NCBI GenBank assembly: GCA_951802115.1
Contig: CATOPL010000002.1
Location: 248,001-312,000 of the forward strand
Source of the DNA: an uncultured Lachnospiraceae bacterium
GTDB lineage: Bacteria; Bacillota; Clostridia; Lachnospirales; Lachnospiraceae
Direction of reading: 5' to 3'
Length of the DNA stretch: 64,000 nucleotides
Below the pieces are notes generated by a model. It had not been told where the DNA came from and searched no databases. It saw nothing but the letters and a program-made list of their open reading frames with translations. Every line of letters starts with the position of its first letter. Positions within the stretch are counted from its first letter, which is position 1. Shown here piece after piece: positions 1-64,000 of the stretch. Position numbers and translations under genes: made by a program.

Positions 1-284
1 TGCCGGCTCCTCACGCGGTGGATGCAGAGGTTCGTCTTTATGAAAACCTGATCGATGAAGAGAAGGGGGTGTATAATGAGGACGGCAGTATGAATATCAA
101 TCCGGATTCTTTGAAAGTGGTGCGGGCGAAGCTGGAACCTGCGCTTCAGGATGTAAAGGCGTATGACAGTTTTCAGTTTGTCAGAAATGGATTTTTCTGT
201 GTCGATGCTAAGGATTCGAGGGAAGATGCGCTGGTGTTTAACCGGATCGTGTCGCTGAAGAGCTCTTTCAAACTTCCGAAATAG
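1..284 (+). CDS. glnS: Glutaminyl-tRNA synthetase, C-terminal fragment
   Basis: This is the 3' end of a gene that begins before the window; the readable frame opens at base 3. The encoded piece (about 93 residues) carries the end of the anticodon-binding beta-barrel of class I GlnRS: an AEVRLYENL segment, VRNGFFCVD, and the terminal VFNRIVSLKSSFK. These are typical of bacterial GlnRS C-termini. The enzyme charges tRNA-Gln with glutamine in the cytoplasm. The catalytic Rossmann domain lies outside the window. The stop is TAG at 282-284, and the next gene starts 43 bases later on the same strand. GluRS is the main alternative, but this barrel type belongs to GlnRS. Confidence 0.88.
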   Translation, partial: PAPHAVDAEVRLYENLIDEEKGVYNEDGSMNINPDSLKVVRAKLEPALQDVKAYDSFQFVRNGFFCVDAKDSREDALVFNRIVSLKSSFKLPK

Positions 285-327
285 TATCAGAGCTGCCGGA
301 ACATATCACGAAAGGCGGTGCAGAGGC

Positions 328-1728
328 ATGTATGAGATCATGCTGAATCTGGATGGCGACAGGAAAAAATGTCTGTATGAACAGATTTACGAGTATATCA
401 GGCAGGAGATCCGCAACGGAAAAATTCCCTGTGGGGAGAGGCTTTTGTCTACCAGAATGCTGGCAAAGCAGCTGGACGTGAGCAGAAGCACAGCGCAGAT
501 GGCATATGAACAGCTGATGTCCGAGGGCTATATAGAAGCGGTTGCTAACAGCGGATATTATGTCTGTCAGATCCAAGAACTGTATCAGCTGGATCAGGAA
601 CCGCCGGTATCCGAGGAGAAAGAAGAGGAAACCGGGGAGTATCGGTATGATTTTACTCCCAGCGGGATCGATCTGGATCATTTTCCTTATGCGACCTGGA
701 GAAAACTGAGCAGAGAGGTGCTGCAGAGCGATCAGAGAGAGCTGTTTGGCCTGGGAGATCCCAAAGGAGAGTATCCGTTGCGAAAAGTAATCAGCACATA
801 TCTGTATCAGGCGCGGGGGGTGAATGCAAAGCCCGCCCAGATTGTGATCGGGGCGGGGAACGATTACCTGCAGATGCTGCTTTCAAGAATGCTGGGGACC
901 GAACACCGCATAGCCATGGAAAGCCCCGGGTATCGTCATGCATATGATATATTTCAAAGTCTTGGCTATGACTGCTGTACCGTTTCCATGGACAGATACG
1001 GGATGGATGTGAAAGAACTCCGGGAAAGCGGGGCGGATATCGCCTATGTAATGCCTTCCCATCAGTATCCGATGGGCATTGTAATGCCGGTCAGGCGGCG
1101 GCAGGAACTTTTGCAGTGGGCGGCCGTGAAAGAAGGACGATATATCATAGAAGACGATTATGACAGTGAATTCCGCTATATTGGAAAACCGATTCCATCG
1201 CTCCAGGGAAGTGATACCTGCCATAAAGTGATCTATATCGGGACTTTTTCCAAATCAATTACACCGTCTCTTCGAATCAGTTATCTGGTGCTTCCGGCAG
1301 AGCTTCTGGACCGGTATGAGCAGGTGGGAAGAAGTTTTTCCTGTACTGTTTCCAGAACAGATCAGAAAATGCTGCAGCTTTTCATGGAGAGAGGTTATTT
1401 TGAGCGTCATCTGAATAAGATGAGGGCTTTGTACAGGAATAAACATGATGCGCTTCTGGCAGAGCTCAGAAAGATGCAGGGGGTTAAGAAAATCCTGGGT
1501 GAGCGGTCCGGTGTCCATCTTCTGGTGCAGATGGCGGATAAAAGGACGGAACAGGAACTGGCAGATTGCGCTAAAAAAGCAGGAGTCCGTGTATATTCCC
1601 TGTCAGAATATTGTCTGGATCAAAGAGAACATGAGCCAATGATGATTCTCGGGTATGCGAAAATAAAAGAAGAAGAGATTTATGAGGCAGCAAAGATTTT
1701 AAGTCTGTGCTGGGAAAAAGAGAGATGA
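328..1728 (+). CDS. MocR/PdxR-type GntR regulator with aminotransferase-like domain
   Basis: The 466-residue protein has an N-terminal GntR winged helix (about residues 10-75, with LYEQIYEYIRQEIRNGKI and a VSRSTAQMAYEQL recognition helix). A short linker leads to a class I aminotransferase-fold domain (about 110-460). The PLP-binding lysine is K309 in GTFSKSITPS, and EDDYDSEFRY holds the conserved aspartate/tyrosine region. MocR proteins sense PLP or amino-acid adducts and often control vitamin B6, GABA or taurine genes. The target is not evident, because no pdxST lies next to it. An AAAGGCGG ribosome site precedes the ATG at 328. A strong terminator follows directly. The family call is firm; the regulated pathway is unknown. 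Confidence 0.9.
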   Translation: MYEIMLNLDGDRKKCLYEQIYEYIRQEIRNGKIPCGERLLSTRMLAKQLDVSRSTAQMAYEQLMSEGYIEAVANSGYYVCQIQELYQLDQEPPVSEEKEEETGEYRYDFTPSGIDLDHFPYATWRKLSREVLQSDQRELFGLGDPKGEYPLRKVISTYLYQARGVNAKPAQIVIGAGNDYLQMLLSRMLGTEHRIAMESPGYRHAYDIFQSLGYDCCTVSMDRYGMDVKELRESGADIAYVMPSHQYPMGIVMPVRRRQELLQWAAVKEGRYIIEDDYDSEFRYIGKPIPSLQGSDTCHKVIYIGTFSKSITPSLRISYLVLPAELLDRYEQVGRSFSCTVSRTDQKMLQLFMERGYFERHLNKMRALYRNKHDALLAELRKMQGVKKILGERSGVHLLVQMADKRTEQELADCAKKAGVRVYSLSEYCLDQREHEPMMILGYAKIKEEEIYEAAKILSLCWEKER

Positions 1729-1729
1729 T

Positions 1730-1770
1730 AAAAGAGGCTGCCAAAGTCATGTTTGCGGGCAGCCTCTTTT
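1730..1770. terminator. Intrinsic terminator, probably bidirectional
   Basis: An A-rich arm AAAAGAGGCTGCC (1730-1742) pairs with GGCAGCCTCTTTT (1758-1770) around a 15-base loop. U-tracts are possible in both directions. It separates the regulator gene (plus) from the convergent small gene at 1800-2132 (minus). Confidence 0.85.
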
Positions 1771-1799
1771 ACATATTCTTCTCATGTGTAAGGTGCAGT

Positions 1800-2132
1800 T
1801 TATATATTCTGCGTGTCTTTTTCGGTGCCGGAAGTTTTTTCCGGAGCTGTCTCCTCCAAAGTCATGGTTTCGGGATCAGATTTTTCCGGTGTTTTTATTT
1901 CTTCGAAAGAAATATCAGCAGAGGATGCAGTTGTTTCTTCGTCCTCAAAAATTTCTTCCTCATCGTCAAAAGCGGCGATATCGTCTGCTTCCTCTTCCTC
2001 AAACAGCTCTTCGTCCTCAAAAGCTTCTTCCAGCTCTTCTTTCTGGAAAAATCTGCGGTAAACGAATACACCTCCAATTATAGCCAGAACGGTTCCTCCA
2101 ATGGTCGTAAGTGCTTTTAATGCTTTTTTCAT
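1800..2132 (-). CDS. Small acidic single-pass membrane protein, unknown function
   Basis: The 110-residue protein starts MKKALKALTTIGG and has one hydrophobic helix (about residues 8-25, TVLAIIGGVFVYRRFF). A very acidic tail of Glu/Asp runs follows (about residues 30-110, with clusters such as EELFEEEEADD). The start is supported by a clear AAAGGAGT ribosome site on the minus strand just upstream of 2132. The basic N-terminus, single helix and RRFF stop-transfer suggest an inner-membrane anchor with the acidic tail in the cytoplasm. No family is recognised. It is transcribed convergently with the MocR gene and divergently from the HAD gene. The acidic tail gives a serine-rich shadow reading frame on the other strand, which is not coding. 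Confidence 0.7.
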   Translation of the reverse strand: MKKALKALTTIGGTVLAIIGGVFVYRRFFQKEELEEAFEDEELFEEEEADDIAAFDDEEEIFEDEETTASSADISFEEIKTPEKSDPETMTLEETAPEKTSGTEKDTQNI

Positions 2133-2258
2133 CGGGTTACTCCTTTCATTCAGGTTTGACTTTTCTCTATTTTAATATAAACCGGGAAAGATGAAAAGTA
2201 AAAAATCATTAAAATTTAAGAAAATATCCATTGTGATTCTGAACATTTTCTATTACAC

Positions 2259-2267
2259 TGTTATAGT
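2259..2267 (+). promoter_or_regulatory. Extended -10 promoter for the HAD/PrsA-like pair
   Basis: TG-T-TATAGT (TG at 2259-2260, hexamer 2262-2267) sits 28 bases before the start at 2295. The -35 is poor; the best is TTCTGA at 2238-2243 with an 18-base spacer. An extended -10 can compensate. This is a visual call. Confidence 0.45.
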
Positions 2268-2294
2268 ATTTACACTAAAGGGAGAAAGAAAACC

Positions 2295-3101
2295 ATGATT
2301 CGATTGATTGTTACCGATATTGACGGAACGCTGGTTCCGGAAGGCGGAAATACTGTAAATCCGGAATATATGGCAGTGATCCGCAGGCTGCTGGATCTGG
2401 GAGTGAGATTCGCGGCGGCAAGCGGGAGGCAGGCGAGCAGTATTGATGCAATTTTTCATGAGCTGAGAGACCGTATTTATTATCTGGGAGACAACGGGGC
2501 CTGTATTCTGAAAAACGGAGAGATACTGAAGGAGACTCTGATGGAAAAAGAGACGCTTCTTCAGTTTTTACACGCTCTGAAAGGAATTCAGGGGCAGCGT
2601 CTGCTCCTCTCTTCCAGAGAAGGATACTATACGGATGATCAGGACGAAACATTCTGCCGGCTGGTATTTGAGGAATATAAAGGTGTCGGCAGAGTTGTGG
2701 AATATATAGAAGATTATACAGACGCCTGCATTAAAGTAAGTCTGTACTGTGAAAATGGGGCGCGGGAAATTTATGGTCTTTTATATGATGAATGGAAAGA
2801 CAAGTTTGCTATTCACGTGTCAGGCGCCAGATGGGTGGATATCAACGATTTTCGTTCCACCAAAGGGAATGCAGTGCAGTGGCTTCAGGGAAAATATGGA
2901 ATAACCCCGGAAGAAACGGTGGTATTTGGAGATAATTATAATGATATTTCCATGATGAAGCGGGCGAAAAGAAGTTATGCTTCTGAGTTGTCTCATCCGG
3001 ATATCAAGGCAGCTGCGGGGAATATTGCCGCGTCTTATGAGAAGGACGGTGTGCTCGAAATACTGAAGCAGATTGTTGAGGAGGTGCAAAATGAAAAATA
3101 A
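2295..3101 (+). CDS. Cof-type HAD-family phosphatase
   Basis: The 268-residue protein is a HAD hydrolase of the Cof/IIB class. Motif I is VTDIDGTL (nucleophile D8, acid/base D10), motif II lies in AAASGRQ, and motif IV is FGDNYNDISMM near the C-terminus. The C2-type cap occupies roughly residues 85-190. These cytoplasmic Mg2+-dependent enzymes dephosphorylate sugar phosphates, PLP, FMN and similar metabolites; the substrate cannot be read from sequence. GGGAGAAAG lies 9 bases before the ATG. Its 3' end overlaps the next gene by 11 bases, so the two are translationally coupled. Intergenic DNA upstream is AT-rich and shared with the divergent acidic-protein gene. Confidence 0.88.
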   Translation: MIRLIVTDIDGTLVPEGGNTVNPEYMAVIRRLLDLGVRFAAASGRQASSIDAIFHELRDRIYYLGDNGACILKNGEILKETLMEKETLLQFLHALKGIQGQRLLLSSREGYYTDDQDETFCRLVFEEYKGVGRVVEYIEDYTDACIKVSLYCENGAREIYGLLYDEWKDKFAIHVSGARWVDINDFRSTKGNAVQWLQGKYGITPEETVVFGDNYNDISMMKRAKRSYASELSHPDIKAAAGNIAASYEKDGVLEILKQIVEEVQNEK

Positions 3102-4074
3102 AATAAAATACAGGGCGGCCTGTCTTATACTGGTGTTCTGTTTTTTGCTGTCCGGCTGCAGCAGGACAAAAATTGTACTTACAACGGGACTGGCTTCAGA
3201 TGAACTGTTCCGGATCGGAGAAATATCCTGTATGCTTCCGGAAGCGCTGGTCTATCTGATGAATCAGAAAGGTACTTACGAAAAAATATACGGGATCGAT
3301 ATGTGGGAACATGCGATGGGAGACGGGACGATGGAAGAATACCTGAAAAGTCAGGTGCTTTCCGAGCTTGCACAGGTAAAAAGTATGGTTCTTCTGGCGG
3401 AAGAACAGGAAATTGCATTGAGCGAGACAGAAACGGCGCATGCATCGGAAGCTGCTGCGGAGTATTTTGCCTCTCTGAACAAAGAGGAAGTTGCCGCTTT
3501 GAAAATAGATCAGGATACAGTCAGAAAAATGTATGAAGACTATTGCCTTGCTTTTAAAACCTACAGACAGATTACAGAAGATGTAAGCATTGAGATCAGT
3601 GATGACGAAGCGAGGATTATCCAGATTCAGCAGATGTTTGTGCCGGAGGAAGGCCTTGCCCGTGACCTGAGAGACAGGCTTGAAGAAGGAGAAGACTTCG
3701 GAGTCCTTGCCGCCAATTATTCGCGGCTTTCTCAGACAACGCTTTTCATTGCCAGAGGCGATAAAGGCGGCGAGTATGAAGAAGTGGCATTTGAACTGAA
3801 CAATGAAGAAGTCAGCGATGTTTTTGCAGCAGACGAAGGCTATTATATTCTGAAATGCCTGAATACTTATGTGGAAGAGGAATCTGAGGCCAACAAACTG
3901 CAGGTGGCGCAGAAGCAGAAGACAGAGCGTTTTCAGAGCATTTATACAGAACTGATGAAAGACACTTTGTCAGAGCTTCAGGAGAAGCTGTGGGACAAAG
4001 TGATTTTTGCAGATTATGAAGAAGTGCAGACGAGTACATTTTTTGAGGTCTACAGAAAATATTTTGAAGAGTAA
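3091..4074 (+). CDS. PrsA/SurA-like peptidyl-prolyl isomerase lipoprotein
   Basis: The start at 3091 gives MKNKIKYRAACLILVFCF followed by a lipobox LLSGC, a type II signal peptide, with the ribosome site GAGGAGGTG just upstream. The mature protein (327 residues in all) has a helical SurA/PrsA-like N-terminal domain and a C-terminal parvulin-like stretch (about residues 180-265). In that stretch, IQIQQMFVPEE, EGEDFGVLAANYS, GGEYEEVAFEL and YYILKCLN follow the rotamase order. Such lipoproteins help fold secreted proteins outside the membrane. Some catalytic parvulin residues look divergent, so it may be chaperone-only. It overlaps the HAD gene upstream and ends 2 bases before the convergent aminotransferase gene. 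Confidence 0.75.
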   Translation: MKNKIKYRAACLILVFCFLLSGCSRTKIVLTTGLASDELFRIGEISCMLPEALVYLMNQKGTYEKIYGIDMWEHAMGDGTMEEYLKSQVLSELAQVKSMVLLAEEQEIALSETETAHASEAAAEYFASLNKEEVAALKIDQDTVRKMYEDYCLAFKTYRQITEDVSIEISDDEARIIQIQQMFVPEEGLARDLRDRLEEGEDFGVLAANYSRLSQTTLFIARGDKGGEYEEVAFELNNEEVSDVFAADEGYYILKCLNTYVEEESEANKLQVAQKQKTERFQSIYTELMKDTLSELQEKLWDKVIFADYEEVQTSTFFEVYRKYFEE

Positions 4075-4076
4075 AT

Positions 4077-5192
4077 TCAGTCCAGTATTTCTTTCAGGCA
4101 TTCCAGCAGTTCTGTATTTTTTTCCGGCGTCATAAAGCAGAAACGGAAAAAAGTTCCGTCCTCCAGACCGGGAAAGCTGGAACAGTCACGAAGCATCAGG
4201 CCTTTCTTCATGGCATGAATGAAAATGTCATGGGAAGTGATGCCTTTTTTCAGGATGCGGACGAGGATAAAATTGGCATATGGCCGGTAGACTTTTATAT
4301 GGTTCCAGGTCAGAAGCTTCTGATAGATCCGCTCTCTTTCAGAGGAGATCAGCTGCCGGGTTCGTTCAATATAGTCGTTATCGGTAAACATAAGTGTGCC
4401 TGCGGCGTCGGCAAGGCTGTTGAGCGTCCATGGATTCTGACGTTCTTTTACTGCAGAAAGCAGTTTCTGACTGCTGGTCATGGCATAACCGAGGCGAAGT
4501 CCGGGGGCAGCGAAGAATTTTGAGATTCCGCGCAGGATAACAAAATTGTCATATTCTTTCAGAAGAGCCACCGATGAGACGCTGGTTTCTTCAGGGGCAA
4601 ATTCTGCGTAGGTTTCATCAATCATGACAAATGTGCCCTGCTGTTTGCAGCAGTCCAGAATCTGCCTCATTTCCTGCGGGCCGGTGGCAGTGGAAGTTGG
4701 GTTGTTCGGATTGCAGAGAATACAAAGTTCGGGCCCATATGCCAGTGCACTGCAAAAATCAGCTGTTTTTAGTTGAAAGTCGGAATCTTCCTGCAGGGCA
4801 TAATACTGCACATTTCCTCCTGCAAGGCGCACTTCTCTTTCATATTCAGAGTAAGTGGGAGAAACGATCAGCACATTCTGAGGTTTCAGAACCTGTATAA
4901 ACAGAGAAATCAGTTCTGTGCAGCCATTTCCGACCAGAAGCTGTTCCGGCAGGCATCCGGTATATTGTGCAATATGTTTTCTTAATTCTGTATAGTCCGG
5001 ATCCGGATAGGAAGCAACGACGTTAATATTTTCTGCCAGTCTTTTTTTCATTTTAGGTGAGATTCCAAGAGGATTTACGTTCGCTCCGAAACTGGTGATG
5101 CGCTCTTTGGGAATCCCAAAATATTTTTCGATTTTTTCAAGATCACTTCCGTGGAAATGTTCCTGATTTGTCAGTTTTATATTGTCTTTCAT
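4077..5192 (-). CDS. Class II PLP aminotransferase, CobD/HisC-like
   Basis: The 371-residue protein opens with HGSDLEKIEKYFG and SFGANVNPLGIS, an N-terminus seen in threonine-phosphate decarboxylase (CobD) and its relatives. CNPNNPTS, MIDETYAEF and the PLP-lysine motif RGISKFFAAPGLRLGY (Schiff-base lysine in ISK) establish the fold type I aminotransferase family. Either histidinol-phosphate aminotransferase or L-threonine-O-3-phosphate decarboxylase activity is possible. No cobalamin or histidine genes are adjacent, so the reaction is left open. It is a single gene transcribed from a minus-strand promoter that overlaps the plus-strand promoter of the next operon. Confidence 0.8.
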   Translation of the reverse strand: MKDNIKLTNQEHFHGSDLEKIEKYFGIPKERITSFGANVNPLGISPKMKKRLAENINVVASYPDPDYTELRKHIAQYTGCLPEQLLVGNGCTELISLFIQVLKPQNVLIVSPTYSEYEREVRLAGGNVQYYALQEDSDFQLKTADFCSALAYGPELCILCNPNNPTSTATGPQEMRQILDCCKQQGTFVMIDETYAEFAPEETSVSSVALLKEYDNFVILRGISKFFAAPGLRLGYAMTSSQKLLSAVKERQNPWTLNSLADAAGTLMFTDNDYIERTRQLISSERERIYQKLLTWNHIKVYRPYANFILVRILKKGITSHDIFIHAMKKGLMLRDCSSFPGLEDGTFFRFCFMTPEKNTELLECLKEILD

Positions 5193-5222
5193 CTGTTTTT
5201 CCTCACTTGCCGGCCCTCATGG

Positions 5223-5252
5223 TTGCATGAAGCAACGGATGAGTGCTATAAT
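5223..5252 (+). promoter_or_regulatory. Promoter for the 1037-residue-protein operon
   Basis: TTGCAT (5223-5228), an 18-base spacer, TATAAT (5247-5252). The start codon is 50 bases downstream at 5302. It overlaps the minus-strand promoter described next. Confidence 0.6.
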
Positions 5253-5263
5253 GATACGAGAAC

Positions 5264-5291
5264 ATTATATACCAAAACGCTGAAAAAGCAA
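5264..5291 (-). promoter_or_regulatory. Divergent promoter for the CobD/HisC-like gene
   Basis: Read on the minus strand: TTGCTT (complement of 5286-5291), a 16-base spacer, TATAAT (complement of 5264-5269). It faces away from and overlaps the transcription start zone of the plus-strand promoter at 5223-5252. Confidence 0.5.
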
Positions 5292-5301
5292 TGGGGTTTA
5301 T

Positions 5302-8300
5302 ATGAAAGAGAAGATAACGGATTATTTTAATGGAATATTTTCCTACAGGCAGGCCGGACTCAGGACCGAGCCGGAAGAACTGGTATTTGAACTGGAATCC
5401 TGGGAAAAGGCAGAAGGCAGTTTCGTGATCACTTCCAAAGACGAGCGCAGGATAAAAGGGTTTCTGCACACCCGAATCCCGGGTATGACCCTGCGCAGAG
5501 ACAGTTTTTTTGCCAGAGCGGCCAGGGTGGAGTATACCTACCAGCCGCAGTGCCTTAGAGAAGGCGAGACGACAGAGGGTTGGATCTGGCTTGAAACCAG
5601 TGCAGGAGAGTATGCATTACCGGTTAAAGTACGGATAAAAGGGAACGAGAAAAAAGAGGAGCCGGAGGAGGAGCTGCCCATATTGCTGGCAGGAGAAAAG
5701 GAGCTTACGGTCTGTCGTACAGGAAAAGGTCAGAGCGCGGAGTGGAAAATGAAGCGACAGACAGAGCAGTCGCTGGCAGAGATCCAGATTATACTGGAAA
5801 AAGAGCGAAGAGAAATTTTAAGCAGACAGGAAGCAGACGAACAGCTTCGTAAACTGACAGATATTCTGATCAATTCCGATCCGGAATCGCTGCTTTTTCC
5901 TCTTTTAGATGCATGGGTTATGCTTCGGGAAGGCAGAAAAGAGGAAGCGGGACGGATTGTTAAAAAATATGAGAAAACCCGCCTGCTTCAGCAGAAAGAA
6001 ATGTCTGTGCGGGCTGTTTTTTTGTATGTGAACAGTCTTTTGTGGGAAGAGGAAGATGTGACGGCTTCGGCAGTTTCTCAGCTTCAGAGAATCTATCAGA
6101 AACAGCCGGAAAACTGGATGGTAACGGCATTCTTGCTGGAGCTGGATACAAAGCTCTGGGAAAATGTGCGGGTTCGTTATATGGTGCTGGAGAGACAGTA
6201 TCGGGCGGGAACGAGGAACAGGCTTTTGTATCAGGAAGCATTTTCTGTATTAAAAGGAGACATGGCGCTGTTTACCAGACTGGACCGGTTCACGCTTCAG
6301 GTTTTTGGCTGGGCGGCGTCCTGCGGTCTTCTGACAGAGGAAACAGCTCAGGCTGTAGCAGTTCAGGCAGTCAGGATCAAAAGGTGGTCTCCTCTGGCAG
6401 CGCGCCTTTTAAAAACATGTTATCAGGTACATCCTTCAAAAGAAACGGCCGGCGCCGTATGCTCTGTGTATATCCGTGGGAATCGAACGGACAGAGAAGC
6501 TTTTGAATGGTATGAAAAGGGCGTGGAATGGGACGCGAAGATCACGAATCTTTATGAGTATTTTATTTATGCTCTTCCGGAGGGCTATAAAAAAATTCTT
6601 CCCAGACAGGTGCTTCTCTATTTTCACTATCATAATACACTGTCAAACCAGCAAAAGACAGAGTTTTACTGCAACCTTATCAAGTATGGGACAAAAGGCG
6701 ACCCGGTTGTTGAAGAACACCGAAGGTTTCTGCAGGAGTTTCTGTTTGAGCAGCTCAGAGGACGGAAACTGAATGAATCACTGGCGTGGCTGTATGGAAA
6801 ATGCCTGCTGGCAGAGACTTTGGAAACGGATCTTCTGGAGGCGCTGGCAGATCTTCTGTTTCTGCAGAAAATAACCTGTGAAGAAAAAAGAATTCGGCAG
6901 GTGGAGGTTTGCTATGAACAGCTGGAAGAAACCATATCGGTTCCTCTGACAGGGGGGTGTGCCTGTATACCGGTTTATACAGAAGATGCAGAGATTATCC
7001 TTGTGGATGAACGCGGAAAAAGACATCGGAAGACAGTGCCGTACGAACGGAAACGTCTGATGATCGAACCGGGCTTTCTGGAGCTTTGCAAGGCAAAACT
7101 GAACAATCATCTGGGGATAACGCTTTATTTACTGGACGGAAAAGGAAAACACAGGCTGAATGAAGATAATCTGCCTCTTGTCTGGAAACTTCTGGAAGAT
7201 GGGCGTGTGAGAGAATCTTACAGGCAGCAGCTTAAGATTGAACTGCTGAATTATGAAAGAAAACACCGCAGGCTGGAAGAGATCAATGAACGGCTGCTGT
7301 TTTCTGATGCAGAAGTACAGAGTCTTTCCAGAAAATGTCAGGTATCTTATATAGAGACTTTGATTCTTCTTCAGAAAGATGAAGATGCGCTTCGTCTTCT
7401 CTGGAAAACCGGATGCAGGGAGACGGACGCAAAACTGCTGCTCAGACTGCTGCAGCGTCTGGCGGCGGAGGGGAGAACTTCCAGAAACCTGCTTTTGCCT
7501 CTGGCCCGCCAGGTGTTCGACAAGGGGGTATATACAGAACAGATCATAGAGATGCTGGCAGAGACGGGAACAGGGGACACAAAGGAGCTTCTGACACTCT
7601 GGAAGGCAGGGGATCAGTTCGGCATGTCGCTGCCGGAACTGGAAGAACAGATTGTCGCTCAGGCACTTTTCACGGAGACGTGTATCTGTGAAGTTTTTCC
7701 TGTATTTTTGTCAATGGACGACAGAGGCGGGGAAGCGATGACGGGTATTGCCTATTTGAATTATTTAAGCTGGCTGGATTTTGTGAAAGGGCAGGATGTG
7801 CCGGAAGGTCTGTTTGACAGTCTGGAACATCATCTTCTGTGGGAAGATCATCTGCATGAAACAGCTGTTTTGTCCTGGCTGAAGCAGCTTTCTGTCCTGC
7901 TGCTTCTGACAGAGGTCCAGAAGCGTCTGGCAAAAAAATTTTTAGAAGAGCTGACAGTGAAAAACCGGCGATTTGCATTTATGAAGAATCTGCTTCCGTA
8001 TATGGGAGAGAAGGCAAGGCCTGAGCATCAGGCAGTAGTGGAATACCGGTGCGATCCGGAACATAAAGTGGTTCTTCATTATGTTCTGGAATATCATGGG
8101 AAGAAAACCTTCGATTATGTGTCTGAACGTCTCTATCCGGTCTGTGGCGGAGTTTTTGTAAGAGCGTTTATTCTGTTTTACGGAGAGAGACTGACCTGGT
8201 TTATTACAGAAACCTTTGCGGATGGGACTGAGATCTCTACTGAGTGCAGGACAATGGAAAACAGGGAAGAAGATCCGGAAGGAGACAGCCGCTACAGCAG

Positions 8301-8415
8301 ACTCTGCCGGATGCAGCAGGCTCTGGACCACAGGCAGGAGCGTACGCTGAGACAGATGATGGAAGAATATGAGGAACTGACAGTGTTGGTGGAAGAAAGG
8401 TTTCATATCAGATAG
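5302..8415 (+). CDS. Large conserved protein of unknown function, probably DUF5717 family
   Basis: The 1037-residue protein lacks a signal peptide and obvious membrane helices, so it is probably cytoplasmic. About residues 20-115 look like a beta-rich N-terminal domain (VEYTYQPQCL, YALPVKVRIKG). A basic, charged linker follows, then a long mainly helical region (about 150-820) with repeated leucine/aromatic helices that resemble an alpha-solenoid. The C-terminal part again has beta character (KVVLHYVLEYHG). Size, the EKITDYFNGIFSYRQ start and the companion gene suggest the Lachnospiraceae DUF5717 family; this is from memory and not searched. No catalytic motif was found. It is first in a three-gene operon with an Hsp70-like protein and a TPR-like protein, so a scaffold role in one complex is plausible. 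Confidence 0.6.
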   Translation: MKEKITDYFNGIFSYRQAGLRTEPEELVFELESWEKAEGSFVITSKDERRIKGFLHTRIPGMTLRRDSFFARAARVEYTYQPQCLREGETTEGWIWLETSAGEYALPVKVRIKGNEKKEEPEEELPILLAGEKELTVCRTGKGQSAEWKMKRQTEQSLAEIQIILEKERREILSRQEADEQLRKLTDILINSDPESLLFPLLDAWVMLREGRKEEAGRIVKKYEKTRLLQQKEMSVRAVFLYVNSLLWEEEDVTASAVSQLQRIYQKQPENWMVTAFLLELDTKLWENVRVRYMVLERQYRAGTRNRLLYQEAFSVLKGDMALFTRLDRFTLQVFGWAASCGLLTEETAQAVAVQAVRIKRWSPLAARLLKTCYQVHPSKETAGAVCSVYIRGNRTDREAFEWYEKGVEWDAKITNLYEYFIYALPEGYKKILPRQVLLYFHYHNTLSNQQKTEFYCNLIKYGTKGDPVVEEHRRFLQEFLFEQLRGRKLNESLAWLYGKCLLAETLETDLLEALADLLFLQKITCEEKRIRQVEVCYEQLEETISVPLTGGCACIPVYTEDAEIILVDERGKRHRKTVPYERKRLMIEPGFLELCKAKLNNHLGITLYLLDGKGKHRLNEDNLPLVWKLLEDGRVRESYRQQLKIELLNYERKHRRLEEINERLLFSDAEVQSLSRKCQVSYIETLILLQKDEDALRLLWKTGCRETDAKLLLRLLQRLAAEGRTSRNLLLPLARQVFDKGVYTEQIIEMLAETGTGDTKELLTLWKAGDQFGMSLPELEEQIVAQALFTETCICEVFPVFLSMDDRGGEAMTGIAYLNYLSWLDFVKGQDVPEGLFDSLEHHLLWEDHLHETAVLSWLKQLSVLLLLTEVQKRLAKKFLEELTVKNRRFAFMKNLLPYMGEKARPEHQAVVEYRCDPEHKVVLHYVLEYHGKKTFDYVSERLYPVCGGVFVRAFILFYGERLTWFITETFADGTEISTECRTMENREEDPEGDSRYSRLCRMQQALDHRQERTLRQMMEEYEELTVLVEERFHIR

Positions 8416-8432
8416 GAAAGGAAAGGTCAATC

Positions 8433-9518
8433 ATGAAAAGTGCGGACGGAATCGGGCGGCTCTGGGCTGGTATTGATTACAGGGAAGAATGTCCCAGAGT
8501 CTGCTATCAGACCGAACAGATGAAAGAGCCGCAGGAGCTTCCGCTGGATTTTGGAAAACAGTCAGGGCGTACAGCTTGTCTGCGTAAAATCTTGTCTGCT
8601 TTAAAGCGGTATGGAAAAAAAGAAGAGATCCGGGTGGCGCTTGTATTGCCGGATATGTCAGAAAACGGGATTCTGCAATCTATGAAAGAGGCATATGATG
8701 CCGGATTTCAGGAAGGACAGTTGCAGGTGATGGGAGAAGTGGAAAGCGTGGTCCATTTTGTCCTGCACCAGACCAACGATATCTGGCAACAGCAGGTCTG
8801 GCTTCTGGAATTTGGTACAGAAGAGATTCGGGCGACGGGGATTTCGGTGAATAAAAGAAGCACTCCTATGGTCGTGGAAGCGCAGGAACCGGAAAGTTGG
8901 TATGTGGGGACTCTTCTGGAAGGAAACCGGGACGAACGGCTTTTTGAACATATAAAGAAACGATTTGGGAAGAATTCCAATCATGTATCGGCAGTGTTTT
9001 TGACAGGGACAGATCTGAATGCCAGAGATTACAAAAAAAGCAGAGAAGAAATCTGTTCCAAGCGAAGAGTGTTTCTGGGAGATCTGATTCATGCCAGAGG
9101 AGCCTGCATGCTGGCCGGAGACTGTGCAGAACGCAGGCCGTATCTGTTTTTGAGCGAACAGATGATTCTGTTCAATGTGGGGATCCGCATCGGCAAGGAG
9201 GAAAAGGAAGAACTCTATACGCTCATCAGAGCCGGATGTAACTGGTATGAAGCAGAAGGGAGTTGTGAGATGCTTTTAATCTCGGAGCCGCTTCTGGAAT
9301 TTTCTTTTCAGTCCATGCTGGGGGGCGATCCGATTTGTGCGGGGATGCATCTGACAGATCTGCCGGACAGGCCGGAGAAAACCAGCAGGCTTCTGGTGGA
9401 GATCTGTTTTTCTTCTCCGACACAGTGTGAGATCAAAGTTACAGATCTGGGATTTGGAGAACTGTATCCATCCTCAGAGCTTTCCTGGAAAGAGTCGTTT
9501 GTGCTGGAAAGCGTTTGA
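8433..9518 (+). CDS. Hsp70/actin-fold (ASKHA)-like protein of unknown function, possible DUF5716 family
   Basis: The 361-residue protein follows the order of an Hsp70 ATPase domain, but with degenerate motifs. There is a phosphate-1-like WAGIDYREE at the start. EVESVVHFVLH sits where Hsp70 has EPTAAALAYG. WLLEFGTEEIRATGI sits where the second phosphate loop lies, and AVFLTGTDL followed by GDLIHARGACMLAG resembles the adenosine motif and closing helix. A C-terminal beta segment (RLLVEICFSSP, IKVTDLGFGELYP) recalls a substrate-binding domain. The glycine-rich DLGGG signature is absent, so ATP hydrolysis may be lost. It lies 17 bases after the large protein and 27 before the TPR-like gene. Family naming is tentative; the fold resemblance is inferred by eye. 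Confidence 0.5.
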   Translation: MKSADGIGRLWAGIDYREECPRVCYQTEQMKEPQELPLDFGKQSGRTACLRKILSALKRYGKKEEIRVALVLPDMSENGILQSMKEAYDAGFQEGQLQVMGEVESVVHFVLHQTNDIWQQQVWLLEFGTEEIRATGISVNKRSTPMVVEAQEPESWYVGTLLEGNRDERLFEHIKKRFGKNSNHVSAVFLTGTDLNARDYKKSREEICSKRRVFLGDLIHARGACMLAGDCAERRPYLFLSEQMILFNVGIRIGKEEKEELYTLIRAGCNWYEAEGSCEMLLISEPLLEFSFQSMLGGDPICAGMHLTDLPDRPEKTSRLLVEICFSSPTQCEIKVTDLGFGELYPSSELSWKESFVLESV

Positions 9519-9545
9519 AAATGCAGGAACAGGAGGAGACCGGTT

Positions 9546-10247
9546 ATGGGATTAGTCATGATCTGTAAATATAAAAGAACAAAAAATCCGCTTTATGTGG
9601 AACAGGCAGGGCTGAATCTGTACAGTGTGGAAGAACTGGCGTATTTTCTGTATCATAATATCTGTCTTGTGGACAGAAAATTTTTTGATGAGCGTTTATG
9701 CCGGTGGCTCTGTGAATGCGGCTGTGCAGAACTTGCAGATCAGATCAGAAAAGGAGTTTCGTCCACTGCCAGTGTGGAAAATCTGATGCTGGCAGCAGTT
9801 GGTTTTGCAGGAATCTTTTCTGTAATAGAGCGGGAAAATCTAAGCGGAAGGCTGAAGGGGCTTGTGAAACTGCAGGAACAGGAAAGGCTGAAGCTGCGCG
9901 CAGATGAGCTTTTGAACAATCGAAATGAATGGGCGGCAATGGAAGAATATGAGCGTATTTTACGTATGCATCAGAACAGTCGTCTGGGAATGGAATTTTA
10001 CAGTGCGGTATGGAACAATCTGGGAGTATGTTATGCCAGACAGTTTCTGTTTAAAAAAGCTGCGGAATGCTTTGAAACTTCCTGTGAATATTGTTCAAAT
10101 GAAGCAACAAAGGAACAGGCGGAACTTGCATGGCAGCTTGCAGAGGGCATTTTGCCGGGAGCAGGAAGAAATAACGCAGGCGATATCAATCTGCAGAAAA
10201 AACTGCTGCAGTGGGAACGGGAGTACAGAGTGAGGGCCAAATTTTAG
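9546..10247 (+). CDS. TPR-like helical protein, third gene of the unknown module
   Basis: The 233-residue soluble protein has a polar N-terminus (MICKYKRTKNPLYVEQ) and a helical middle. Toward the C-terminus (about residues 115-205) come two or three TPR-like helices, including AMEEYERILRMH, WNNLGVCYARQFLFKKAAECF and ATKEQAELAWQLAEG. The start at 9546 is preceded by AGGAGGAG with a good spacing; an internal ATG at 9561 is a weaker alternative. It closes the three-gene operon, and the next gene has its own strong promoter. Tetratricopeptide proteins commonly bind partners, which fits a complex with the two preceding proteins. No specific family is recognised. Confidence 0.65.
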   Translation: MGLVMICKYKRTKNPLYVEQAGLNLYSVEELAYFLYHNICLVDRKFFDERLCRWLCECGCAELADQIRKGVSSTASVENLMLAAVGFAGIFSVIERENLSGRLKGLVKLQEQERLKLRADELLNNRNEWAAMEEYERILRMHQNSRLGMEFYSAVWNNLGVCYARQFLFKKAAECFETSCEYCSNEATKEQAELAWQLAEGILPGAGRNNAGDINLQKKLLQWEREYRVRAKF

Positions 10248-10250
10248 TTC

Positions 10251-10279
10251 TTGACAATTTATCGTATACCTGTTATGAT
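10251..10279 (+). promoter_or_regulatory. Strong sigma-A promoter for the amino-acid ABC importer
   Basis: A perfect TTGACA (10251-10256), a 17-base spacer and TATGAT (10274-10279), with an extended -10 TG at 10271-10272. It begins just after the stop of the TPR-like gene and drives the binding-protein gene at 10348. Confidence 0.85.
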
Positions 10280-10347
10280 TTCAGTGTTGTATCTGTACTT
10301 TATTATGGTAAAGTAGTAGCATATGGAAATCAGAGGAGGAAACAAAA

Positions 10348-11247
10348 ATGAAAAAGTTAATTGCGGTAATGCTGGCAGGCGTTATGACAGCGGCGATGGT
10401 GACAGGATGCGGCGGAAATAATGACGGTACACCGGCGGATGCTCCGGCTGAGACAGAGGCGCCTGCAGCGGACGAGGCGCAGACAGAGGAAGGAGAAAGC
10501 ACAGATGCCGTATCAGAGGAGACAGAAGTCGCTTCTGAAGAGAGCGATATGGCGTATGTCAAGGATAAAGGGACGCTGGTGGTAGGTATTACAGACTTTG
10601 AGCCGATGGATTATAAAGATGAAAGCGGCAACTGGATCGGCTTTGATGCAGATATGGCGACGGCATTTGCAGAGAGTCTGGGAGTTGCGGTTGAATTTGT
10701 GGAGATCAACTGGGACAGCAAGATTATGGAGCTGGATGGAAAGACGATCGACTGCGTATGGAACGGCATGACGCTTACAGACGAAGTGAAAAGTTCTATG
10801 GAATGTTCCAATGCATACTGCAACAATGCGCAGATTGTGATCGTTCCGGCAGACAAGGCGGAACAGTATCAGGATATCGACAGTCTTTCCGGGCTGAACT
10901 TTGCAGTAGAAGGAGGCAGTGCAGGTGAAGAGCAGGTCAGCAGTCTGGGACTCGATTTTACAGAAGTCACGGCGCAGTCTGATGCGCTGATGGAGGTTGC
11001 AGCAGGCACTTCTGATGCGGCGGTGATCGATTCTCTGATGGCGGCGGCAATGGTAGGCGAGGGTACCGGCTATGCGAATCTGACTTACACTGTGGGCCTG
11101 AACAGTGAAGAGTACGGCGTCGGTTTCCGTAAGGGTTCGGATCTGGCAGCAGCGCTGAATGAGTTTTTTGTTTCTGCATATGCAGATGGAAGTATGGAAA
11201 CGATTGCTGAAACTTATGGAGTACAGGCTGCAATCATTGCACAGTAA
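10348..11247 (+). CDS. Polar amino-acid ABC transporter substrate-binding lipoprotein
   Basis: The 299-residue protein has a lipoprotein signal (MKKLIAVMLAGVMTAAMVTG with lipobox VTGC). An Ala/Glu-rich linker follows (about residues 27-65), then a family-3 solute-binding domain: GTLVVGITDFEPMDY, WIGFDADMATAFAESLG, IDCVWNGMTLTDEV. It is anchored outside the membrane and delivers an amino acid or close analogue to the permease encoded downstream; the exact ligand is not readable. AGAGGAGGAA precedes the ATG. A terminator-like hairpin between this gene and the permease should make binding protein more abundant than the membrane parts. Confidence 0.92.
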   Translation: MKKLIAVMLAGVMTAAMVTGCGGNNDGTPADAPAETEAPAADEAQTEEGESTDAVSEETEVASEESDMAYVKDKGTLVVGITDFEPMDYKDESGNWIGFDADMATAFAESLGVAVEFVEINWDSKIMELDGKTIDCVWNGMTLTDEVKSSMECSNAYCNNAQIVIVPADKAEQYQDIDSLSGLNFAVEGGSAGEEQVSSLGLDFTEVTAQSDALMEVAAGTSDAAVIDSLMAAAMVGEGTGYANLTYTVGLNSEEYGVGFRKGSDLAAALNEFFVSAYADGSMETIAETYGVQAAIIAQ

Positions 11248-11294
11248 TTTTCTGATCATACAGGATTATGAAAAGGGCTGTTACAAAATGTATT

Positions 11295-11342
11295 CCTGTT
11301 TGTGTGTTCAGTACTGCTGAATGCACAGACAGGCTTGTTTTG
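11295..11342 (+). terminator. Partial terminator between binding protein and permease genes
   Basis: A 17-base imperfect stem, CCTGTTTGTGTGTTCAG (11295-11311) with CTGAATGCACAGACAGG (11317-11333), loop TACTG, is followed by CTTGTTTTG. The unpaired positions are mainly G-U compatible. It probably lets some transcripts read through into the permease gene. Confidence 0.65.
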
Positions 11343-11380
11343 TAGCGGTCCCTGTTTTAATAGGAAGGCAGGATACATAT

Positions 11381-12067
11381 ATGGAACTGATATTGGAGCA
11401 GATGCCAATCGTCATCCAGTCATTAAACGTTGGTTTTTTGCAGACGCTGAAACTTTTTTTCGTAACGCTGCTGGGTGCAGTCCCACTGGGGCTGATTATT
11501 GCGTTTGGCTCGATGTCACGTTTCAGGCCTCTTGGCTATCTGACGAAAGTGGTGGTATGGATCATACGGGGGACTCCGTTGATGATCCAGCTGCTGATTA
11601 TTTATTATTTTCCGGGGCTTGTTTTTGGAAAGCCTATATGGGGCGGCGGTGAAGCGGGACGCTTTGTGGCCGCATCTGTGTCTTTTATTTTTAATTACGC
11701 CTGTTACTTTTCGGAAATCTACCGGGGCGGGATACAAAGCGTTCCGGTCGGACAGGAGGAAGCCGGGCTGGTACTGGGGATGACGAGGAGCCAGATTTTT
11801 TTCAAAATCACACTTTTGCAGATGATTAAGCGTATCGTTCCTCCTATGTCGAATGAGATTATCACGCTGGTAAAGGATACTTCTCTGGCGCGGATTATTG
11901 CACTGCAGGAAATTATCTGGGCAGGCCAGGCATTTATGAAAGGGTCTCAGGGGATCTCAGGCGCCATATGGCCCATGTTTTTTACGGCAATCTATTATCT
12001 GATTTTCAGCGGAGTCCTGACTGTACTCTTAGGCAGACTGGAGAAAAAGCTGGATTATTTCCGATAG
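11381..12067 (+). CDS. Amino-acid ABC transporter permease (HisM/GlnP type)
   Basis: The start at 11381 gives MELILEQMPIVIQSLNVGF and 228 residues; upstream in-frame codons lack a ribosome site. Several membrane helices and the amphipathic TLKLFFVTLLGAVPLG start fit the polar amino-acid permease family. The EAA loop is recognisable as GQEEAGLVLGMTRSQIFFKI, where the ATPase docks. The single permease is expected to form a homodimer with the ATPase encoded 11 bases downstream. Together with the preceding lipoprotein it makes a complete importer. Confidence 0.9.
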   Translation: MELILEQMPIVIQSLNVGFLQTLKLFFVTLLGAVPLGLIIAFGSMSRFRPLGYLTKVVVWIIRGTPLMIQLLIIYYFPGLVFGKPIWGGGEAGRFVAASVSFIFNYACYFSEIYRGGIQSVPVGQEEAGLVLGMTRSQIFFKITLLQMIKRIVPPMSNEIITLVKDTSLARIIALQEIIWAGQAFMKGSQGISGAIWPMFFTAIYYLIFSGVLTVLLGRLEKKLDYFR

Positions 12068-12078
12068 GAGGATATTAT

Positions 12079-12864
12079 ATGGCGATACTGGAAGTAGAAC
12101 ATATCTGTAAATCATTTGAAAAAACCGAAGTCCTCAAAGATATCAGCTTTTCTCTGGAAGAAGGACAGGTACTTTCTATTATCGGCTCTTCCGGAAGCGG
12201 CAAGACGACGCTTCTTCGGTGTCTGAATTTTCTGGAGCGTCCGGACAGCGGCGTGATCCGCGTGTGCGGCGAAACGCTGTATGACAGCCGGAATCCTTCT
12301 CCCATGCAGGAATCTGAGATTCGTAAGAAAAGGCTGCATTTTGGGCTGGTGTTTCAGTCTTTTAATCTGTTTCCTCAATATACGGCGCTGGAAAATGTGA
12401 TGCTGGCAAAGGAGCTTCTGGCCAGAGAACAGCCGGATTACAAAGCAAGGAAAAAGGAGATACAGGGGGAAATCCGGACACTGGCGGAAGAATTTTTAAG
12501 ACAGATGGGGCTTTCGGACCGGATGGGCAGTTATCCACATCAGCTTTCCGGAGGACAGTGCCAGCGGGTGGCTATCGCTCGTGCACTTGCCTTGAAACCG
12601 GATATTCTGTGCTTTGACGAGCCTACGTCGGCGCTGGATCCGGAGCTGACCGGAGAAGTACTGCGTGTCATGAAGGAACTGGCGGATCAGAAGACAACCA
12701 TGATTATTGTGACGCACGAGATGGCCTTTGCCAGAGACGTGGCCAGCCATGTAATTTTTATGGATGACGGCTATATTCTGGAACAGGGAACGCCGAAACA
12801 GGTGTTCGAACATTCCCACGAAGAGCGGACCAGGCAGTTTCTGTCAAGATTTACGCAGGGGTGA
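12079..12864 (+). CDS. Amino-acid ABC transporter ATP-binding protein (GlnQ/HisP type)
   Basis: The start at 12079 follows AGGAGGATATT and gives 261 residues. Walker A is GSSGSGKTT, the Q-loop lies in FGLVFQSFNLFP, the signature is [15 protein letters not shown], Walker B is ILCFDEPTSALD, and the switch histidine is in VTHEM. The FNLFP and SALDPELTGEV wording is typical of the polar amino-acid (PAAT) ATPases. It energises the permease encoded just upstream. The gene ends the operon; no terminator hairpin is obvious before the purC promoter. Confidence 0.93.
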   Translation: MAILEVEHICKSFEKTEVLKDISFSLEEGQVLSIIGSSGSGKTTLLRCLNFLERPDSGVIRVCGETLYDSRNPSPMQESEIRKKRLHFGLVFQSFNLFPQYTALENVMLAKELLAREQPDYKARKKEIQGEIRTLAEEFLRQMGLSDRMGSYPHQLSGGQCQRVAIARALALKPDILCFDEPTSALDPELTGEVLRVMKELADQKTTMIIVTHEMAFARDVASHVIFMDDGYILEQGTPKQVFEHSHEERTRQFLSRFTQG

Positions 12865-12899
12865 GATTTTCTCAGAGTCTGTTATCGGGAAAGAAATGC

Positions 12900-12928
12900 T
12901 TTACACCTCGGAGACTTATTGCTATAAT
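12900..12928 (+). promoter_or_regulatory. Promoter of purC
   Basis: TTTACA (12900-12905), a 17-base spacer, TATAAT (12923-12928). The purC start is 83 bases beyond the -10. No purine riboswitch or PurBox was recognised in the leader. Confidence 0.75.
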
Positions 12929-13010
12929 GAAGGCACCTTATAAGCAGAAATAGTAAATGATACCCTCAGTGGATAACAAAGAGATGTAGAAAAGGACGGG
13001 AAGAGCAATT

Positions 13011-13718
13011 ATGGAAAAAAAAGAACTTCTGTATGAAGGAAAAGCAAAGAAAGTATATACTACGGAGGAACCGGATGTACTGATTGTATCTTATAAAGAT
13101 GATGCGACTGCATTTAACGGACAGAAAAAGGGAACGATCGTGGGAAAAGGAGCGATCAATAACCGCATGAGCAATCATGTATTCAGGCTGGTGGAAAAGG
13201 CTGGTGTTCCGACTCATCTGATCGAGGAGCTGAACGACCGTGAGACTGCGGTCAAGAAAGTGGAGATTGTTCCGCTGGAAGTCATCGTCCGCAACGTGGC
13301 GGCGGGAAGCTTTTCCAAGAGGCTGGGAGTGCAGGAGGGAACGCCGTTTGCGGCTCCGACGCTGGAGTTCAGCTATAAAAATGACGAACTGGGTGATCCG
13401 CTGATCAATGACTATTTTGCGATTGCACTGAATCTTGCAACAAGAGAAGAGATTGAAAAGATTACCGAATATGCGTTTAAGGTCAATGAAGTGTATAAAG
13501 CATATTTTGCGGAACTGGGAATTGATCTGATCGATTTTAAGATAGAATTCGGCCGTTATAAAGGGGAGATTCTTCTGGCGGATGAGACGTCTCCGGATAC
13601 GTGCAGACTGTGGGATTCTAAAACGCATGAAAAGCTGGACAAGGATCGCTTCCGCAGGGATCTTGGAAACGTGGAAGAAGCGTATCAGGAAGTATTTAAG
13701 AGACTGGGTCTTTCATAA
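13011..13718 (+). CDS. purC: Phosphoribosylaminoimidazole-succinocarboxamide synthase (SAICAR synthetase)
   Basis: The 235-residue enzyme condenses CAIR with aspartate using ATP in purine biosynthesis. It begins with the family-typical [13 protein letters not shown]. It contains KDDATAFNG, the signature-like [23 protein letters not shown] and the metal/ATP motif [15 protein letters not shown]. Length matches the bacterial stand-alone enzyme. A well-formed terminator follows, then purB 160 bases later, so two purine steps that both handle succino-intermediates lie together. No other pur genes are in the window. Confidence 0.96.
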
Positions 13719-13786
13719 GAAAAAGCGCAGGGTCGGAGACGGCATCGGGAACTGCCGTCTCCGGTTTTCAGCGCTTTCTTTGTTTT
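13718..13786 (+). terminator. Terminator after purC
   Basis: A perfect inner stem GGAGACGGCA (13735-13744) / TGCCGTCTCC (13753-13762) is nested in an outer pairing of AGAAAAAGCGC (13718-13728) with GCGCTTTCT (13771-13779). A T-rich stretch (TTGTTTTTGG) follows. Confidence 0.75.
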
Positions 13787-13879
13787 TGGAAAAATTTTAA
13801 TCAGAACAGATAAGTACTGATCAGGCTGCAGGGATTATCTGTTCCGGATGATTAACAGATATAGAAAGGATACAAATAT

Positions 13880-15313
13880 ATGAGTACAGACAGATATCAA
13901 AGTCCCTTGTCCGAGCGTTATGCCAGTAAAGAAATGCAGTATATTTTTTCTGCAGACAAAAAATTCTGCACATGGAGACGACTGTGGATTGCACTGGCAG
14001 AGACCGAGAAAGAGCTTGGACTGCCAATTACACAGGAACAGATCGACGAGTTAAAGGCGCATGCAGAGGATATCAACTATGAGGTGGCAAAGGCGCGGGA
14101 AAAAGAAGTACGGCATGATGTCATGTCTCATGTCTATGCTTATGGCGTACAATGTCCGAAAGCGAAAGGAATCATCCATCTTGGCGCAACATCCTGCTAT
14201 GTGGGCGATAATACGGATATTATTGTCATGACGGAGGCGCTGCAGCTGGTCAGGAAGAAGCTGATCAATGTGATTGCGGAGCTTGCGAAATTTGCGTCGG
14301 AACACAGAGAGCTTCCAACACTGGCATTTACCCATTTTCAGCCGGCGCAGCCGACGACAGTTGGAAAACGAGCTTCACTCTGGCTGCAGGAATTTTGCAT
14401 GGATCTGGAGGATGTGGAGTATGTGCTTGGCACTATGAAACTTCTGGGTTCCAAAGGGACGACAGGAACGCAGGCCAGTTTTCTGGAGCTTTTTGAAGGA
14501 AATCAGGAGATCATTGATAAGATTGATCCCATGATTGCTGAAAAGATGGGCTTTAAAGCGTGTGTGCCGGTGTCAGGGCAGACGTATTCCCGCAAAACGG
14601 ATACCAGAGTCTTAAATGTTCTGGCAGGGATTGCGGCTACTGCACATAAGATGTCCAATGATATCCGTCTGTTGCAGCATTTGAAGGAAGTGGAAGAGCC
14701 GTTTGAAAAATCTCAGATCGGTTCTTCGGCAATGGCATATAAGAGAAATCCCATGCGGAGCGAGCGTATTGCGTCTCTGGCCAGATATGTAATGATCGAT
14801 GCGTTAAATCCGGCGATTACTTCAGCAACGCAGTGGTTCGAGCGTACACTGGATGATTCTGCCAATAAGAGACTGTCTGTCCCGGAAGGATTTCTTGCTG
14901 TTGACGGAATCCTGGATCTGTGTCTGAATGTAGTGGACGGGCTTGTAGTCTATCCGAAGGTCATTGAGAAGAGGCTGATGAGTGAGCTTCCGTTTATGGC
15001 GACAGAAAATATTATGATGGACGCAGTAAAAGCGGGCGGAGACCGGCAGGAGCTGCATGAAAAGATCCGTACGCTTTCCATGGAAGCCGGAAAAAATGTC
15101 AAGGCCGAGGGTAAAGAAAATAATCTTCTGGAGTTGATTGCAGCCGATCCGGCCTTTCATATGACTCTGGAAGAGCTTCAGGCGTGCATGGAGCCTTCCC
15201 GCTATGTAGGGCGCAGTGCAGTACAGGTGGAAGCATTTTTAAAAAGTGTGGTCTCTCCGATTCTGAAGGAAAATCAGGAGCTTTTGGGGATGAGAGCGGA
15301 CATTAATGTATAA
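13880..15313 (+). CDS. purB: Adenylosuccinate lyase
   Basis: The 477-residue enzyme cleaves fumarate from SAICAR and from adenylosuccinate, acting at two steps of AMP synthesis. The fumarase/aspartase superfamily signature is GSSAMAYKRNPMRSERI; other landmarks are HLGATSCYVGDNTD and LAFTHFQPAQPTT (general acid/base histidine). The start at 13880 follows GAAAGGATA. It is in the same orientation as purC but separated by a terminator, and its own promoter is not obvious between 13787 and 13879. The length is that of the longer, eukaryote-like PurB subfamily frequent in Clostridia and Bacteroidetes. Confidence 0.96.
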   Translation: MSTDRYQSPLSERYASKEMQYIFSADKKFCTWRRLWIALAETEKELGLPITQEQIDELKAHAEDINYEVAKAREKEVRHDVMSHVYAYGVQCPKAKGIIHLGATSCYVGDNTDIIVMTEALQLVRKKLINVIAELAKFASEHRELPTLAFTHFQPAQPTTVGKRASLWLQEFCMDLEDVEYVLGTMKLLGSKGTTGTQASFLELFEGNQEIIDKIDPMIAEKMGFKACVPVSGQTYSRKTDTRVLNVLAGIAATAHKMSNDIRLLQHLKEVEEPFEKSQIGSSAMAYKRNPMRSERIASLARYVMIDALNPAITSATQWFERTLDDSANKRLSVPEGFLAVDGILDLCLNVVDGLVVYPKVIEKRLMSELPFMATENIMMDAVKAGGDRQELHEKIRTLSMEAGKNVKAEGKENNLLELIAADPAFHMTLEELQACMEPSRYVGRSAVQVEAFLKSVVSPILKENQELLGMRADINV

Positions 15314-15426
15314 GCGCTGCTGCATGAATGCAGAAATAGTCAGGGAGTTCACGGTTAAACGGTTGGATATCTGCTCAGTACGTTGTATGGAGACAAAAAC
15401 GAGGCGGAGTATCTGAGGAGGTTTTT

Positions 15427-16293
15427 ATGTACAGTTATCATTTTCGTGAATGGCTGTCGTTCTTCTATTTTTACTGTATATTTGGCTGGTGTTTTGAATC
15501 GATCTATGTATCCGTAAAAAACCGGCGTCTGACCAATCGTGGGTTCCTGAAAGGTCCCTGGCTTCCTCTTTATGGAAGCGGAGCGATTCTGGTGTTATGG
15601 CTGACACTTCCTTTTCAGAAGACACCGGTGCTGGTGTATGTGGTGGGAGCGCTGGGTGCAACGCTTCTGGAATATGCGACCGGGGAGACGATGGTGAGAT
15701 GGTTCAAAGTACGATACTGGGACTACACGAATCAGAAGTTTCAGTACAGAGGTCATATTTGCCTGAGTTCTTCGATTGCCTGGGGATTTCTGAGTCTTTT
15801 GATGGTGTATGTGGTGCATAGACCGGTGGAACAGTTTCTCTTTTGGATGCACGAGGAAGCAGTATCTGTGCTGACTTTCGGGATCACCGTATGTATCGTG
15901 TATGATTTCAGCTGTGCATTACGCAAAGCCATGGATCTGCGTGCAATGTTGATTCAGGCGGAACTGGTCTGTGCGGAGCTTGAGAAACGGGCAGCGGAGA
16001 AAAAGCGACTTCTGGAAGCGGCCGCAACTTTTGCAAGGGTGGCTGTAGAGGAACGGATTGAGGAACGAAAGGAACGCGCAGAGCAGTCCGGGGAAGAGCT
16101 TTTGCAGAAGCTGGAACATGAAATTGGCCGGCTGCAGGAGAAACAGGAGCAGCTGAAAGACAGGATGCTTAAGAGAGCTGAGCTTTTGCTGGCGCACAAT
16201 CCGGGTTTTCGCCTGATGGCAAATGTTCCTGATCTGGAAGAATTCCGGCATCGGGTAAAGGGACGGCTGAGGAACAGAAAACAGGATAGATGA
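15427..16293 (+). CDS. PF06541-type membrane protein (putative ABC transporter permease) with coiled-coil tail
   Basis: The 288-residue protein starts at 15427 behind GAGGAGG. The N-terminal half has four to five membrane helices with the family landmarks FGWCFESIYVS, GPWLPLYGSGA, LLEYATGETMVRWF and YWDYTNQKFQYRGHI. From about residue 175 the protein turns into a long charged coiled coil (LIQAELVCAELEKRAAEKK, then LEHEIGRLQEKQEQLKDRML). The Pfam family is annotated as a putative ABC-transporter permease, but no partner ATPase is adjacent and the real function is unknown. A shorter relative without the coiled coil is encoded at 47507-47923. Confidence 0.8.
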   Translation: MYSYHFREWLSFFYFYCIFGWCFESIYVSVKNRRLTNRGFLKGPWLPLYGSGAILVLWLTLPFQKTPVLVYVVGALGATLLEYATGETMVRWFKVRYWDYTNQKFQYRGHICLSSSIAWGFLSLLMVYVVHRPVEQFLFWMHEEAVSVLTFGITVCIVYDFSCALRKAMDLRAMLIQAELVCAELEKRAAEKKRLLEAAATFARVAVEERIEERKERAEQSGEELLQKLEHEIGRLQEKQEQLKDRMLKRAELLLAHNPGFRLMANVPDLEEFRHRVKGRLRNRKQDR

Positions 16294-16340
16294 TAAAAAA
16301 CATTTGATAAAAATAGAAATCGGAATAAACGGTTAAGCTG

Positions 16341-16475
16341 GGGGCTGCTGTAAATATAAACCTGCCTGCTTATTCAGCATTTGTATGGAACGTATCGGAC
16401 ATAAAACGGACTTTCTTCCGCTTTAATCCATACAGCATTACTGAGTGAACAAGCAGGATTATATTTATGGCAGCT
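16341..16475. repeat. Long imperfect inverted repeat, possible MITE or structured RNA
   Basis: The left arm 16341-16388 (GGGGCTGCTGTAAATATAAA to TTGTATGG) pairs imperfectly with 16427-16475 (TCCATACAGCA to TATTTATGGCAGCTT). Arms are about 48 bases with a loop of about 38 bases. It fills most of the 343-base gap between the PF06541 gene and the marR promoter. No protein-coding capacity was recognised. Confidence 0.65.
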
Positions 16476-16573
16476 TCTCTTTTGCGGCAGCTTTTTTGGT
16501 CTGTTCCTTCCAGGCAGAAACTATATGAAAATGCATTTTCCATGAGTTTCACAAAATATTCACTGATTTACAC

Positions 16574-16618
16574 TTGACATTGTTAGAAATCTAACTTATA
16601 ATCGGTTAGAAATCTAAC
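16574..16618 (+). promoter_or_regulatory. Consensus promoter with twin MarR operator palindromes
   Basis: TTGACA (16574-16579), a 17-base spacer and TATAAT (16597-16602) form a perfect sigma-A promoter. GTTAGAAATCTAAC occurs twice, at 16582-16595 (between -35 and -10) and 16605-16618 (over the transcription start). The centres are 23 bases apart, about two helical turns. The layout predicts tight autorepression by the MarR protein encoded next. Confidence 0.85.
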
Positions 16619-16636
16619 AATTCAGGAGGGACAGGT

Positions 16637-17083
16637 GTGAAGGACGACGGGTATCCCATGAGGGAGATGGTGAATCTGAACTGTATCTGGCATCGGGTGA
16701 TTGAGAAACAGATGTCGGATCTGGGACTGAGTTCCATTCAGAGCCGGATGCTGGGCTATGTTTATTTTCAGTGCCGCCGGGAGAAGAAGGTGTTTCAGCG
16801 GGAACTGGAGGAGGAGTTTAAGATACGGAAATCTTCGGTTACAAGTGTGATCCAGATTCTGGAGAAAAAAGGACTGGTGCGGCGTATCGGGGTTCCCGGG
16901 GATGCCAGGAAAAAGGAACTGGTGCTGACGGAGCAGGGAACGGCGGTTCAGGAAAAGGTTCTGGAACGGCTGAACTGTCTGGAGGCAATGGTGAATCAGG
17001 CGTTGACTGAGGAGGAGCGCAGGCTTTGGTTTTCATGTATTCGGAAGATAGAGACAAGACTTGAGGAGGCAGAATATGATTAA
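16637..17083 (+). CDS. MarR-family transcriptional repressor of the ABC exporter operon
   Basis: The 148-residue protein starts with GTG at 16637 behind CAGGAGGG. Residues about 30-110 form the winged helix: LSSIQSRMLGYVY, FQRELEEEFKIRKSSVTSVI (recognition helix), LEKKGLVRRIGVPGDARKKEL (wing). Helices for dimerisation flank it. MarR proteins bind short palindromes as dimers and release on ligand binding. The two GTTAGAAATCTAAC palindromes in its own promoter are the likely sites. The gene overlaps the first exporter subunit by 8 bases, so repressor and exporter are co-transcribed and induced together. Confidence 0.9.
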   Translation: MKDDGYPMREMVNLNCIWHRVIEKQMSDLGLSSIQSRMLGYVYFQCRREKKVFQRELEEEFKIRKSSVTSVIQILEKKGLVRRIGVPGDARKKELVLTEQGTAVQEKVLERLNCLEAMVNQALTEEERRLWFSCIRKIETRLEEAEYD

Positions 17084-18812
17084 GAAATTAACAGCGCATA
17101 TCGGAGAATTTAAAAGAGATACTATGCTGGCTCCAATAAGCGTGATCCTGGAGGTAATTCTCGAGGTCCTGTTGCCGGTTCTGATGGCTTTGGTCATTGA
17201 CCGCGGTGTCGAGGCGGGAAATATGAATTATGTAGTGAGGCTGGGCGCAGTTATGCTGGGAGTGGCAATGCTCTCTCTTCTGGCAGGCACTCTGTCAGGG
17301 GTGTTTGCGGCCAGAGCAGCCATGGGATTCGGGCGTAACCTAAGAAAGGCCATGTATGACAATATTCAGGATTTTGCATTCCAGAATATTGATCATTTTT
17401 CAACTGCGGGACTGGTAACCCGCATGACAACGGATGTGACCAATGTACAGAATGCGTTTCAGATGATCATCAGGATGTTTGTGCGCGCGCCGATCATGAT
17501 GGTATCGGCCCTGTTCATGTGTGTGAATATCAGCCCCAGACTGTCGCTGATTTTTTTGGCGGCGCTGGTATTTCTGGGGGGTGTGCTGGCGTTTATTATC
17601 AGTCGTGCCTTTCCTATCTTTGATGAAATGTTCAAAGGCTATGACCGGCTGAATGCAAGCGTACAGGAAAATCTGACAGGGATCCGGGTGGTGAAAGCCT
17701 ATGTGCGGGAAGATCATGAAAAAGAGAAATTCTGTCGGGCAACAGAGAATTTGAAAGACTTAAGCGCTCATGCAGAGCGGCTGGTGGTTATGAATCAGCC
17801 GGTCATGCAGTTTACAGTCTACACCTGTATCATGCTGGTGTCCTGGTTCGGAGCGAAACTGATCGTGGTGGATGGCACCATGACGACCGGACAACTTATG
17901 AGTTTGTTTACCTACACCATGCAGATCCTCATGAGCCTGATGATGATTTCCATGATTTTTGTTATGACGACTATGGCCCGGTCGTCTGCGGAGCGGATTG
18001 TGGAAGTGCTGGACGAAAAGAGCACGTTAGTTGATTCCAGACATTCTGTTCTGGAAGTGGAAGACGGTTCCATCCAGTTTGACCATGTAAATTTTTCCTA
18101 CAGCGATGACAGAGAGAAATGCGTGCTGCGGGATATCGATCTTACGATTCATTCAGGAGAGACGATCGGCATCATCGGCGGAACCGGAAGTTCTAAATCG
18201 ACGCTGGTACAGTTGATTCCCAGGCTTTATGATGTGCTGGACGGGGCTGTGCGCGTGGGTGGACACGACGTGAAGGAATATCGTCTGGAGACACTTCGAA
18301 ATGCCGTGTCCATGGTTCTGCAGAAAAATGTTCTTTTCTCCGGAACGATTCTGGAGAATTTAAGATGGGGAAATAAAGAGGCTACGGAGGAAGAATGCCG
18401 CCATGCCTGTGAGCTGGCGCAGGCTCATGAATTTATCGAGAAGATGCCGGATGGTTATGAGACACTTATCGAGCAGGGCGGCACGAATGTGTCAGGCGGA
18501 CAGAAGCAGCGCCTCTGCATTGCCAGAGCTCTTCTGAAAAAGCCGAAAATCCTGATTCTGGATGATTCTACCAGTGCGGTGGATACGAAGACAGATTCCT
18601 TCATAAGAAAAGCATTTGCCGAGGAGATACCGGATACGACCAAGCTGATCATTGCGCAGCGAATCTCGTCTGTTCAGGATGCAGACCGGATTCTGGTGCT
18701 GGACCAGGGAGCGGTAGCAGGTTTTGGCACACATGAAGAGCTTTTGAAAAATAATGAGATTTATCGTGATATTTATGACTTACAGCAGAAAGGGGCGGAT
18801 TTTGATGAGTAA
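17076..18812 (+). CDS. Heterodimeric ABC exporter, subunit with degenerate catalytic site (BmrC/TM287-like)
   Basis: The start at 17076 (MIKKLTAHIGEFKRD) follows TTGAGGAGG and gives 578 residues. The N-terminal six-helix exporter domain (about 10-310) is fused to a nucleotide-binding domain. Walker A is GGTGSSKST and the signature is NVSGGQKQRLCIARAL. Walker B reads ILILDDSTSAVD: the catalytic glutamate is replaced by aspartate, as in the degenerate half of heterodimeric exporters. The partner with a normal DEATSS is encoded next with an 8-base overlap. Export of drugs, toxins or lipids is likely; the MarR neighbour suggests induction by a toxic compound. Confidence 0.92.
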   Translation: MIKKLTAHIGEFKRDTMLAPISVILEVILEVLLPVLMALVIDRGVEAGNMNYVVRLGAVMLGVAMLSLLAGTLSGVFAARAAMGFGRNLRKAMYDNIQDFAFQNIDHFSTAGLVTRMTTDVTNVQNAFQMIIRMFVRAPIMMVSALFMCVNISPRLSLIFLAALVFLGGVLAFIISRAFPIFDEMFKGYDRLNASVQENLTGIRVVKAYVREDHEKEKFCRATENLKDLSAHAERLVVMNQPVMQFTVYTCIMLVSWFGAKLIVVDGTMTTGQLMSLFTYTMQILMSLMMISMIFVMTTMARSSAERIVEVLDEKSTLVDSRHSVLEVEDGSIQFDHVNFSYSDDREKCVLRDIDLTIHSGETIGIIGGTGSSKSTLVQLIPRLYDVLDGAVRVGGHDVKEYRLETLRNAVSMVLQKNVLFSGTILENLRWGNKEATEEECRHACELAQAHEFIEKMPDGYETLIEQGGTNVSGGQKQRLCIARALLKKPKILILDDSTSAVDTKTDSFIRKAFAEEIPDTTKLIIAQRISSVQDADRILVLDQGAVAGFGTHEELLKNNEIYRDIYDLQQKGADFDE

Positions 18813-20727
18813 TCCAAGGACAGTCAGAGGTCCCGGCGCCCGGGGAATGCGCGGCGGGCAGGGAAGCAGGAATCCGGGAAAGACTTTAAAGCGCCTGCTG
18901 GCGTATATTTGGAAAGACTATAAAATCCACTGCATTGCGGTGGCGGTAAGTATTGCGGTCAGTTCCCTCACCGGTGTGATTGGAAATCTGTTTCTGAGAA
19001 GTCTGATCGACGATTATATTCTGCCGTTTCTGGGGGAGACAGATCCAAGTTTTGCACCGCTGCTTCACGCGCTCATTGTGATGGCATGCATTTATTATGC
19101 GGGTACAGCGGCGACTTTTCTGTATGCCAGGCTGATGATCGTTATCACGCAGGGCGTGTTGAAAGAGATTCGGGATGAGATGTTTATGCATATGGAACGT
19201 CTTCCTATTAAATATTTTGACACTCATGCACATGGGGATATTATGAGTTGCTATACCAACGATACAGACACCCTGCGCCAGATGATCAGCCAGAGTATTC
19301 CCCAGATGCTCAGTTCCTCCATCACCATTGTCAGCACGTTTATATCCATGCTGGTTTTAAGCGTGCCGCTGACCGTGTTGATTATATTGATGGTTGTGGT
19401 TATGGTGCGGGCCGTACGTTTTATCGGCGGTCGAAGCGGTATGTATTTTATCCGTCAGCAGAAGTCTCTGGGAGTGCTGAACGGCTATATTGAAGAAATG
19501 ATGGAGGGGCAGAAAGTAGTTAAGGTTTTCTGTCATGAAGTAGAGTCCAAAGAGAAATTTAACCGTCTGAACGACGATCTGTTCAACAGCGCCAAAAGCG
19601 CCAACACTTTTGCCAACATCCTCATGCCTGTCATGGCCAATCTGGGAAATATCAATTATGTGCTGACTCTGGGAGTAGGCGCGGTGTTCGCAATTAATGG
19701 TATCGGGGGGCTGACTTTGGGAGCGCTGGCATCGTTTCTGCAGCTTACCAGGAGCTTTAATATGCCTATTACCCAGGTGTCCCAGCAGTTTAACTCTATT
19801 ATTATGGCGCTGGCAGGCGCGGAGCGGATCTTTGATCTTCTGGACGAGCCGGAAGAAACAGATAACGGTTATGTAACGCTGGTCAATGTGACGGAGGAGC
19901 CGGACGGAACGCTGAAGGAATCAAAAGAGCGGACCGGAATCTGGGCGTGGAAACATCCTCATAAGGCGGAGGGAACCATTACCTATAAGAAGCTGGAAGG
20001 GGATGTGGTTCTGGACGGTGTGGATTTCGGATATACGGATGACAAGATTGTGCTGCACGACATTAAAATGTACGCCAATCCGGGTGAGAAGATTGCCTTT
20101 GTGGGCGCTACCGGAGCCGGCAAAACTACGATTACCAATCTGATCAATCGTTTTTACGACATTCAGGACGGAAAAGTCCGGTATGACGGTATCAACATTA
20201 ATAAAATCAAAAAGCCGGATCTGCGGCGGTCGCTGGGAATGGTACTGCAGGATACGCATTTGTTCACCGGTACGATTGCGGATAACATTCGCTATGGGAA
20301 GCTTACTGCCACGGATGAAGAAGTTGTGGCGGCGGCAAAGCTGGCCAATGCCCATTATTTTATTACCAGACTTCCGGACGGGTACAATACCATGTTAAGC
20401 GGTGACGGCACCAGCTTGTCTCAGGGAGAGCGCCAGCTTCTTGCCATTGCAAGAGCAGCCATCGCGGATCCGCCGGTGTTGATTCTTGACGAGGCGACTT
20501 CCAGTATCGATACCAGAACGGAGACGATTGTTCAGCGGGGGATGGATCAGCTGATGAAAGGCAGGACGGTATTTGTAATCGCTCACCGTCTGTCCACAAT
20601 CAAAAATTCGGACGTGATCATGGTTCTGGAGCAGGGCCGTATCATTGAGCGGGGCAATCATGACTCTCTTCTGGAAGAGAAGGGAAAATATTATCAGTTG
20701 TATACAGGAGCGTTTGAACTGTCATGA
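18805..20727 (+). CDS. Heterodimeric ABC exporter, catalytic subunit (BmrD/TM288-like)
   Basis: The start at 18805 (MSNPRTVRGPGARGMRGG) gives 640 residues. A basic, glycine-rich N-terminal extension of about 30 residues precedes the six-helix membrane domain. The ATPase domain has Walker A GATGAGKTT, signature SLSQGERQLLAIARAA and Walker B LILDEATSSID with the catalytic glutamate intact. H-loop is IAHRLST. About 60 extra residues sit between the membrane and ATPase domains (around 355-410), as in other members of this subunit type. Paired with the preceding subunit it should form one asymmetric exporter. It overlaps the downstream phosphatase gene by 4 bases. Confidence 0.93.
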   Translation: MSNPRTVRGPGARGMRGGQGSRNPGKTLKRLLAYIWKDYKIHCIAVAVSIAVSSLTGVIGNLFLRSLIDDYILPFLGETDPSFAPLLHALIVMACIYYAGTAATFLYARLMIVITQGVLKEIRDEMFMHMERLPIKYFDTHAHGDIMSCYTNDTDTLRQMISQSIPQMLSSSITIVSTFISMLVLSVPLTVLIILMVVVMVRAVRFIGGRSGMYFIRQQKSLGVLNGYIEEMMEGQKVVKVFCHEVESKEKFNRLNDDLFNSAKSANTFANILMPVMANLGNINYVLTLGVGAVFAINGIGGLTLGALASFLQLTRSFNMPITQVSQQFNSIIMALAGAERIFDLLDEPEETDNGYVTLVNVTEEPDGTLKESKERTGIWAWKHPHKAEGTITYKKLEGDVVLDGVDFGYTDDKIVLHDIKMYANPGEKIAFVGATGAGKTTITNLINRFYDIQDGKVRYDGININKIKKPDLRRSLGMVLQDTHLFTGTIADNIRYGKLTATDEEVVAAAKLANAHYFITRLPDGYNTMLSGDGTSLSQGERQLLAIARAAIADPPVLILDEATSSIDTRTETIVQRGMDQLMKGRTVFVIAHRLSTIKNSDVIMVLEQGRIIERGNHDSLLEEKGKYYQLYTGAFELS

Positions 20728-21374
20728 AAAAAGCGGTTATATTTGATTTAGACGGAACCCTGCTGAATACGTTGGAGGATCTGTACTTAAGTACCAACGC
20801 GGCGCTGGCGCGGTACGGGTTTCCGCAGCGTACGCAGGAGGAGGTACGACAGTTTGTGGGTAACGGCGCATGGAATCTTATGCGCCGTGCCGTTCCAAAA
20901 GGAGAGAAAAATCCTTATCTGGAAGACTGTCTGAAAGCTTTTCAGGAGCATTATGGAAAACACTTGAACGACCATACAGGACCTTACGAGGGAATAGCGG
21001 CCCTTCTTGAGAAATTATCGGAGAACGGAGTTTTAATGGCGATCGTGTCCAACAAACCGGACTTTGCAGTTCGGGAGCTGAGCAAAAAATATTTTGGAGA
21101 GCATATCCCGGTAGCGATTGGAGAATCTGAAGGAGTTCGCAGAAAGCCGGCTCCGGATACAGTGGAACGTGCCGCCCGGGAACTGGGCGTGCAGATGGAG
21201 GACTGTATTTATGTGGGGGATTCGGAGGTGGATCTGAAGACGGCAGAAAACTGTGCAATTCCCTGTGTGTCCGTAACCTGGGGATTCCGCAGTGAAGAGC
21301 TGCTTTTAAGCCTGGGAGCGAAACATACGGCGGCAGATACAGAAGAGTTGTTTTCCGTGCTGGAGCGTGTCTGA
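20724..21374 (+). CDS. HAD phosphatase, phosphoglycolate-phosphatase (Gph)-like
   Basis: The 216-residue HAD hydrolase overlaps the exporter gene through ATGA. Motif I is FDLDGTLLNTLEDL (nucleophile and acid/base aspartates). A small helical C1 cap follows, motif II lies in AIVSNKP, the lysine is in RKPAPDTV, and motif IV is YVGDSEVDLKTA. Gph-type enzymes clear 2-phosphoglycolate formed in DNA repair, but related enzymes take other phosphates. The last four codons and the stop (21361-21374) coincide with the left end of a repeat that flanks the following cassette. The present C-terminus may therefore have been supplied by the repeat. Confidence 0.88.
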   Translation: MKKAVIFDLDGTLLNTLEDLYLSTNAALARYGFPQRTQEEVRQFVGNGAWNLMRRAVPKGEKNPYLEDCLKAFQEHYGKHLNDHTGPYEGIAALLEKLSENGVLMAIVSNKPDFAVRELSKKYFGEHIPVAIGESEGVRRKPAPDTVERAARELGVQMEDCIYVGDSEVDLKTAENCAIPCVSVTWGFRSEELLLSLGAKHTAADTEELFSVLERV

Positions 21375-21393
21375 AAATTCATCCCGTCGTCTG
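21361..21393 (+). repeat. Left end of an intergenic repeat element, upstream boundary of the ATPase/nuclease cassette
   Basis: Aligned by eye with 26153-26186, 28 of 34 columns match (GAGCGTGTCTGAAAATTCAT versus GAGCATGTCTGAATATTCAT, both ending in CGTCTG). Similarity stops abruptly after 21393, where the cassette sequence begins. The rest of the element reappears only at 23491. Confidence 0.75.
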
Positions 21394-21593
21394 TATGATC
21401 CTGATTCCGGAACCTAAATTGTATGATATGAGACTGATTTTAAGAACCTTATCTGTTCTGAAATATATGGTTGCCGCATATATTCTGTATAAAGGACAGG
21501 CTGACGAGGTTTTGGAAAAAATTGCTTTCCGGCAGAAAATGAGGTATGATAAAATTGTTGAAGAGATCAGTCTTACATGCGGAGAGGATAAAA

Positions 21594-22874
21594 ATGAAAA
21601 TTACAGTAAAAAATGTTGCGAAAATACTGGAGGCAGATGTGGCTCTGGATGGAGTGACAGCCATAGCGGGCTATAACAATATGGGAAAAAGTACTATTCT
21701 TAAGGCGGCATATGTTATTTTTAATACGTTTCGTAATTCAAACAGTAAGATCATAGATGCACGTAAAAGAAGCGTAAGATCTTATTTTCTGAAGCAGGAA
21801 ACCTATTTTGATGAAAACGGATATGACAAACTTCCCCGTAATGTACTGATTGATTTGGCAAATCAGGTAAACGAACATTTACTTGATTTCATGAGCACAA
21901 ATAAAAACGATTATAAAATGTTTAAAAAACTGTTTGTAAAAAGCTTTGAAGTGTATCGGTGGATCTTTTTGGAAGATACGGAAGCGGATTATTTTTTTTC
22001 GGATAAGTTTATAATACCATTGTATAACGGTTTTAAAGAAATCTGTCTGCGGGATAAAAATGAAGATATCAGATATATGGGGGATATGTATATTCTCAAT
22101 GTATTTAAAGGCCAGCTGAACAGTCTGGGAGTCGGGAGTCAGGCTTCCATACATATCGATTCTGACAGAGAGAAATATTTTATATCCGTAAAAGACAATA
22201 AAATAGACGATATGAGCTATTCTGCAAATGCAGGGGGAGATGTTTTTTTCCTTCCGGCATATAATCTGCTGGATATGGTTGGAGCGTCTGTGGACCGCAG
22301 AGTATATTCACCGGAAAACGATATAAGGGATGCGTTGCTTACCATTGAAGAGGAGCCTGTTTTCGAAGAATATCAGGAGATTAAGAGCAATACAAAAGCG
22401 ATTAGAAATATATTGGGAGAAGTGATTCATGGGAAGCTGGACAAGCTCCCATCAGGACAGCTCTCCTTTATGGACAATGATTTAAATGATTACGTCAGCA
22501 TTGGAAATGTCGCTTCGGGAATGAAAAATTTTCTGATCATTCAGTCGCTGGTGGAAAAAGGAAGATTAAAAAGAAATAGTATTTTACTAATTGACGAACC
22601 AGAGACAAATCTGCATCCGGAATGGCATCTGAAATTTGCAGAGCTACTGGTGCTGATGTATCAAAATATGGGAGTTCGTTCGATTGTGAATTCACACAGT
22701 CCGTATTTTATCAGGGCGCTTGAAGTCAAAATGGCGGATTATGGTATGAAAAACAAGGGTCATTATTATCTGATGGAGGAGACAGGAAAAAATCAGTTTA
22801 AAACACAGGATGTAACAGAGAGTACGGACAGAATTTATGAACTTTTGTACCGACCGCTGGAATACTTATCATAG
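21594..22874 (+). CDS. AAA/OLD-type ATPase (AAA_15/AAA_21-like), putative defence protein
   Basis: The start at 21594 (MKITVKNVAKILEADVALDG) follows GGAGAGGATAAAA and gives 426 residues. Walker A is GYNNMGKST (residues 26-34). Walker B is ILLIDEPETNLHPEW (about 330-344), and the histidine switch lies in NSHSPYF (about 366-372). Walker A and B are far apart, as in SMC/Rad50-like and OLD-family ATPases, with a family-specific insertion between them (about 60-290) lacking a recognised coiled coil. Such ATPases are sensor or motor subunits of many phage-defence systems (Septu, Gabija, PARIS, AbiL). The following nuclease-like gene starts 10 bases later. DNA here is visibly more AT-rich than the neighbours, and both genes lie between two repeat ends. 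Confidence 0.85.
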   Translation: MKITVKNVAKILEADVALDGVTAIAGYNNMGKSTILKAAYVIFNTFRNSNSKIIDARKRSVRSYFLKQETYFDENGYDKLPRNVLIDLANQVNEHLLDFMSTNKNDYKMFKKLFVKSFEVYRWIFLEDTEADYFFSDKFIIPLYNGFKEICLRDKNEDIRYMGDMYILNVFKGQLNSLGVGSQASIHIDSDREKYFISVKDNKIDDMSYSANAGGDVFFLPAYNLLDMVGASVDRRVYSPENDIRDALLTIEEEPVFEEYQEIKSNTKAIRNILGEVIHGKLDKLPSGQLSFMDNDLNDYVSIGNVASGMKNFLIIQSLVEKGRLKRNSILLIDEPETNLHPEWHLKFAELLVLMYQNMGVRSIVNSHSPYFIRALEVKMADYGMKNKGHYYLMEETGKNQFKTQDVTESTDRIYELLYRPLEYLS

Positions 22875-22884
22875 AGGATTTATA

Positions 22885-23439
22885 ATGCAGTTTGATGAAT
22901 CGAAAATATACAGTACGTTGGGTGAACGCTCAAAGTCAGACAACGGAGAGGGTTTTATTGAAAGTAACCAGAAGGTCTATGACTTCGATGAAATTACAAA
23001 AGAGGTTGCGAATCGTTATCGCAATAAGAAGCCGGCAGCATCCTGCGACGCTCTGTATTTAAAAGACGAAAGGCATATTTATCTGTTTGAGTTTAAAAAT
23101 GCAAGAAAAAGCCATATCGGAAAAAATTTTTGCAGTCAGAAAGCCTATGACAGCGCGTTGACACTGCTGTTTGCATTTTACAATAATCTTTCTTTGGAAG
23201 AACTTCGGAATCGTCTGTATCTGGTTGTGGTTTACAACGATGATTATGTAGCGGAAAAAGAACAGGAGAGTAAACATTTTCAGTATTTCAAGAATAAGTT
23301 GGAAAGCCTGGCAGGGGTCAGGGACAGAACCTTGTTTGGTCTGGAAGTCTATCAGGGAGTCTTATATAAAAAAGTTATAACAGTGGAAAAAGACTTTTTT
23401 ATGGAACACATTTATAAGGAAATTTTTGGAGAAGAGTGA
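22885..23439 (+). CDS. Putative PD-(D/E)xK nuclease-like partner of the AAA ATPase
   Basis: The start at 22885 (MQFDESKIYSTLGERSKSD) gives 184 residues. A short helix with glutamates (YDFDEITKEVANRY) precedes SCDALYLKDERHIYLFEFKNA, in which D55 and E69-x-K71 have the spacing and strand pattern of a PD-(D/E)xK nuclease core. QKAYDSALTLLFAF follows as a possible catalytic-core helix. The protein may therefore cleave DNA or RNA, or be a degenerate binding version. The gene is coupled to the ATPase gene (10-base gap) in the same AT-rich block. Known ATPase-nuclease pairs use HNH (Septu), UvrD-like helicase (Gabija) or TOPRIM (PARIS) partners, and I do not recognise this one. Nuclease assignment is from the motif only. 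Confidence 0.6.
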   Translation: MQFDESKIYSTLGERSKSDNGEGFIESNQKVYDFDEITKEVANRYRNKKPAASCDALYLKDERHIYLFEFKNARKSHIGKNFCSQKAYDSALTLLFAFYNNLSLEELRNRLYLVVVYNDDYVAEKEQESKHFQYFKNKLESLAGVRDRTLFGLEVYQGVLYKKVITVEKDFFMEHIYKEIFGEE

Positions 23440-23490
23440 AACTTAACAAGAATTATAGCCTGTCACACCGCATTTTTTGGAACAAAGTTT

Positions 23491-23534
23491 TCCACAAACT
23501 GTGATGCAGCTGGCGAAGTAATTTTTAAACAAGC
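23491..23534 (+). repeat. Right end of the intergenic repeat element, downstream boundary of the cassette
   Basis: TCCACAAACTGTGATGC then AGCTGGCGAA and AATTTTTAAACA align with 26263-26313 (CCCATAGACTGTGACGC, AGCCGGCGAA, AATTTTCAAACA). About 80 percent of positions match, with small gaps. It has the same orientation as the left end at 21361, so the two together bracket 21394-23490. The stretch 23535-23640 holds nothing else I could identify. Confidence 0.7.
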
Positions 23535-23645
23535 TCCAATGTTCTGGAATTATATGGTCAGCAAAGAGGTATGTAAGAATCGGGACCTGGCCTGATCTGC
23601 GGTCATAAGCCCAATATTTTGTCTGTTCAGTCATAATCTGTCAAT

Positions 23646-23675
23646 TTGTCATTCGTAAATTCATACTTATATGAT
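23646..23675 (+). promoter_or_regulatory. Promoter of the hemerythrin/CheX/receiver gene
   Basis: TTGTCA (23646-23651), an 18-base spacer, TATGAT (23670-23675). Transcription would start a few bases before the structured leader at 23690. Confidence 0.55.
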
Positions 23676-23689
23676 ATAGTAAAAAATGG

Positions 23690-23737
23690 CAGTTGGGCGG
23701 TCGGCTCAAAGAGTATTATTTGAGCCGGAGACAACTG
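23690..23737 (+). promoter_or_regulatory. Structured 5' leader hairpin next to the ribosome site
   Basis: Outer helix CAGTTG (23690-23695) / CAACTG (23732-23737). Inner helix CGGCTCAAA (23702-23710) / TTTGAGCCG (23719-23727). They are separated by an asymmetric internal loop (GGCGGT against GAGA). The Shine-Dalgarno AAGGAGG follows directly at 23738-23744. The fold could gate translation. It does not match a riboswitch class I can name. Confidence 0.55.
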
Positions 23738-23751
23738 AAGGAGGACTGGAC

Positions 23752-25098
23752 ATGGAGAATCAGCTGGTATGGAAGGATGAATTCAACCTCGGCGTAGAGA
23801 TTATTGATAAAGAACATCAGCGGCTCTTTTCGATTATCAACAAATTGTATGCTCTGGGAGAAGAGGAGCGGAAAGGGAAAAAAGCATGTGAAGAGGGCGT
23901 TAAATATTTTTATGAACATGCCATAAGACATTTTGCGGATGAAGAAAAATACATGGAAGCGATTCATTATGACAATCTGGAAGTACACAGACGGATACAT
24001 AAGGGGTTTCGGGAAGAGACATTGCCGGCGCTTGAGGATGAACTGAAGGAATCGAATTATTCTTCTGATGCAGTGGATCATTTTCTGGCAGTCTGCAGCG
24101 GATGGCTGATTGGCCACACGCTGACGGAAGACCGTGCGATTGCCGGCGGGAAGATGAGCAAGTGGGAAGATCTTCTGCCGGAGGAAGAACTGGAAGTCAC
24201 GAAAAAGGTGATCAGAAAACTTCTGTATCAAATGTTTCAGCTGAAATCCCAGGTGATCAGTGAAACTTATGGTGGCGAGAAGTTCGGAAACGGGGTGTAT
24301 TACCGTCTGGTTTATGGCAGGGAGCAGGATGACAAAAAATGGGAGATCATTCTTGTCTTTGAAGAAAAAATACTGATCAATACTGTGGGGAGACTGATGG
24401 GAGTTCAGTCAAATAAGCTGGATGTTATGCTGATCAATGCGGCCAGATATACTGCCGGGCAGTTTGTAAGTCATGTGATGAAGCATTTTCCGTCGATTGA
24501 GTCCTATGAGATGCAGGAGGAGAATCTTCTGACTTATGAACAGTTCCGGGAGGTATTTGAGAAGAAAAATCCTCAGATCAGTCTGCTGTTCAGTACGGAT
24601 GAAGGATATTTTTCATATTGTGTCATTGCGCCTCATCTTCTGGACGATGAGATCGGTACATCTCTGGAAGTGAATAACGAAGTGACGGAGATTGAAAAAT
24701 ATCTGATAAAAAGAGGCAGAAGTATGAGACACAAGGTGCTGGTGGTGGACGATTCCATGACGATACGGGAGGGAATCCGAAGATTACTGGGAGACGACTA
24801 CGAGGTCTGTGCAGTCCAGTCAGGAATATCTGCTTTTCGGGCGATTACGTTGGATAAGCCGGATCTGATACTGCTGGATTATGAGATGCCGGTTTGTGAC
24901 GGAATGCATGTGTTGGAGATGCTGCGCTCGGAGAAAGAATTTGCGGATGTTCCGGTCATTTTCCTGACCAGCAGAGATGATCCGGAGAGTGTGAAGAAAG
25001 TACTGGCGCTGAAGCCGGACGGATACCTGCTGAAATACCTGAAACCTGTACAGATCAGGGAACGGATCGAAGCTTTTTTTGAAAGGCGGAACAAATAA
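23752..25098 (+). CDS. Bacteriohemerythrin / CheX-like / receiver-domain fusion protein
   Basis: The start at 23752 follows AAGGAGG and gives 448 residues. Residues 1-135 are a bacteriohemerythrin with a plausible full di-iron ligand set: H22, H56 or H60, E64, H79, H83, H122, D127. Residues about 150-320 resemble a CheX/CheC-type phosphatase domain (INAARYTAGQFVSHVMKHF at its core). Residues about 328-448 are a response-regulator receiver with VVDDSMT, phospho-acceptor D376 in LILLDYEMP and a KP motif (LKYLKP). No DNA-binding output is present. The architecture suggests O2 or redox sensing feeding phosphorylation or dephosphorylation of a chemotaxis-like relay. No kinase or chemotaxis gene is adjacent. 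The middle domain is the least certain. Confidence 0.82.
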   Translation: MENQLVWKDEFNLGVEIIDKEHQRLFSIINKLYALGEEERKGKKACEEGVKYFYEHAIRHFADEEKYMEAIHYDNLEVHRRIHKGFREETLPALEDELKESNYSSDAVDHFLAVCSGWLIGHTLTEDRAIAGGKMSKWEDLLPEEELEVTKKVIRKLLYQMFQLKSQVISETYGGEKFGNGVYYRLVYGREQDDKKWEIILVFEEKILINTVGRLMGVQSNKLDVMLINAARYTAGQFVSHVMKHFPSIESYEMQEENLLTYEQFREVFEKKNPQISLLFSTDEGYFSYCVIAPHLLDDEIGTSLEVNNEVTEIEKYLIKRGRSMRHKVLVVDDSMTIREGIRRLLGDDYEVCAVQSGISAFRAITLDKPDLILLDYEMPVCDGMHVLEMLRSEKEFADVPVIFLTSRDDPESVKKVLALKPDGYLLKYLKPVQIRERIEAFFERRNK

Positions 25099-25109
25099 AA
25101 TACATTTGT

Positions 25110-25132
25110 CGGCAGTATGCGCTGCCGTTGTT
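25110..25132 (+). terminator. Terminator after the hemerythrin fusion gene
   Basis: CGGCAG (25110-25115) pairs with CTGCCG (25122-25127) around a 6-base loop, and TTGTTT follows. Confidence 0.65.
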
Positions 25133-25134
25133 TC

Positions 25135-25192
25135 ATACAGTGGATGCTAAATAACGGATATATTTGTGTCGGATATTTAGTATTCGCTGTAT
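25135..25192. repeat. Inverted repeat in the EamA gene leader
   Basis: ATACAGTGGATGCTAAATA (25135-25153) pairs with TATTTAGTATTCGCTGTAT (25174-25192), with 16 of 19 positions complementary. It ends 18 bases before the EamA start codon and could be an operator or a leader hairpin. Confidence 0.55.
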
Positions 25193-25209
25193 CAGTGTGA
25201 GGAGATATT

Positions 25210-26118
25210 ATGAGAGCAAAACAGATGAAAAATAATGCCATGCTGCTTTTGACGGCTTTAATCTGGGGCTGTGCGTTTGTGGCTCAGAGTGTGGGCATGG
25301 ATTATGTAGGACCGTTTACTTTTAATTCTGTGAGATGTATTCTCGGCAGTATTGTGCTGGTGCCGGTGATTTTTCTGATGGACGGATTCAAGAAAAAGAG
25401 CGGAATGAGCAGGGAAGAAATGAAAAGGGAGAGAGGAAGTACCAGAACCCTTCTGACCGGGGGAATCTGCTGTGGTGTGATACTGGGAACTGCCAGCAGT
25501 CTTCAGCAGCTGGGTATCCAGTACACAACGGTGGGAAAGGCGGGGTTCATTACGGCAATGTATATCGTGCTGGTTCCTGTTGCGGGGATTCTTTTCGGTA
25601 AAAAAGTAAAACCGCTGATTTTTCTGTGTGTGGCTTTGGCAGTGACGGGACTGTATTTGCTCTGTATGACGGAAAAGCTGTCACTTGGTATAGGGGATTT
25701 ACTGGTGCTCCTGTGCGCACTGGTATTTACGGTACATATTCTGGTCATTGACCATTTTTCTCCACTGGTGGACGGGGTCCGCATGTCGGCCGTTCAGTTT
25801 CTGACGGCAGGGATTCTCTGCGCAGTACCGATGTTTTTGTGGGAGCATCCTCATCCGGGTGCAATTCTGGCGGCGTGGATGCCGGTTCTGTATGCCGGCG
25901 TCATGTCCTGCGGAGTAGCGTACACGTTTCAGATTCTGGGGCAGAAACATGCGGATCCTACGGTAGCTTCCCTGATTTTGAGTCTGGAGTCTGTTTTTTC
26001 CGTACTGGCAGGATGGTTGCTTCTGAATCAGAATCTGAGCAGAAAGGAACTGTTCGGATGTGTGCTGATGTTTGCGGCGATCATTCTGGCGCAGCTTCCC
26101 GGGAAAAAAGCGGCATAA
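25210..26118 (+). CDS. EamA/DMT-family transporter
   Basis: The 302-residue protein has about ten hydrophobic helices in two EamA repeats. The first begins NAMLLLTALIWGCAFVAQS and contains GFITAMYIVLVPVAGI. The second contains VLYAGVMSCGVAYTFQILGQ and PTVASLILSLESVFSVLAGW. The last two are the usual DMT signatures. These proteins export or import small metabolites such as amino acids or nucleosides; the substrate is not readable. GAGGAGATATT supports the start at 25210. It stands alone between the hemerythrin fusion and the intact repeat element. Confidence 0.9.
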   Translation: MRAKQMKNNAMLLLTALIWGCAFVAQSVGMDYVGPFTFNSVRCILGSIVLVPVIFLMDGFKKKSGMSREEMKRERGSTRTLLTGGICCGVILGTASSLQQLGIQYTTVGKAGFITAMYIVLVPVAGILFGKKVKPLIFLCVALAVTGLYLLCMTEKLSLGIGDLLVLLCALVFTVHILVIDHFSPLVDGVRMSAVQFLTAGILCAVPMFLWEHPHPGAILAAWMPVLYAGVMSCGVAYTFQILGQKHADPTVASLILSLESVFSVLAGWLLLNQNLSRKELFGCVLMFAAIILAQLPGKKAA

Positions 26119-26152
26119 GAGATACGGTAACAAGCTTTGGAGTACGGAGTAT

Positions 26153-26315
26153 TAGAGCATGTCTGAATATTCATTTCCGCCGTCTGAGCGTTCTGTTTTG
26201 CGATATCTTGAACCCGCACCAGGTCAACGCAGCCTGCTGCGCCCTCTTATTCGGGTCCAATCTCCCATAGACTGTGACGCACAGCCGGCGAAAAGCAATT
26301 TTCAAACACACTTTA
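26153..26315. repeat. Intact intergenic inverted-repeat (REP/MITE-like) element
   Basis: The 163-base element has imperfect terminal inverted repeats: TAGAGCATGTCTGAATATT (26153-26171) against AATTTTCAAACACACTTTA (26297-26315), about 13 of 19 complementary. Inside is a second pairing, GAACCCG...ACGCAGC (about 26210-26233) with GCTGCGCC...TCGGGTCC (about 26236-26258). No reading frame or transposase is present. Both ends recur separately at 21361 and 23491. Confidence 0.75.
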
Positions 26316-26316
26316 G

Positions 26317-27186
26317 TTAGAAAGGAGCATGTTTTCGCAACATGGCAATTTCTTCTTTATAAGGAGCCTTTGTATTCTTTGGGTCCTGATCTATGGGGAT
26401 CCAGGGCGTCTCCAGTATTTTAGGAATATCTGCAAAGTCGGGACGGTGGACAATATTGTTCAGCGCGTCAAAACCGATACATCCTTTTCCCAGATTTTCA
26501 TGCCGGTCTTTGGCGGCGCCGCAGGAATTTTTACTGTCATTGATATGGAAGACAGCGATCTGGTCTTTTCCGAGGACCTGATCAAATTTCTGGATGACGC
26601 CGTCAAAATCATGAACAATATCATAACCGCTGTCGTGTGTGTGGCAGGTATCAAAGCAGACCCGCAGCCGGTCTTTTTTCTTTACTCCATCGTAAATCAT
26701 TGCAAGTTCTTCGAAGGTCCGTCCGATTTCAGAGCCTTTCCCGGCCATGGTTTCCAGTGCAACCAGGCAGTCTGTATCATCTGTCAGGACTTCATTCAGC
26801 CCTCTGACAATGGAGGCGATGCCGGCTTCTGCCCCGGCGCCTACATGCGCGCCGGGATGGACGACCAGAATACGACTTCCCATGGCAGAGGCGCGGGTCA
26901 GCTCCAGCTTCAGAAAGCGGACTGCCAGCTCGTAGGTTTCTGATTTTGCAGTATTGGCAAGATTAATGATATAAGGGGCATGGACAATAAATTCCTGGAT
27001 TCCTTTTTCTTTCATCAGCGTCTGTGCAGCTTCTATGTTCAGCTCGCTGATTTCTTTGCGTCTTGTGTTCTGCGGGGCTCCGGTATAGAGCATAAAGGTG
27101 TTTGCATCATAGGAAAGTGCTTCTTCTACCGATCCAAGCATCATTTTTCTTCCGCTCATTCCCACATGAGAACCAATTTTTAACAT
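26317..27186 (-). CDS. nfo: Deoxyribonuclease IV (endonuclease IV)
   Basis: The 289-residue TIM-barrel enzyme cleaves DNA 5' of abasic sites in base-excision repair using three Zn2+ ions. Visible landmarks are [56 protein letters not shown] and FHINDSKN, in family order and carrying the metal-binding histidines and acids. I chose the ATG at 27186 (MLKIGSHVG) because AAAGGAG abuts the upstream ATG at 27195 with no spacing but sits about 9 bases from this one. The gene ends 2 bases from the intact repeat element and diverges from argS. Confidence 0.95.
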
Positions 27187-27279
27187 TGTAGTCATCTCCT
27201 TTGTTTTTGTACAGTATAGTAGAAGAACCTGGAAAAGTCAAAGGAGGGGTGTTGTTCGGAATAAGGCTCATTGGCCAAC

Positions 27280-27308
27280 TTGACAAACGTCCTGATTTTT
27301 CCTATACT
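27280..27308 (+). promoter_or_regulatory. Promoter of argS
   Basis: TTGACA (27280-27285), a 17-base spacer, TATACT (27303-27308). This implies a leader of roughly 170 bases before the TTG start at 27486. Confidence 0.75.
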
Positions 27309-27387
27309 GAACACAGTTTTCAAACCGTCTCAGGCAGCAGCGTGATTGTCTGATGGTTGTTGTGGAAGTGTATATTTTCACTGTCGA

Positions 27388-27439
27388 ATATTCTGTAGCT
27401 TTGTTTGGCTACAGATTTGATTTTTAAAATACAGAATAT
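27388..27439 (+). promoter_or_regulatory. Attenuator-like leader of argS: competing hairpins
   Basis: Terminator form: TCTGTAGC (27392-27399) with GCTACAGA (27408-27415), followed by TTTGATTTTT. Alternative form: ATATTCTGTA (27388-27397) with TACAGAATAT (27430-27439), a perfect 10-base stem. It uses up the left arm of the terminator, so the two cannot coexist. No T-box signature was seen. Confidence 0.55.
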
Positions 27440-27485
27440 CAGATGGTCAGTATCCTATCTGTCTGTATGAAAGGAGAAAAAAGAT

Positions 27486-29252
27486 TTGGAAAAAATATTG
27501 GATATGATTACAAAAGAAATGGCAAAAGCCTTCCAGAGCGCAGGATATGATGAGAAATATGCGAAAGCGACGCTGTCAAACCGTCCGGATCTGTGTGAGT
27601 ATCAGTGCAATGGAGCCATGGCGGCGGCCAAGGAATATCACAAGGCGCCGGTTATGATTGCGAATGACGTAGTGGAGGCGCTGTCGGGCAATGGGGCGTT
27701 TGAGGATGTACAGGCGGTGAATCCCGGTTTTATCAATATGAAAATAAACGCGGATTTTCTGAAGGATTATCTGAACGGGATGCGCAGGAACGACGGTCTG
27801 GGCTTTGAAAAGTCCGACCGGCCAAGGACAATCATGGTTGACTACGGCGGACCCAACGTGGCGAAGCCTTTGCATGTGGGACACCTCCGTTCTGCAATTA
27901 TTGGAGAAAGCGTTAAGCGGATCGCACGGTTTGTCGGGCACAAAGTGATCGGGGATGTACATCTGGGAGACTGGGGCCTGCAGATGGGTTTGATTATTAC
28001 AGAGCTTAAAAGCAGGAAGCCGGAACTTCCTTATTTTGATGCATCTTATGAGGGAGAGTATCCCCGGGAAGCTCCGTTTACGATTGCAGAACTGGAAGAA
28101 ATCTATCCTACGGCCAGCGGGAAGTCCAAAGAGGATGATTCTTATAAAGAGGCTGCCATGCAGGCAACTTTTGAACTGCAGCAGGGACGCAAAGGATATC
28201 AGGCCTTGCTGCGGCATATTCTGAATGTATCTGTAACGGATTTAAAACGCAATTATGAAAATCTGAAGGTAGAGTTTGACCTGTGGAAAGGCGAGTCAGA
28301 TGCACAGCCGTATATTCCGGATATGGTGCAGGCAATGAAGGACCAGGGCCATGCTTATATAAGTGACGGAGCGCTGGTAGTGGATATCAAAAAGGAGACA
28401 GATACGAAAGAAGTTCCGCCCTGTATGATTTTAAAGTCTGACGGAGCGTCTCTTTACACGACGACGGATCTGGCGACGATTGTGGAGCGGATGAAGCTGT
28501 ATCAGCCGGATGAGATCATTTATGTGGTAGACAAGCGTCAGGAAATGCATTTTGTACAGGTGTTCCGCTGTGCAAAAAAATGTGGGCTGGTCAGTGAAAA
28601 TATGAGATTCCGTTTCCTGGGATTCGGTACGATGAACGGAAAAGACGGAAAGCCGTTTAAGACCCGCGAGGGCGGCGTGATGCGTCTGGAGTATCTTTTG
28701 TCTGATATTAATGAAGAGATGCTGAAAAAGATCAGAGAAAGTCGTCCCATGAGCGAGGACGAAGCACGCGAGATTGCGAAAGTGGTGGGCTTATCCGCGG
28801 TAAAATACGGCGATTTATCCAATCAGGCATCCAAAGATTATGTTTTTGATGTAGAACGCTTTACTTCCTCAGAGGGGAATACAGGTCCTTATATCCTGTA
28901 TACGATTGTAAGGATCAAGTCGATTTTGAAAAAATATGAGGAGCAGGGCGGATGTGCGGACAATGCAGAGATCTGTGCGTATGGCAACGACAGTGAAAAG
29001 GCTCTGATGCTGGAGCTTACAAGATTTGGAAGCGTCATAGAAAACGCGTATGAGGAGCTTGCTCCGCATAAGATCTGCGCTTATATTTATGACCTGGCGA
29101 ATGCGTTTAATAAATTTTATCATGAGACCAGCATTCTGGGAACAGAAGACGAAGTACAGAAAAACAGCAGGATACAGCTTCTGATACTGACCAGGCGTGT
29201 GCTGGAGACCTGTATTGACCTGCTGGGGTTTGAAGCTCCGGAGAGGATGTAA
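27486..29252 (+). CDS. argS: Arginyl-tRNA synthetase
   Basis: The 588-residue enzyme starts with TTG at 27486 behind AAAGGAG. It attaches arginine to tRNA-Arg. The N-terminal Add-1 domain (about 1-110) contacts the tRNA. The class I HIGH-type motif is PLHVGHLRSAIIGE in GGPNVAKPLHVGH. The helical anticodon-binding domain at the C-terminus ends with the family-typical FNKFYHE and RIQLLILTRRVLETCIDLLG. A KMSK motif is absent, as usual in many ArgRS. The upstream leader can form mutually exclusive hairpins. The CPBP protease gene starts one base after the stop. Confidence 0.96.
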   Translation: MEKILDMITKEMAKAFQSAGYDEKYAKATLSNRPDLCEYQCNGAMAAAKEYHKAPVMIANDVVEALSGNGAFEDVQAVNPGFINMKINADFLKDYLNGMRRNDGLGFEKSDRPRTIMVDYGGPNVAKPLHVGHLRSAIIGESVKRIARFVGHKVIGDVHLGDWGLQMGLIITELKSRKPELPYFDASYEGEYPREAPFTIAELEEIYPTASGKSKEDDSYKEAAMQATFELQQGRKGYQALLRHILNVSVTDLKRNYENLKVEFDLWKGESDAQPYIPDMVQAMKDQGHAYISDGALVVDIKKETDTKEVPPCMILKSDGASLYTTTDLATIVERMKLYQPDEIIYVVDKRQEMHFVQVFRCAKKCGLVSENMRFRFLGFGTMNGKDGKPFKTREGGVMRLEYLLSDINEEMLKKIRESRPMSEDEAREIAKVVGLSAVKYGDLSNQASKDYVFDVERFTSSEGNTGPYILYTIVRIKSILKKYEEQGGCADNAEICAYGNDSEKALMLELTRFGSVIENAYEELAPHKICAYIYDLANAFNKFYHETSILGTEDEVQKNSRIQLLILTRRVLETCIDLLGFEAPERM

Positions 29253-29253
29253 A

Positions 29254-30090
29254 ATGGAAAGCAGAAAAAGAGTAACTCTGGGCGGTATCTGGAGGAGCCT
29301 GTACCCGGTTCTGGTATATCTGTGCATACAGTTTGCAGTCAGCATGATTTGCGCATTCGGAATTGCGATTGCCGCATGGGCGATGTATTCAGGGGCAGGT
29401 TATGCAGATCTGGAAACATATATTATGAATCGTGTGGCAGAAGAAACCTTGACGGTTCTTCTGGCGTCGATGATGGTGTCGATTCCTGTCTTTGGTTGGC
29501 TGTATTATCGTGACGTGCAGAAAAAAAAGCAGTCCGGCTGGAGTGAAGAAGAATTTTCTCTCACAGAGGGCAGGCTTTTGTGGACAGCGGTCGGATGCGC
29601 CGCGCTGGCGATGTTCTGCAATGGAGCAATCAGTCTTTTGCCGCTGGCACAGTGGTCGGACAGTTACGAGGAAGTCAGTGAAACCCTGTACAGCGGGAAT
29701 GTGTGGATACGGATTGCATGTGTCGGGCTTTTCGGACCTGTGGTGGAAGAACTGGTTATGCGGGGACTTCTGTATCAGAGACTTCGTTCCATGATGAAAC
29801 CAGGGGCTGCCATGTTCTGGAGCGCCCTGGCGTTTGGAATCATTCACGGAAATTTTGTACAGGGAGTCTATGCGTTTCTGGTAGGTCTGTTTTTCGCATG
29901 GCTGATGGAGTACAGCCATAGAATCCTGATCCCGATCGCAGGACATATGGCGGCGAATCTGTTTGTTCTGCTTCTGGAGGACTGCAGTCTGCTGGAAATA
30001 ATCTATGGATCCGTGCCGGTATTTTTAACAACGACAATCGCAAGCGGTATTGTGTTCTGGTGCTCTGTGCGGATTATGAAAAATGCTTAA
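29254..30090 (+). CDS. CPBP-family intramembrane glutamic protease (CAAX/Abi)
   Basis: The 278-residue protein has about eight membrane helices. The catalytic motifs of the CPBP (Rce1-like) family are in order: EELVMRG (paired glutamates plus arginine, in GPVVEELVMRGLLYQRL), FGIIHGN (catalytic histidine) and HMAANL near the C-terminus. Bacterial members cleave peptides or act in bacteriocin immunity. The gene lies 1 base after argS and is probably co-transcribed with it, which need not imply a shared function. The convergent aldo/keto reductase gene follows. Confidence 0.88.
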   Translation: MESRKRVTLGGIWRSLYPVLVYLCIQFAVSMICAFGIAIAAWAMYSGAGYADLETYIMNRVAEETLTVLLASMMVSIPVFGWLYYRDVQKKKQSGWSEEEFSLTEGRLLWTAVGCAALAMFCNGAISLLPLAQWSDSYEEVSETLYSGNVWIRIACVGLFGPVVEELVMRGLLYQRLRSMMKPGAAMFWSALAFGIIHGNFVQGVYAFLVGLFFAWLMEYSHRILIPIAGHMAANLFVLLLEDCSLLEIIYGSVPVFLTTTIASGIVFWCSVRIMKNA

Positions 30091-30133
30091 AGGCTGCACA
30101 GGACTTCCGCAGGCGGCGATGCCCGGCTGGCAG

Positions 30134-30161
30134 AAACCGGTATTCAGATACGCTCCGGTTT
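30134..30161. terminator. Possible terminator between convergent genes
   Basis: AAACCGG (30134-30140) pairs with CCGGTTT (30155-30161) around a 14-base loop, followed on the plus strand by ATATTTCTTTT. It touches the stop codon of the minus-strand reductase gene. The stem is short. Confidence 0.4.
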
Positions 30162-31182
30162 ATATTTCTTTTCCTGCCAGTATTTCTTTATAATCTTCAT
30201 AATTTCGTCTCAGAAGTTCCGGAGTGTCCAGACCGTACGGACATTTTTTCCTGCAGGAATTACAATGCAGGCAGTCTTCGATCTTCTCCATTTTTTTCTG
30301 CCATTCCGGTGTCAGATAGGCGGCTGAAGGGGCCCGGCGCAGCAGCAGGGACATGCGTGCGCAGTTATTGATCTCAATATCTGCCGCGCAGGGCATACAG
30401 TAACCGCAGCCGCGGCAGAATTCGCCGAGCAGTTCCGAACGGTCTTTTTCGATGACGGCAGAGAGTTCCGGGCTCATATCCGGCGGGTTTGTTACAAAGG
30501 ACAGGAACTGATCCAGTTCTTCATTTCTCTGGATTCCCCACAGAGGCAGCGCTTCCGGAAACTGTGCCTGGAATGCATAGGCAGCGGCTGCATTGGTAAT
30601 CAGTCCGCCTGACAGAGCTTTCATGGACAAAAATCCCATATCCTGCTTTTTACAGCCTTCAAGAAGTTTCAGTTCCTGTTCACCGGACAGATAGCAGAAT
30701 GGAAACTGGAGGGTTTCATAAAGTCCGCTGTCAATCGCTTCCTGAGCTATGTTCAGACGGTGGTTGGTGATGCCGATGTGCAGGATCATTCCTTTTTCTT
30801 TTGCTTCCAGAGCCGCGTCGTATATTCCGCTTTCATCTCCTGGTTTCGGACAGAAGGCGGGGTTGTGGAACTGATAGATATCCAGATAGTCTGTTTTAAG
30901 ATTTGCAAGCGTTGTCTCAAGATCTTTCCAGAAATCTTCTTTTGTAACTGCTCCGGTCTTGGAGGAGATAAAAATCCGGCTGCGGCGGTCTGAAAAAGCC
31001 TGTCCCAGCTTTTCTTCACTGTCCGTATACATGCGTGCGGTATCATAGAAACGGATTCCCCCGTCATATGCCCTGTGAAGCAGACGGACAGCCTGAGCCG
31101 TGGGAATTCTCTGGATAGGGAGGGCTCCGAAACCGTTTTTATTGACAGTGATTTCTGTTTTTCCTAAACGTACATTTACCAT
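30160..31182 (-). CDS. Aldo/keto reductase with C-terminal ferredoxin-type 4Fe-4S motifs
   Basis: The 340-residue protein has an AKR TIM barrel (about 1-250). It shows GGIRFYDTARMY (catalytic Asp/Tyr region), ISSKTG (lysine), a histidine in IYQFHNP and HIGITNH. A C-terminal extension follows with cysteine clusters CRGCGYCMPC and CLHCNSCRKKC, which can hold Fe-S centres. This subfamily is common in anaerobes, and the Fe-S part likely feeds electrons to or from ferredoxin; the substrate is unknown. AAAAGGAGCC precedes the ATG on the minus strand. It is convergent with the protease gene and divergent from the PfkB gene. Confidence 0.9.
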   Translation of the reverse strand: MVNVRLGKTEITVNKNGFGALPIQRIPTAQAVRLLHRAYDGGIRFYDTARMYTDSEEKLGQAFSDRRSRIFISSKTGAVTKEDFWKDLETTLANLKTDYLDIYQFHNPAFCPKPGDESGIYDAALEAKEKGMILHIGITNHRLNIAQEAIDSGLYETLQFPFCYLSGEQELKLLEGCKKQDMGFLSMKALSGGLITNAAAAYAFQAQFPEALPLWGIQRNEELDQFLSFVTNPPDMSPELSAVIEKDRSELLGEFCRGCGYCMPCAADIEINNCARMSLLLRRAPSAAYLTPEWQKKMEKIEDCLHCNSCRKKCPYGLDTPELLRRNYEDYKEILAGKEI

Positions 31183-31428
31183 ATGTTTTGGCTCCTTTTT
31201 ATACAGTGTACTGACTGCCTGTTATTTTGCGGCAAAGAGCGCTGCCTGTGATCCGGCCTGTCAGGTGGTCAGTGCATTCATATTTTCGGAAAATACTGCT
31301 TGTGGCGTGAAAAATATTTTATATCAGCCTCTTGCAATTATTTTTCTCTGTACTATTATTAGTAACATAAGAATATTTTTTTTGCAATTTGTTTTGTGAA
31401 AATCACGAAATAAAAAGGAGGATTGTTT

Positions 31429-32589
31429 GTGGAAAAAAAGATTATGGTTGCAGGGCATCTCTGCGTGGATATTACGCCGGTGTTTCCGGAGGGGAAGAAC
31501 CAGCAGCTTGCAGATTATCTGATACCGGGAAAACTGATTCATATGAATCCGGCGACAATACATACAGGAGGAGTTGTGGCGAATACAGGGCTTTCCCTGA
31601 AAAAGATCGGGGCGGATGTACGTCTGGTCGGAAAAGTCGGAAGGGACGCGTTTGGAGATGTGGTGCGCGGTATTATGAAAAAATATGACGCGGACGGGGA
31701 TGTGCTGGTAGATGAAAACGATTCTACATCGTATACGATTGTTCTGGCTCCTCCGGGAGTTGACCGTATTTTTCTTCATAATCCGGGAGCAAATGACAGT
31801 TTCTGTGCGGACGATATGAAAGACCGGATGTTTTCGGACGTGGCGCTGTTTCACTTTGGATATCCGTCGATTATGAGACGGATGTATACAGAGGATGGGG
31901 CAGAGCTTCTGAAGCTGTTTCAGAAGGTCAGGAAGAAAGGAATTGCGGTGTCATTTGATCTTGCCGCGGTGGACGAAGAATCGGAAGCGGCGAAAACGGA
32001 CTGGAAGAAGCTTCTCGAAACCACGCTTCCCTGGGTTGACTTTTTTGTTCCAAGTGCAGAGGAACTTTGCTATATGCTGGACCGTGAACGGTACAAAGAG
32101 TGGATGACAAGAGCTGACGGAAGAGATGTGACAGAGATTCTTCAGATAGAAAAGGATATTCGCCCTCTGGCGCGCCGGGTGATGGATATGGGAGCAAAGA
32201 TTCTGCTGATTAAATGTGGTGCGTCCGGAATGTATTACTGTACAGGCTCTGAAGAGGTGATCAGAAAAATACCGGCGTCAGCGGGGCTTAATGTCGGAAA
32301 CTGGTGCTGCCGGGAAGGATTTCAGAGAAGTTTTCGGCCCAGACGGGTGCGTTCGGGAACAGGCGCAGGGGATGCAAGTATTGCCGCATTTCTGTATGCC
32401 TGTCTGCAGGGATACCCGGCGGAACAGTGCGTCAGTCTGGCTGCGGCGGAAGGCGCTTCCTGTGTGGAGGAGTTTGACGCCCTCAGCGGAATTAAGACGC
32501 TGGAAGAGCTGAATGACAAGATAGAAAAAGGGTGGGAGCTAAGAGAAGATCCCTGCGGCAGACTGTCATTTGATTCGGCATTTATATAA
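31429..32589 (+). CDS. PfkB-family carbohydrate kinase
   Basis: A GTG start at 31429 (MEKKIMVAGHLCVDITPVF), 7 bases after AAGGAGG, gives 386 residues; a TTG at 31423 is the alternative. PfkB landmarks are IHTGGVVANTGLSLKKIGAD (substrate-binding region), LVGKVGRDAFGD and the second signature with the catalytic base, RSGTGAGDASIAAFLYAC. It phosphorylates a sugar or nucleoside with ATP. Its position just before a ribose-type ABC importer suggests, but does not prove, that it acts on the imported sugar. Insertions around residues 180-240 make it longer than ribokinase (about 310). Confidence 0.88.
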   Translation: MEKKIMVAGHLCVDITPVFPEGKNQQLADYLIPGKLIHMNPATIHTGGVVANTGLSLKKIGADVRLVGKVGRDAFGDVVRGIMKKYDADGDVLVDENDSTSYTIVLAPPGVDRIFLHNPGANDSFCADDMKDRMFSDVALFHFGYPSIMRRMYTEDGAELLKLFQKVRKKGIAVSFDLAAVDEESEAAKTDWKKLLETTLPWVDFFVPSAEELCYMLDRERYKEWMTRADGRDVTEILQIEKDIRPLARRVMDMGAKILLIKCGASGMYYCTGSEEVIRKIPASAGLNVGNWCCREGFQRSFRPRRVRSGTGAGDASIAAFLYACLQGYPAEQCVSLAAAEGASCVEEFDALSGIKTLEELNDKIEKGWELREDPCGRLSFDSAFI

Positions 32590-32612
32590 AAAAAGTCAAT
32601 TCAATAAGGGAT

Positions 32613-32676
32613 ATGACAAATGTCATCTGAAAATGGTTACAATTTACAGGTGCCAGTCCAAAAGAAAACCTGTAAA
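32613..32676 (+). promoter_or_regulatory. Two inverted repeats upstream of the sugar importer
   Basis: ATGACAAATGTCAT (32613-32626; 6-base arms around AA) is followed by TTTACAGGT (32643-32651) / ACCTGTAAA (32668-32676), a perfect 9-base pair of arms. Both lie in the 130-base gap before the binding-protein gene and are candidate operators. A convincing -35/-10 pair was not found. Confidence 0.5.
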
Positions 32677-32719
32677 ATGAGACTTACAAACTACAAATCA
32701 TTCAAGGGAGGAATTGAAG

Positions 32720-33769
32720 ATGAAAAGAAAATTTGTAAGCGCACTGTTATGTACGGCTCTGGTAGCTGCAATGACAGCAGGCTGCGGCGGAAAATCTACA
32801 GAGACAGAGGCACCGGCAGCAGCTGATACAGAGGCGCCGGCGGAAGAAGAGGCAGAAACACCGGCAGCAGATGAAACAGGCGATGCAGAGACGGAAGCTC
32901 CGGCAGCGGCTGAAGGCGGAAGAGTGTTTGGATACACCTGTATGGATGGAACCAATCCGTTCTTCGTAACACTGGAAGCAGCTATCAGAGAAGTGGTAGA
33001 GGGTAACGGTGATACTCTGATCTCCATGGATCCGGGCAATGATTCCAACACCCAGATCGATCAGATCGAGGATATGATTTCCAGAGGCGTGGAGATCATG
33101 TTCGTGAATCCGGTAGACGCTGACGGTATTATCCCGGCGCTGGATATGCTGAAAGATGCAGAAGTTACCATGTTCGGTTTTGATACGCAGGTAGGCGATA
33201 TGAGTTATCTGACCTCTTACGCGGGCTCCGATAACTACAATGCCGGTTATGTATGCGGCGAAGATCTGGCGAAGAAAGTTCCGGAAGGCGGCGATATCCT
33301 CGTACTGGATTCCCCGACCATGCAATCCGTAACAGACAGAACCGACGGTTTCCTGAAAGGAATTGAGGATTCCGGCGTAACTTTCAATATTGTAGGACAG
33401 CAGGATGCACAGGGTAACCAGCAGGTAGCGAATGAAAAAGCAACAGACCTTCTGACCGCAAATCCGGATGTGGTTGCGATTTTCGGCGGCAACGACCCGA
33501 CCGCTCTTGGTGCATATGCAGCAGCTGATGCAGCAGGCGTATCCCCGCTGATCTACGGCGTGGACGGATCTCCGGACGTAAAAGCGCTTCTGAAAGATAC
33601 GATGCTTGAGGGTACCGGCGCTCAGTCTCCGATCACCATCGGCAAAACCATTGCAGAGACTGCTTATGCATGGCTGAACGGCGAGACGGTAGAAGAATTT
33701 ATTCCGATCGAGACCTTCCTTGTAACCGCTGACAACGTAGACGATTACGGCACAGACGGATGGCAGTAA
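32720..33769 (+). CDS. Ribose/galactose-type ABC sugar-binding lipoprotein (RbsB-like)
   Basis: The ATG at 32720 follows GGGAGGAATTGAAG. The 349-residue protein has a lipobox signal (MKRKFVSALLCTALVAAMTA then GC) and an unusually long Ala/Glu/Thr linker (about residues 25-68) tethering a type-I periplasmic-binding fold. NPFFVTLEAAIREVVEG, GVEIMFVNPVDADGI, FGGNDPTALG and IYGVDGSPDVK are typical of the RbsB/XylF group. It captures a sugar outside the cell for the ATPase and permease encoded downstream. A paralogue with the same C-terminal pattern is encoded at 36561-37505. A terminator hairpin follows the gene. Confidence 0.92.
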   Translation: MKRKFVSALLCTALVAAMTAGCGGKSTETEAPAAADTEAPAEEEAETPAADETGDAETEAPAAAEGGRVFGYTCMDGTNPFFVTLEAAIREVVEGNGDTLISMDPGNDSNTQIDQIEDMISRGVEIMFVNPVDADGIIPALDMLKDAEVTMFGFDTQVGDMSYLTSYAGSDNYNAGYVCGEDLAKKVPEGGDILVLDSPTMQSVTDRTDGFLKGIEDSGVTFNIVGQQDAQGNQQVANEKATDLLTANPDVVAIFGGNDPTALGAYAAADAAGVSPLIYGVDGSPDVKALLKDTMLEGTGAQSPITIGKTIAETAYAWLNGETVEEFIPIETFLVTADNVDDYGTDGWQ

Positions 33770-33809
33770 GCGATACGAAGAATCGTAACTGGTAAACAAG
33801 ACAGTGAGA

Positions 33810-33844
33810 GGGCTTTGCTCCTGTAAGCGGAGCGAAGCCCTTTT
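33810..33844 (+). terminator. Terminator after the sugar-binding protein gene
   Basis: A perfect 12-base stem GGGCTTTGCTCC (33810-33821) / GGAGCGAAGCCC (33829-33840) with loop TGTAAGC is followed by TTTT. Being inside the operon, it should reduce expression of the ATPase and permease relative to the binding protein. Confidence 0.8.
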
Positions 33845-33877
33845 CTGAATACATATAAGACAGGTGGTGGCGATTTC

Positions 33878-35362
33878 GTGAGTGAACAATATTTACTTGA
33901 GATGCGGGGCATCAGCAAATCTTTCCCGGGTGTAAAAGCCCTTCAGAACGTGGGGCTTCAGTTAAAAGCCGGGGAGGTGCATGCGCTTCTCGGAGAGAAC
34001 GGCGCCGGAAAGTCCACTTTGATCAAGGTCCTTGGCGGTATTTATCATGCTGAAGAGGGAGAGATCTATATCGAGGGGCAGAAGGTAAAGATTGATGGTG
34101 TTGTGGCAGCGCGGGAGGCGGGGATCTCCATCGTGCACCAGGAGCTGGTGCTGGTTCCGTATATGACGGTTGCCGAGAATATCTTTCTTGGAAGAGAACC
34201 GGGCAGTAAGCTGAACATTAACCGCAGACAGATGTCAAAGGATGCGCAGGAGCTCCTGGATGCTTATGAGATGCATATTGATGCGGATACGCTGGTGGAG
34301 CATCTGACTATCGCGCAGCAGCAGATGGTGGAGATCGTAAAGGCGATTTCCTTTAATTCCAAAATTCTTGTTATGGACGAGCCGACTTCTTCCATATCGG
34401 ACAAAGAGGTTGGATTCCTTTTTGAGACCATGCGGGCTCTGACGAAAAAGGGCGTGGGGATTATCTATATCTCCCATAAGATGAGCGAGCTGGAAGAGAT
34501 CTGTGACCGTGTGACAGTCATGCGTGACGGACAGACCGTCGGCACAAAGGTGGTAAAAGAGACGACCAAAGACGATCTGATTGCCTTGATGGTCGGCCGG
34601 GAACTGACGAATTATTATACGAGGGATTATCTGACGCCGGGAGATGTGATCTTGAAGTGCGAGCATATTTCCGATGGAAAGATGGCGAAGGATGCAAGCT
34701 TTGAGCTTCGAAAAGGGGAAATTATCGGGTTTGCAGGTCTGGTGGGAGCCGGACGGAGCGAGACAATGAAAGCAATCTTCGGACTTGCGCCGCATATGAC
34801 GGGAGACGTCTATGTAGATGGTCAGAAGGTGCAGATTAAGTCTCCGGTGGATGCGTTAAAATATGGGATTGCGCTTGTTCCGGAGAGCCGCAAAGAAGAG
34901 GGGCTCTACAAAGTACAGAGCGTCCGTTTTAATTCCACGATTGAAGTGCTTTCGCAGTTTATTAAAAGCCTTCGCGTGAATACAAAAAAAGAAGAAGAGA
35001 TTACACAGAAATATATTGACATGATGGCAACAAAGACACCCAGTCAGGAGCAGGTGATCGGCAATCTGTCCGGCGGAAATCAGCAGAAGGTGATGATCGG
35101 CCGCTGGCTGGCCACGGACCCGAAGATCCTGATCCTGGATGAACCGACCCGCGGCGTGGATGTGGGAGCGAAAGCCGAGATCTATACGATTATGAATGAT
35201 CTGGTGAAGCAGGGAATGTCCATCATCATGATTTCCTCGGAGCTTCCGGAGATTATCAACATGAGCGACCGGGTCTATGTGATGAACGACGGCCGCGTGA
35301 CCGGATGTCTGGATCACGAGAGCGTCACCCAGGAATCCATCATGCAGCTTGCAGCAAAATAA
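33878..35362 (+). CDS. Sugar ABC transporter ATPase with two nucleotide-binding domains (RbsA/MglA-like)
   Basis: A GTG start at 33878 behind CAGGTGGTGG gives 494 residues. The first ATPase domain has Walker A GENGAGKST, TIAQQQMVEIVKAI as signature region and Walker B ILVMDEPTSS. The second half has the divergent A site GLVGAGRSE, the full signature LSGGNQQKVMIGRWL and LILDEPTRGVDVG. This arrangement is standard for carbohydrate uptake transporter-2 ATPases. It powers the permease encoded at 35519. An unusual repeat-rich spacer of 156 bases separates the two genes. Confidence 0.95.
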   Translation: MSEQYLLEMRGISKSFPGVKALQNVGLQLKAGEVHALLGENGAGKSTLIKVLGGIYHAEEGEIYIEGQKVKIDGVVAAREAGISIVHQELVLVPYMTVAENIFLGREPGSKLNINRRQMSKDAQELLDAYEMHIDADTLVEHLTIAQQQMVEIVKAISFNSKILVMDEPTSSISDKEVGFLFETMRALTKKGVGIIYISHKMSELEEICDRVTVMRDGQTVGTKVVKETTKDDLIALMVGRELTNYYTRDYLTPGDVILKCEHISDGKMAKDASFELRKGEIIGFAGLVGAGRSETMKAIFGLAPHMTGDVYVDGQKVQIKSPVDALKYGIALVPESRKEEGLYKVQSVRFNSTIEVLSQFIKSLRVNTKKEEEITQKYIDMMATKTPSQEQVIGNLSGGNQQKVMIGRWLATDPKILILDEPTRGVDVGAKAEIYTIMNDLVKQGMSIIMISSELPEIINMSDRVYVMNDGRVTGCLDHESVTQESIMQLAAK

Positions 35363-35365
35363 AAA

Positions 35366-35504
35366 ACAGCATCTTATGAGATGCGGAACTTAAAATAAAA
35401 CAGCATCGGACCGGACAGTGCGGGGAAGTGTTTTCGGATGCGGAGCGAAGCCGAAAAAGCTTCCAGAGGAAGAAGGCACTGTGAGGGAAGATGCGGAACT
35501 TAAA
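35366..35504 (+). repeat. Short/long direct repeat with nested hairpin between ATPase and permease genes
   Basis: Two units share both ends: ACAGCATC at 35366-35373 and 35400-35407, and GATGCGGAACTTAAA at 35380-35394 and 35490-35504. The second unit carries an extra 76 bases that fold on themselves: ACAGTGC (35415-35421)/GCACTGT (35476-35482), GGAAG/CTTCC, TTTTCGG (35431-35437)/CCGAAAA (35451-35457). The last copy runs into the permease ribosome site. Confidence 0.7.
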
Positions 35505-35518
35505 TAGGAGGTGTCAAT

Positions 35519-36490
35519 ATGACAGCCAGAATGAAAAACGGAGTTGTCAAATATTTTAAAGACAATATCGGCATTATCATCGCACTGCTGGCGATGTGTA
35601 TCTTTTTGGTGATCTTTCCGACCACCAGGACGACTTTTTTAACCCCGAAAAATGTATTTAATATTTTAAGGCAGAATGCGTCGAATCTGTTCCTTGCAAC
35701 GGGTATGACGATGGTCATCATCCTGGGCGGCATCGAGCTCTCGGTTGGTTCAGTGATCGCGTTGTCCGGCGTTGTGGCGGCCGGATGCGTGGTGAACTTT
35801 GGTCTTCCGGAAATTGTAGGTTTCCTGGCAGCCATCGGCGTGGGCGCGCTGGTCGGTATGTTCAACGGCTTTGTGATCTGCAAGACGGATATTCCGCCCT
35901 TTATCGTGACACTGGCGTCCATGAACATTACGAAGGGTATTGCCCTGGTGCTGACAGGAGGTTCTCCGATCCGCTGTATGACGGATACTTTTAAGTTCCC
36001 GGGGGCAGGCTATGTAGGTCCCTTCCCGACGCCGGTTATTCTGATGATTATTGTGTTTGCCATCGCGGTACTGATGGTTAACCGGACTCAGCTTGGCCGA
36101 CATATCTATGCGGTGGGCGGCAATGCCCAGGCGGCAAAGTTTTCCGGTATCAATGTGCAGAGAGTAAAATTTATCGTCTACACCTACACAGGAATCATGT
36201 CCGGTATCGCGGGCGTGGTGGTGGCGTCCCGTCTGTATTCCGGGCAGCCCACAGCCGGCGACGGCGCAGAGATGGATGCGATCGCAGCTGTTGTTGTCGG
36301 CGGTACTTCCATGAGCGGAGGTTCCGGACGGCTGGGTGGCACTTTAATTGGCGTTCTGATCATCGGCGTTCTCAACAACGGTCTGAACCTCATGGGTGTG
36401 GATTCCAACTGGCAGTATATCGTAAAAGGTTTCGTCATTCTGCTGGCTGTCTATGTAGACTTCATCCGCAATAAGAAAGCGGGAAGATAA
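35519..36490 (+). CDS. Sugar ABC transporter permease (RbsC/MglC-like)
   Basis: The start at 35519 follows TAGGAGGTGTCAAT and gives 323 residues with eight to ten membrane helices. Family landmarks are GMTMVIILGGIELSVGSV, GFVICKTDIPPFIVTLASM, the ATPase-contact loop GRHIYAVGGNAQAAKFSGI and GGTSMSGGSGRLGGTLIG. It forms the homodimeric channel for the sugar importer with the upstream ATPase. A terminator follows before the second binding-protein gene, separating the transport genes from the sensing genes. Confidence 0.95.
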   Translation: MTARMKNGVVKYFKDNIGIIIALLAMCIFLVIFPTTRTTFLTPKNVFNILRQNASNLFLATGMTMVIILGGIELSVGSVIALSGVVAAGCVVNFGLPEIVGFLAAIGVGALVGMFNGFVICKTDIPPFIVTLASMNITKGIALVLTGGSPIRCMTDTFKFPGAGYVGPFPTPVILMIIVFAIAVLMVNRTQLGRHIYAVGGNAQAAKFSGINVQRVKFIVYTYTGIMSGIAGVVVASRLYSGQPTAGDGAEMDAIAAVVVGGTSMSGGSGRLGGTLIGVLIIGVLNNGLNLMGVDSNWQYIVKGFVILLAVYVDFIRNKKAGR

Positions 36491-36510
36491 AAAGGTATTG
36501 ATATGCAGAA

Positions 36511-36544
36511 AAAGTCTCCGGGGTCGTAAGGCCCGGGGGACTTT
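36511..36544 (+). terminator. Terminator after the permease gene
   Basis: AAAGTCTCCGGG (36511-36522) pairs, with one bulge, with CCCGGGGGACTTT (36532-36544), loop about GTCGTAAGG, and the 3' arm ends in TTTT. It separates importer and sensor genes but allows read-through. Confidence 0.65.
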
Positions 36545-36560
36545 TGCGCAGGAGGAAAAG

Positions 36561-37505
36561 ATGAAAAAGTATTGGCTGATTCTGGTACTTCTGTTTTTGT
36601 CGGGAGCCGTTGCAGGATGCAGGGGGGCGCAGACAGAGGGGAGTGAACATCCGCCGCGGCTGTTCGGAGCTACCTACATGACGAGAAATAATCCTTATTT
36701 TGATGTGCTCCATGAAGCTCTGGAGGAGGTGGTGGAAGGAAACGGAGATATCCTTATTTCCAGGGATCCCTGTCAGGACCAGGAAAAGCAGAATGCACAG
36801 ATTATGGAAATGATCGAAGAAGGGATTGAAGTGCTGTTTTTGAATCCGGTGGACTGGGAAAAGGTCAGACCGGCTCTTGAAGCCTGCCGTGAGGCCGGAG
36901 TGGTAGTAATCAATGTTGATACAGTAGTGAAAGATACCGAGTATGTGGTTTCTATTGTCGAAACTGACAATTATCTGGCGGGCGTTCTCTGTGCGCAGGA
37001 GATGATGAAACAGGTGGAAAGTGCCAGGATTGTGATCATCGGTAATCCGATTCAGACATCCATTGAGAACCGGGTACAGGGTTTTCTTGATACGATTGAA
37101 GGAAATGATAATTATCAGGTGGTATATACAGGAGTTGGAGCCGGAGAATTTGAAGTGTCTGCTGATGTGGTAGCTGATTTTCTCAAGGAAAATGTGGAGT
37201 TTAATGTAGTGCTCGGAGGTAATGATCCGACTGCGCTTGGTGTACTGGCGGCGCTGCAGCAGTATCGGAGAGATGAAGGCGTATTGATTTACGGGATTGA
37301 CGGTTCTCCGGATTTTAAAGGAATGCTGGAGCTGGGATATGTATCCGGAACCAGCGCCCAGAGCCCGAAAACTATTGGAGAAGTGGCTGCAGAGACTGCC
37401 TATGATTATCTGAGCGGGAAAGAAATAGAGACTTATATCAGCATTGAGCCATACATGATCACCAGAGATAATCTGGATGATTATGAGGTAGACAGCTGGC
37501 AGTAA
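36561..37505 (+). CDS. Second RbsB-like sugar-binding lipoprotein, possible sensor for the adjacent kinase
   Basis: The ATG at 36561 follows AGGAGGAAAAG. The 314-residue protein has a lipobox signal (MKKYWLILVLLFLSG then AVAGC) and no long linker. It shares with the 32720 protein the segments LNPVD, GGNDPTALG, YGIDGSPDFK and a WQ C-terminus, so the two are paralogues. It is placed directly before a histidine kinase (14-base gap) and after the transport genes' terminator. It may therefore present the ligand to the kinase's extracellular domain instead of to the importer. That role is inferred from context. Confidence 0.82.
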   Translation: MKKYWLILVLLFLSGAVAGCRGAQTEGSEHPPRLFGATYMTRNNPYFDVLHEALEEVVEGNGDILISRDPCQDQEKQNAQIMEMIEEGIEVLFLNPVDWEKVRPALEACREAGVVVINVDTVVKDTEYVVSIVETDNYLAGVLCAQEMMKQVESARIVIIGNPIQTSIENRVQGFLDTIEGNDNYQVVYTGVGAGEFEVSADVVADFLKENVEFNVVLGGNDPTALGVLAALQQYRRDEGVLIYGIDGSPDFKGMLELGYVSGTSAQSPKTIGEVAAETAYDYLSGKEIETYISIEPYMITRDNLDDYEVDSWQ

Positions 37506-37519
37506 GGCAGAGGTGGTAT

Positions 37520-38830
37520 ATGAATGACAGAAATGACCGGTATATCGTATTGTTTCAGGGTGCAATGCTGATTCTGAATTTTGCAGCTGTGACGATGATC
37601 TGTATCTTTATTTATATTACAACCAGGAGCATTCTTGCCAGGTATGATGCCAGAGTATTTCTGGACGGTGTGGCGACGATCCCGGCGAATCCCGGCAATA
37701 ATCTGAAAATATGCCTGTTTCTCATGGGGATTCTGGTGCTGACTTTTCTGCTCCGGCAGTTTATGAAGGAGCTGCAGAACCGCTGGATCGTGGTGACGCT
37801 GATCCTGGACATGGCGGTATGTGCAGGGGTGATTTTTCAGCTGGATTTCAATTACAACGGACTGCTTTTGTTGGTGTTTGCCAATGTGATTGCCTTTGTA
37901 AAGGACGGGAAACTGAAGCTGTTCTTCGTGGCACTGGCGATCGGCGGGTATCTGGTGGCAGACTATGAACTTTTGTCCATCTATATGCCCTTATATAATA
38001 TTGATGATTACATCCGGTATTACAGCTCTAACACTCAGCAGTATTTGTTCAGCGTCTACAACGTCATGATCTCTTTGAACATCATTCTTTTTATCGTCTA
38101 CTGCGTCTATGTGATCAACGCCCAGAGGGGTACCATTGAAGAAGTAAATCAGCTGTATCATGAGCTGCAGACGGCCAATGAGCAGCTGAAAGAGTACGCA
38201 GATATGAGTGAGCGCATGGCCCGGACCAGAGAGCGAAACCGGCTGGCAAGAGAGATTCACGATACGCTGGGGCATACGCTGACGGGAATTGCGACAGGAC
38301 TGGACGCCTGTCTGGCTTTGACTGAGATCTCGCCGGAACAGACGAAAAAGCAGCTTCTGCTTTTGTCCAAGGTAAGCCGGGAGGGGATCAATGACATCCG
38401 GCGTTCCGTCAACGAACTGCGCCCCGACGCTCTGGAACGTCTGAGTCTGGAGGTGGCCATTCGCAAGATGGTAACGGATATGAGCGACGTGTCGGATGTA
38501 CAGATTTATTTTGAAACCGATGAAAAGCACTTGAAATTTGATGAGGATGAGGAAAATGCCATCTACCGGGTCATTCAGGAAGGGATCACCAATGCGGTCC
38601 GGCACGGGAGAGCCCGTTCTGTCTGGATCACCCTGAAGAGAATTGACGGAGAGATCCTTTTGACCATCCGGGACGACGGCGTCGGGTGCAAAGAGATGAA
38701 GCATGGATTTGGAACCAAACACATGAAAGAAAGGATCGAGATGCTGCGCGGGACTGTTACCTTTGACGGACAGCACGGCTTTACTGTGACCGCCCGCATA
38801 CCGATTCGATGGGGAGAGACCTATGATTAA
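37520..38830 (+). CDS. Sensor histidine kinase, NarX/DesK (HisKA_3) type
   Basis: The 436-residue protein has an N-terminal helix, then a region between membrane segments (about residues 40-65) and a cluster of hydrophobic helices up to about residue 205. A coiled segment (YHELQTANEQLKEYADM) leads to the HisKA_3 dimerisation box RNRLAREIHDTLGHTLTG with phospho-acceptor H247. The ATPase domain has VIQEGITNAVRHGRA and IRDDGVGC. It should phosphorylate the LuxR-type regulator encoded with an 8-base overlap. The flanking binding-protein genes imply that it senses a sugar or its binding protein. Confidence 0.92.
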   Translation: MNDRNDRYIVLFQGAMLILNFAAVTMICIFIYITTRSILARYDARVFLDGVATIPANPGNNLKICLFLMGILVLTFLLRQFMKELQNRWIVVTLILDMAVCAGVIFQLDFNYNGLLLLVFANVIAFVKDGKLKLFFVALAIGGYLVADYELLSIYMPLYNIDDYIRYYSSNTQQYLFSVYNVMISLNIILFIVYCVYVINAQRGTIEEVNQLYHELQTANEQLKEYADMSERMARTRERNRLAREIHDTLGHTLTGIATGLDACLALTEISPEQTKKQLLLLSKVSREGINDIRRSVNELRPDALERLSLEVAIRKMVTDMSDVSDVQIYFETDEKHLKFDEDEENAIYRVIQEGITNAVRHGRARSVWITLKRIDGEILLTIRDDGVGCKEMKHGFGTKHMKERIEMLRGTVTFDGQHGFTVTARIPIRWGETYD

Positions 38831-39500
38831 AGTATTGATTGCAGATGATCAGGAACTGATTCGCCAGAGTCTTCAGATCGTACTGAACAGCAAAGAGGGC
38901 ATTGAGGTATCCGATGTGGCGTCTGACGGGCAGGAAGTGATTCAGTGTATTCGCCGGCAGAGACCGGACGTGGTCCTGATGGATATTCGGATGCCCAAGA
39001 TGGACGGCGTGCAGTGCACCCAGATCATCAAAGAGAATTATCCGGAGGTCAAGATCATCATCCTGACCACCTTTGATGATGATGAATATGTGTACAATGC
39101 CCTGAAGTTCGGAGCCAGCGGCTATCTGCTGAAAGGAGTGTCCATGGAGGAGCTGGAAAATGCTATCCGCACGGTCTACAGCGGGCGGGCCATGATCAAT
39201 CCGGATATTGCCACAAAGGTGCTGAGGCTCTTTTCCCAGATGGCTCAGGCGGATTATACGATCCAGGTGGGCAACAAAGGCATCGAGGAGTTGACCAGGA
39301 CCGAGTGGAAGATCATTGCCCAGGTGGAAACCGGCGCCGCCAACAAGGAGATCGCTGAAGCACTGAAACTTTCGGACGGAACGGTGAGAAATTATCTGAG
39401 TACGATCCTGAATAAGCTGGATCTCAGAGACCGGACCCAGCTTGCGATCTGGGCGGTGCAGACCAATGCAGCCAAGCACGTAAGAGACGAAGAATCATGA
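38823..39500 (+). CDS. LuxR/NarL-type response regulator
   Basis: The 225-residue protein has a receiver domain (IADDQELIRQS; phospho-acceptor D54 in VVLMDIRMPKMDG; lysine in YLLKG) and a C-terminal LuxR helix-turn-helix (LTRTEWKIIAQVETG, KEIAEALKLSDGTVRNYLS). It is the cognate partner of the kinase upstream and overlaps the next gene by 4 bases. The inverted repeats at 32613-32676 before the importer are candidate binding sites, but this is untested. Confidence 0.94.
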   Translation: MIKVLIADDQELIRQSLQIVLNSKEGIEVSDVASDGQEVIQCIRRQRPDVVLMDIRMPKMDGVQCTQIIKENYPEVKIIILTTFDDDEYVYNALKFGASGYLLKGVSMEELENAIRTVYSGRAMINPDIATKVLRLFSQMAQADYTIQVGNKGIEELTRTEWKIIAQVETGAANKEIAEALKLSDGTVRNYLSTILNKLDLRDRTQLAIWAVQTNAAKHVRDEES

Positions 39501-40840
39501 GCAGGTGGTATAGGCGATTCCGGTTCGAATCCGTGCCGCGGGTTTTCTGGGCGGCTCTGACAATGTTTTTTTTTCTTGTATTGACAGTTGTTTTTGTTGG
39601 ATATAAAAATAATCAGGAGATTGTGCTGGAGTTCGGAATGTTTGCCGGGAGCAACTGGGACGTGGCCAATGCCAACAGCTTTGTCATTATCGATCAGGCC
39701 ATCGACCGATTTGAACAGGAACATCCGGGCGTGCGGATACACTATTACAGCGGTGTGCTCAAAGATGACTATTCCGAATGGCTTTCCAGAAAGATGCTGG
39801 CTGGGGAGGAGCCGGATGTCTTCATGGTGCTGAGTAATGATTTCAATCAGTTTTCCTCCCTGGGCGTGATGAAGAATCTGGACGACCTGATCCGGAAAGA
39901 TCCGGATTTTGACCAGGAGCAGTATTTTTCCAGTGCTTTTCGGACGGGCCAGTACGGAGGGACTCAGTATGCTCTGCCCTACGAGGTGATGCCCACGTTG
40001 ATGTTCGTCAACAAAACCCTTCTGACCAAGGAAGGGATCGAGATGCCGGATCAGGACTGGACCTGGGAGGATCTTTACGAGATCTGCCGGAAGGTGACTA
40101 AAGATACTGACAGAGACGGGACCCTGGATTATTTTGGAATCTACAATTTTGACTGGATGGATGCCGTTTGCTCTAATGGCGGGGAGATTTTCAAGTCCGA
40201 CGGTTCCGCCTGCTATTTTACCGATGACCGGATCGCCGAATCGGTCAAGTACATCCGGCAGCTGAATGAGCTGAACCAGGGACAAAAAGTGGTACAGGAG
40301 GATTTTAACGGGGGACGGGTGGCATTTATGCCTCTGACCTTTGCGGAATACCGGACTTACAAGACTTATCCGTACAAGATTCGGCGGTATGCGAATTTTC
40401 AGTGGGACTGCATCACCATGCCGGCGGGAAAGCAGGGAGAGAATCTCTCCCAGGTGGATACGCTTCTGATGGGGATCAGCGCCAACACCAGGAAAGAAAA
40501 GCTGGCCTGGGAATTTTTAAAACTGCTTACCTATGATGAAAAATTTCAGACCGATATCTTCCGGTATTCCCAGGGTGCTTCCGTGCTGAAAGCGGTGACC
40601 CAGTCCCGGGAGATGGAGAATATCCTTCAGGAAGATATGGAAAAAGGAGATACGGTCATCAGCGGCAATCTGCTGGGACGGGTGATTGAAGAGGGACACA
40701 TCGAACCGCAGTTTAAAAGATATGAGCAGGCGCTTTCCCTTGCGGACAGTGAGATCAACAACATTCTGGAAAATGAGAAATCCATTGACAGCAGCTTGAA
40801 AATCCTGCAGAGGACCGTCAACAGTTATCTGCAGCAGTGA
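39497..40840 (+). CDS. Membrane-anchored family-1 extracellular solute-binding protein
   Basis: The 447-residue protein has an uncleaved-looking N-terminal helix (VFWAALTMFFFLVLTVVFVG, no lipobox cysteine) and then a family-1 sugar-binding domain. It shows EFGMFAGSNWD, IDRFEQEHPGVRI, LPYEVMPTLMFVNKTLL and WTWEDLYEICRKVT. It overlaps the response regulator by 4 bases. No family-1 permeases are nearby, so it is more likely an accessory sensor or receptor of the two-component system than an importer subunit. That interpretation is inferred. Confidence 0.85.
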   Translation: MSRWYRRFRFESVPRVFWAALTMFFFLVLTVVFVGYKNNQEIVLEFGMFAGSNWDVANANSFVIIDQAIDRFEQEHPGVRIHYYSGVLKDDYSEWLSRKMLAGEEPDVFMVLSNDFNQFSSLGVMKNLDDLIRKDPDFDQEQYFSSAFRTGQYGGTQYALPYEVMPTLMFVNKTLLTKEGIEMPDQDWTWEDLYEICRKVTKDTDRDGTLDYFGIYNFDWMDAVCSNGGEIFKSDGSACYFTDDRIAESVKYIRQLNELNQGQKVVQEDFNGGRVAFMPLTFAEYRTYKTYPYKIRRYANFQWDCITMPAGKQGENLSQVDTLLMGISANTRKEKLAWEFLKLLTYDEKFQTDIFRYSQGASVLKAVTQSREMENILQEDMEKGDTVISGNLLGRVIEEGHIEPQFKRYEQALSLADSEINNILENEKSIDSSLKILQRTVNSYLQQ

Positions 40841-40880
40841 TTCGGTGCAGCCTATGGCAAAGACTTATAGAGGAGGTATT

Positions 40881-43769
40881 ATGACTATTTTCAGAAGAGC
40901 CGGTCTATATCTGATCAGAAAGAAGGTGAGGAGTGTTCTGTTATTTCTTATTCTTCTTTTCATGGCTCTTTTTATGCTGACCGGATTTTCGATCCGCCAA
41001 AGTGCCGGACAGGCTGCGGAAGATATGCGCAGAAGTATTTCCACCGGTCTGAATATCCGGATGGCTGCGGTTCCAGGAGAGGAAATCTATGATCTTGACC
41101 ATAACGAAAAGGGAGAACTTGTCCGCAGGTTGAAGATTCCTTTGATTACGGAGTCGGTTGCCGAGGAGCTGGCGTCCATAGAGGGAGTCAGCGGGTATTA
41201 CAGCGAGATGGGAGCGGAGACGTTGTATACGGGGCTTCGCGTGCATCCGGGAGGCTTTACCTGGTCTATGGAACAGGACCGGGAGAATGAAGAGAACCTG
41301 CCACAGGAGATGCAGGAATCGAACAGGATTTGGGCGGCTTCCAATGATTTCCGCATTGTGCAGGAGAGTGAATATTATCCGCATTTTCGGGGCGGCGCCA
41401 TGGAGCTTTTAGAAGGCAGACATCTTCACCGGGAGGATTCCGGGAAAATTCTGATTTCTGAAGAGCTTGCCCTGAGAAATAATCTTGCAATCGGTGATTT
41501 TATAGAAGGGCAGCGCTTTGATGCGGTGTCCGGGGAACGGTACGGAGAGGTTTACCGGGCTAAGATCGTGGGTATTTTCCGTATCAATTTTGAGCAGCAG
41601 CTTTCGGATTGGGTTGCCGAGCCCAATATTCTTGCCAATACCGTGTTCGCTCCATTTGAGCTGCGCCATTGGGGACAGGTGCAGTACAACACGTTTTACG
41701 GAGGAAATGTACTTGCCCTGGAAGAAGACCGGCTTCTTGGCAGCATCACCATATATGTGGATCATCCGGATGATCTTGACAGGGTGATGGAAGAGATCAA
41801 AGAAAATGAACATGTAGACTGGAGCTATTATTCCGTCAGCCGCTATGATAAGGATTACAGGGCTGCTGCAAAGCCGCTTCTGACCATGGTTCTGCTTGCC
41901 ACTTCATTGGTGGCGGTCATGGCGGCCGGTGCGCTCGTGATACTGTCGCTGGTTCTGGCTATGTGGATGCAAAGTCGGAGACAGGAGATGAATCTTCTGC
42001 GTTCTCTCGGAATTCGTGAACAGACGATTCTGGCCCAGTTTTTGCTGGAGATCAGTATGATTGCGTTACCGGCTTTTCTGCTGGCCTTTATCCTGGCCGG
42101 TCCGGCTACGCATATCATCGGCAATACATGGACGGAATTTACGAATCCTTCCGCCGAAGCGGCGGCTTTTGACACTACCTACGAGATTGAGACGGGGGTC
42201 ACTTCGATTGACCGCGCGCCGGTCAGGCAGGAACCGCTCTCTTATGCCCTTACATTCCGCGAAAGCTTTCTGACGTTTCTGGCGGTGATGGCGGTGTCCT
42301 GGGGCACGGTGTTTTTTGCGTTTATAAGGCTCAGGAGGAAGAGCTTGCGCTTTTCTGTTTCCTTTGGCGGCTGGCGTCAGGGATTTTGGCGAAGTGCCGG
42401 AAAAGGTCCCATCAGCGTACAGCGCAGAGCATATCTTTATATTACACGAAAGGCCGGAAAAAGCGTTCTGCTTTTTCTCCTCCTGTTCGTCATGACAACA
42501 GTGCTTCTGCTTAGCATCTCCATACGTGATGCCTCCGGGCGGTCGGCTGCACAGCTTCGGGAAAGCATCGGCGGTTATTTCCGCATCAGCCCGGATTACA
42601 GCAGGCTGGATGCAGAGAATCAGATTGATGAGGAGTTGCTGGAGCATATAACAGGTACCGGCGGAATCAAAGCGTGCAGTGCTCTGGATATCTGTTACAT
42701 GGACACTTCTGAATTTGCAATCAAAGCCGGCAAATTTTCGGGAGAAGGGGACGAAAAGGCGCACCAGACAAGGGTGCTGGGGAACACGGATACCAGCCTT
42801 CACGAATATTTTTCGCTTGGTATTTTACAGCTTACTGAGGGACGCCATGTGGGGGAGACAGACAGGGGAAAAGCGCTGATTTCAGAAGAACTGGCAGAGC
42901 TGAACCATTTTGCGCCGGGAGACCATCTGCTTTTGCGCCTGCCGGAATCGGAAGCCGGCAGCGCGTCTGAGGAACTCTATGATTTGGAGATTGTCGGATT
43001 ATTTGAGGAAGTACAAAAGACGCCGGTTTCCTTGCAGACACCGGAATATGATATCCCGGAGAATTTTATCTTTACCGATATCGCTGCGACCCAGCAGATG
43101 GTACAGGCCATGAGACAGGGTAAGGGTCAGGTTTATACCGGCGGAGCGATTTTTTTTGTGACGGATCCGGAAAACATCGATCAGGTGGTCCGGGAGATTG
43201 AAGAGGCAGCGTTTTTTGATCCTGTGTATACAAAGATTACCGTAAATAATGCCGCGTATCAAAACAGCGCGCAACCGCTGGCAAGGCTTGGCAATCTGTC
43301 GCTTCTGATGCTTATTCTGACCGTAATCACAGGAACGGCAGTCCTTACGCTGATTCTGATTTTACGGGAGCGGGATCGTATCTGCGAAGCAGGGATTCTG
43401 ATGTCTTTTGGTATTCCCGGAAGAAATATTTGGTGGCAGCATTTTCTGGAATGCATATTCGTCTTTTTTGCAGCTTTTTGTATTTCGGCAGGAATACTGC
43501 CGGCTTTCGGACAGAAAGCGGGAGACTGGTTTTACAGTCAGGTTTCCGAAAGGAGCGAAGGGGAGTACTTGTCAGAAGCGCCGGCTTTGGAAGGGGCCGT
43601 GAATGCAGAGTTGATTGAAAGTGATTTTTCTTTTGACGCAGGAATACAGCCCGGAGTGCTTGGAGTGACTGTGTTTACGGGGATTCTGGTAATCGGACTG
43701 TCAACCGGCACTGCTTTTCTTGCTGTCGCCCGGCACAGACCCAAGGAACTGATTGCAATGATTGAATAA
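40881..43769 (+). CDS. FtsX/MacB-like ABC transporter permease, two-unit
   Basis: The start at 40881 (MTIFRRAGLYLIRKKVRS) follows TAGAGGAGG and gives 962 residues. The architecture is duplicated: an N-terminal helix, extracellular MacB-type domain and FtsX helices (LLTMVLLATSLVAVMAAGAL, MNLLRSLGIREQTIL) in the first half. The pattern repeats in the second half (YITRKAGKSVLLFLLLFVMT at about 530; helices near 830-960). With the ATPase encoded 15 bases downstream it makes a type VII (MacB-superfamily) complex. These act mechanically in peptide or lipid export, bacitracin-type resistance or cell-envelope signalling. The substrate is unknown. Confidence 0.88.
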   Translation: MTIFRRAGLYLIRKKVRSVLLFLILLFMALFMLTGFSIRQSAGQAAEDMRRSISTGLNIRMAAVPGEEIYDLDHNEKGELVRRLKIPLITESVAEELASIEGVSGYYSEMGAETLYTGLRVHPGGFTWSMEQDRENEENLPQEMQESNRIWAASNDFRIVQESEYYPHFRGGAMELLEGRHLHREDSGKILISEELALRNNLAIGDFIEGQRFDAVSGERYGEVYRAKIVGIFRINFEQQLSDWVAEPNILANTVFAPFELRHWGQVQYNTFYGGNVLALEEDRLLGSITIYVDHPDDLDRVMEEIKENEHVDWSYYSVSRYDKDYRAAAKPLLTMVLLATSLVAVMAAGALVILSLVLAMWMQSRRQEMNLLRSLGIREQTILAQFLLEISMIALPAFLLAFILAGPATHIIGNTWTEFTNPSAEAAAFDTTYEIETGVTSIDRAPVRQEPLSYALTFRESFLTFLAVMAVSWGTVFFAFIRLRRKSLRFSVSFGGWRQGFWRSAGKGPISVQRRAYLYITRKAGKSVLLFLLLFVMTTVLLLSISIRDASGRSAAQLRESIGGYFRISPDYSRLDAENQIDEELLEHITGTGGIKACSALDICYMDTSEFAIKAGKFSGEGDEKAHQTRVLGNTDTSLHEYFSLGILQLTEGRHVGETDRGKALISEELAELNHFAPGDHLLLRLPESEAGSASEELYDLEIVGLFEEVQKTPVSLQTPEYDIPENFIFTDIAATQQMVQAMRQGKGQVYTGGAIFFVTDPENIDQVVREIEEAAFFDPVYTKITVNNAAYQNSAQPLARLGNLSLLMLILTVITGTAVLTLILILRERDRICEAGILMSFGIPGRNIWWQHFLECIFVFFAAFCISAGILPAFGQKAGDWFYSQVSERSEGEYLSEAPALEGAVNAELIESDFSFDAGIQPGVLGVTVFTGILVIGLSTGTAFLAVARHRPKELIAMIE

Positions 43770-43784
43770 ATACAGGAGGAAGCC

Positions 43785-44417
43785 ATGGCTGTACTGGAAT
43801 TATGTCACGTATCTTATGAGTATAAGAAAGACCAAAAGATCCTGGACGATCTTCAGGAGATGTTTGAACGGGGAAAGATCTATGTGATTCTCGGTCCCTC
43901 GGGCTGCGGAAAAACAACAGCTTTGTCGCTTCTTGGGGGACTGGATGTACCGAAGCAAGGAGCAGTTCTTTTTGAAGGTGAGGATATTCAGAAAAAGGGG
44001 CTGGAATATCACAGGCGCAGCAATATTTCCTTTGTTTTTCAAAATTATAACCTGATCGACTATATGACGCCGGAAGAAAATGTAAAGCTTACCACCAGGA
44101 AAGATGCAATTTTGTTTTTGGAAAAGGTGGGGCTTACGAGAGAAGAATGCAGAAGAAATGTACAGATGCTGTCGGGAGGGCAGCAGCAGCGCGTGGCGAT
44201 CGCAAGGGCCCTGGCATCCGACAATCCGGTGATTTTGGCAGACGAGCCGACCGGAAACTTGGATGAGGATACGGCCATGGAGATTATGGCGCTTTTTCGT
44301 GAAGCGGCAAAAGCGTATCAGAAATGCGTGATCATTGTTTCTCATTCCGGTGAAGTGGCAAAACAGGCGGACACGGTACTGGTACTGAGGCAAGGGAAAC
44401 TAAAACGGGAAAATTAA
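43785..44417 (+). CDS. MacB/LolD-type ABC transporter ATP-binding protein
   Basis: The 210-residue ATPase starts behind CAGGAGG. Walker A is GPSGCGKTT, the Q-loop is [18 protein letters not shown], the signature is [15 protein letters not shown], Walker B is [12 protein letters not shown], and the histidine switch lies in IVSHSGEVA. The NYNLI and TGNLD wording is characteristic of the LolD/MacB/FtsE group and fits the FtsX-like permease encoded just upstream. It is slightly shorter than typical (about 225), with the loss around residues 95-105. Confidence 0.93.
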
Positions 44418-44541
44418 AAAGATTATACTTTTCTTACAGAAGAAACTGTAATATAATGTGATTGCAAAGGGGAAGTATATCTTTCGGGTTACGGGAAATA
44501 CTTCTTAATGGAAAAATTTACATAAGAATGAGGCGAAAACA

Positions 44542-45786
44542 ATGGAAGAAAACTGGAAAGATTATTATCATAAGGGACTGGCTGTATTTTTAACTGTTGC
44601 CATGTGCATTTTGTTCTTTTTTCTGCTCTTTCGTTTTGACCAGATTCGGGCATATGCAGGAATGATTATGAAAATACTCAGACCATTTGCGTTTGGTGCG
44701 GTCATTGCCTACCTGCTTTCCCCTCTGTGCAATCATTTTGAATGCTATTTTGCCAGAATCTGCAATCTTGAGAAAAGGTCTGAAGAGGCAGTCAGAAAGC
44801 TGAAGCGGCTTTTTGCCGGAATAAGTATATTTTTGAGCTTGTTTTTGTTCTGTTTTATAATTTATGTGCTGGTTGCCATGGTAGTGTCGCAAGTATTCAG
44901 CAGCGTCACGATGCTCGTTGAGGCAATGCCGGGGTATATCCTCAAAGTCACCATGTGGCTGGAAGAGCTGGTAAAAGAAGATACGCTGCTGATCAATTAT
45001 GTGGAACAGTATTCAGAGCAGATTATGACCGGGATGCAGGATTTTGCCAAAACACAGCTGCTTCCGAATATCAACAGTATTATCAGCGGAGGTTCGATCA
45101 GTGTACTGACGCTTCTGATGACGGCGAAGGATCTGGTTATTGGTCTGATCGTGGCTGTTTACTTTATGAACAGCAGGAAACTGTTCAGCCAGCAGGCAAA
45201 GCTGGTGGTTTATGCACTTTTTCCATCCAAAGAGCATTTAAAAGAAGATCAGATGCAGGCAGCAGACTGGATTTTAAAAGAAGTGGATATTATTAATGAT
45301 TATCTGGGTGGGTTTATTAAAGGAAAGCTTCTGGACTCTCTGATTATCGGGCTGATCTGTATCGTTTTCACCGGTGTTGTAAATATGCCTTATGCGGTAT
45401 TGGTCAGTGTGGTGATTGGTGTGACGAATATCATTCCGTTTTTCGGGCCGTTTATCGGGGCGATTCCAACAGCGGTTCTGATTCTGATGGTCAGTCCGGT
45501 CAAATGTATTTATTTTATTATTTTTATTCTGATTCTGCAGCAGTTCGACGGAAATATCCTGGGGCCAAAGATCCTGGGAAATACGACGCATCTGAGCAGT
45601 TTCTGGGTATTGTTTGCGATTCTGCTGTTCGGCGGGCTGTTCGGGATTGTAGGGATGGTAATTGGAGTTCCTGTCTTTGCATTTTTCTATCAGCTGGCAA
45701 GAGAATGGGTGCTCGGAAGACTGAAGAAGCAGAAACTGAAAAAGGAAATGATGAATGCGGCGGCGGAAAAAGCCGCGCGTTCCTAA
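44542..45786 (+). CDS. AI-2E family membrane transporter
   Basis: The 414-residue protein has the PF01594 layout. Two N-terminal helix pairs (LAVFLTVAMCILFFFLLFRF, PFAFGAVIAYLLSPLCNHF) come first. A middle soluble region follows, then the conserved block VDIINDYLGGFIKGKLLDSL, YAVLVSVVIGVTNIIPFFGP and GIVGMVIGVPVFAF. Members are proposed exporters of autoinducer-2 or Na+/H+ antiporters; the specific role here is unknown. The gene stands alone, with a 125-base AT-rich leader (TATAAT at 44452-44457 but no convincing -35). Confidence 0.9.
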   Translation: MEENWKDYYHKGLAVFLTVAMCILFFFLLFRFDQIRAYAGMIMKILRPFAFGAVIAYLLSPLCNHFECYFARICNLEKRSEEAVRKLKRLFAGISIFLSLFLFCFIIYVLVAMVVSQVFSSVTMLVEAMPGYILKVTMWLEELVKEDTLLINYVEQYSEQIMTGMQDFAKTQLLPNINSIISGGSISVLTLLMTAKDLVIGLIVAVYFMNSRKLFSQQAKLVVYALFPSKEHLKEDQMQAADWILKEVDIINDYLGGFIKGKLLDSLIIGLICIVFTGVVNMPYAVLVSVVIGVTNIIPFFGPFIGAIPTAVLILMVSPVKCIYFIIFILILQQFDGNILGPKILGNTTHLSSFWVLFAILLFGGLFGIVGMVIGVPVFAFFYQLAREWVLGRLKKQKLKKEMMNAAAEKAARS

Positions 45787-45812
45787 GGGGCGCAAAACAT
45801 GCGCCCTAAGGA
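45781..45812. terminator. Stem-loop at the end of the AI-2E gene
   Basis: TCCTAAGGGGCGC (45781-45793) pairs with GCGCCCTAAGGA (45801-45812) around AAAACAT. No T-tract follows, so its role as terminator is doubtful. The next 100 bases to pyrI hold nothing recognisable. Confidence 0.4.
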
Positions 45813-45914
45813 TCGCGCCCTGTAATGAGGCTTAAAAAACAGTCAGCCGTGACAGGCTGTATGTTGGCAAATTCACAAGAAAGTATACTTATAAATGAAA
45901 GTCAATAAGTGGTA

Positions 45915-46349
45915 TTATTTTTTCTTTCTTCTGTATTTTTCCTCGCAGTATTTGCAGCGATAGATCTCTTTTTGGGGATCAGTCAGTACAAAAATGTGGT
46001 CCAGTTCCTGTTCAATCGAAGTAATACAGCGCGGGTTGCGGCATCTGGCAACATTTTTGATTTCTTTTGGCAGAGAAAGCCGTTTCTTTTCCACGATATG
46101 GTCGTCTTTGATAATATTGACCGTAATATTGTGATCGATAAATCCAAGTGCCTTCAGATCAATCGCGTCGATAGAACATTCGATTTTGATAATGTCTTTT
46201 TTTCCCATTTTGCTGCTGCGGGCGTTTTTAATGATGGCAACACAGCAGTCAAACTTGTCCAGATTCAGATATTGATAGATTTCCATGCTTCTGCCTGCTT
46301 CAATATGGTCAAGCACAAATCCTTCACTCAGTCCGCCAATATTTAACAT
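45915..46349 (-). CDS. pyrI: Aspartate carbamoyltransferase regulatory subunit
   Basis: The 144-residue protein has an N-terminal nucleotide-binding domain ([30 protein letters not shown]-type middle) and a C-terminal zinc domain with CRNPRC and CKYCEEKY, giving four zinc cysteines. It binds CTP/ATP and makes the catalytic trimers allosteric in pyrimidine synthesis. It overlaps the end of pyrB by 7 bases, so subunits are co-translated. No other pyr genes are in the window. Confidence 0.95.
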
Positions 46350-47263
46350 ACATTCACCTCCAGAAGGGTAAGAATCAGGGCCATGCGGACATATACGCCG
46401 TACTGGACCTGACGGAAATAAGCTGCACGCGGATCCTTATCTACTTCCACGGCGATTTCATTGACCCGGGGAAGGGGATGCATGACAATCATGTCCTCTT
46501 TGGCAAGCTTCATTTTCTTATTGTTAAGAATATAAAAATCTTTCAGACGTATGTAATCTTCTTCGTTAAAGAACCGCTCTCTTTGAACACGGGTCATGTA
46601 GAGAATATCCAGAGCAGGCATGACGTCTTCAATCCGCTCCACTTCTTTATAGGGAATGTTTTCCGCGTCTAGGACGTCCTCTTTGAGATATTCCGGTATT
46701 TTTAATTCTTCCGGAGAGATAAAGACGAAAGTGACGTGTGCATAGCGTGCGAGGGCACGGACAAGTGAATGAACCGTACGTCCGAATTTCAGATCTCCGC
46801 ACAGACCGATGACAAGGTGATCAAGCCGTCCTTTGAGGGAACGGATCGTAAGCAGGTCGGTTAATGTCTGAGTGGGATGCTGATGACCGCCGTCGCCGGC
46901 GTTAATCACGGGAATAGAAGAGACAGCGCTGGCTACCATGGGTGCGCCTTCTTTGGGATGACGCATGGCACAGATGTCAGCGTAACAGGAAACCATGCGG
47001 ATCGTATCGGAAACACTTTCGCCTTTTGCAGCAGAGCTGCTGGCCGCAGAAGAGAAACCAAAAATATTGCCGCCGAGATTCATCATGGCAGCTTCAAAAC
47101 TAAGTCGGGTTCTGGTGCTTGGTTCATAAAATAATGTGGCAAGTTTTTTGCCGTCACATGCATGTGCATATTTCTCCGGATACTTTTCAATGTCGTCTGC
47201 GAGGTCCAAAAGCCGGTCCAGCTCTTCGACAGAGAAGTCCAGGGGACTCATCAAATGTCTCAT
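46343..47263 (-). CDS. pyrB: Aspartate carbamoyltransferase catalytic subunit
   Basis: The start at 47263 ([18 protein letters not shown]) lies just after AGGAGGTATGT on the minus strand and gives 306 residues; an upstream in-frame extension lacks a ribosome site. The carbamoyl-phosphate motif is [13 protein letters not shown]. Other landmarks are [32 protein letters not shown] and HPLPRVNEI. It joins carbamoyl phosphate and aspartate, the first committed pyrimidine step. The PyrB-PyrI type is the class B dodecamer. No PyrR-type attenuator was recognised upstream. Confidence 0.97.
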
Positions 47264-47427
47264 ACATACCTCCTGTTTAAATCCTGCGTCTGTTCGAACA
47301 ATGTCCTGTGTGCGGAAAAATATCCAGCCGCACAGGAGAGCGGAAATTCTTCCGTTCATGTTCGCCCAGACACTGATAAAAGTTCCGCGTCTGCTCAGTC
47401 AGGCGCATTTAAAATCTTGCTGTGAAC

Positions 47428-47456
47428 AGGATACACGATATGAGAAGAAAATTCAA
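47428..47456 (-). promoter_or_regulatory. Possible pyrBI promoter
   Basis: On the minus strand: TTGAAT (complement of 47451-47456), a 17-base spacer, TATCCT (complement of 47428-47433). A leader of about 160 bases follows, including the imperfect hairpin CCTGTGTGCGG/CCGCACAGG (about 47309-47337). The gap 47264-47506 holds nothing else. Confidence 0.4.
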
Positions 47457-47506
47457 CTTGTTTTTGGTTTTTCTTCTGCGTAAGCTCTTTTTTGATGTTG
47501 ATGGAA

Positions 47507-47923
47507 TCAGTTTGTCATTTGTCCGGTCTTTTGGGGACGGTCCCGCAGCAGGGTCTGTTCGTAGAGAAGTCCTACCAGGAACCAGACGGGAGCATAATCC
47601 AGCCGGATGACACCGTGAAGATGATAAGGCGTCCGGCTGTAGTCCCAGGGGCACATGTTTTTGAGTTTCAGAAGTCTGCCGCTGACATATTCGCCCAGAA
47701 AAATACAGGACATATATACAAGTCCCCGCCTGATAAGCGGAATGGTTCTCATCTTCTGCATGAGAGGAGCGAGAAACGCGGCGCTGCCATAGATTGGAAA
47801 CATCCACAGAGAGGAGCTTCCGGTCAGCTTCAGATTACGCACGCGGAAAGCGTGCAGGCCGGTCCAGAGAATTTCCATGGTCCAGCCGATCATTCCACAC
47901 CGAAAAAAATTTTGTACTGTCAT
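47507..47923 (-). CDS. Short PF06541-type membrane protein (putative ABC transporter permease)
   Basis: The 138-residue protein has about four hydrophobic segments and PF06541 landmarks: RCGMIGWTMEILWTGLH, TGSSSLWMFPIYGSAAFL, LGEYVSGRLL and CPWDYSRTPYHLHGVIRLDY. It is a compact relative of the larger protein at 15427-16293, without the coiled-coil tail. The function of the family is not established despite its name. The gene is divergent from folC and downstream, on the same strand, of nothing obvious; its ribosome site is weak (CATGACAG region near 47924). Confidence 0.75.
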   Translation of the reverse strand: MTVQNFFRCGMIGWTMEILWTGLHAFRVRNLKLTGSSSLWMFPIYGSAAFLAPLMQKMRTIPLIRRGLVYMSCIFLGEYVSGRLLKLKNMCPWDYSRTPYHLHGVIRLDYAPVWFLVGLLYEQTLLRDRPQKTGQMTN

Positions 47924-47985
47924 GGAGGTAGTATTTGAAAAAAAATAAAAATCATGCAGGCACGGAGAAAGAAATCGAAAGCTGC

Positions 47986-48014
47986 TTGAAAGAGGAAAGG
48001 TCTTATGCTATGAT
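47986..48014 (+). promoter_or_regulatory. Promoter of folC-pheA
   Basis: TTGAAA (47986-47991), a 17-base spacer, TATGAT (48009-48014), with an extended -10 TG at 48006-48007. It lies 33 bases before the folC start. Confidence 0.75.
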
Positions 48015-48046
48015 TTGGATACGAAAAAAGAGAAAGTGTGGCAGTT

Positions 48047-49339
48047 ATGACATATGAAGAAGCAAAACGGTTTCTGGAAGAGTGCAACCGGTATGCAGGT
48101 GAGTTCACTCTGGAACCGTTAAGAGAGATGCTCAGGCGCCTGGGAGATCCGCAAGATAAACTTTCGTTTGTACATATAGCCGGTACTAACGGAAAAGGAT
48201 CGGTACTTGCCTATATATCTACTATATTGAAAACGGCCGGATATCGGACCGGAAGGTATATTTCGCCTACGATTTTCAGCTATCGGGAACGTATCCAGGT
48301 GAATGAAACATATATATCCAGAGAAGATTTGGTTCGTCTGACTGAGCGAATAAAAAAAGTCGGGGAGCAGATGTTAAAAGAAGGACTCCGTCACCCGACG
48401 ATGTTCGAGGCGGAAACAGCGCTGGCATTTTTGTATTTTGCAGAGCAGCAATGTGAGGTGGTAGTGCTGGAGACCGGTATGGGGGGCAGGACTGATGCCA
48501 CCAATGTGATTCGGGATACACTTGCAGCGGTTCTGACGCCAATCAGCATGGATCATATGGGCTTTCTGGGAGATACACTTTTGGAGATTGCAGAAAATAA
48601 AGCCGGCATTATCAAACCGGGTTGCATGGTGGTAACTTCCGTGCAGAAGCCTGAGGCAGAATGCGCAATCAGAAAAAAAGCCGCAGAATACGGCTGCCGG
48701 CTGACAACAGCGGATCCGGAACAGGCAGTGAACCGAAAAAGAGGACTTTATCTACAGTCTTTTGACTATAAACAGTACAGACAGATGGAAATTTCGCTTT
48801 CGGGAGAATATCAGTTCACGAACGCGGCGCTGGCGCTGGACGCAGTGGAGGTGCTGCGCAGCCGCGGCTATCGGATACCGGACGAAGCAGTGAGAGACGG
48901 CATGAAACATACAGTCTGGATCGGACGTTTCAGCGTGGTGGCGGAACGGCCCTGCTTTCTTGTGGATGGGGCGCATAACCGGGATGCAGCCGAGAAGCTT
49001 GCACAGTCAATAGAGAAATATCTGCCCGGGCGCCGTCTGATCTGTATTCTGGGAGTGCTGGCGGATAAGGAATACGAAATGGTGATTAAAAAAACAGTCG
49101 GTTATGCGGCGGAAATTATTACAGTGATGACGCCGGGAAATGAAAGAGCGCTTCCGGCAGAGGATCTGTCAAAGAAGGTGGCAGAATACAATTCCCATGT
49201 TCAGGCGGCAGAAAGTCTGAAGCAAGCTGTCGATAGGGCGTATGAACTGGCAGAAGAAGAGGATGTAATCCTGGCGTTTGGCTCTTTGTCTTATCTGGGA
49301 GAGCTGGTCAGGCTGGTGGAGAAAAGGAGACAGATATGA
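48047..49339 (+). CDS. folC: Folylpolyglutamate synthase / dihydrofolate synthase
   Basis: The ATG at 48047 gives MTYEEAKRFLEEC, a common FolC start, and 430 residues; a GTG at 48038 is possible, and the ribosome site is weak for both. The Mur-ligase-like ATP motif is HIAGTNGKGS. Other landmarks are FEAETALAFLYFAEQQC, LETGMGGRTDATNV (Mg2+ and folate binding), ISMDHMGFLG and LVDGAHNRDA. It adds glutamate to dihydropteroate and folates in the cytoplasm. It overlaps pheA by 4 bases. Confidence 0.95.
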   Translation: MTYEEAKRFLEECNRYAGEFTLEPLREMLRRLGDPQDKLSFVHIAGTNGKGSVLAYISTILKTAGYRTGRYISPTIFSYRERIQVNETYISREDLVRLTERIKKVGEQMLKEGLRHPTMFEAETALAFLYFAEQQCEVVVLETGMGGRTDATNVIRDTLAAVLTPISMDHMGFLGDTLLEIAENKAGIIKPGCMVVTSVQKPEAECAIRKKAAEYGCRLTTADPEQAVNRKRGLYLQSFDYKQYRQMEISLSGEYQFTNAALALDAVEVLRSRGYRIPDEAVRDGMKHTVWIGRFSVVAERPCFLVDGAHNRDAAEKLAQSIEKYLPGRRLICILGVLADKEYEMVIKKTVGYAAEIITVMTPGNERALPAEDLSKKVAEYNSHVQAAESLKQAVDRAYELAEEEDVILAFGSLSYLGELVRLVEKRRQI

Positions 49340-50466
49340 CAGATTTGCTGGAACTAAGAGATCAGATCGATGTGATCGACCGGGAGATTGTAAGACTTTT
49401 TGAAGAGCGGATGGGAATCTGCAGACAGGTTGCGGAATATAAGATTGCCAACGGAAAGAAGGTTCTGGACCGGGAGCGGGAACTGGAAAAGCTTAAGGTT
49501 CTGGGAGAACTTGCGCATAATGATTTTAACCGGCACGGGATACAGGAACTGTTTCAGCAGATTATGTCGATGAGCAGAAAACTTCAGTATCAGCTACTGG
49601 CAGCAGAAGGAGTATCCGGCAGTCTTCCTTTTACCAGGATTGAGAAGCTTGACCGGAAAAACTGCCGGGTTGTCTATCAGGGAGTGGAAGGCGCTTATCA
49701 GCATCAGGCGGCGCTTAAATATTTTGGAAAAGATGTGAATATTTTTCATATGGAAAGCTGGAGGGGGTGCATGGAAGCCATCAAAGAGGGGATGGCGGAC
49801 TATGCGGTGCTGCCTATAGAAAATTCTTCTGCAGGGGAAGTAAACGATATCTATGATCTTCTGGAGGAATATGAGAATTATATTGTGGGTGAGCAGATTC
49901 TGGAGATCAATCATGCACTTCTGGGTGTTCCCGGAGCAGAGATTTCAGATATCAGAACTGTTTATTCGCATCCCCAGGCTCTGATGCAGTGCTCTGTGTA
50001 TCTGGAACGGCAGAAGGGATGGAGGCAGGAGAGCGTGGCGAATACTGCTATGGCAGCAGAAAAAGTAGCGGCAGACAAAGACCGGACGCAGGCGGCAATC
50101 GGAAGTGTGGAAGCGGCAGAGCATCATGGTCTGGAGGTGCTGAAAATGCCGATTAATCACAATCGGTTTAACTCGACTCGTTTTATCATTGTTACAAACC
50201 GCAGAATGTATGAAACAGATGCGAAAAAAGTCAGTATCTGTTTTGAGCTTCCGCATACAAGCGGGAGTCTTTACAGTATTCTGTCACATATCATCTACAA
50301 TGATTTGAATATGTGCAAAATTGAATCCAGACCAATACCGGAACATAACTGGGAGTATCATTTTTTTGTGGACTTTGACGGCAATCTGGATGACAGTGCG
50401 GTAAAAAATGCCATCCGCGGGATCATGGAGGAGGCAGTCAATTTTAAAATACTTGGAAATTATTAA
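49336..50466 (+). CDS. pheA: Bifunctional chorismate mutase / prephenate dehydratase
   Basis: The 376-residue protein fuses an AroQ chorismate mutase (about 1-85: LRDQIDVIDREIVRLFEERM and KVLDRERE) to a prephenate dehydratase. The latter shows YQGVEGAYQHQAALKYF, YAVLPIENSSAGEVNDIYDLL, and NHNRFNSTRFIIV with the catalytic Thr/Arg-Phe region. The C-terminal ACT domain (about 295-376) has the feedback site-like PHTSGSLYSIL and CKIESRPIP for phenylalanine. It converts chorismate to phenylpyruvate. The gene overlaps folC and converges on the PHP gene; no clear terminator lies in the 20 bases between. Confidence 0.95.
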   Translation: MTDLLELRDQIDVIDREIVRLFEERMGICRQVAEYKIANGKKVLDRERELEKLKVLGELAHNDFNRHGIQELFQQIMSMSRKLQYQLLAAEGVSGSLPFTRIEKLDRKNCRVVYQGVEGAYQHQAALKYFGKDVNIFHMESWRGCMEAIKEGMADYAVLPIENSSAGEVNDIYDLLEEYENYIVGEQILEINHALLGVPGAEISDIRTVYSHPQALMQCSVYLERQKGWRQESVANTAMAAEKVAADKDRTQAAIGSVEAAEHHGLEVLKMPINHNRFNSTRFIIVTNRRMYETDAKKVSICFELPHTSGSLYSILSHIIYNDLNMCKIESRPIPEHNWEYHFFVDFDGNLDDSAVKNAIRGIMEEAVNFKILGNY

Positions 50467-50486
50467 AGGATCCGGGTTTGCGGATG

Positions 50487-51356
50487 TTACTTTTGTGCGG
50501 CCTGAAGGCGGCTTTTTGCAGCTTTCAGTTGTTCAAGGCAGGTGAAGGGAACGGACAGACGGAATTCGATTCCTGTTCCAAGTGCGATATCCGGCTTGCT
50601 GATGCCGTGGAAATCACTTCCTCCGGTCATGATCAGCCCATATCGGTGAGCAAGTGAACGTACAAATGCTTCATCAGTATTGCGATTGAGGACATAGAAG
50701 GTTTCAATTCCCATAAGTCCGGCGTCTTTCAGTCCGCTGATCAGTTGAATGAGCTGCTCTTCGGACAGGGAGTACAGCAGCGGGTGAGCCAGTACCGGAA
50801 TTCCGCCGTGTGTGAGAATCAGCTGGATGGCATCCGCAGGCGTCACTTCAGTTTTGGGAACGAAACAGGGTGCATGTTCGCCCAGGTAGTGATCAAAAGC
50901 GGTTTGTGTGGACTCTGCACAGCCTTTCTCTATGAGCCATGCCGCCATGTGCGCGCGGGTGATAACCGCATCCGGAAAATGGCGGGTGAGTTCTTCCAGG
51001 GAGATGGGAAGACCGGTCTGTCTGCGGATTCGTTCACACATCTGCCGGTTGCGGAGTTTTCTGTAATTTAAAAATTCGTGCAGCTTCTGCTGGAACGTGT
51101 CTGCATGGTAATTCATAAAATAACCAAGGATATGTATATCCCGGTGCAGCCAGCGGGTGGAAAATTCGATGCCGGGTATAACTTCAGGGCCGGTACGCCC
51201 GGCAGCTATTAAGGCCTGATCAATACCGTCCGTGGTATCATGATCTGTGAGAGCAAAAGACGTCAGTCCGGCGTTCCGGGCAAGCATTACAAGTTCTTCC
51301 GGTGTCAGAGAACCGTCGGAAAAACTGGAATGTACATGCAGGTCTAGGGTATTCAT
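50487..51356 (-). CDS. PHP-domain phosphoesterase (YciV/RnaAM-like)
   Basis: The 289-residue protein carries the four PHP metal motifs in order: DLHVHSSFSDG at the N-terminus, LTDHDTTDG, IPGIEFST and later HPLLYS, with GGSDFHG near the C-terminus. PHP enzymes of this subgroup hydrolyse 3',5'-bisnucleotides or act as 5'-3' exoribonucleases on short RNAs. The choice cannot be made from sequence alone. It is convergent with pheA and divergent from the MATE gene (74-base gap). Confidence 0.9.
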   Translation of the reverse strand: MNTLDLHVHSSFSDGSLTPEELVMLARNAGLTSFALTDHDTTDGIDQALIAAGRTGPEVIPGIEFSTRWLHRDIHILGYFMNYHADTFQQKLHEFLNYRKLRNRQMCERIRRQTGLPISLEELTRHFPDAVITRAHMAAWLIEKGCAESTQTAFDHYLGEHAPCFVPKTEVTPADAIQLILTHGGIPVLAHPLLYSLSEEQLIQLISGLKDAGLMGIETFYVLNRNTDEAFVRSLAHRYGLIMTGGSDFHGISKPDIALGTGIEFRLSVPFTCLEQLKAAKSRLQAAQK

Positions 51357-51430
51357 AAATGCCTCCTGGTTTTTTAGTGTGAGATCAGTTTTTCAGACAC
51401 ACGCTATTGTATAGAAAGAGTATAACACAT

Positions 51431-52765
51431 ATGAAGGAATTTTTAAAAATAGTATTTGGTCTGGCATTTCCCATTGCGCTTCAGAACCTGATCAATACCG
51501 GTGTGACGACAGCGGATGTTGTTATGCTGGGAAAGGTTGGGGAGACAGCGCTTTCCAGCGGCTCGCTGGCGGGGCAGGTGCAGTTTGTCATGAGTCTTAT
51601 GATTTTCGGCATGACATCCGGGGCGTCTGTGCTGACTGCGCAGTACTGGGGGAAAAAAGATATAAAAGCCATAGAGAAAATTTTCAGTATGACGCTCTGC
51701 TTTGCGGTATGTGCGGGGATCGTCTTTTTTGTCGCTGCTGAATTTTTTCCGGAACAGATCATGCATATATTTTCCTCAGAGGAAGCGGTGATTCAGGGAG
51801 GGGCGTCCTATCTTCGGATTGTGGCGTTCAGCTATCCCATATCAGCATTTTGTACGGCATATCTGTATATGATGAGGAGTATTGAAAGAGCGAAGATCGG
51901 GACGGCAGTGTTTGCATGTTCTCTGGTCTTAAATGTCGTGATGAATGCGGTTTTGATTTTCGGACTTCTGGGCGCGCCTGCAATGGGTGTGCGCGGCGCT
52001 GCGCTGGCAACTTTTTTGTCCCGTTGTCTGGAGTTTGCGCTGGTGCTTTATTATCTGCTGAAAGTAAACCGCCAGGTTCGGATTCGATGGGAATATTCTT
52101 TTCGCTGGGACAGGCTGTTGCTGAGAGATTTTCTGGTGTTGTCAATCCCGGTCGTGCTGAACGAGACGCTCTGGGGTGCGGGAATGTCTGCCAATGCAGC
52201 GATTCTGGGACAGCTTGGAAGCTCAGCCGCCGCCGCGAATTCCGTTGTCCGCGTGATTCGCGAGCTTGTCATGGTTATGAGTATCGGTCTGTCCGCTGCC
52301 ACCAGCGTTCTGGTGGGGAAAGCGATTGGGGAGAAAAAGCTTAAAATGGCAGAAACATATGCCAGAAGGATGGTATGTCTGAGCATCGGCGTGACGTTCT
52401 GTGCGGGCTTGGCAATGCTTTCTCTTCGACATGTGATCACAAATGCGCTGACCCTGGGACCGGAAGCAAAAGATTACCTGTTATTTATGCTGGTAATATT
52501 GTCTGCATACAGTCTTTGTCAGTCGGTAAGCTGTCCGGTCATTGTCGGAGTGTTAAGGGCAGGAGGAGATACTCGTTTTGGACTGATTCTGGAGGGCGGT
52601 TCTCTCTGGGCAGGTTCCATTCTCATGGGCTGGCTGGGAGCGTTTGTGTTTCATTTGTCCGTAAAAGGCGTATTTATTTTGCTGATGCTGGATGAATTTA
52701 TCAAACTGCCTTTTGCAGTATGGAGATACCGGTCAAAAATCTGGCTGAAGGATGTGACAAGATAA
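51431..52765 (+). CDS. MATE-family efflux transporter
   Basis: The start at 51431 (MKEFLKIVFGLAFPIALQNL) gives 444 residues and 12 predicted membrane helices in two six-helix halves. The first half shows TTADVVMLGKVGETALSSGS and MTSGASVLTAQYWGKKDIKA. The second shows NETLWGAGMSANAAILGQLG and GLSAATSVLVGKAIGEKKLK. These are typical MATE repeats, exporting cationic drugs or metabolites in exchange for Na+ or H+. The ribosome site is weak (GAAAGAG), and the promoter is not clear. The substrate is unknown. Confidence 0.93.
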   Translation: MKEFLKIVFGLAFPIALQNLINTGVTTADVVMLGKVGETALSSGSLAGQVQFVMSLMIFGMTSGASVLTAQYWGKKDIKAIEKIFSMTLCFAVCAGIVFFVAAEFFPEQIMHIFSSEEAVIQGGASYLRIVAFSYPISAFCTAYLYMMRSIERAKIGTAVFACSLVLNVVMNAVLIFGLLGAPAMGVRGAALATFLSRCLEFALVLYYLLKVNRQVRIRWEYSFRWDRLLLRDFLVLSIPVVLNETLWGAGMSANAAILGQLGSSAAAANSVVRVIRELVMVMSIGLSAATSVLVGKAIGEKKLKMAETYARRMVCLSIGVTFCAGLAMLSLRHVITNALTLGPEAKDYLLFMLVILSAYSLCQSVSCPVIVGVLRAGGDTRFGLILEGGSLWAGSILMGWLGAFVFHLSVKGVFILLMLDEFIKLPFAVWRYRSKIWLKDVTR

Positions 52766-52792
52766 AAATATCTGTTTTGCAGCAGAAAAAGA

Positions 52793-52820
52793 TTGACATT
52801 TCGGCAAAAGACGCTATGAT
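52793..52820 (+). promoter_or_regulatory. Promoter of the malic enzyme gene
   Basis: TTGACA (52793-52798), a 16-base spacer, TATGAT (52815-52820), located 44 bases before the start codon. Confidence 0.75.
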
Positions 52821-52863
52821 TTTTTTCAGGCAGACAAGGAACTGAAAATCAGGAGGAAAAATT

Positions 52864-54039
52864 ATGGATTATGCAAAAGAATCATTGAAGCTTCATGGAG
52901 AGTGGAAGGGCAAGATCGAGGTGGTGGCAACCGTACCGGTAGCTACAAAAGACGATCTGTCACTGGCTTATACGCCGGGAGTGGCGCAGCCGTGTCTGGA
53001 AATTCAGAAAGATACAGAGAAAAGTTATGAACTGACGAGACGTCATAATATGTGTCTGGTTGTCACCGACGGGAGCGCGGTGCTGGGGCTGGGAGATATC
53101 GGTCCGGAGGCCGGGATGCCGGTGATGGAAGGGAAGTGTGTTCTTTTTAAAGCCTTCGGCGATGTGGATGCATTCCCGCTGTGTATTAAGAGCAAAGATG
53201 TGGATGAGATTGTCAATACTATTCATTTGATTTCAGGCAGTTTTGCAGGAGTGAATCTGGAGGATATTTCTGCTCCCAGATGTTTTGAGATCGAGAAGAA
53301 ACTGAAAGAGAAATGCGATATTCCCATTTTTCATGATGATCAGCATGGTACGGCGATTATTACGCTGGCAGGTCTGACCAATGCCCTGAAGGTTGTGGGG
53401 AAAAAGAAGGAAGAAGTAAAAGTAGTGGTAAACGGAGCCGGAGCTGCGGCAATATCCATTACCAGACTTCTGCTGACGGCGGGATTTAAGAATATCACAT
53501 TGTGTGACCGGAACGGAGCGATTTATGAAGGTCGTATAAACGGTATGAATCCGGTCAAGGAAGAGATGGCAAAGCTGACGAATCAGGGGAAAAAGCAGGG
53601 GACGCTGGCGGATATGCTGATCGGTGCAGATGTCTTTATCGGAGTGAGTGCACCGAAGATGGTTACGCCGGAGATGGTAAAGACTATGAACAAGGATGCC
53701 GTTATTTTTGCCTGTGCGAATCCGACGCCGGAAATTTTTCCGGAAGAAGCAAAGGCGGGCGGTGCAAGAGTGGTGTCGACCGGAAGAAGCGATTTTCCGA
53801 ATCAGATCAATAATGTACTTGCGTTTCCTGGAATTTTCCGCGGGGCCTTTGATGTGCGCGCCAGAGACATCAATGATGAGATGAAGCTGGCCGCTGCCGA
53901 TGCTCTGGCAGGTCTGATCTCTGATGAAGAGCTGAATGAAGAATATATTATTCCCAGAGCCTTTGATCCGAGAGTCGGAAAGACGGTGGCGGCTGCTGTG
54001 GCGGAGGCGGCCAGAAGGACGGGAGTGGCAAGAATCTGA
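52864..54039 (+). CDS. NAD(P)-dependent malic enzyme, short form
   Basis: The 391-residue enzyme converts malate to pyruvate and CO2 with reduction of NAD(P)+. Landmarks are the active-site tyrosine segment LAYTPGVAQPC, VVTDGSAVLGLGDIG, metal ligands in FHDDQHGTAI and the nucleotide-binding VVNGAGAAAISI. Length matches the short bacterial class without the phosphotransacetylase domain. CAGGAGGAAAAATT precedes the ATG. It is transcribed alone. NAD or NADP preference is not decided. Confidence 0.95.
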   Translation: MDYAKESLKLHGEWKGKIEVVATVPVATKDDLSLAYTPGVAQPCLEIQKDTEKSYELTRRHNMCLVVTDGSAVLGLGDIGPEAGMPVMEGKCVLFKAFGDVDAFPLCIKSKDVDEIVNTIHLISGSFAGVNLEDISAPRCFEIEKKLKEKCDIPIFHDDQHGTAIITLAGLTNALKVVGKKKEEVKVVVNGAGAAAISITRLLLTAGFKNITLCDRNGAIYEGRINGMNPVKEEMAKLTNQGKKQGTLADMLIGADVFIGVSAPKMVTPEMVKTMNKDAVIFACANPTPEIFPEEAKAGGARVVSTGRSDFPNQINNVLAFPGIFRGAFDVRARDINDEMKLAAADALAGLISDEELNEEYIIPRAFDPRVGKTVAAAVAEAARRTGVARI

Positions 54040-54080
54040 CAGCAAAGAGTTTGTGCGATGAGGAAATTGCGAAAAAACAC

Positions 54081-54108
54081 TTGCATTTACGGAAACTTGT
54101 GATATACT
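54081..54108 (+). promoter_or_regulatory. Promoter of the rimP-nusA-infB operon
   Basis: TTGCAT (54081-54086), a 16-base spacer, TATACT (54103-54108), preceding a leader of about 125 bases. Confidence 0.6.
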
Positions 54109-54133
54109 GATAGTAACTTAATAACGTAGAATA

Positions 54134-54167
54134 AAGAAAGGGGTGGGCAAAAGTCCACTCCTTCTTA
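54134..54167 (+). promoter_or_regulatory. Leader hairpin of the rimP operon
   Basis: AAGAAAGGGGTGGG (from 54134) pairs, with a bulge, with TCCACTCCTTCTT (to 54167) around GCAAAAG. A G-rich small stem-loop of this kind often opens nusA operons in Firmicutes. It lies 73 bases before the rimP start and could act in NusA feedback, which is inferred. Confidence 0.5.
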
Positions 54168-54239
54168 TATGTCTGTGTGAAAGGACTGCCAGGCGCTGTT
54201 CTGGCAGAGGCGGACCGGGTAGAAAAGGAGGACCTATAT

Positions 54240-54707
54240 TTGGCAAGACGGGAAAGTTATGAAGAGAAAACGGAAGCGCTTCTGATGCCAATGATGGAGC
54301 AACATCAGTTTGAGCTTGTGGATGTGGAATTCGTCAAAGAAGCGGGTACATGGTTTCTGAGAGCCTACATTGACAAGCCGGGCGGAATCACAATTGACGA
54401 CTGTGAACTGATCAGCCGGGCATTGTCAGAGCAGCTGGATGAAAAAAATTTTATCGAAGAAAGCTATATTCTGGAAGTAAGTTCACCGGGACTCGGAAGG
54501 CCTCTCAAAAAAGAAAAGGATTTTATAAGAAGCCAGGGCGAATCTGTAGAAGTAAAACTGTTTCGTGCGCTTAACAAACAGAAGGAGTTTACAGGAATCC
54601 TGAAAGAGTGGGACAAAGAGACGGTAACGCTTGCTTTCGAAGACGGAGCCGTGCTGAACATTGAAAGGGCAAACATTGCTCTGATTCGTCTGGCATTCGA
54701 TTTTTAA
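54240..54707 (+). CDS. rimP: Ribosome maturation factor RimP
   Basis: A TTG start at 54240 (MARRESYEEKTEALLMPMM), 8 bases after AAAGGAGG, gives 155 residues. Family landmarks are HQFELVDVEFVKEAGTWFLR, YIDKPGGITIDDCELISRAL and the highly conserved LEVSSPGLGRPLK. RimP binds the 30S subunit and helps its late assembly. It is the first gene of the operon, with nusA 17 bases downstream. Confidence 0.95.
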   Translation: MARRESYEEKTEALLMPMMEQHQFELVDVEFVKEAGTWFLRAYIDKPGGITIDDCELISRALSEQLDEKNFIEESYILEVSSPGLGRPLKKEKDFIRSQGESVEVKLFRALNKQKEFTGILKEWDKETVTLAFEDGAVLNIERANIALIRLAFDF

Positions 54708-54724
54708 GGAGGATAAGACAGAAA

Positions 54725-55936
54725 ATGAACACTGAATTAAAGATGGCACTGGACATTCTGGAGAAAGAGAAAGATATCAGTAAGGAAGTCATGTTGGATG
54801 CCATTGAAAATTCCCTGATAACTGCCTGCAAAGGACATTTTGGCAAGGATACAGATAATTTCCGGGTGACGATCGATCGGGAAACATATGATTTTCACGT
54901 TTATGTAGAAAAGACAGTGGTGGAAGAACCGGAAAATGACGTAACGGAGATCGGTCTGGCTGCTGCAAAGCTTATAGACAGTAAATATGAGCCGGGAGAT
55001 ATTGTACAGGAAGAAATAAAGTCAAAAGAATTCGGACGTATCACAACCCAGAATGCAAGAAACGTCATTCTTCAGAAGATTCGTGAAGAAGAGCGGAAAG
55101 TGCTGTACAATCAGTATTACGGGAAAGAGAAAGACGTGGTTACCGGAGTAGTACAGCGTTATATCGGGAAAAATGTAAGTGTAAACCTTGGAAAAGTGGA
55201 TGCCATTCTGAATGAAAATGAGATGGTAAAAGGAGAAGTATTTACACCTACGGAACGTATTAAAGTATATATTCTTGAAGTAAAGGATACGACGAAAGGC
55301 CCCAGAATTCTGGTGTCGAGGACACATCCGGAGCTGGTCAAACGTCTTTTTGAGTCGGAAGTCACGGAAGTGCGGGACGGTACGGTGGAAATAAGAAGCA
55401 TTGCCAGAGAGGCAGGTTCCAGAACCAAGATTGCCGTCTGGTCGAACGATCCGGATGTGGATCCGGTAGGCGCATGTGTCGGAATGAACGGCGCGCGCGT
55501 AAATGCGATCGTGAACGAACTGAAGGGTGAAAAGATTGATATTATTAACTGGAATGAGAATCCGGCCCTTTTGATCGAGAATGCGTTAAGTCCGGCGAAG
55601 GTAGTTGTAGTGCTGGCGGACCCGGAGGATAAGACGGCAAAAGTAGTCGTTCCTGATTATCAGCTTTCTCTTGCGATCGGAAAAGAAGGTCAGAATGCGA
55701 GACTGGCAGCAAGGCTTACTGGCTTTAAGATCGATATTAAAAGTGAAAGTCAGGCAAATGCCATTGAAGATTTTTACGAAGGCTTTTATGATGACGAGGA
55801 TGAGTACGACGAAGAATACCAGGATGCGTATGATGAGGACGGTACTTATTACGAGGAAGCAGCAGATGCATACGAAGCCGAAGAAGAGGACACTGAGGAA
55901 GTCAAAGAGCAGGAAGTGACAGAGTGGGAGCAGTAA
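54725..55936 (+). CDS. nusA: Transcription termination/antitermination factor NusA
   Basis: The 403-residue protein has the N-terminal RNA-polymerase-binding domain (about 1-125), an S1 domain (VVTGVVQRYIGKNVSVNLG) and KH1/KH2 domains with VGACVGMNGARVNAIVNEL and LAIGKEGQNARLAARL. The tail after about residue 345 is a run of Glu, Asp and Tyr (DDEDEYDEEYQDAYDEDG), much more acidic than in Bacillus NusA. Its role is unknown. It binds RNA polymerase and nascent RNA to modulate pausing and termination. The 3' end overlaps ylxR by 13 bases. Confidence 0.96.
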   Translation: MNTELKMALDILEKEKDISKEVMLDAIENSLITACKGHFGKDTDNFRVTIDRETYDFHVYVEKTVVEEPENDVTEIGLAAAKLIDSKYEPGDIVQEEIKSKEFGRITTQNARNVILQKIREEERKVLYNQYYGKEKDVVTGVVQRYIGKNVSVNLGKVDAILNENEMVKGEVFTPTERIKVYILEVKDTTKGPRILVSRTHPELVKRLFESEVTEVRDGTVEIRSIAREAGSRTKIAVWSNDPDVDPVGACVGMNGARVNAIVNELKGEKIDIINWNENPALLIENALSPAKVVVVLADPEDKTAKVVVPDYQLSLAIGKEGQNARLAARLTGFKIDIKSESQANAIEDFYEGFYDDEDEYDEEYQDAYDEDGTYYEEAADAYEAEEEDTEEVKEQEVTEWEQ

Positions 55937-56202
55937 AAAAGATACCGATGCGCAGATGCGTCGGATGCGGCGAGATGAAGGGCAAACGGGAAATGCTGCG
56001 GATTCTGCATACAACAGAGGGTGAAACAGTTCTGGATGTGACAGGCAGAAAGAATGGAAGAGGTGCTTACCTTTGCAGGAGCACGGAATGCTTTCAGAAG
56101 GCAGTAAAGTCCAAAGGCATCGAACGGTCTTTGAAGACTGCAATTTTGGCAGATGTCTATGAGAGTCTGGAAAAGGAGATAGAAAAGTTTGCAGAGAAGT
56201 AA
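55924..56202 (+). CDS. ylxR: YlxR family nucleic-acid-binding protein
   Basis: A GTG start at 55924 inside the nusA tail gives 92 residues. The DUF448 motif MRRCVGCGEMKGKREMLRI at the N-terminus and GRKNGRGAYLC with the RGAY(L/V)C pattern define the family. Members bind RNA; in Bacillus and Clostridium relatives they are reported to modulate RNase P. An internal ATG at 55948 is less likely because it would drop conserved lysines upstream of the motif. It overlaps ylxQ by 14 bases. Confidence 0.92.
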   Translation: MGAVKKIPMRRCVGCGEMKGKREMLRILHTTEGETVLDVTGRKNGRGAYLCRSTECFQKAVKSKGIERSLKTAILADVYESLEKEIEKFAEK

Positions 56203-56524
56203 GGTTCTGTCATATCTTGGACTGGCGACCAGAGCCGGACGGGTGTCGAGCGGAGAATTTTGTGTGGAAAGATCAGTAAGACAGCACAGAGCAAAGATGG
56301 TAATTGTATCAGAAGATGCCTCTGAGGCTTCTAAAAAGAATTTTCGCAACATCTGTACTTACTATAAAGTGCCGCTGTATTTCTTTGGAAGCAGGGAAGA
56401 ACTGGGAGCAGCCTGCGGAAAAGAGACGAGGGTGTCTGCAGCGATAGAAGATGAGGGACTGGCGGATGCGGCAATCCGCGTGATACAGGAATCAGGTATT
56501 GGAGGTAGTAAGTATGTCGAATAA
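56189..56524 (+). CDS. ylxQ: L7Ae-family ribosomal/RNA-binding protein (YlxQ)
   Basis: A TTG start at 56189 behind AAAAGGAG gives 111 residues. [18 protein letters not shown] and [15 protein letters not shown] follow the L7Ae/L30e fold pattern, with [12 protein letters not shown] as the later strand-helix. L7Ae-like proteins bind kink-turn RNA. The gene overlaps infB by 11 bases and sits in its standard operon place between ylxR and infB. Confidence 0.9.
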
Positions 56525-59465
56525 AAATATCCGGGTGTACGAACTCGCGAAACAACTGAACAAAACAAGCAGAGAAGTAATAGCCGTACTGGCAGAGAAA
56601 AATATTGAGGTGACAACACATATGGCAACACTGGAAGAGAATCAGGTATCAATGGTGCGTGCGGAGCTTGGCGGGGCAGAACCGGCAAAGGAAGAAAAAC
56701 AGGCGCCAAAGCAGGAATCTGTGTCTGCACAGACACAGGAACAAAAGCCTGCGCCGAAGAAGAAAAAATTTATCGTTGTGCATAATCCGGAGAACAGTCG
56801 GGATAAAAAAAGTCCGGAGCGCAGAAATCCTGCAAGAAAACCGCAGGGAGACCGTCCGCAGTCACGGCGCGAAGCGGCAAAACCCGGGGTAAAACCGGCT
56901 GCGAAGCCGGCAGCGGCTCCGGAAACAAAGGCAAAACCGGAAGTAAGACCGATCGCTGTGAAAGTGGATCCGAAACCGGCTGTAAAACCGGAAGAAAAAA
57001 TTGAGGGAAAAAGTGAGACAAGGACGGAGAACCAGAGACCGGAAATGCGTACGGAAAACCGGATGCCTGCGCGGACACCGGAAAATACCGGCAGGAACAG
57101 TGGAGACCGTCCGCAGGGGAACCGTCAGGACGGAAGACCCGGAGGAAACCGTTCAGGATACAACCGTACAGACCGTCCGCAGGGGAACCGTCAGGATGGA
57201 AGACCCGGAGGAGACCGTCCGGGTTATAACAGAGGGGACCGTCCGCAGGGGAATCGTCAGGACGGGAGACCCGGAGGAGACCGTCCGGGTTATAACAGAG
57301 GAGATCGTCCGCAGGGGAACCGCCAGGACGGAAGAACGGATCGTCCGGGTTATAACAGGAATAACAACGGAGGAGACCGTCCAAACTATAATCGCGGAGA
57401 CAGACCTGCAGGGAACCGTCAGGATGGAAGGCCCGGAGGATTTAATAACCGCGGACGCGCGGACAGACCTCAGGGAGGACGTCCGGATAACCGCGGCGGA
57501 CAGGGGACAAGAAATACACTTGGACGTCAGATGAATAAGGCGTTTGAGACACCTGTGGAAACGAAACCGGAAAACAGAAGATATGACAACCGCAACCATC
57601 AGAAACAGGAAAAGCAGTATAAGGACGCGGATATTACCAAGCTGAAAAACAAACCGGGAAGATTTATCAGACCGGAGACCAGACCTGCAGCTCCGAAGAA
57701 GGAAAGTCTGGAGCCGAAAAAACTGCCGCTGCCGGAGAGCATCAGCATCTCTGATCTGGCAGAGCGCATGAAAATTCAGCCGTCTGTTATTATCAAAAAG
57801 CTGTTCCTGGAGGGCAAGATGCTGACGGTTAATTCAGAGCTGGATTTTGAATCTGCCGGTGAGATTGCTCTGGAATATAATTTTGATCCGGAACCGGAAG
57901 TAAAAGAGGATGTGATCGGCAAGATGCTGGAAGATCAGGAGGATCCGGAAGATACACTGGTCGAGAGAGCTCCGGTTGTCTGTGTTATGGGTCACGTCGA
58001 CCATGGGAAAACCTCTCTTCTGGACGCAATCCGCCATACAAATGTGACGGATCGGGAAGCGGGCGGCATTACGCAGCATATCGGCGCATATATGGTGTCT
58101 GCAGGAGGAAGAGAAATCACATTTCTTGATACGCCGGGACATGAGGCGTTTACTGCCATGCGTATGCGCGGTGCAAGTTCTACGGATATTGCGATTCTGG
58201 TGGTGGCAGCGGATGACGGTGTAAAACCGCAGACTGTGGAAGCAATTAATCATGCCAGAGCGGCAGAGGTGGAAATCGTGGTGGCGATCAACAAGATTGA
58301 TAAGCCGGGCGCCAATGTGGATAAGGTAAAACAGGAACTGACGGAGTATGGTCTGATCTCTGAGGACTGGGGCGGAAGCACGATCTGCGTGCCGGTATCC
58401 GCAAAGTCCAAAGAAGGTATCAGCGATCTTCTTGATATGGTTCTTCTGACCGCTGATGTGCTGGAGCTGAAAGCGAATCCAAAGCGCCAGGCAAGGGGAC
58501 TTGTGATCGAAGCAGAGCTTGATAAAGGAAAAGGTCCGGTCGCGACAGTGCTGGTGCAAAAAGGCGTTCTCCATGTGGGAGACTTTATCGCGGCGGGCGC
58601 GTCCTACGGAAAAGTCCGTGCGATGATGGATGACAAAGGACGCCGTGTGAAAGAGGCGGGGCCGTCTACACCGGTAGAGATTCTGGGACTGAATGATGTT
58701 CCTATGGCAGGGGAGATCTTCGTCTCTCCGCAGAGCGACAAGGAAGCAAGGAATTTTGCGGAAACCTTTATTAAGGAAAGCCGCGAGAAAATGCTGGAAG
58801 ATACAAAACTTAAAATGTCTCTGGATGATCTGTATTCACAGATTCAGACAGGCAATTTAAAAGAGCTGAATCTGATCATCAAGGCAGATGTGGCAGGTTC
58901 TGTGGAGGCAGTCAAGCAGTCTCTTCTGAAGCTTTCCAATGAAGAAGTAGTTGTTAAATGCATTCACGGAGGTGTCGGAGCCATCAATGAGTCCGATATT
59001 ATCCTCGCCAGTGCGTCCAAGGCAATCATCATCGGTTTCAATGTCAAACCGGATGCAGCGGCAAAAGATACGGCTGACAGGGAGAAAGTGGATCTGCGTC
59101 TGTACCGTGTGATCTATGATGCGATTGCGGATGTGGAACGGGCGATGAAAGGTATGCTTGATCCGATCTTTGAAGAAAAAGTTCTCGGCCATGCAGAGAT
59201 TCGCCAGATATTCAAAGCATCCGGTGTGGGCAATATTGCTGGCTCTTACGTGTTGGACGGCGTTTTCCAGAGAGGGTGTAAGATCCGCATTTCCAGGGAA
59301 GGAAAGCAGATTTATGAAGGAGAGCTTGCTTCTCTGAAGCGTTTCAAAGATGATGTAAAAGAAGTAAAAGCCGGCTATGAATGCGGCCTGGTGTTTGAGA
59401 AATTCAACGAGATTCAGGAGCTGGATATTGTTGAAGCCTATACGATGGTAGAGGTGCCAAGATAG
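56514..59465 (+). CDS. infB: Translation initiation factor IF-2
   Basis: The ATG at 56514 ([17 protein letters not shown]) follows GGAGGTAGTAAGT and gives 983 residues. The N-terminal IF2N helix (about 1-55) is followed by a long Lys/Pro/Arg-rich linker and a tandem-repeat block (about 198-320). A second IF2N-like region ([20 protein letters not shown]) precedes the GTPase domain (G1 [10 protein letters not shown]3 [10 protein letters not shown]4 NKIDKP) and domains II-IV. IF2 brings fMet-tRNA to the 30S subunit. The protein is longer than most owing to the repeats. Its stop is one base from rbfA. Confidence 0.97.
57105..57480 (+). repeat. 66-base tandem repeat inside infB
   Basis: Units begin at 57105, 57171, 57237 and 57303 with an exact 66-base period and end in degenerate partial units up to about 57480. 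Each encodes a 22-residue block of the type [20 protein letters not shown] plus RG. The reading frame is kept throughout. The region is glycine-, arginine- and aspartate-rich and expected to be unstructured. Confidence 0.9.
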
Positions 59466-59466
59466 A

Positions 59467-59832
59467 ATGAGAAAAAACAGTATTAAAAATACCCGTATCA
59501 ATGGGGAAGTCCAGAAGGTCCTGTCAGAGATTATCCGGGGTGAGATCAAAGACCCCCGTATCAGTCCGATGACGTCGGTGGTGCAGGTGTATGTAGCTCC
59601 GGATCTGAAAACCTGCAGGGCGTATATCAGTGTTCTGGGGGATGAAGAGGTTCAGAAAAACACACTGGAAGGGCTACTAAGTGCGGTGGGATATATCCGC
59701 AGGCAGCTTGCGCGGGAGCTGAACCTTCGGAATACTCCGGAGATCACATTTATTCTGGATCAGTCCATTGAATATGGAGTGAATATGTCCAGACTGATTG
59801 ACGAAGTAGTCGGCAGTGAAGAAGACAGTTGA
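59467..59832 (+). CDS. rbfA: 30S ribosome-binding factor RbfA
   Basis: The 121-residue protein has the RbfA single KH-like domain: NTRINGEVQKVLSEIIRGEI, DPRISPMTSVVQVYVAPDLK (the conserved signature) and LGDEEVQ. It ends LNLRNTPEITFILDQSIEYG. It assists maturation of the 16S 5' end in the 30S subunit. The gene follows infB by one base, in the conserved order. Confidence 0.95.
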   Translation: MRKNSIKNTRINGEVQKVLSEIIRGEIKDPRISPMTSVVQVYVAPDLKTCRAYISVLGDEEVQKNTLEGLLSAVGYIRRQLARELNLRNTPEITFILDQSIEYGVNMSRLIDEVVGSEEDS

Positions 59833-59911
59833 AAACGGCATCTGCGTGGACTGATCTGGACGAAAGTGCAGTGTCTGCGCAGATGCGAAGTTTTGATAAA
59901 GGGGGAAGATG

Positions 59912-60874
59912 ATGCAGTTTGATAAAGAATTGCAGGATGTCCGTACAGTTGCCATTGCCGGGCATGTCAGGCCGGACGGCGACAGTGTTGGCGCCTGTAT
60001 TGGCCTCTGGCATTATATCAGAGATAATTTTCCGCAGATACAGGCAGAGATCTGGCTGGAAAAGCCGGACGAAAAATTCGCGGTTCTTGACGGATTTGAA
60101 TCGATTATGCAGGCAGGTGAAGAAAGAGCTGCATATGATCTATTTGTGTCGGTGGACTGTGCAGGGTATGACCGCCTTGGAAATGCAGCAAAATATTTTG
60201 ATCATGCGTTAAAAACTATATGTGTGGATCATCATGTCAGCAACGAAGGTTTCGCAGATAAGAATATCATTGATGCAGACGCCAGTTCTACATCTGAAGT
60301 TTTGTGCGGGATGATGGATCCGGAGAAAATATCAAAAAATGCGGCGGCCGCGCTCTATACGGGAATAGCCCATGATACAGGCGTATTTCAATACAGCTGT
60401 ACATCGCCGGATACTATGCGTATGGCTGCCATGCTGATGGAAAAGGGGATTGCCGGCAGCTATATCCTGGAAGAGACTTTTTATAAAAGGACATATCGTC
60501 AGAATCAGATATTAGGAAAAGCGCTTCTGGAAAGTATGCGGATTCTGGACGGAAGGGGTATTGTCAGCGTGGTTCGCAGAAAAGAGCTGACTTTTTTCGG
60601 GGTGGCTCCTGTTGATCTGGATGGCATTGTCAGTCAGCTTAAGATGACGGAAGGCGTGGAAGTGGCAATTTTTCTGTATGAAACGGATAATCTGGAATAT
60701 AAAGTCTCCCTTCGCTCCAAAGATACGGTTGATGTAAGTGAAGTGGCGTCTTATTTTGGCGGCGGCGGTCATGCGCGCGCGGCCGGGGTGACCATGAAAG
60801 GAACCTTCCACGATATTGTCAACAATCTGACCTTACATATTGAGCATCAGCTGACGGAGCAGGAAAAGCAGTGA
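59912..60874 (+). CDS. nrnA: DHH-family phosphoesterase NrnA (nanoRNase / pAp phosphatase)
   Basis: The 320-residue protein carries the DHH motifs: GHVRPDGDSVGACIG (motif I), SVDCAGYDRLG and DHHVSNEGF (the DHH triad). The DHHA1 C-terminal glycine-rich YFGGGGHARAAG completes it. It degrades 2-5 nt RNAs and dephosphorylates pAp. I chose the ATG at 59912 over 59909 because the purine-rich AAGGGGG site is too close to the first. It overlaps truB by 4 bases. Confidence 0.93.
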   Translation: MQFDKELQDVRTVAIAGHVRPDGDSVGACIGLWHYIRDNFPQIQAEIWLEKPDEKFAVLDGFESIMQAGEERAAYDLFVSVDCAGYDRLGNAAKYFDHALKTICVDHHVSNEGFADKNIIDADASSTSEVLCGMMDPEKISKNAAAALYTGIAHDTGVFQYSCTSPDTMRMAAMLMEKGIAGSYILEETFYKRTYRQNQILGKALLESMRILDGRGIVSVVRRKELTFFGVAPVDLDGIVSQLKMTEGVEVAIFLYETDNLEYKVSLRSKDTVDVSEVASYFGGGGHARAAGVTMKGTFHDIVNNLTLHIEHQLTEQEKQ

Positions 60875-61782
60875 GAAACGGAGTTATCAATATCTATAAA
60901 GAACAGGGTTTTACTTCCCATGATGTGGTAGCAAAGCTGCGCGGAATTTTAAAACAGAAAAAAATTGGTCATACAGGGACTCTCGATCCGGCTGCGGAGG
61001 GAGTTCTTCCTGTGTGTCTTGGCAGTGGGACAAAGCTTTGCGATATGCTGACGGACAAGGATAAAACATATGAGACGGTGCTGCTGCTGGGGCAGAAAAC
61101 TGACACACAGGATACAACTGGAACGGTTCTTGACCAGAAAAAGGTATCTGTGACAGAGGAAGAAATAAAAGAAGCTGTTTTAAGCTTTACAGGACCCTGC
61201 GATCAGATTCCTCCTATGTATTCCGCATTGAAGGTAAACGGGAGAAAACTCTGCGATCTTGCCAGAGCGGGACAGGAAGTAGAGCGAAAAGCAAGGCCGG
61301 TTGTGATCCATAAAATAGAGATTCTGGAGATTCAGATTCCGAGAGTGCGTATGATTGTATCCTGTTCCAAAGGAACCTATATTCGTACATTGTGTCATGA
61401 TATCGGAGAAAAGCTTGGATGTCATGGCTGTATGGAAAAGCTTCTGCGCACAAAGTCAGGACAGTTTCTGCTGAAGGACAGTCTGCGGCTTTCAGAGGTA
61501 GAGCGGCTCAGAGACGAAGAAAGGCTCGAGGAAGTAATCATGCCTGTAGACGCGGTATTTGCAGAGTATTCCCGGACTGTATTAAAAGAGAAATGTTCCG
61601 GGCTTGGCTATAATGGAAATCCTTTCCGGGAGACAGATATTGTTTCCGGAGATACGTTTGAGGGAACGATTCGTGTTTATGATCACAGGGGAACATTTAT
61701 TGGAATCTATGCTTATCATTCGGAACAGAGGCTGTATCGCCCTGTGAAAATGTTTTACAGAGCTTCTGCAGAGCAGGGCTGA
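60871..61782 (+). CDS. truB: tRNA pseudouridine(55) synthase TruB
   Basis: A GTG start at 60871 overlaps the nrnA stop and gives 303 residues. Motifs are NIYKEQGFTSHDVVAKL, KKIGHTGTLDPAAEGVLP (catalytic aspartate in GTLDP), PPMYSALKVNGRKLCDLAR and the SKGTYIRTLCHDIG segment. It makes pseudouridine-55 in the T-loop of nearly all tRNAs. The C-terminal PUA-like part (about 235-303) is shorter than in E. coli, as is usual in Firmicutes. Confidence 0.95.
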   Translation: MRNGVINIYKEQGFTSHDVVAKLRGILKQKKIGHTGTLDPAAEGVLPVCLGSGTKLCDMLTDKDKTYETVLLLGQKTDTQDTTGTVLDQKKVSVTEEEIKEAVLSFTGPCDQIPPMYSALKVNGRKLCDLARAGQEVERKARPVVIHKIEILEIQIPRVRMIVSCSKGTYIRTLCHDIGEKLGCHGCMEKLLRTKSGQFLLKDSLRLSEVERLRDEERLEEVIMPVDAVFAEYSRTVLKEKCSGLGYNGNPFRETDIVSGDTFEGTIRVYDHRGTFIGIYAYHSEQRLYRPVKMFYRASAEQG

Positions 61783-61874
61783 ATCGCCTGCAGTGTAAAA
61801 GTAAGGGTTGTGATAACAGAAGGCAGGAGAAATAGACGGGGATTTTCCTGAAAAACGGAGCAGGGAGAAAGCGT

Positions 61875-62801
61875 ATGAATTATGTGACAGGAAAAACACA
61901 GTTTGATTTAGAAGGACCGTGTGCTGTGAGTCTCGGAAAATTTGACGGGCTTCACCGCGGACACCGGAAGTTGCTTCGACATGTTGTCTCCAGAAAAGAG
62001 CGGGGACTGTCAGCCGTTATTTTTACTTTTGAAAAAAATCCCACCAGGATGCTTTCGGGACTTTCCGGACAGAATATCATGACCAATGAAGAACGGCGGC
62101 GGCTTTTGGAGCATGAAGGGGTGGATCACCTTCTGGAATGTCCGTTTGTTCCGGAAATTTCCCTGATGGAACCGGAGAGGTTTCTGAAAGAGATTCTGGC
62201 AGGTCAGCTGCATGCGGCATATGTGGCGGTCGGAGAGGACTTCCGGTTCGGGCATCAGAGAAAAGGGGATGCCTGTATGCTGGAACGCATGGGAAAAACA
62301 TATGGTTTTCAGGTAGAGGTAGTGGAAAAGGAAAAAAGCCACTGCAGAGATATCAGCAGCACCTATGTGAGGGAAGCGCTTCATGAGGGGAATATTCCGC
62401 TTGCAAACGAGCTTCTGGGCTATCGGTATTTTGTCAGCGGAGAGGTGCTCCATGGCAGACAGATCGGAAGAACGCTGGGGCTGCCTACGATCAATCTTCT
62501 GCCGACACCGGACAAGCTTCTTCCTCCTAACGGAGTGTATCTGACCAGGACTATGTTAGGGGACGAGGAGTATTATGGGATTACAAATATAGGTTATAAG
62601 CCGACAGTAGGCGGAGAATCTCAGAAAGGTGTTGAGACTTTTCTGTTTGATTTTCAGGGAGACCTGTACGGGCGTTTTCTGTGTGTGGAGTTTCTGGAGT
62701 TTGAACGTCCGGAGCAGAAATTCAAGTCTCTGGAAGAACTGAAAGCGCGGATTTTGTCAGATGTTCACTGGGGAAAAAGTAAAATTTATGTAAAATCTTA
62801 A
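61875..62801 (+). CDS. ribF: Bifunctional riboflavin kinase / FAD synthetase
   Basis: The 308-residue enzyme makes FMN from riboflavin and then FAD. The N-terminal nucleotidyltransferase domain has VSLGKFDGLHRGHRKLL (HxGH-like motif), VGEDFRFGHQRKG and the SSTYVREAL motif. The C-terminal flavokinase domain has GRTLGLPTINL (conserved GxPTxN) and GITNIGYKPTVGG. It ends the rimP operon after a 92-base gap with no recognised features, and a terminator follows. Confidence 0.95.
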   Translation: MNYVTGKTQFDLEGPCAVSLGKFDGLHRGHRKLLRHVVSRKERGLSAVIFTFEKNPTRMLSGLSGQNIMTNEERRRLLEHEGVDHLLECPFVPEISLMEPERFLKEILAGQLHAAYVAVGEDFRFGHQRKGDACMLERMGKTYGFQVEVVEKEKSHCRDISSTYVREALHEGNIPLANELLGYRYFVSGEVLHGRQIGRTLGLPTINLLPTPDKLLPPNGVYLTRTMLGDEEYYGITNIGYKPTVGGESQKGVETFLFDFQGDLYGRFLCVEFLEFERPEQKFKSLEELKARILSDVHWGKSKIYVKS

Positions 62802-62844
62802 AGAATATCTTGTAAGTAATGTAAAATTAGGGTAAAGTATATAT

Positions 62845-62874
62845 AAAGCGTATGTAGAAAACATACGCTTTTGT
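62845..62874 (+). terminator. Terminator after ribF
   Basis: AAAGCGTATGT (62845-62855) pairs perfectly with ACATACGCTTT (62861-62871) around AGAAA, followed by TGTGTTGTG. The upstream A-rich stretch makes it potentially bidirectional. Confidence 0.8.
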
Positions 62875-62915
62875 GTTGTGTACCTGAAGATAAATCATAA
62901 TGAGGTAGAGGGACT

Positions 62916-64000
62916 ATGGAGATTAGTGTGATTGTGTCGCTGATGGGAGGGCTGGGACTCTTTCTTCTGGGAATGAAACAGATGAGTGACGGTCTGGAAA
63001 AGGCTGCGGGAGCCAAGATGAGAAGTATTCTGGAAGCGGTTACGACAAACAGGCTTTTAGGGACGCTGGTGGGTGTTCTTTTCTGTGCTGTGATCCAGTC
63101 ATCCAGTGCGACGACCGTTATGGTGGTCAGTTTTGTAAATGCCGGGATGATGTCGCTGTATCAGGCGGCCGGTGTGATCATGGGCGCCAATATCGGTACA
63201 ACTGTGACTTCTCAGCTGGTATCCTTCAATCTGTCCGCCTATGCGCCGGTATTTTTATTTCTGGGAGTCCTGATGACTCAGTTTGTGAAAAAAGACCGGG
63301 TGAAAAAGATCGGAGAGGTTATTCTTGGCTTCGGTGTGCTGTTTATGGGACTTTCTGTAATGTCGGGAAGTATGTCAAGCCTGAAAGATTCCCCGCAGGT
63401 AGCAGGACTTCTGGGAGGTCTTACCAGTCCGCTGCTCGGTGTTCTGATGGGAACGGTGATCACAGCCATTATTCAGAGCTCTTCTGTGACAGTCAGTATT
63501 GTGCTTTTAATGGCGCAGCAGGGACTTCTGGAGCTGCCCATTTGTTTTTACATAATACTCGGGTGCAACATCGGCGCCTGTATGTCCGCGATGCTGGCTT
63601 CCTTAAGCGGGAAAAAGGATGCCAAAAGGGCGGCGCTTATTCATCTGTTTTTTAATATTATCGGTACGGTGATCATGTATGTCGTGCTGACGGTAGCCGG
63701 CGGTCTTGTACTCAGTATTATCATGAAGATATCCGGCTCTGATCCGGGACGCTGTGTGGCAAATGCACATACATTGTTTAAGATTTGTCAGGTAATTGTT
63801 CTTCTTCCGTTTACAAAATGGATTGTGAAGCTGACTTATCTGGCAGTTCCTGGAGAAGAAAAAGAAGAAGATACCGAATACCAGTTATATTATATTGGAA
63901 AAACAGCCATGTTTTCTCCGACTACGGCAGTTGTAGAAGCAGTGATGGAGCTGGAGCATATGGGAGCGCTGGCCTATGAAAATCTGAACAGAGCGCTGGA
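62916..64000 (+). CDS. Na/Pi-cotransporter family protein, 5' part
   Basis: The gene runs off the window (about 361 codons present). The ATG at 62916 follows TGAGGTAGAGGG and starts MEISVIVSLMGGLGLFLLGM, the common N-terminus of PF02690 proteins. Two Na/Pi repeats are visible: VIQSSSATTVMVVSFVNAG with GANIGTTVTSQLV, and IIQSSSVTVSIVLLMAQQG with GCNIGACMSAMLASL. The QSSS motifs line the transport path. After about residue 300 a cytoplasmic segment begins (PGEEKEEDTEYQLYYIGK), where a PhoU-like domain is expected. It imports phosphate with Na+ or acts in phosphate signalling. Confidence 0.92.
   Translation, partial: MEISVIVSLMGGLGLFLLGMKQMSDGLEKAAGAKMRSILEAVTTNRLLGTLVGVLFCAVIQSSSATTVMVVSFVNAGMMSLYQAAGVIMGANIGTTVTSQLVSFNLSAYAPVFLFLGVLMTQFVKKDRVKKIGEVILGFGVLFMGLSVMSGSMSSLKDSPQVAGLLGGLTSPLLGVLMGTVITAIIQSSSVTVSIVLLMAQQGLLELPICFYIILGCNIGACMSAMLASLSGKKDAKRAALIHLFFNIIGTVIMYVVLTVAGGLVLSIIMKISGSDPGRCVANAHTLFKICQVIVLLPFTKWIVKLTYLAVPGEEKEEDTEYQLYYIGKTAMFSPTTAVVEAVMELEHMGALAYENLNRAL

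Follow-up and report, generated by a model that had tools for sequence, protein, structure and literature searches.

Between a gph-like phosphatase gene and a hemerythrin gene of an uncultured Lachnospiraceae bacterium lies a cassette of two genes whose borders resemble the two ends of an intergenic inverted-repeat element, and an intact copy of this element stands further along the same contig. Such an arrangement raises the question of whether the genes entered an element that was already resident, or whether elements of this family travel with genes as cargo. The window, as the whole stretch of DNA analysed is called here, comprises 64,000 nucleotides of contig CATOPL010000002.1 and belongs to a genome of 3.3 Mb in 37 contigs. 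We consider it likely that an old, resident MITE-like copy, located at the 3' end of gph, was split by a horizontally moving, defence-like module, the element being probably the landing site and not the vehicle.

The repeat family and the split copy

The consensus of the element is 161 positions long, in a model made from aligned genome copies, and forms an imperfect palindrome with two distinguishable arms, named CA-type and GC-type after the bases that follow AATT. Being short and repeated, bounded by terminal inverted repeats and devoid of a transposase gene, the element is MITE-like. The full-length model contains 53 aligned rows, some copies being represented by two rows, and positions 21300-23649 of the window were masked in its training. 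The intact copy of the window (+ strand) was itself part of the training set of this model, with which it scores 130.3 bits, and it matches its own reverse complement at 35.8 bits (E 2.6e-10). At least 46 BLAST matches to this copy (E up to 1) and at least 149 matches to the end model (E up to 1) are found in its own genome, and the stretches read hold 71 distinct segments of at least 18 bits; shorter versions of about 57-95 bases are present too. The end consensus, YTA-GAGCGTG, is compatible with a TA-type target, and the flanks of 15 full-length copies hint at a TA/CTA target duplication (53% match at length 3); longer duplications are not seen around them. Element ends also supply the stop codon of 15 distinct ORFs of at least 80 codons (e.g. 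L008, L013, L015, L127 and window 21363), with endings such as LERV-stop, a count that has no chance control; the corresponding rows number 21 over 133 ends because palindromic copies are counted on both strands.

The family is patchily distributed: under strict filters, a match with an E value of 1e-4 or lower was obtained in 6 of 80 genomes, the own genome included. G035 and G064 contain full copies; in G002, G005 and G010 the matches are to single ends. A Lachnospiraceae MAG (L210) is a further host beyond the genomes of this survey. The copy at G035:C5:23207-23375 (L131, L137) is full-length and high-scoring and lies in another genus, most of the 80 genomes being devoid of the element; horizontal spread is a possible origin for it. 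The exact element pattern is absent from viral contigs, Rfam at gathering thresholds gives no match in the whole window, element included, and no report on this particular repeat was found in the open-licence literature. A search of the own genome for a single transposase family, DDE_3 (PF13358), returned one match, located in interrupted reading frames without matching ends, and thus no transposase partner for the element.

In the window, a model of the ends, trained on other copies, gives its two best ranks to the ends of the intact copy and the next two to the cassette ends (21363-21396 (+), 24.7 bits, E 1.1e-6; 23536-23490 (-), 22.6 bits, E 5.3e-6). Over the whole 3.3-Mb genome, model R1, made from 46 other ends, finds the left cassette end at 30.6 bits (E 6.4e-7) and the right one at 26.0 bits (E 1.9e-5). 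With the full-length model, the two flanking matches are complementary halves of one element (Table 1). Joined, they give one match over model positions 2-161 with 52.2 bits, against 21.2 bits for the best of 1871 random joins at equal distance (2000 drawn, less the joins that touched either the cassette or the intact copy; one strand scored). This best value equals the score of a fragment at 30099-30155, a decayed GC-type half element just 3' of a gene ending at 30090.

Table 1. Features of the locus (positions in the window).
Feature	Position	Strand	Evidence or remark
gph-like HAD phosphatase gene	20724-21374	+	Pfam HAD_2; C-terminus compared with six same-genus orthologues
Left half of element	21363-21410	+	CA-type arm, model positions 2-50, 20.0 bits, E 1e-4
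Module upstream DNA	21454-21593	+	blastn homology to DNA upstream of the module in L181
AAA_15/AAA_21 (OLD-type) ATPase, 426 aa	21594-22874	+	Pfam, PADLOC, sequence relatives
Partner, 184 aa, putative PD-(D/E)XK signature	22885-23439	+	D55, E69-x-K71; K86 nearly invariant
Right half of element	23455-23536	+	GC-type arm, model positions 76-161, 32.1 bits, E 2e-8
Hemerythrin + response-regulator gene	23752-25098	+	Not present between gph and eamA in the relatives seen
EamA transporter gene	25210-26118	+	Adjoins gph in 3 of 6 same-genus gph loci
Intact element copy	26154-26312	+	130.3 bits, full-length model

These results bear on several statements of a first-pass annotation of the same DNA. It had matched the cassette ends to the two ends of the intact copy, in equal order and orientation, and had pointed to random intergenic regions as the yardstick; the same-strand halves and their distance from the random joins, far above chance, bear this out. 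Its statement that the hairpin centre is lost holds in part: about 25 of the 161 model positions are absent between the halves (positions 51-75 or about 39-59, depending on the alignment), but much of the centre is kept in the right half. The start of the right end, placed at 23491, had to be moved 36 bases further left.

The fold of the joined halves is only mildly more stable than that of shuffled sequences (z -1.7). Their per-base scores are alike, 0.417 and 0.391. Since the other copies sat in the training set, the 52 training rows were rescored by leave-one-out, and 46 and 48 of them outscore the two halves. The halves thus rank among the most decayed members of the family, and their similar, strong decay is as expected of one old copy.

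The two-gene module

The cassette holds, as initially described, an AAA ATPase and a protein with a nuclease motif. Among PADLOC models, PD-T4-4_A, HEC-02A (E 2.4e-22), NsnB and AriA match the ATPase of the window, and HEC-02A and PD-T4-4_A match the ATPase in all 33 members scanned. Proteins of solved structure that are related to it in sequence include PtuA, AriA and a nuclease of the OLD family. A protein of this size presumably has no room for a TOPRIM domain of the GajA type.

The partner was defined as an ORF of at least 130 codons beside the end of the ATPase gene, and 93 loci were considered: the window, 80 named loci and 12 further ones. An adjacent candidate is found at 84 of them, and one iterated profile matches 83 of these 84, that of the window included: the gene pair is conserved. 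In an alignment of 48 partners (the window's and 47 of the 71 available in the named loci), residues D55, E69 and K71 are invariant, and they are conserved at 99% among all 84. We take this D ... E-x-K motif to be a PD-(D/E)XK signature. The predicted structure of the partner is confident (pLDDT 89.8, pTM 0.85). Pfam provides no match for the window's partner and scattered weak matches only for the 48 members. The sole PADLOC match of the window's partner is weak (PDC-M29B, E 0.014), with no match to HEC-02B; the HEC-02B model with the most matches recognises 10 of the 48 partners, the window's not among them. The HEC-02B labels are mixed, because another model of that name matches 28 of the 33 ATPases. 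The module is most likely an antiphage system, in which the OLD-type ATPase would sense an infection-related nucleic acid and license the PD-(D/E)XK-motif partner to cut.

Within the family, the ATPase has matches at E up to 1e-12 in 20 of 348 genomes, some of them partial. Relatives of the module are carried by prophages. Viral contig L261 encodes a 56% relative together with its partner. Repressor-like and protease-like genes border the pair on one side, an integrase borders it on the other, and an endolysin and an anti-repressor are close by; the L182 genome locus has nearly the same DNA (97.3% over 3657 bases), and an unannotated phage record carries both module genes. Plasmids gave no partner match, and their 22 records with partial ATPase matches include none covering 80% of the query.

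The limits of the module were set by cross-species DNA homology, without reference to the repeat. By blastn, L181 matches window 21454-23428 at 69%, and L164 and L180 match window 21518-23434. This homology ends 43 bases from the left half and 20-26 bases from the right half, which starts shortly after the partner's stop codon (23437-23439). The module therefore occupies almost the entire interval from one half to the other. At its junctions no duplication was identified (direct-repeat score 31.5, control 95th percentile 32.5), and inspection by eye of the composite edges revealed no clear TA or other target duplication. The string GTNCTGGA, found at both composite edges, is not claimed as a duplication, no long duplication being typical of the family.

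Repeats around the module were considered as a general rule. Around the 83 modules with enough flank, flank-versus-flank scores average 24.2 in inverted and 27.6 in direct orientation, against 22.3 and 22.8 for flanks from different loci, a control that ignores the shared composition of two flanks in one genome. The rule was not retained: of the ten best-scoring alignments, the majority resemble AT-rich sequence of low complexity, the exceptions being L201, L219 and perhaps L181. In L201, a Clostridiales MAG, direct repeats of about 53 bases, almost identical to each other (5880-5932 and 7902-7956), flank the same kind of module. They look like a duplicated gene start and are perhaps a trace of module integration, so that the module can use routes of entry unrelated to the element.

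A significant element match is found at one of the 101 relative module loci scanned. This is L210, where a copy at 10600-10713 lies 2.7 kb downstream of a related module (E 1.3e-10) and a weak match at 3545-3585, on the same strand, lies 2.4 kb upstream (E 0.047). The two are not complementary halves; element and module do share a genome.

Landing site or vehicle

The history of the site is readable in part from gph. Its last codons (E-R-V-stop) are the left terminal bases of the element, whose end supplies the gph stop codon: the C-terminus reads VLERV in the window versus VLEELPDRA in G010 and VLQQLGS in G002. The gene is found at E up to 1e-40 in six of the ten other same-genus genomes, with eamA directly 3' of it in G005, G001 and G008, and not in G010, G002 and G004. 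This adjacency at three of six loci suggests that the interval was filled up in this lineage, by the two halves of the element together with the module and the hemerythrin gene. As for the gph-hemerythrin interval, whose comparison among relatives the first-pass annotation had proposed, the hemerythrin gene is absent from the gph-eamA junction at the three loci. Nor was gph seen near the hemerythrin gene at four same-genus loci with close hemerythrin relatives, although one of these, L062, offers only about 200 bases upstream. A 75% relative of the window's hemerythrin/response-regulator gene is present on contig C4 of the own genome.

The search for gene-carrying copies of the element covered 40 stretches of the own genome, each around unpaired ends; 13 or more further unpaired ends, with weaker matches, lie outside these stretches. 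A complementary same-strand partner of at least 12 bits, on the expected side and within 7 kb, exists for 9 of 41 truncated rows; the control directions give 2 of 41 (outer side, same strand), 5 of 41 (expected side, other strand) and 1 of 41 (outer side, other strand). The 12-bit cut-off was chosen after the scores had been seen, and palindromic cross-hits inflate the counts in every direction. The window pair and the L089 pair, each counted twice, account for four of the nine rows, and one cluster (L093) for three; as seven of nine come down to two doubled pairs and one cluster, the excess over the controls is modest. In only one other split element, L089, do the two halves come close to meeting in the coordinates of the model. 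At L089:3999-4660, a palindromic insert of 501 bases separates positions 1-111 from positions 114-161; it has no evident gene (one ORF of 65 codons), and its edges look by eye like TA-flanked inverted repeats, that is, one repeat family inside another.

Four further loci were examined as cargo copies and set aside, the partner arm being weak or the model gap large. According to a reading of the translations, L104 encloses dihydroorotase-like and CapA-like genes and L102 a recombinase/SpoIIM-like/proC-like set; L096 encloses many genes. The best of the four, L097, has two halves (positions 1-42 and 113-161) on the same strand, separated by 3.2 kb, and between them lie genes for an AraC-type regulator and a MATE-type transporter, named in the same way; it is not claimed, and is a possible example of a further split copy. 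Nearly the same translated stretch (AGYVTLAAFAK-CPCKHGTWLIARGNQ-like) occurs at L096:4867-5139 and L097:3606-4625, and probably belongs to another repeat family of the own genome. No second gene-carrying copy was established within the 40 stretches.

The earlier alternative, insertion into a resident element or movement with cargo, can now be weighed. Insertion is supported because the halves are complementary, the module limits are independent of the repeat, the decay of the halves is similar, and many relatives carry the module with no element nearby. The MITE-like element, already old, would have been in place at the 3' end of gph when the horizontally moving module landed in it and split it near its centre. 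We infer a way in by illegitimate insertion or recombination, rather than by the element's own transposition. A mobile insertion cassette, that is, terminal repeats bracketing genes and a composite moved as a unit by a transposase in trans, is unlikely here. The ends are present in the right order and orientation, the L097 halves with two genes inside could be another case, and passenger genes between inverted repeats with no transposase are a kind already described (PMC5444012, PMC13367494). Yet a recently moved cassette is expected to have fresher ends than these, which are among the most decayed in the family, and neither the edges of the composite, the interrupted DDE_3 frames (the one transposase family searched) nor the search for a second carrier in the 40 stretches adds positive evidence for cargo. 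A broader proposal is that copies of this element act as mobile insertion cassettes, take up antiphage modules at the centre of the palindrome and move them in trans. It is quite unlikely; if true, intergenic repeats that seem inert would in fact carry defence genes.

Two same-orientation copies, each having lost the half that faces the module, would also produce this picture. Truncated copies are common, composites bounded by two MITE copies are known (PMC13367494), and the same-strand matches on either side of the L210 module could be read in this manner, but two independent losses would have had to leave complementary halves of similar decay, which makes this origin very improbable. Least probable is a coincidence by which unrelated decayed fragments came to flank the module: unpaired ends do occur throughout the genome, but here both fragments stop at the module, lie on one strand and cover complementary model ranges, and their joined score far exceeds that of random joins. 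Insertion into the resident copy therefore remains the preferred reading, and the intergenic repeat most likely served a defence-like module as its landing place; both junctions can be read against the repeat.

Comparison with known systems

The kind of event is already known; the element has no Rfam match and the partner no Pfam family. The module is widespread and prophage-borne, and, with a second protein outside any Pfam family, it is well suited to being tested for activity against phages. With PADLOC's candidate system HEC-02, the module shares a HEC-02A-type ATPase, and some of its partners match HEC-02B models, whereas the window's own partner does not. Its ATPase likewise matches, or is related by sequence to, those of the OLD-type systems PD-T4-4, AriA and PtuA. 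As for the element, RUP of pneumococcus, which we take to be a comparable short palindromic repeat, is an example of the MITEs that are likewise short and multicopy, imperfect palindromes with terminal inverted repeats; the element differs in that a search of one transposase family in one genome brought up no autonomous partner sharing its ends. As in mobile insertion cassettes (MIC/MICE) and TIME composites, the inverted repeats of a MITE-like element bracket passenger genes with no transposase gene among them, but the cassette described here is a single established instance with decayed ends, known from sequence.
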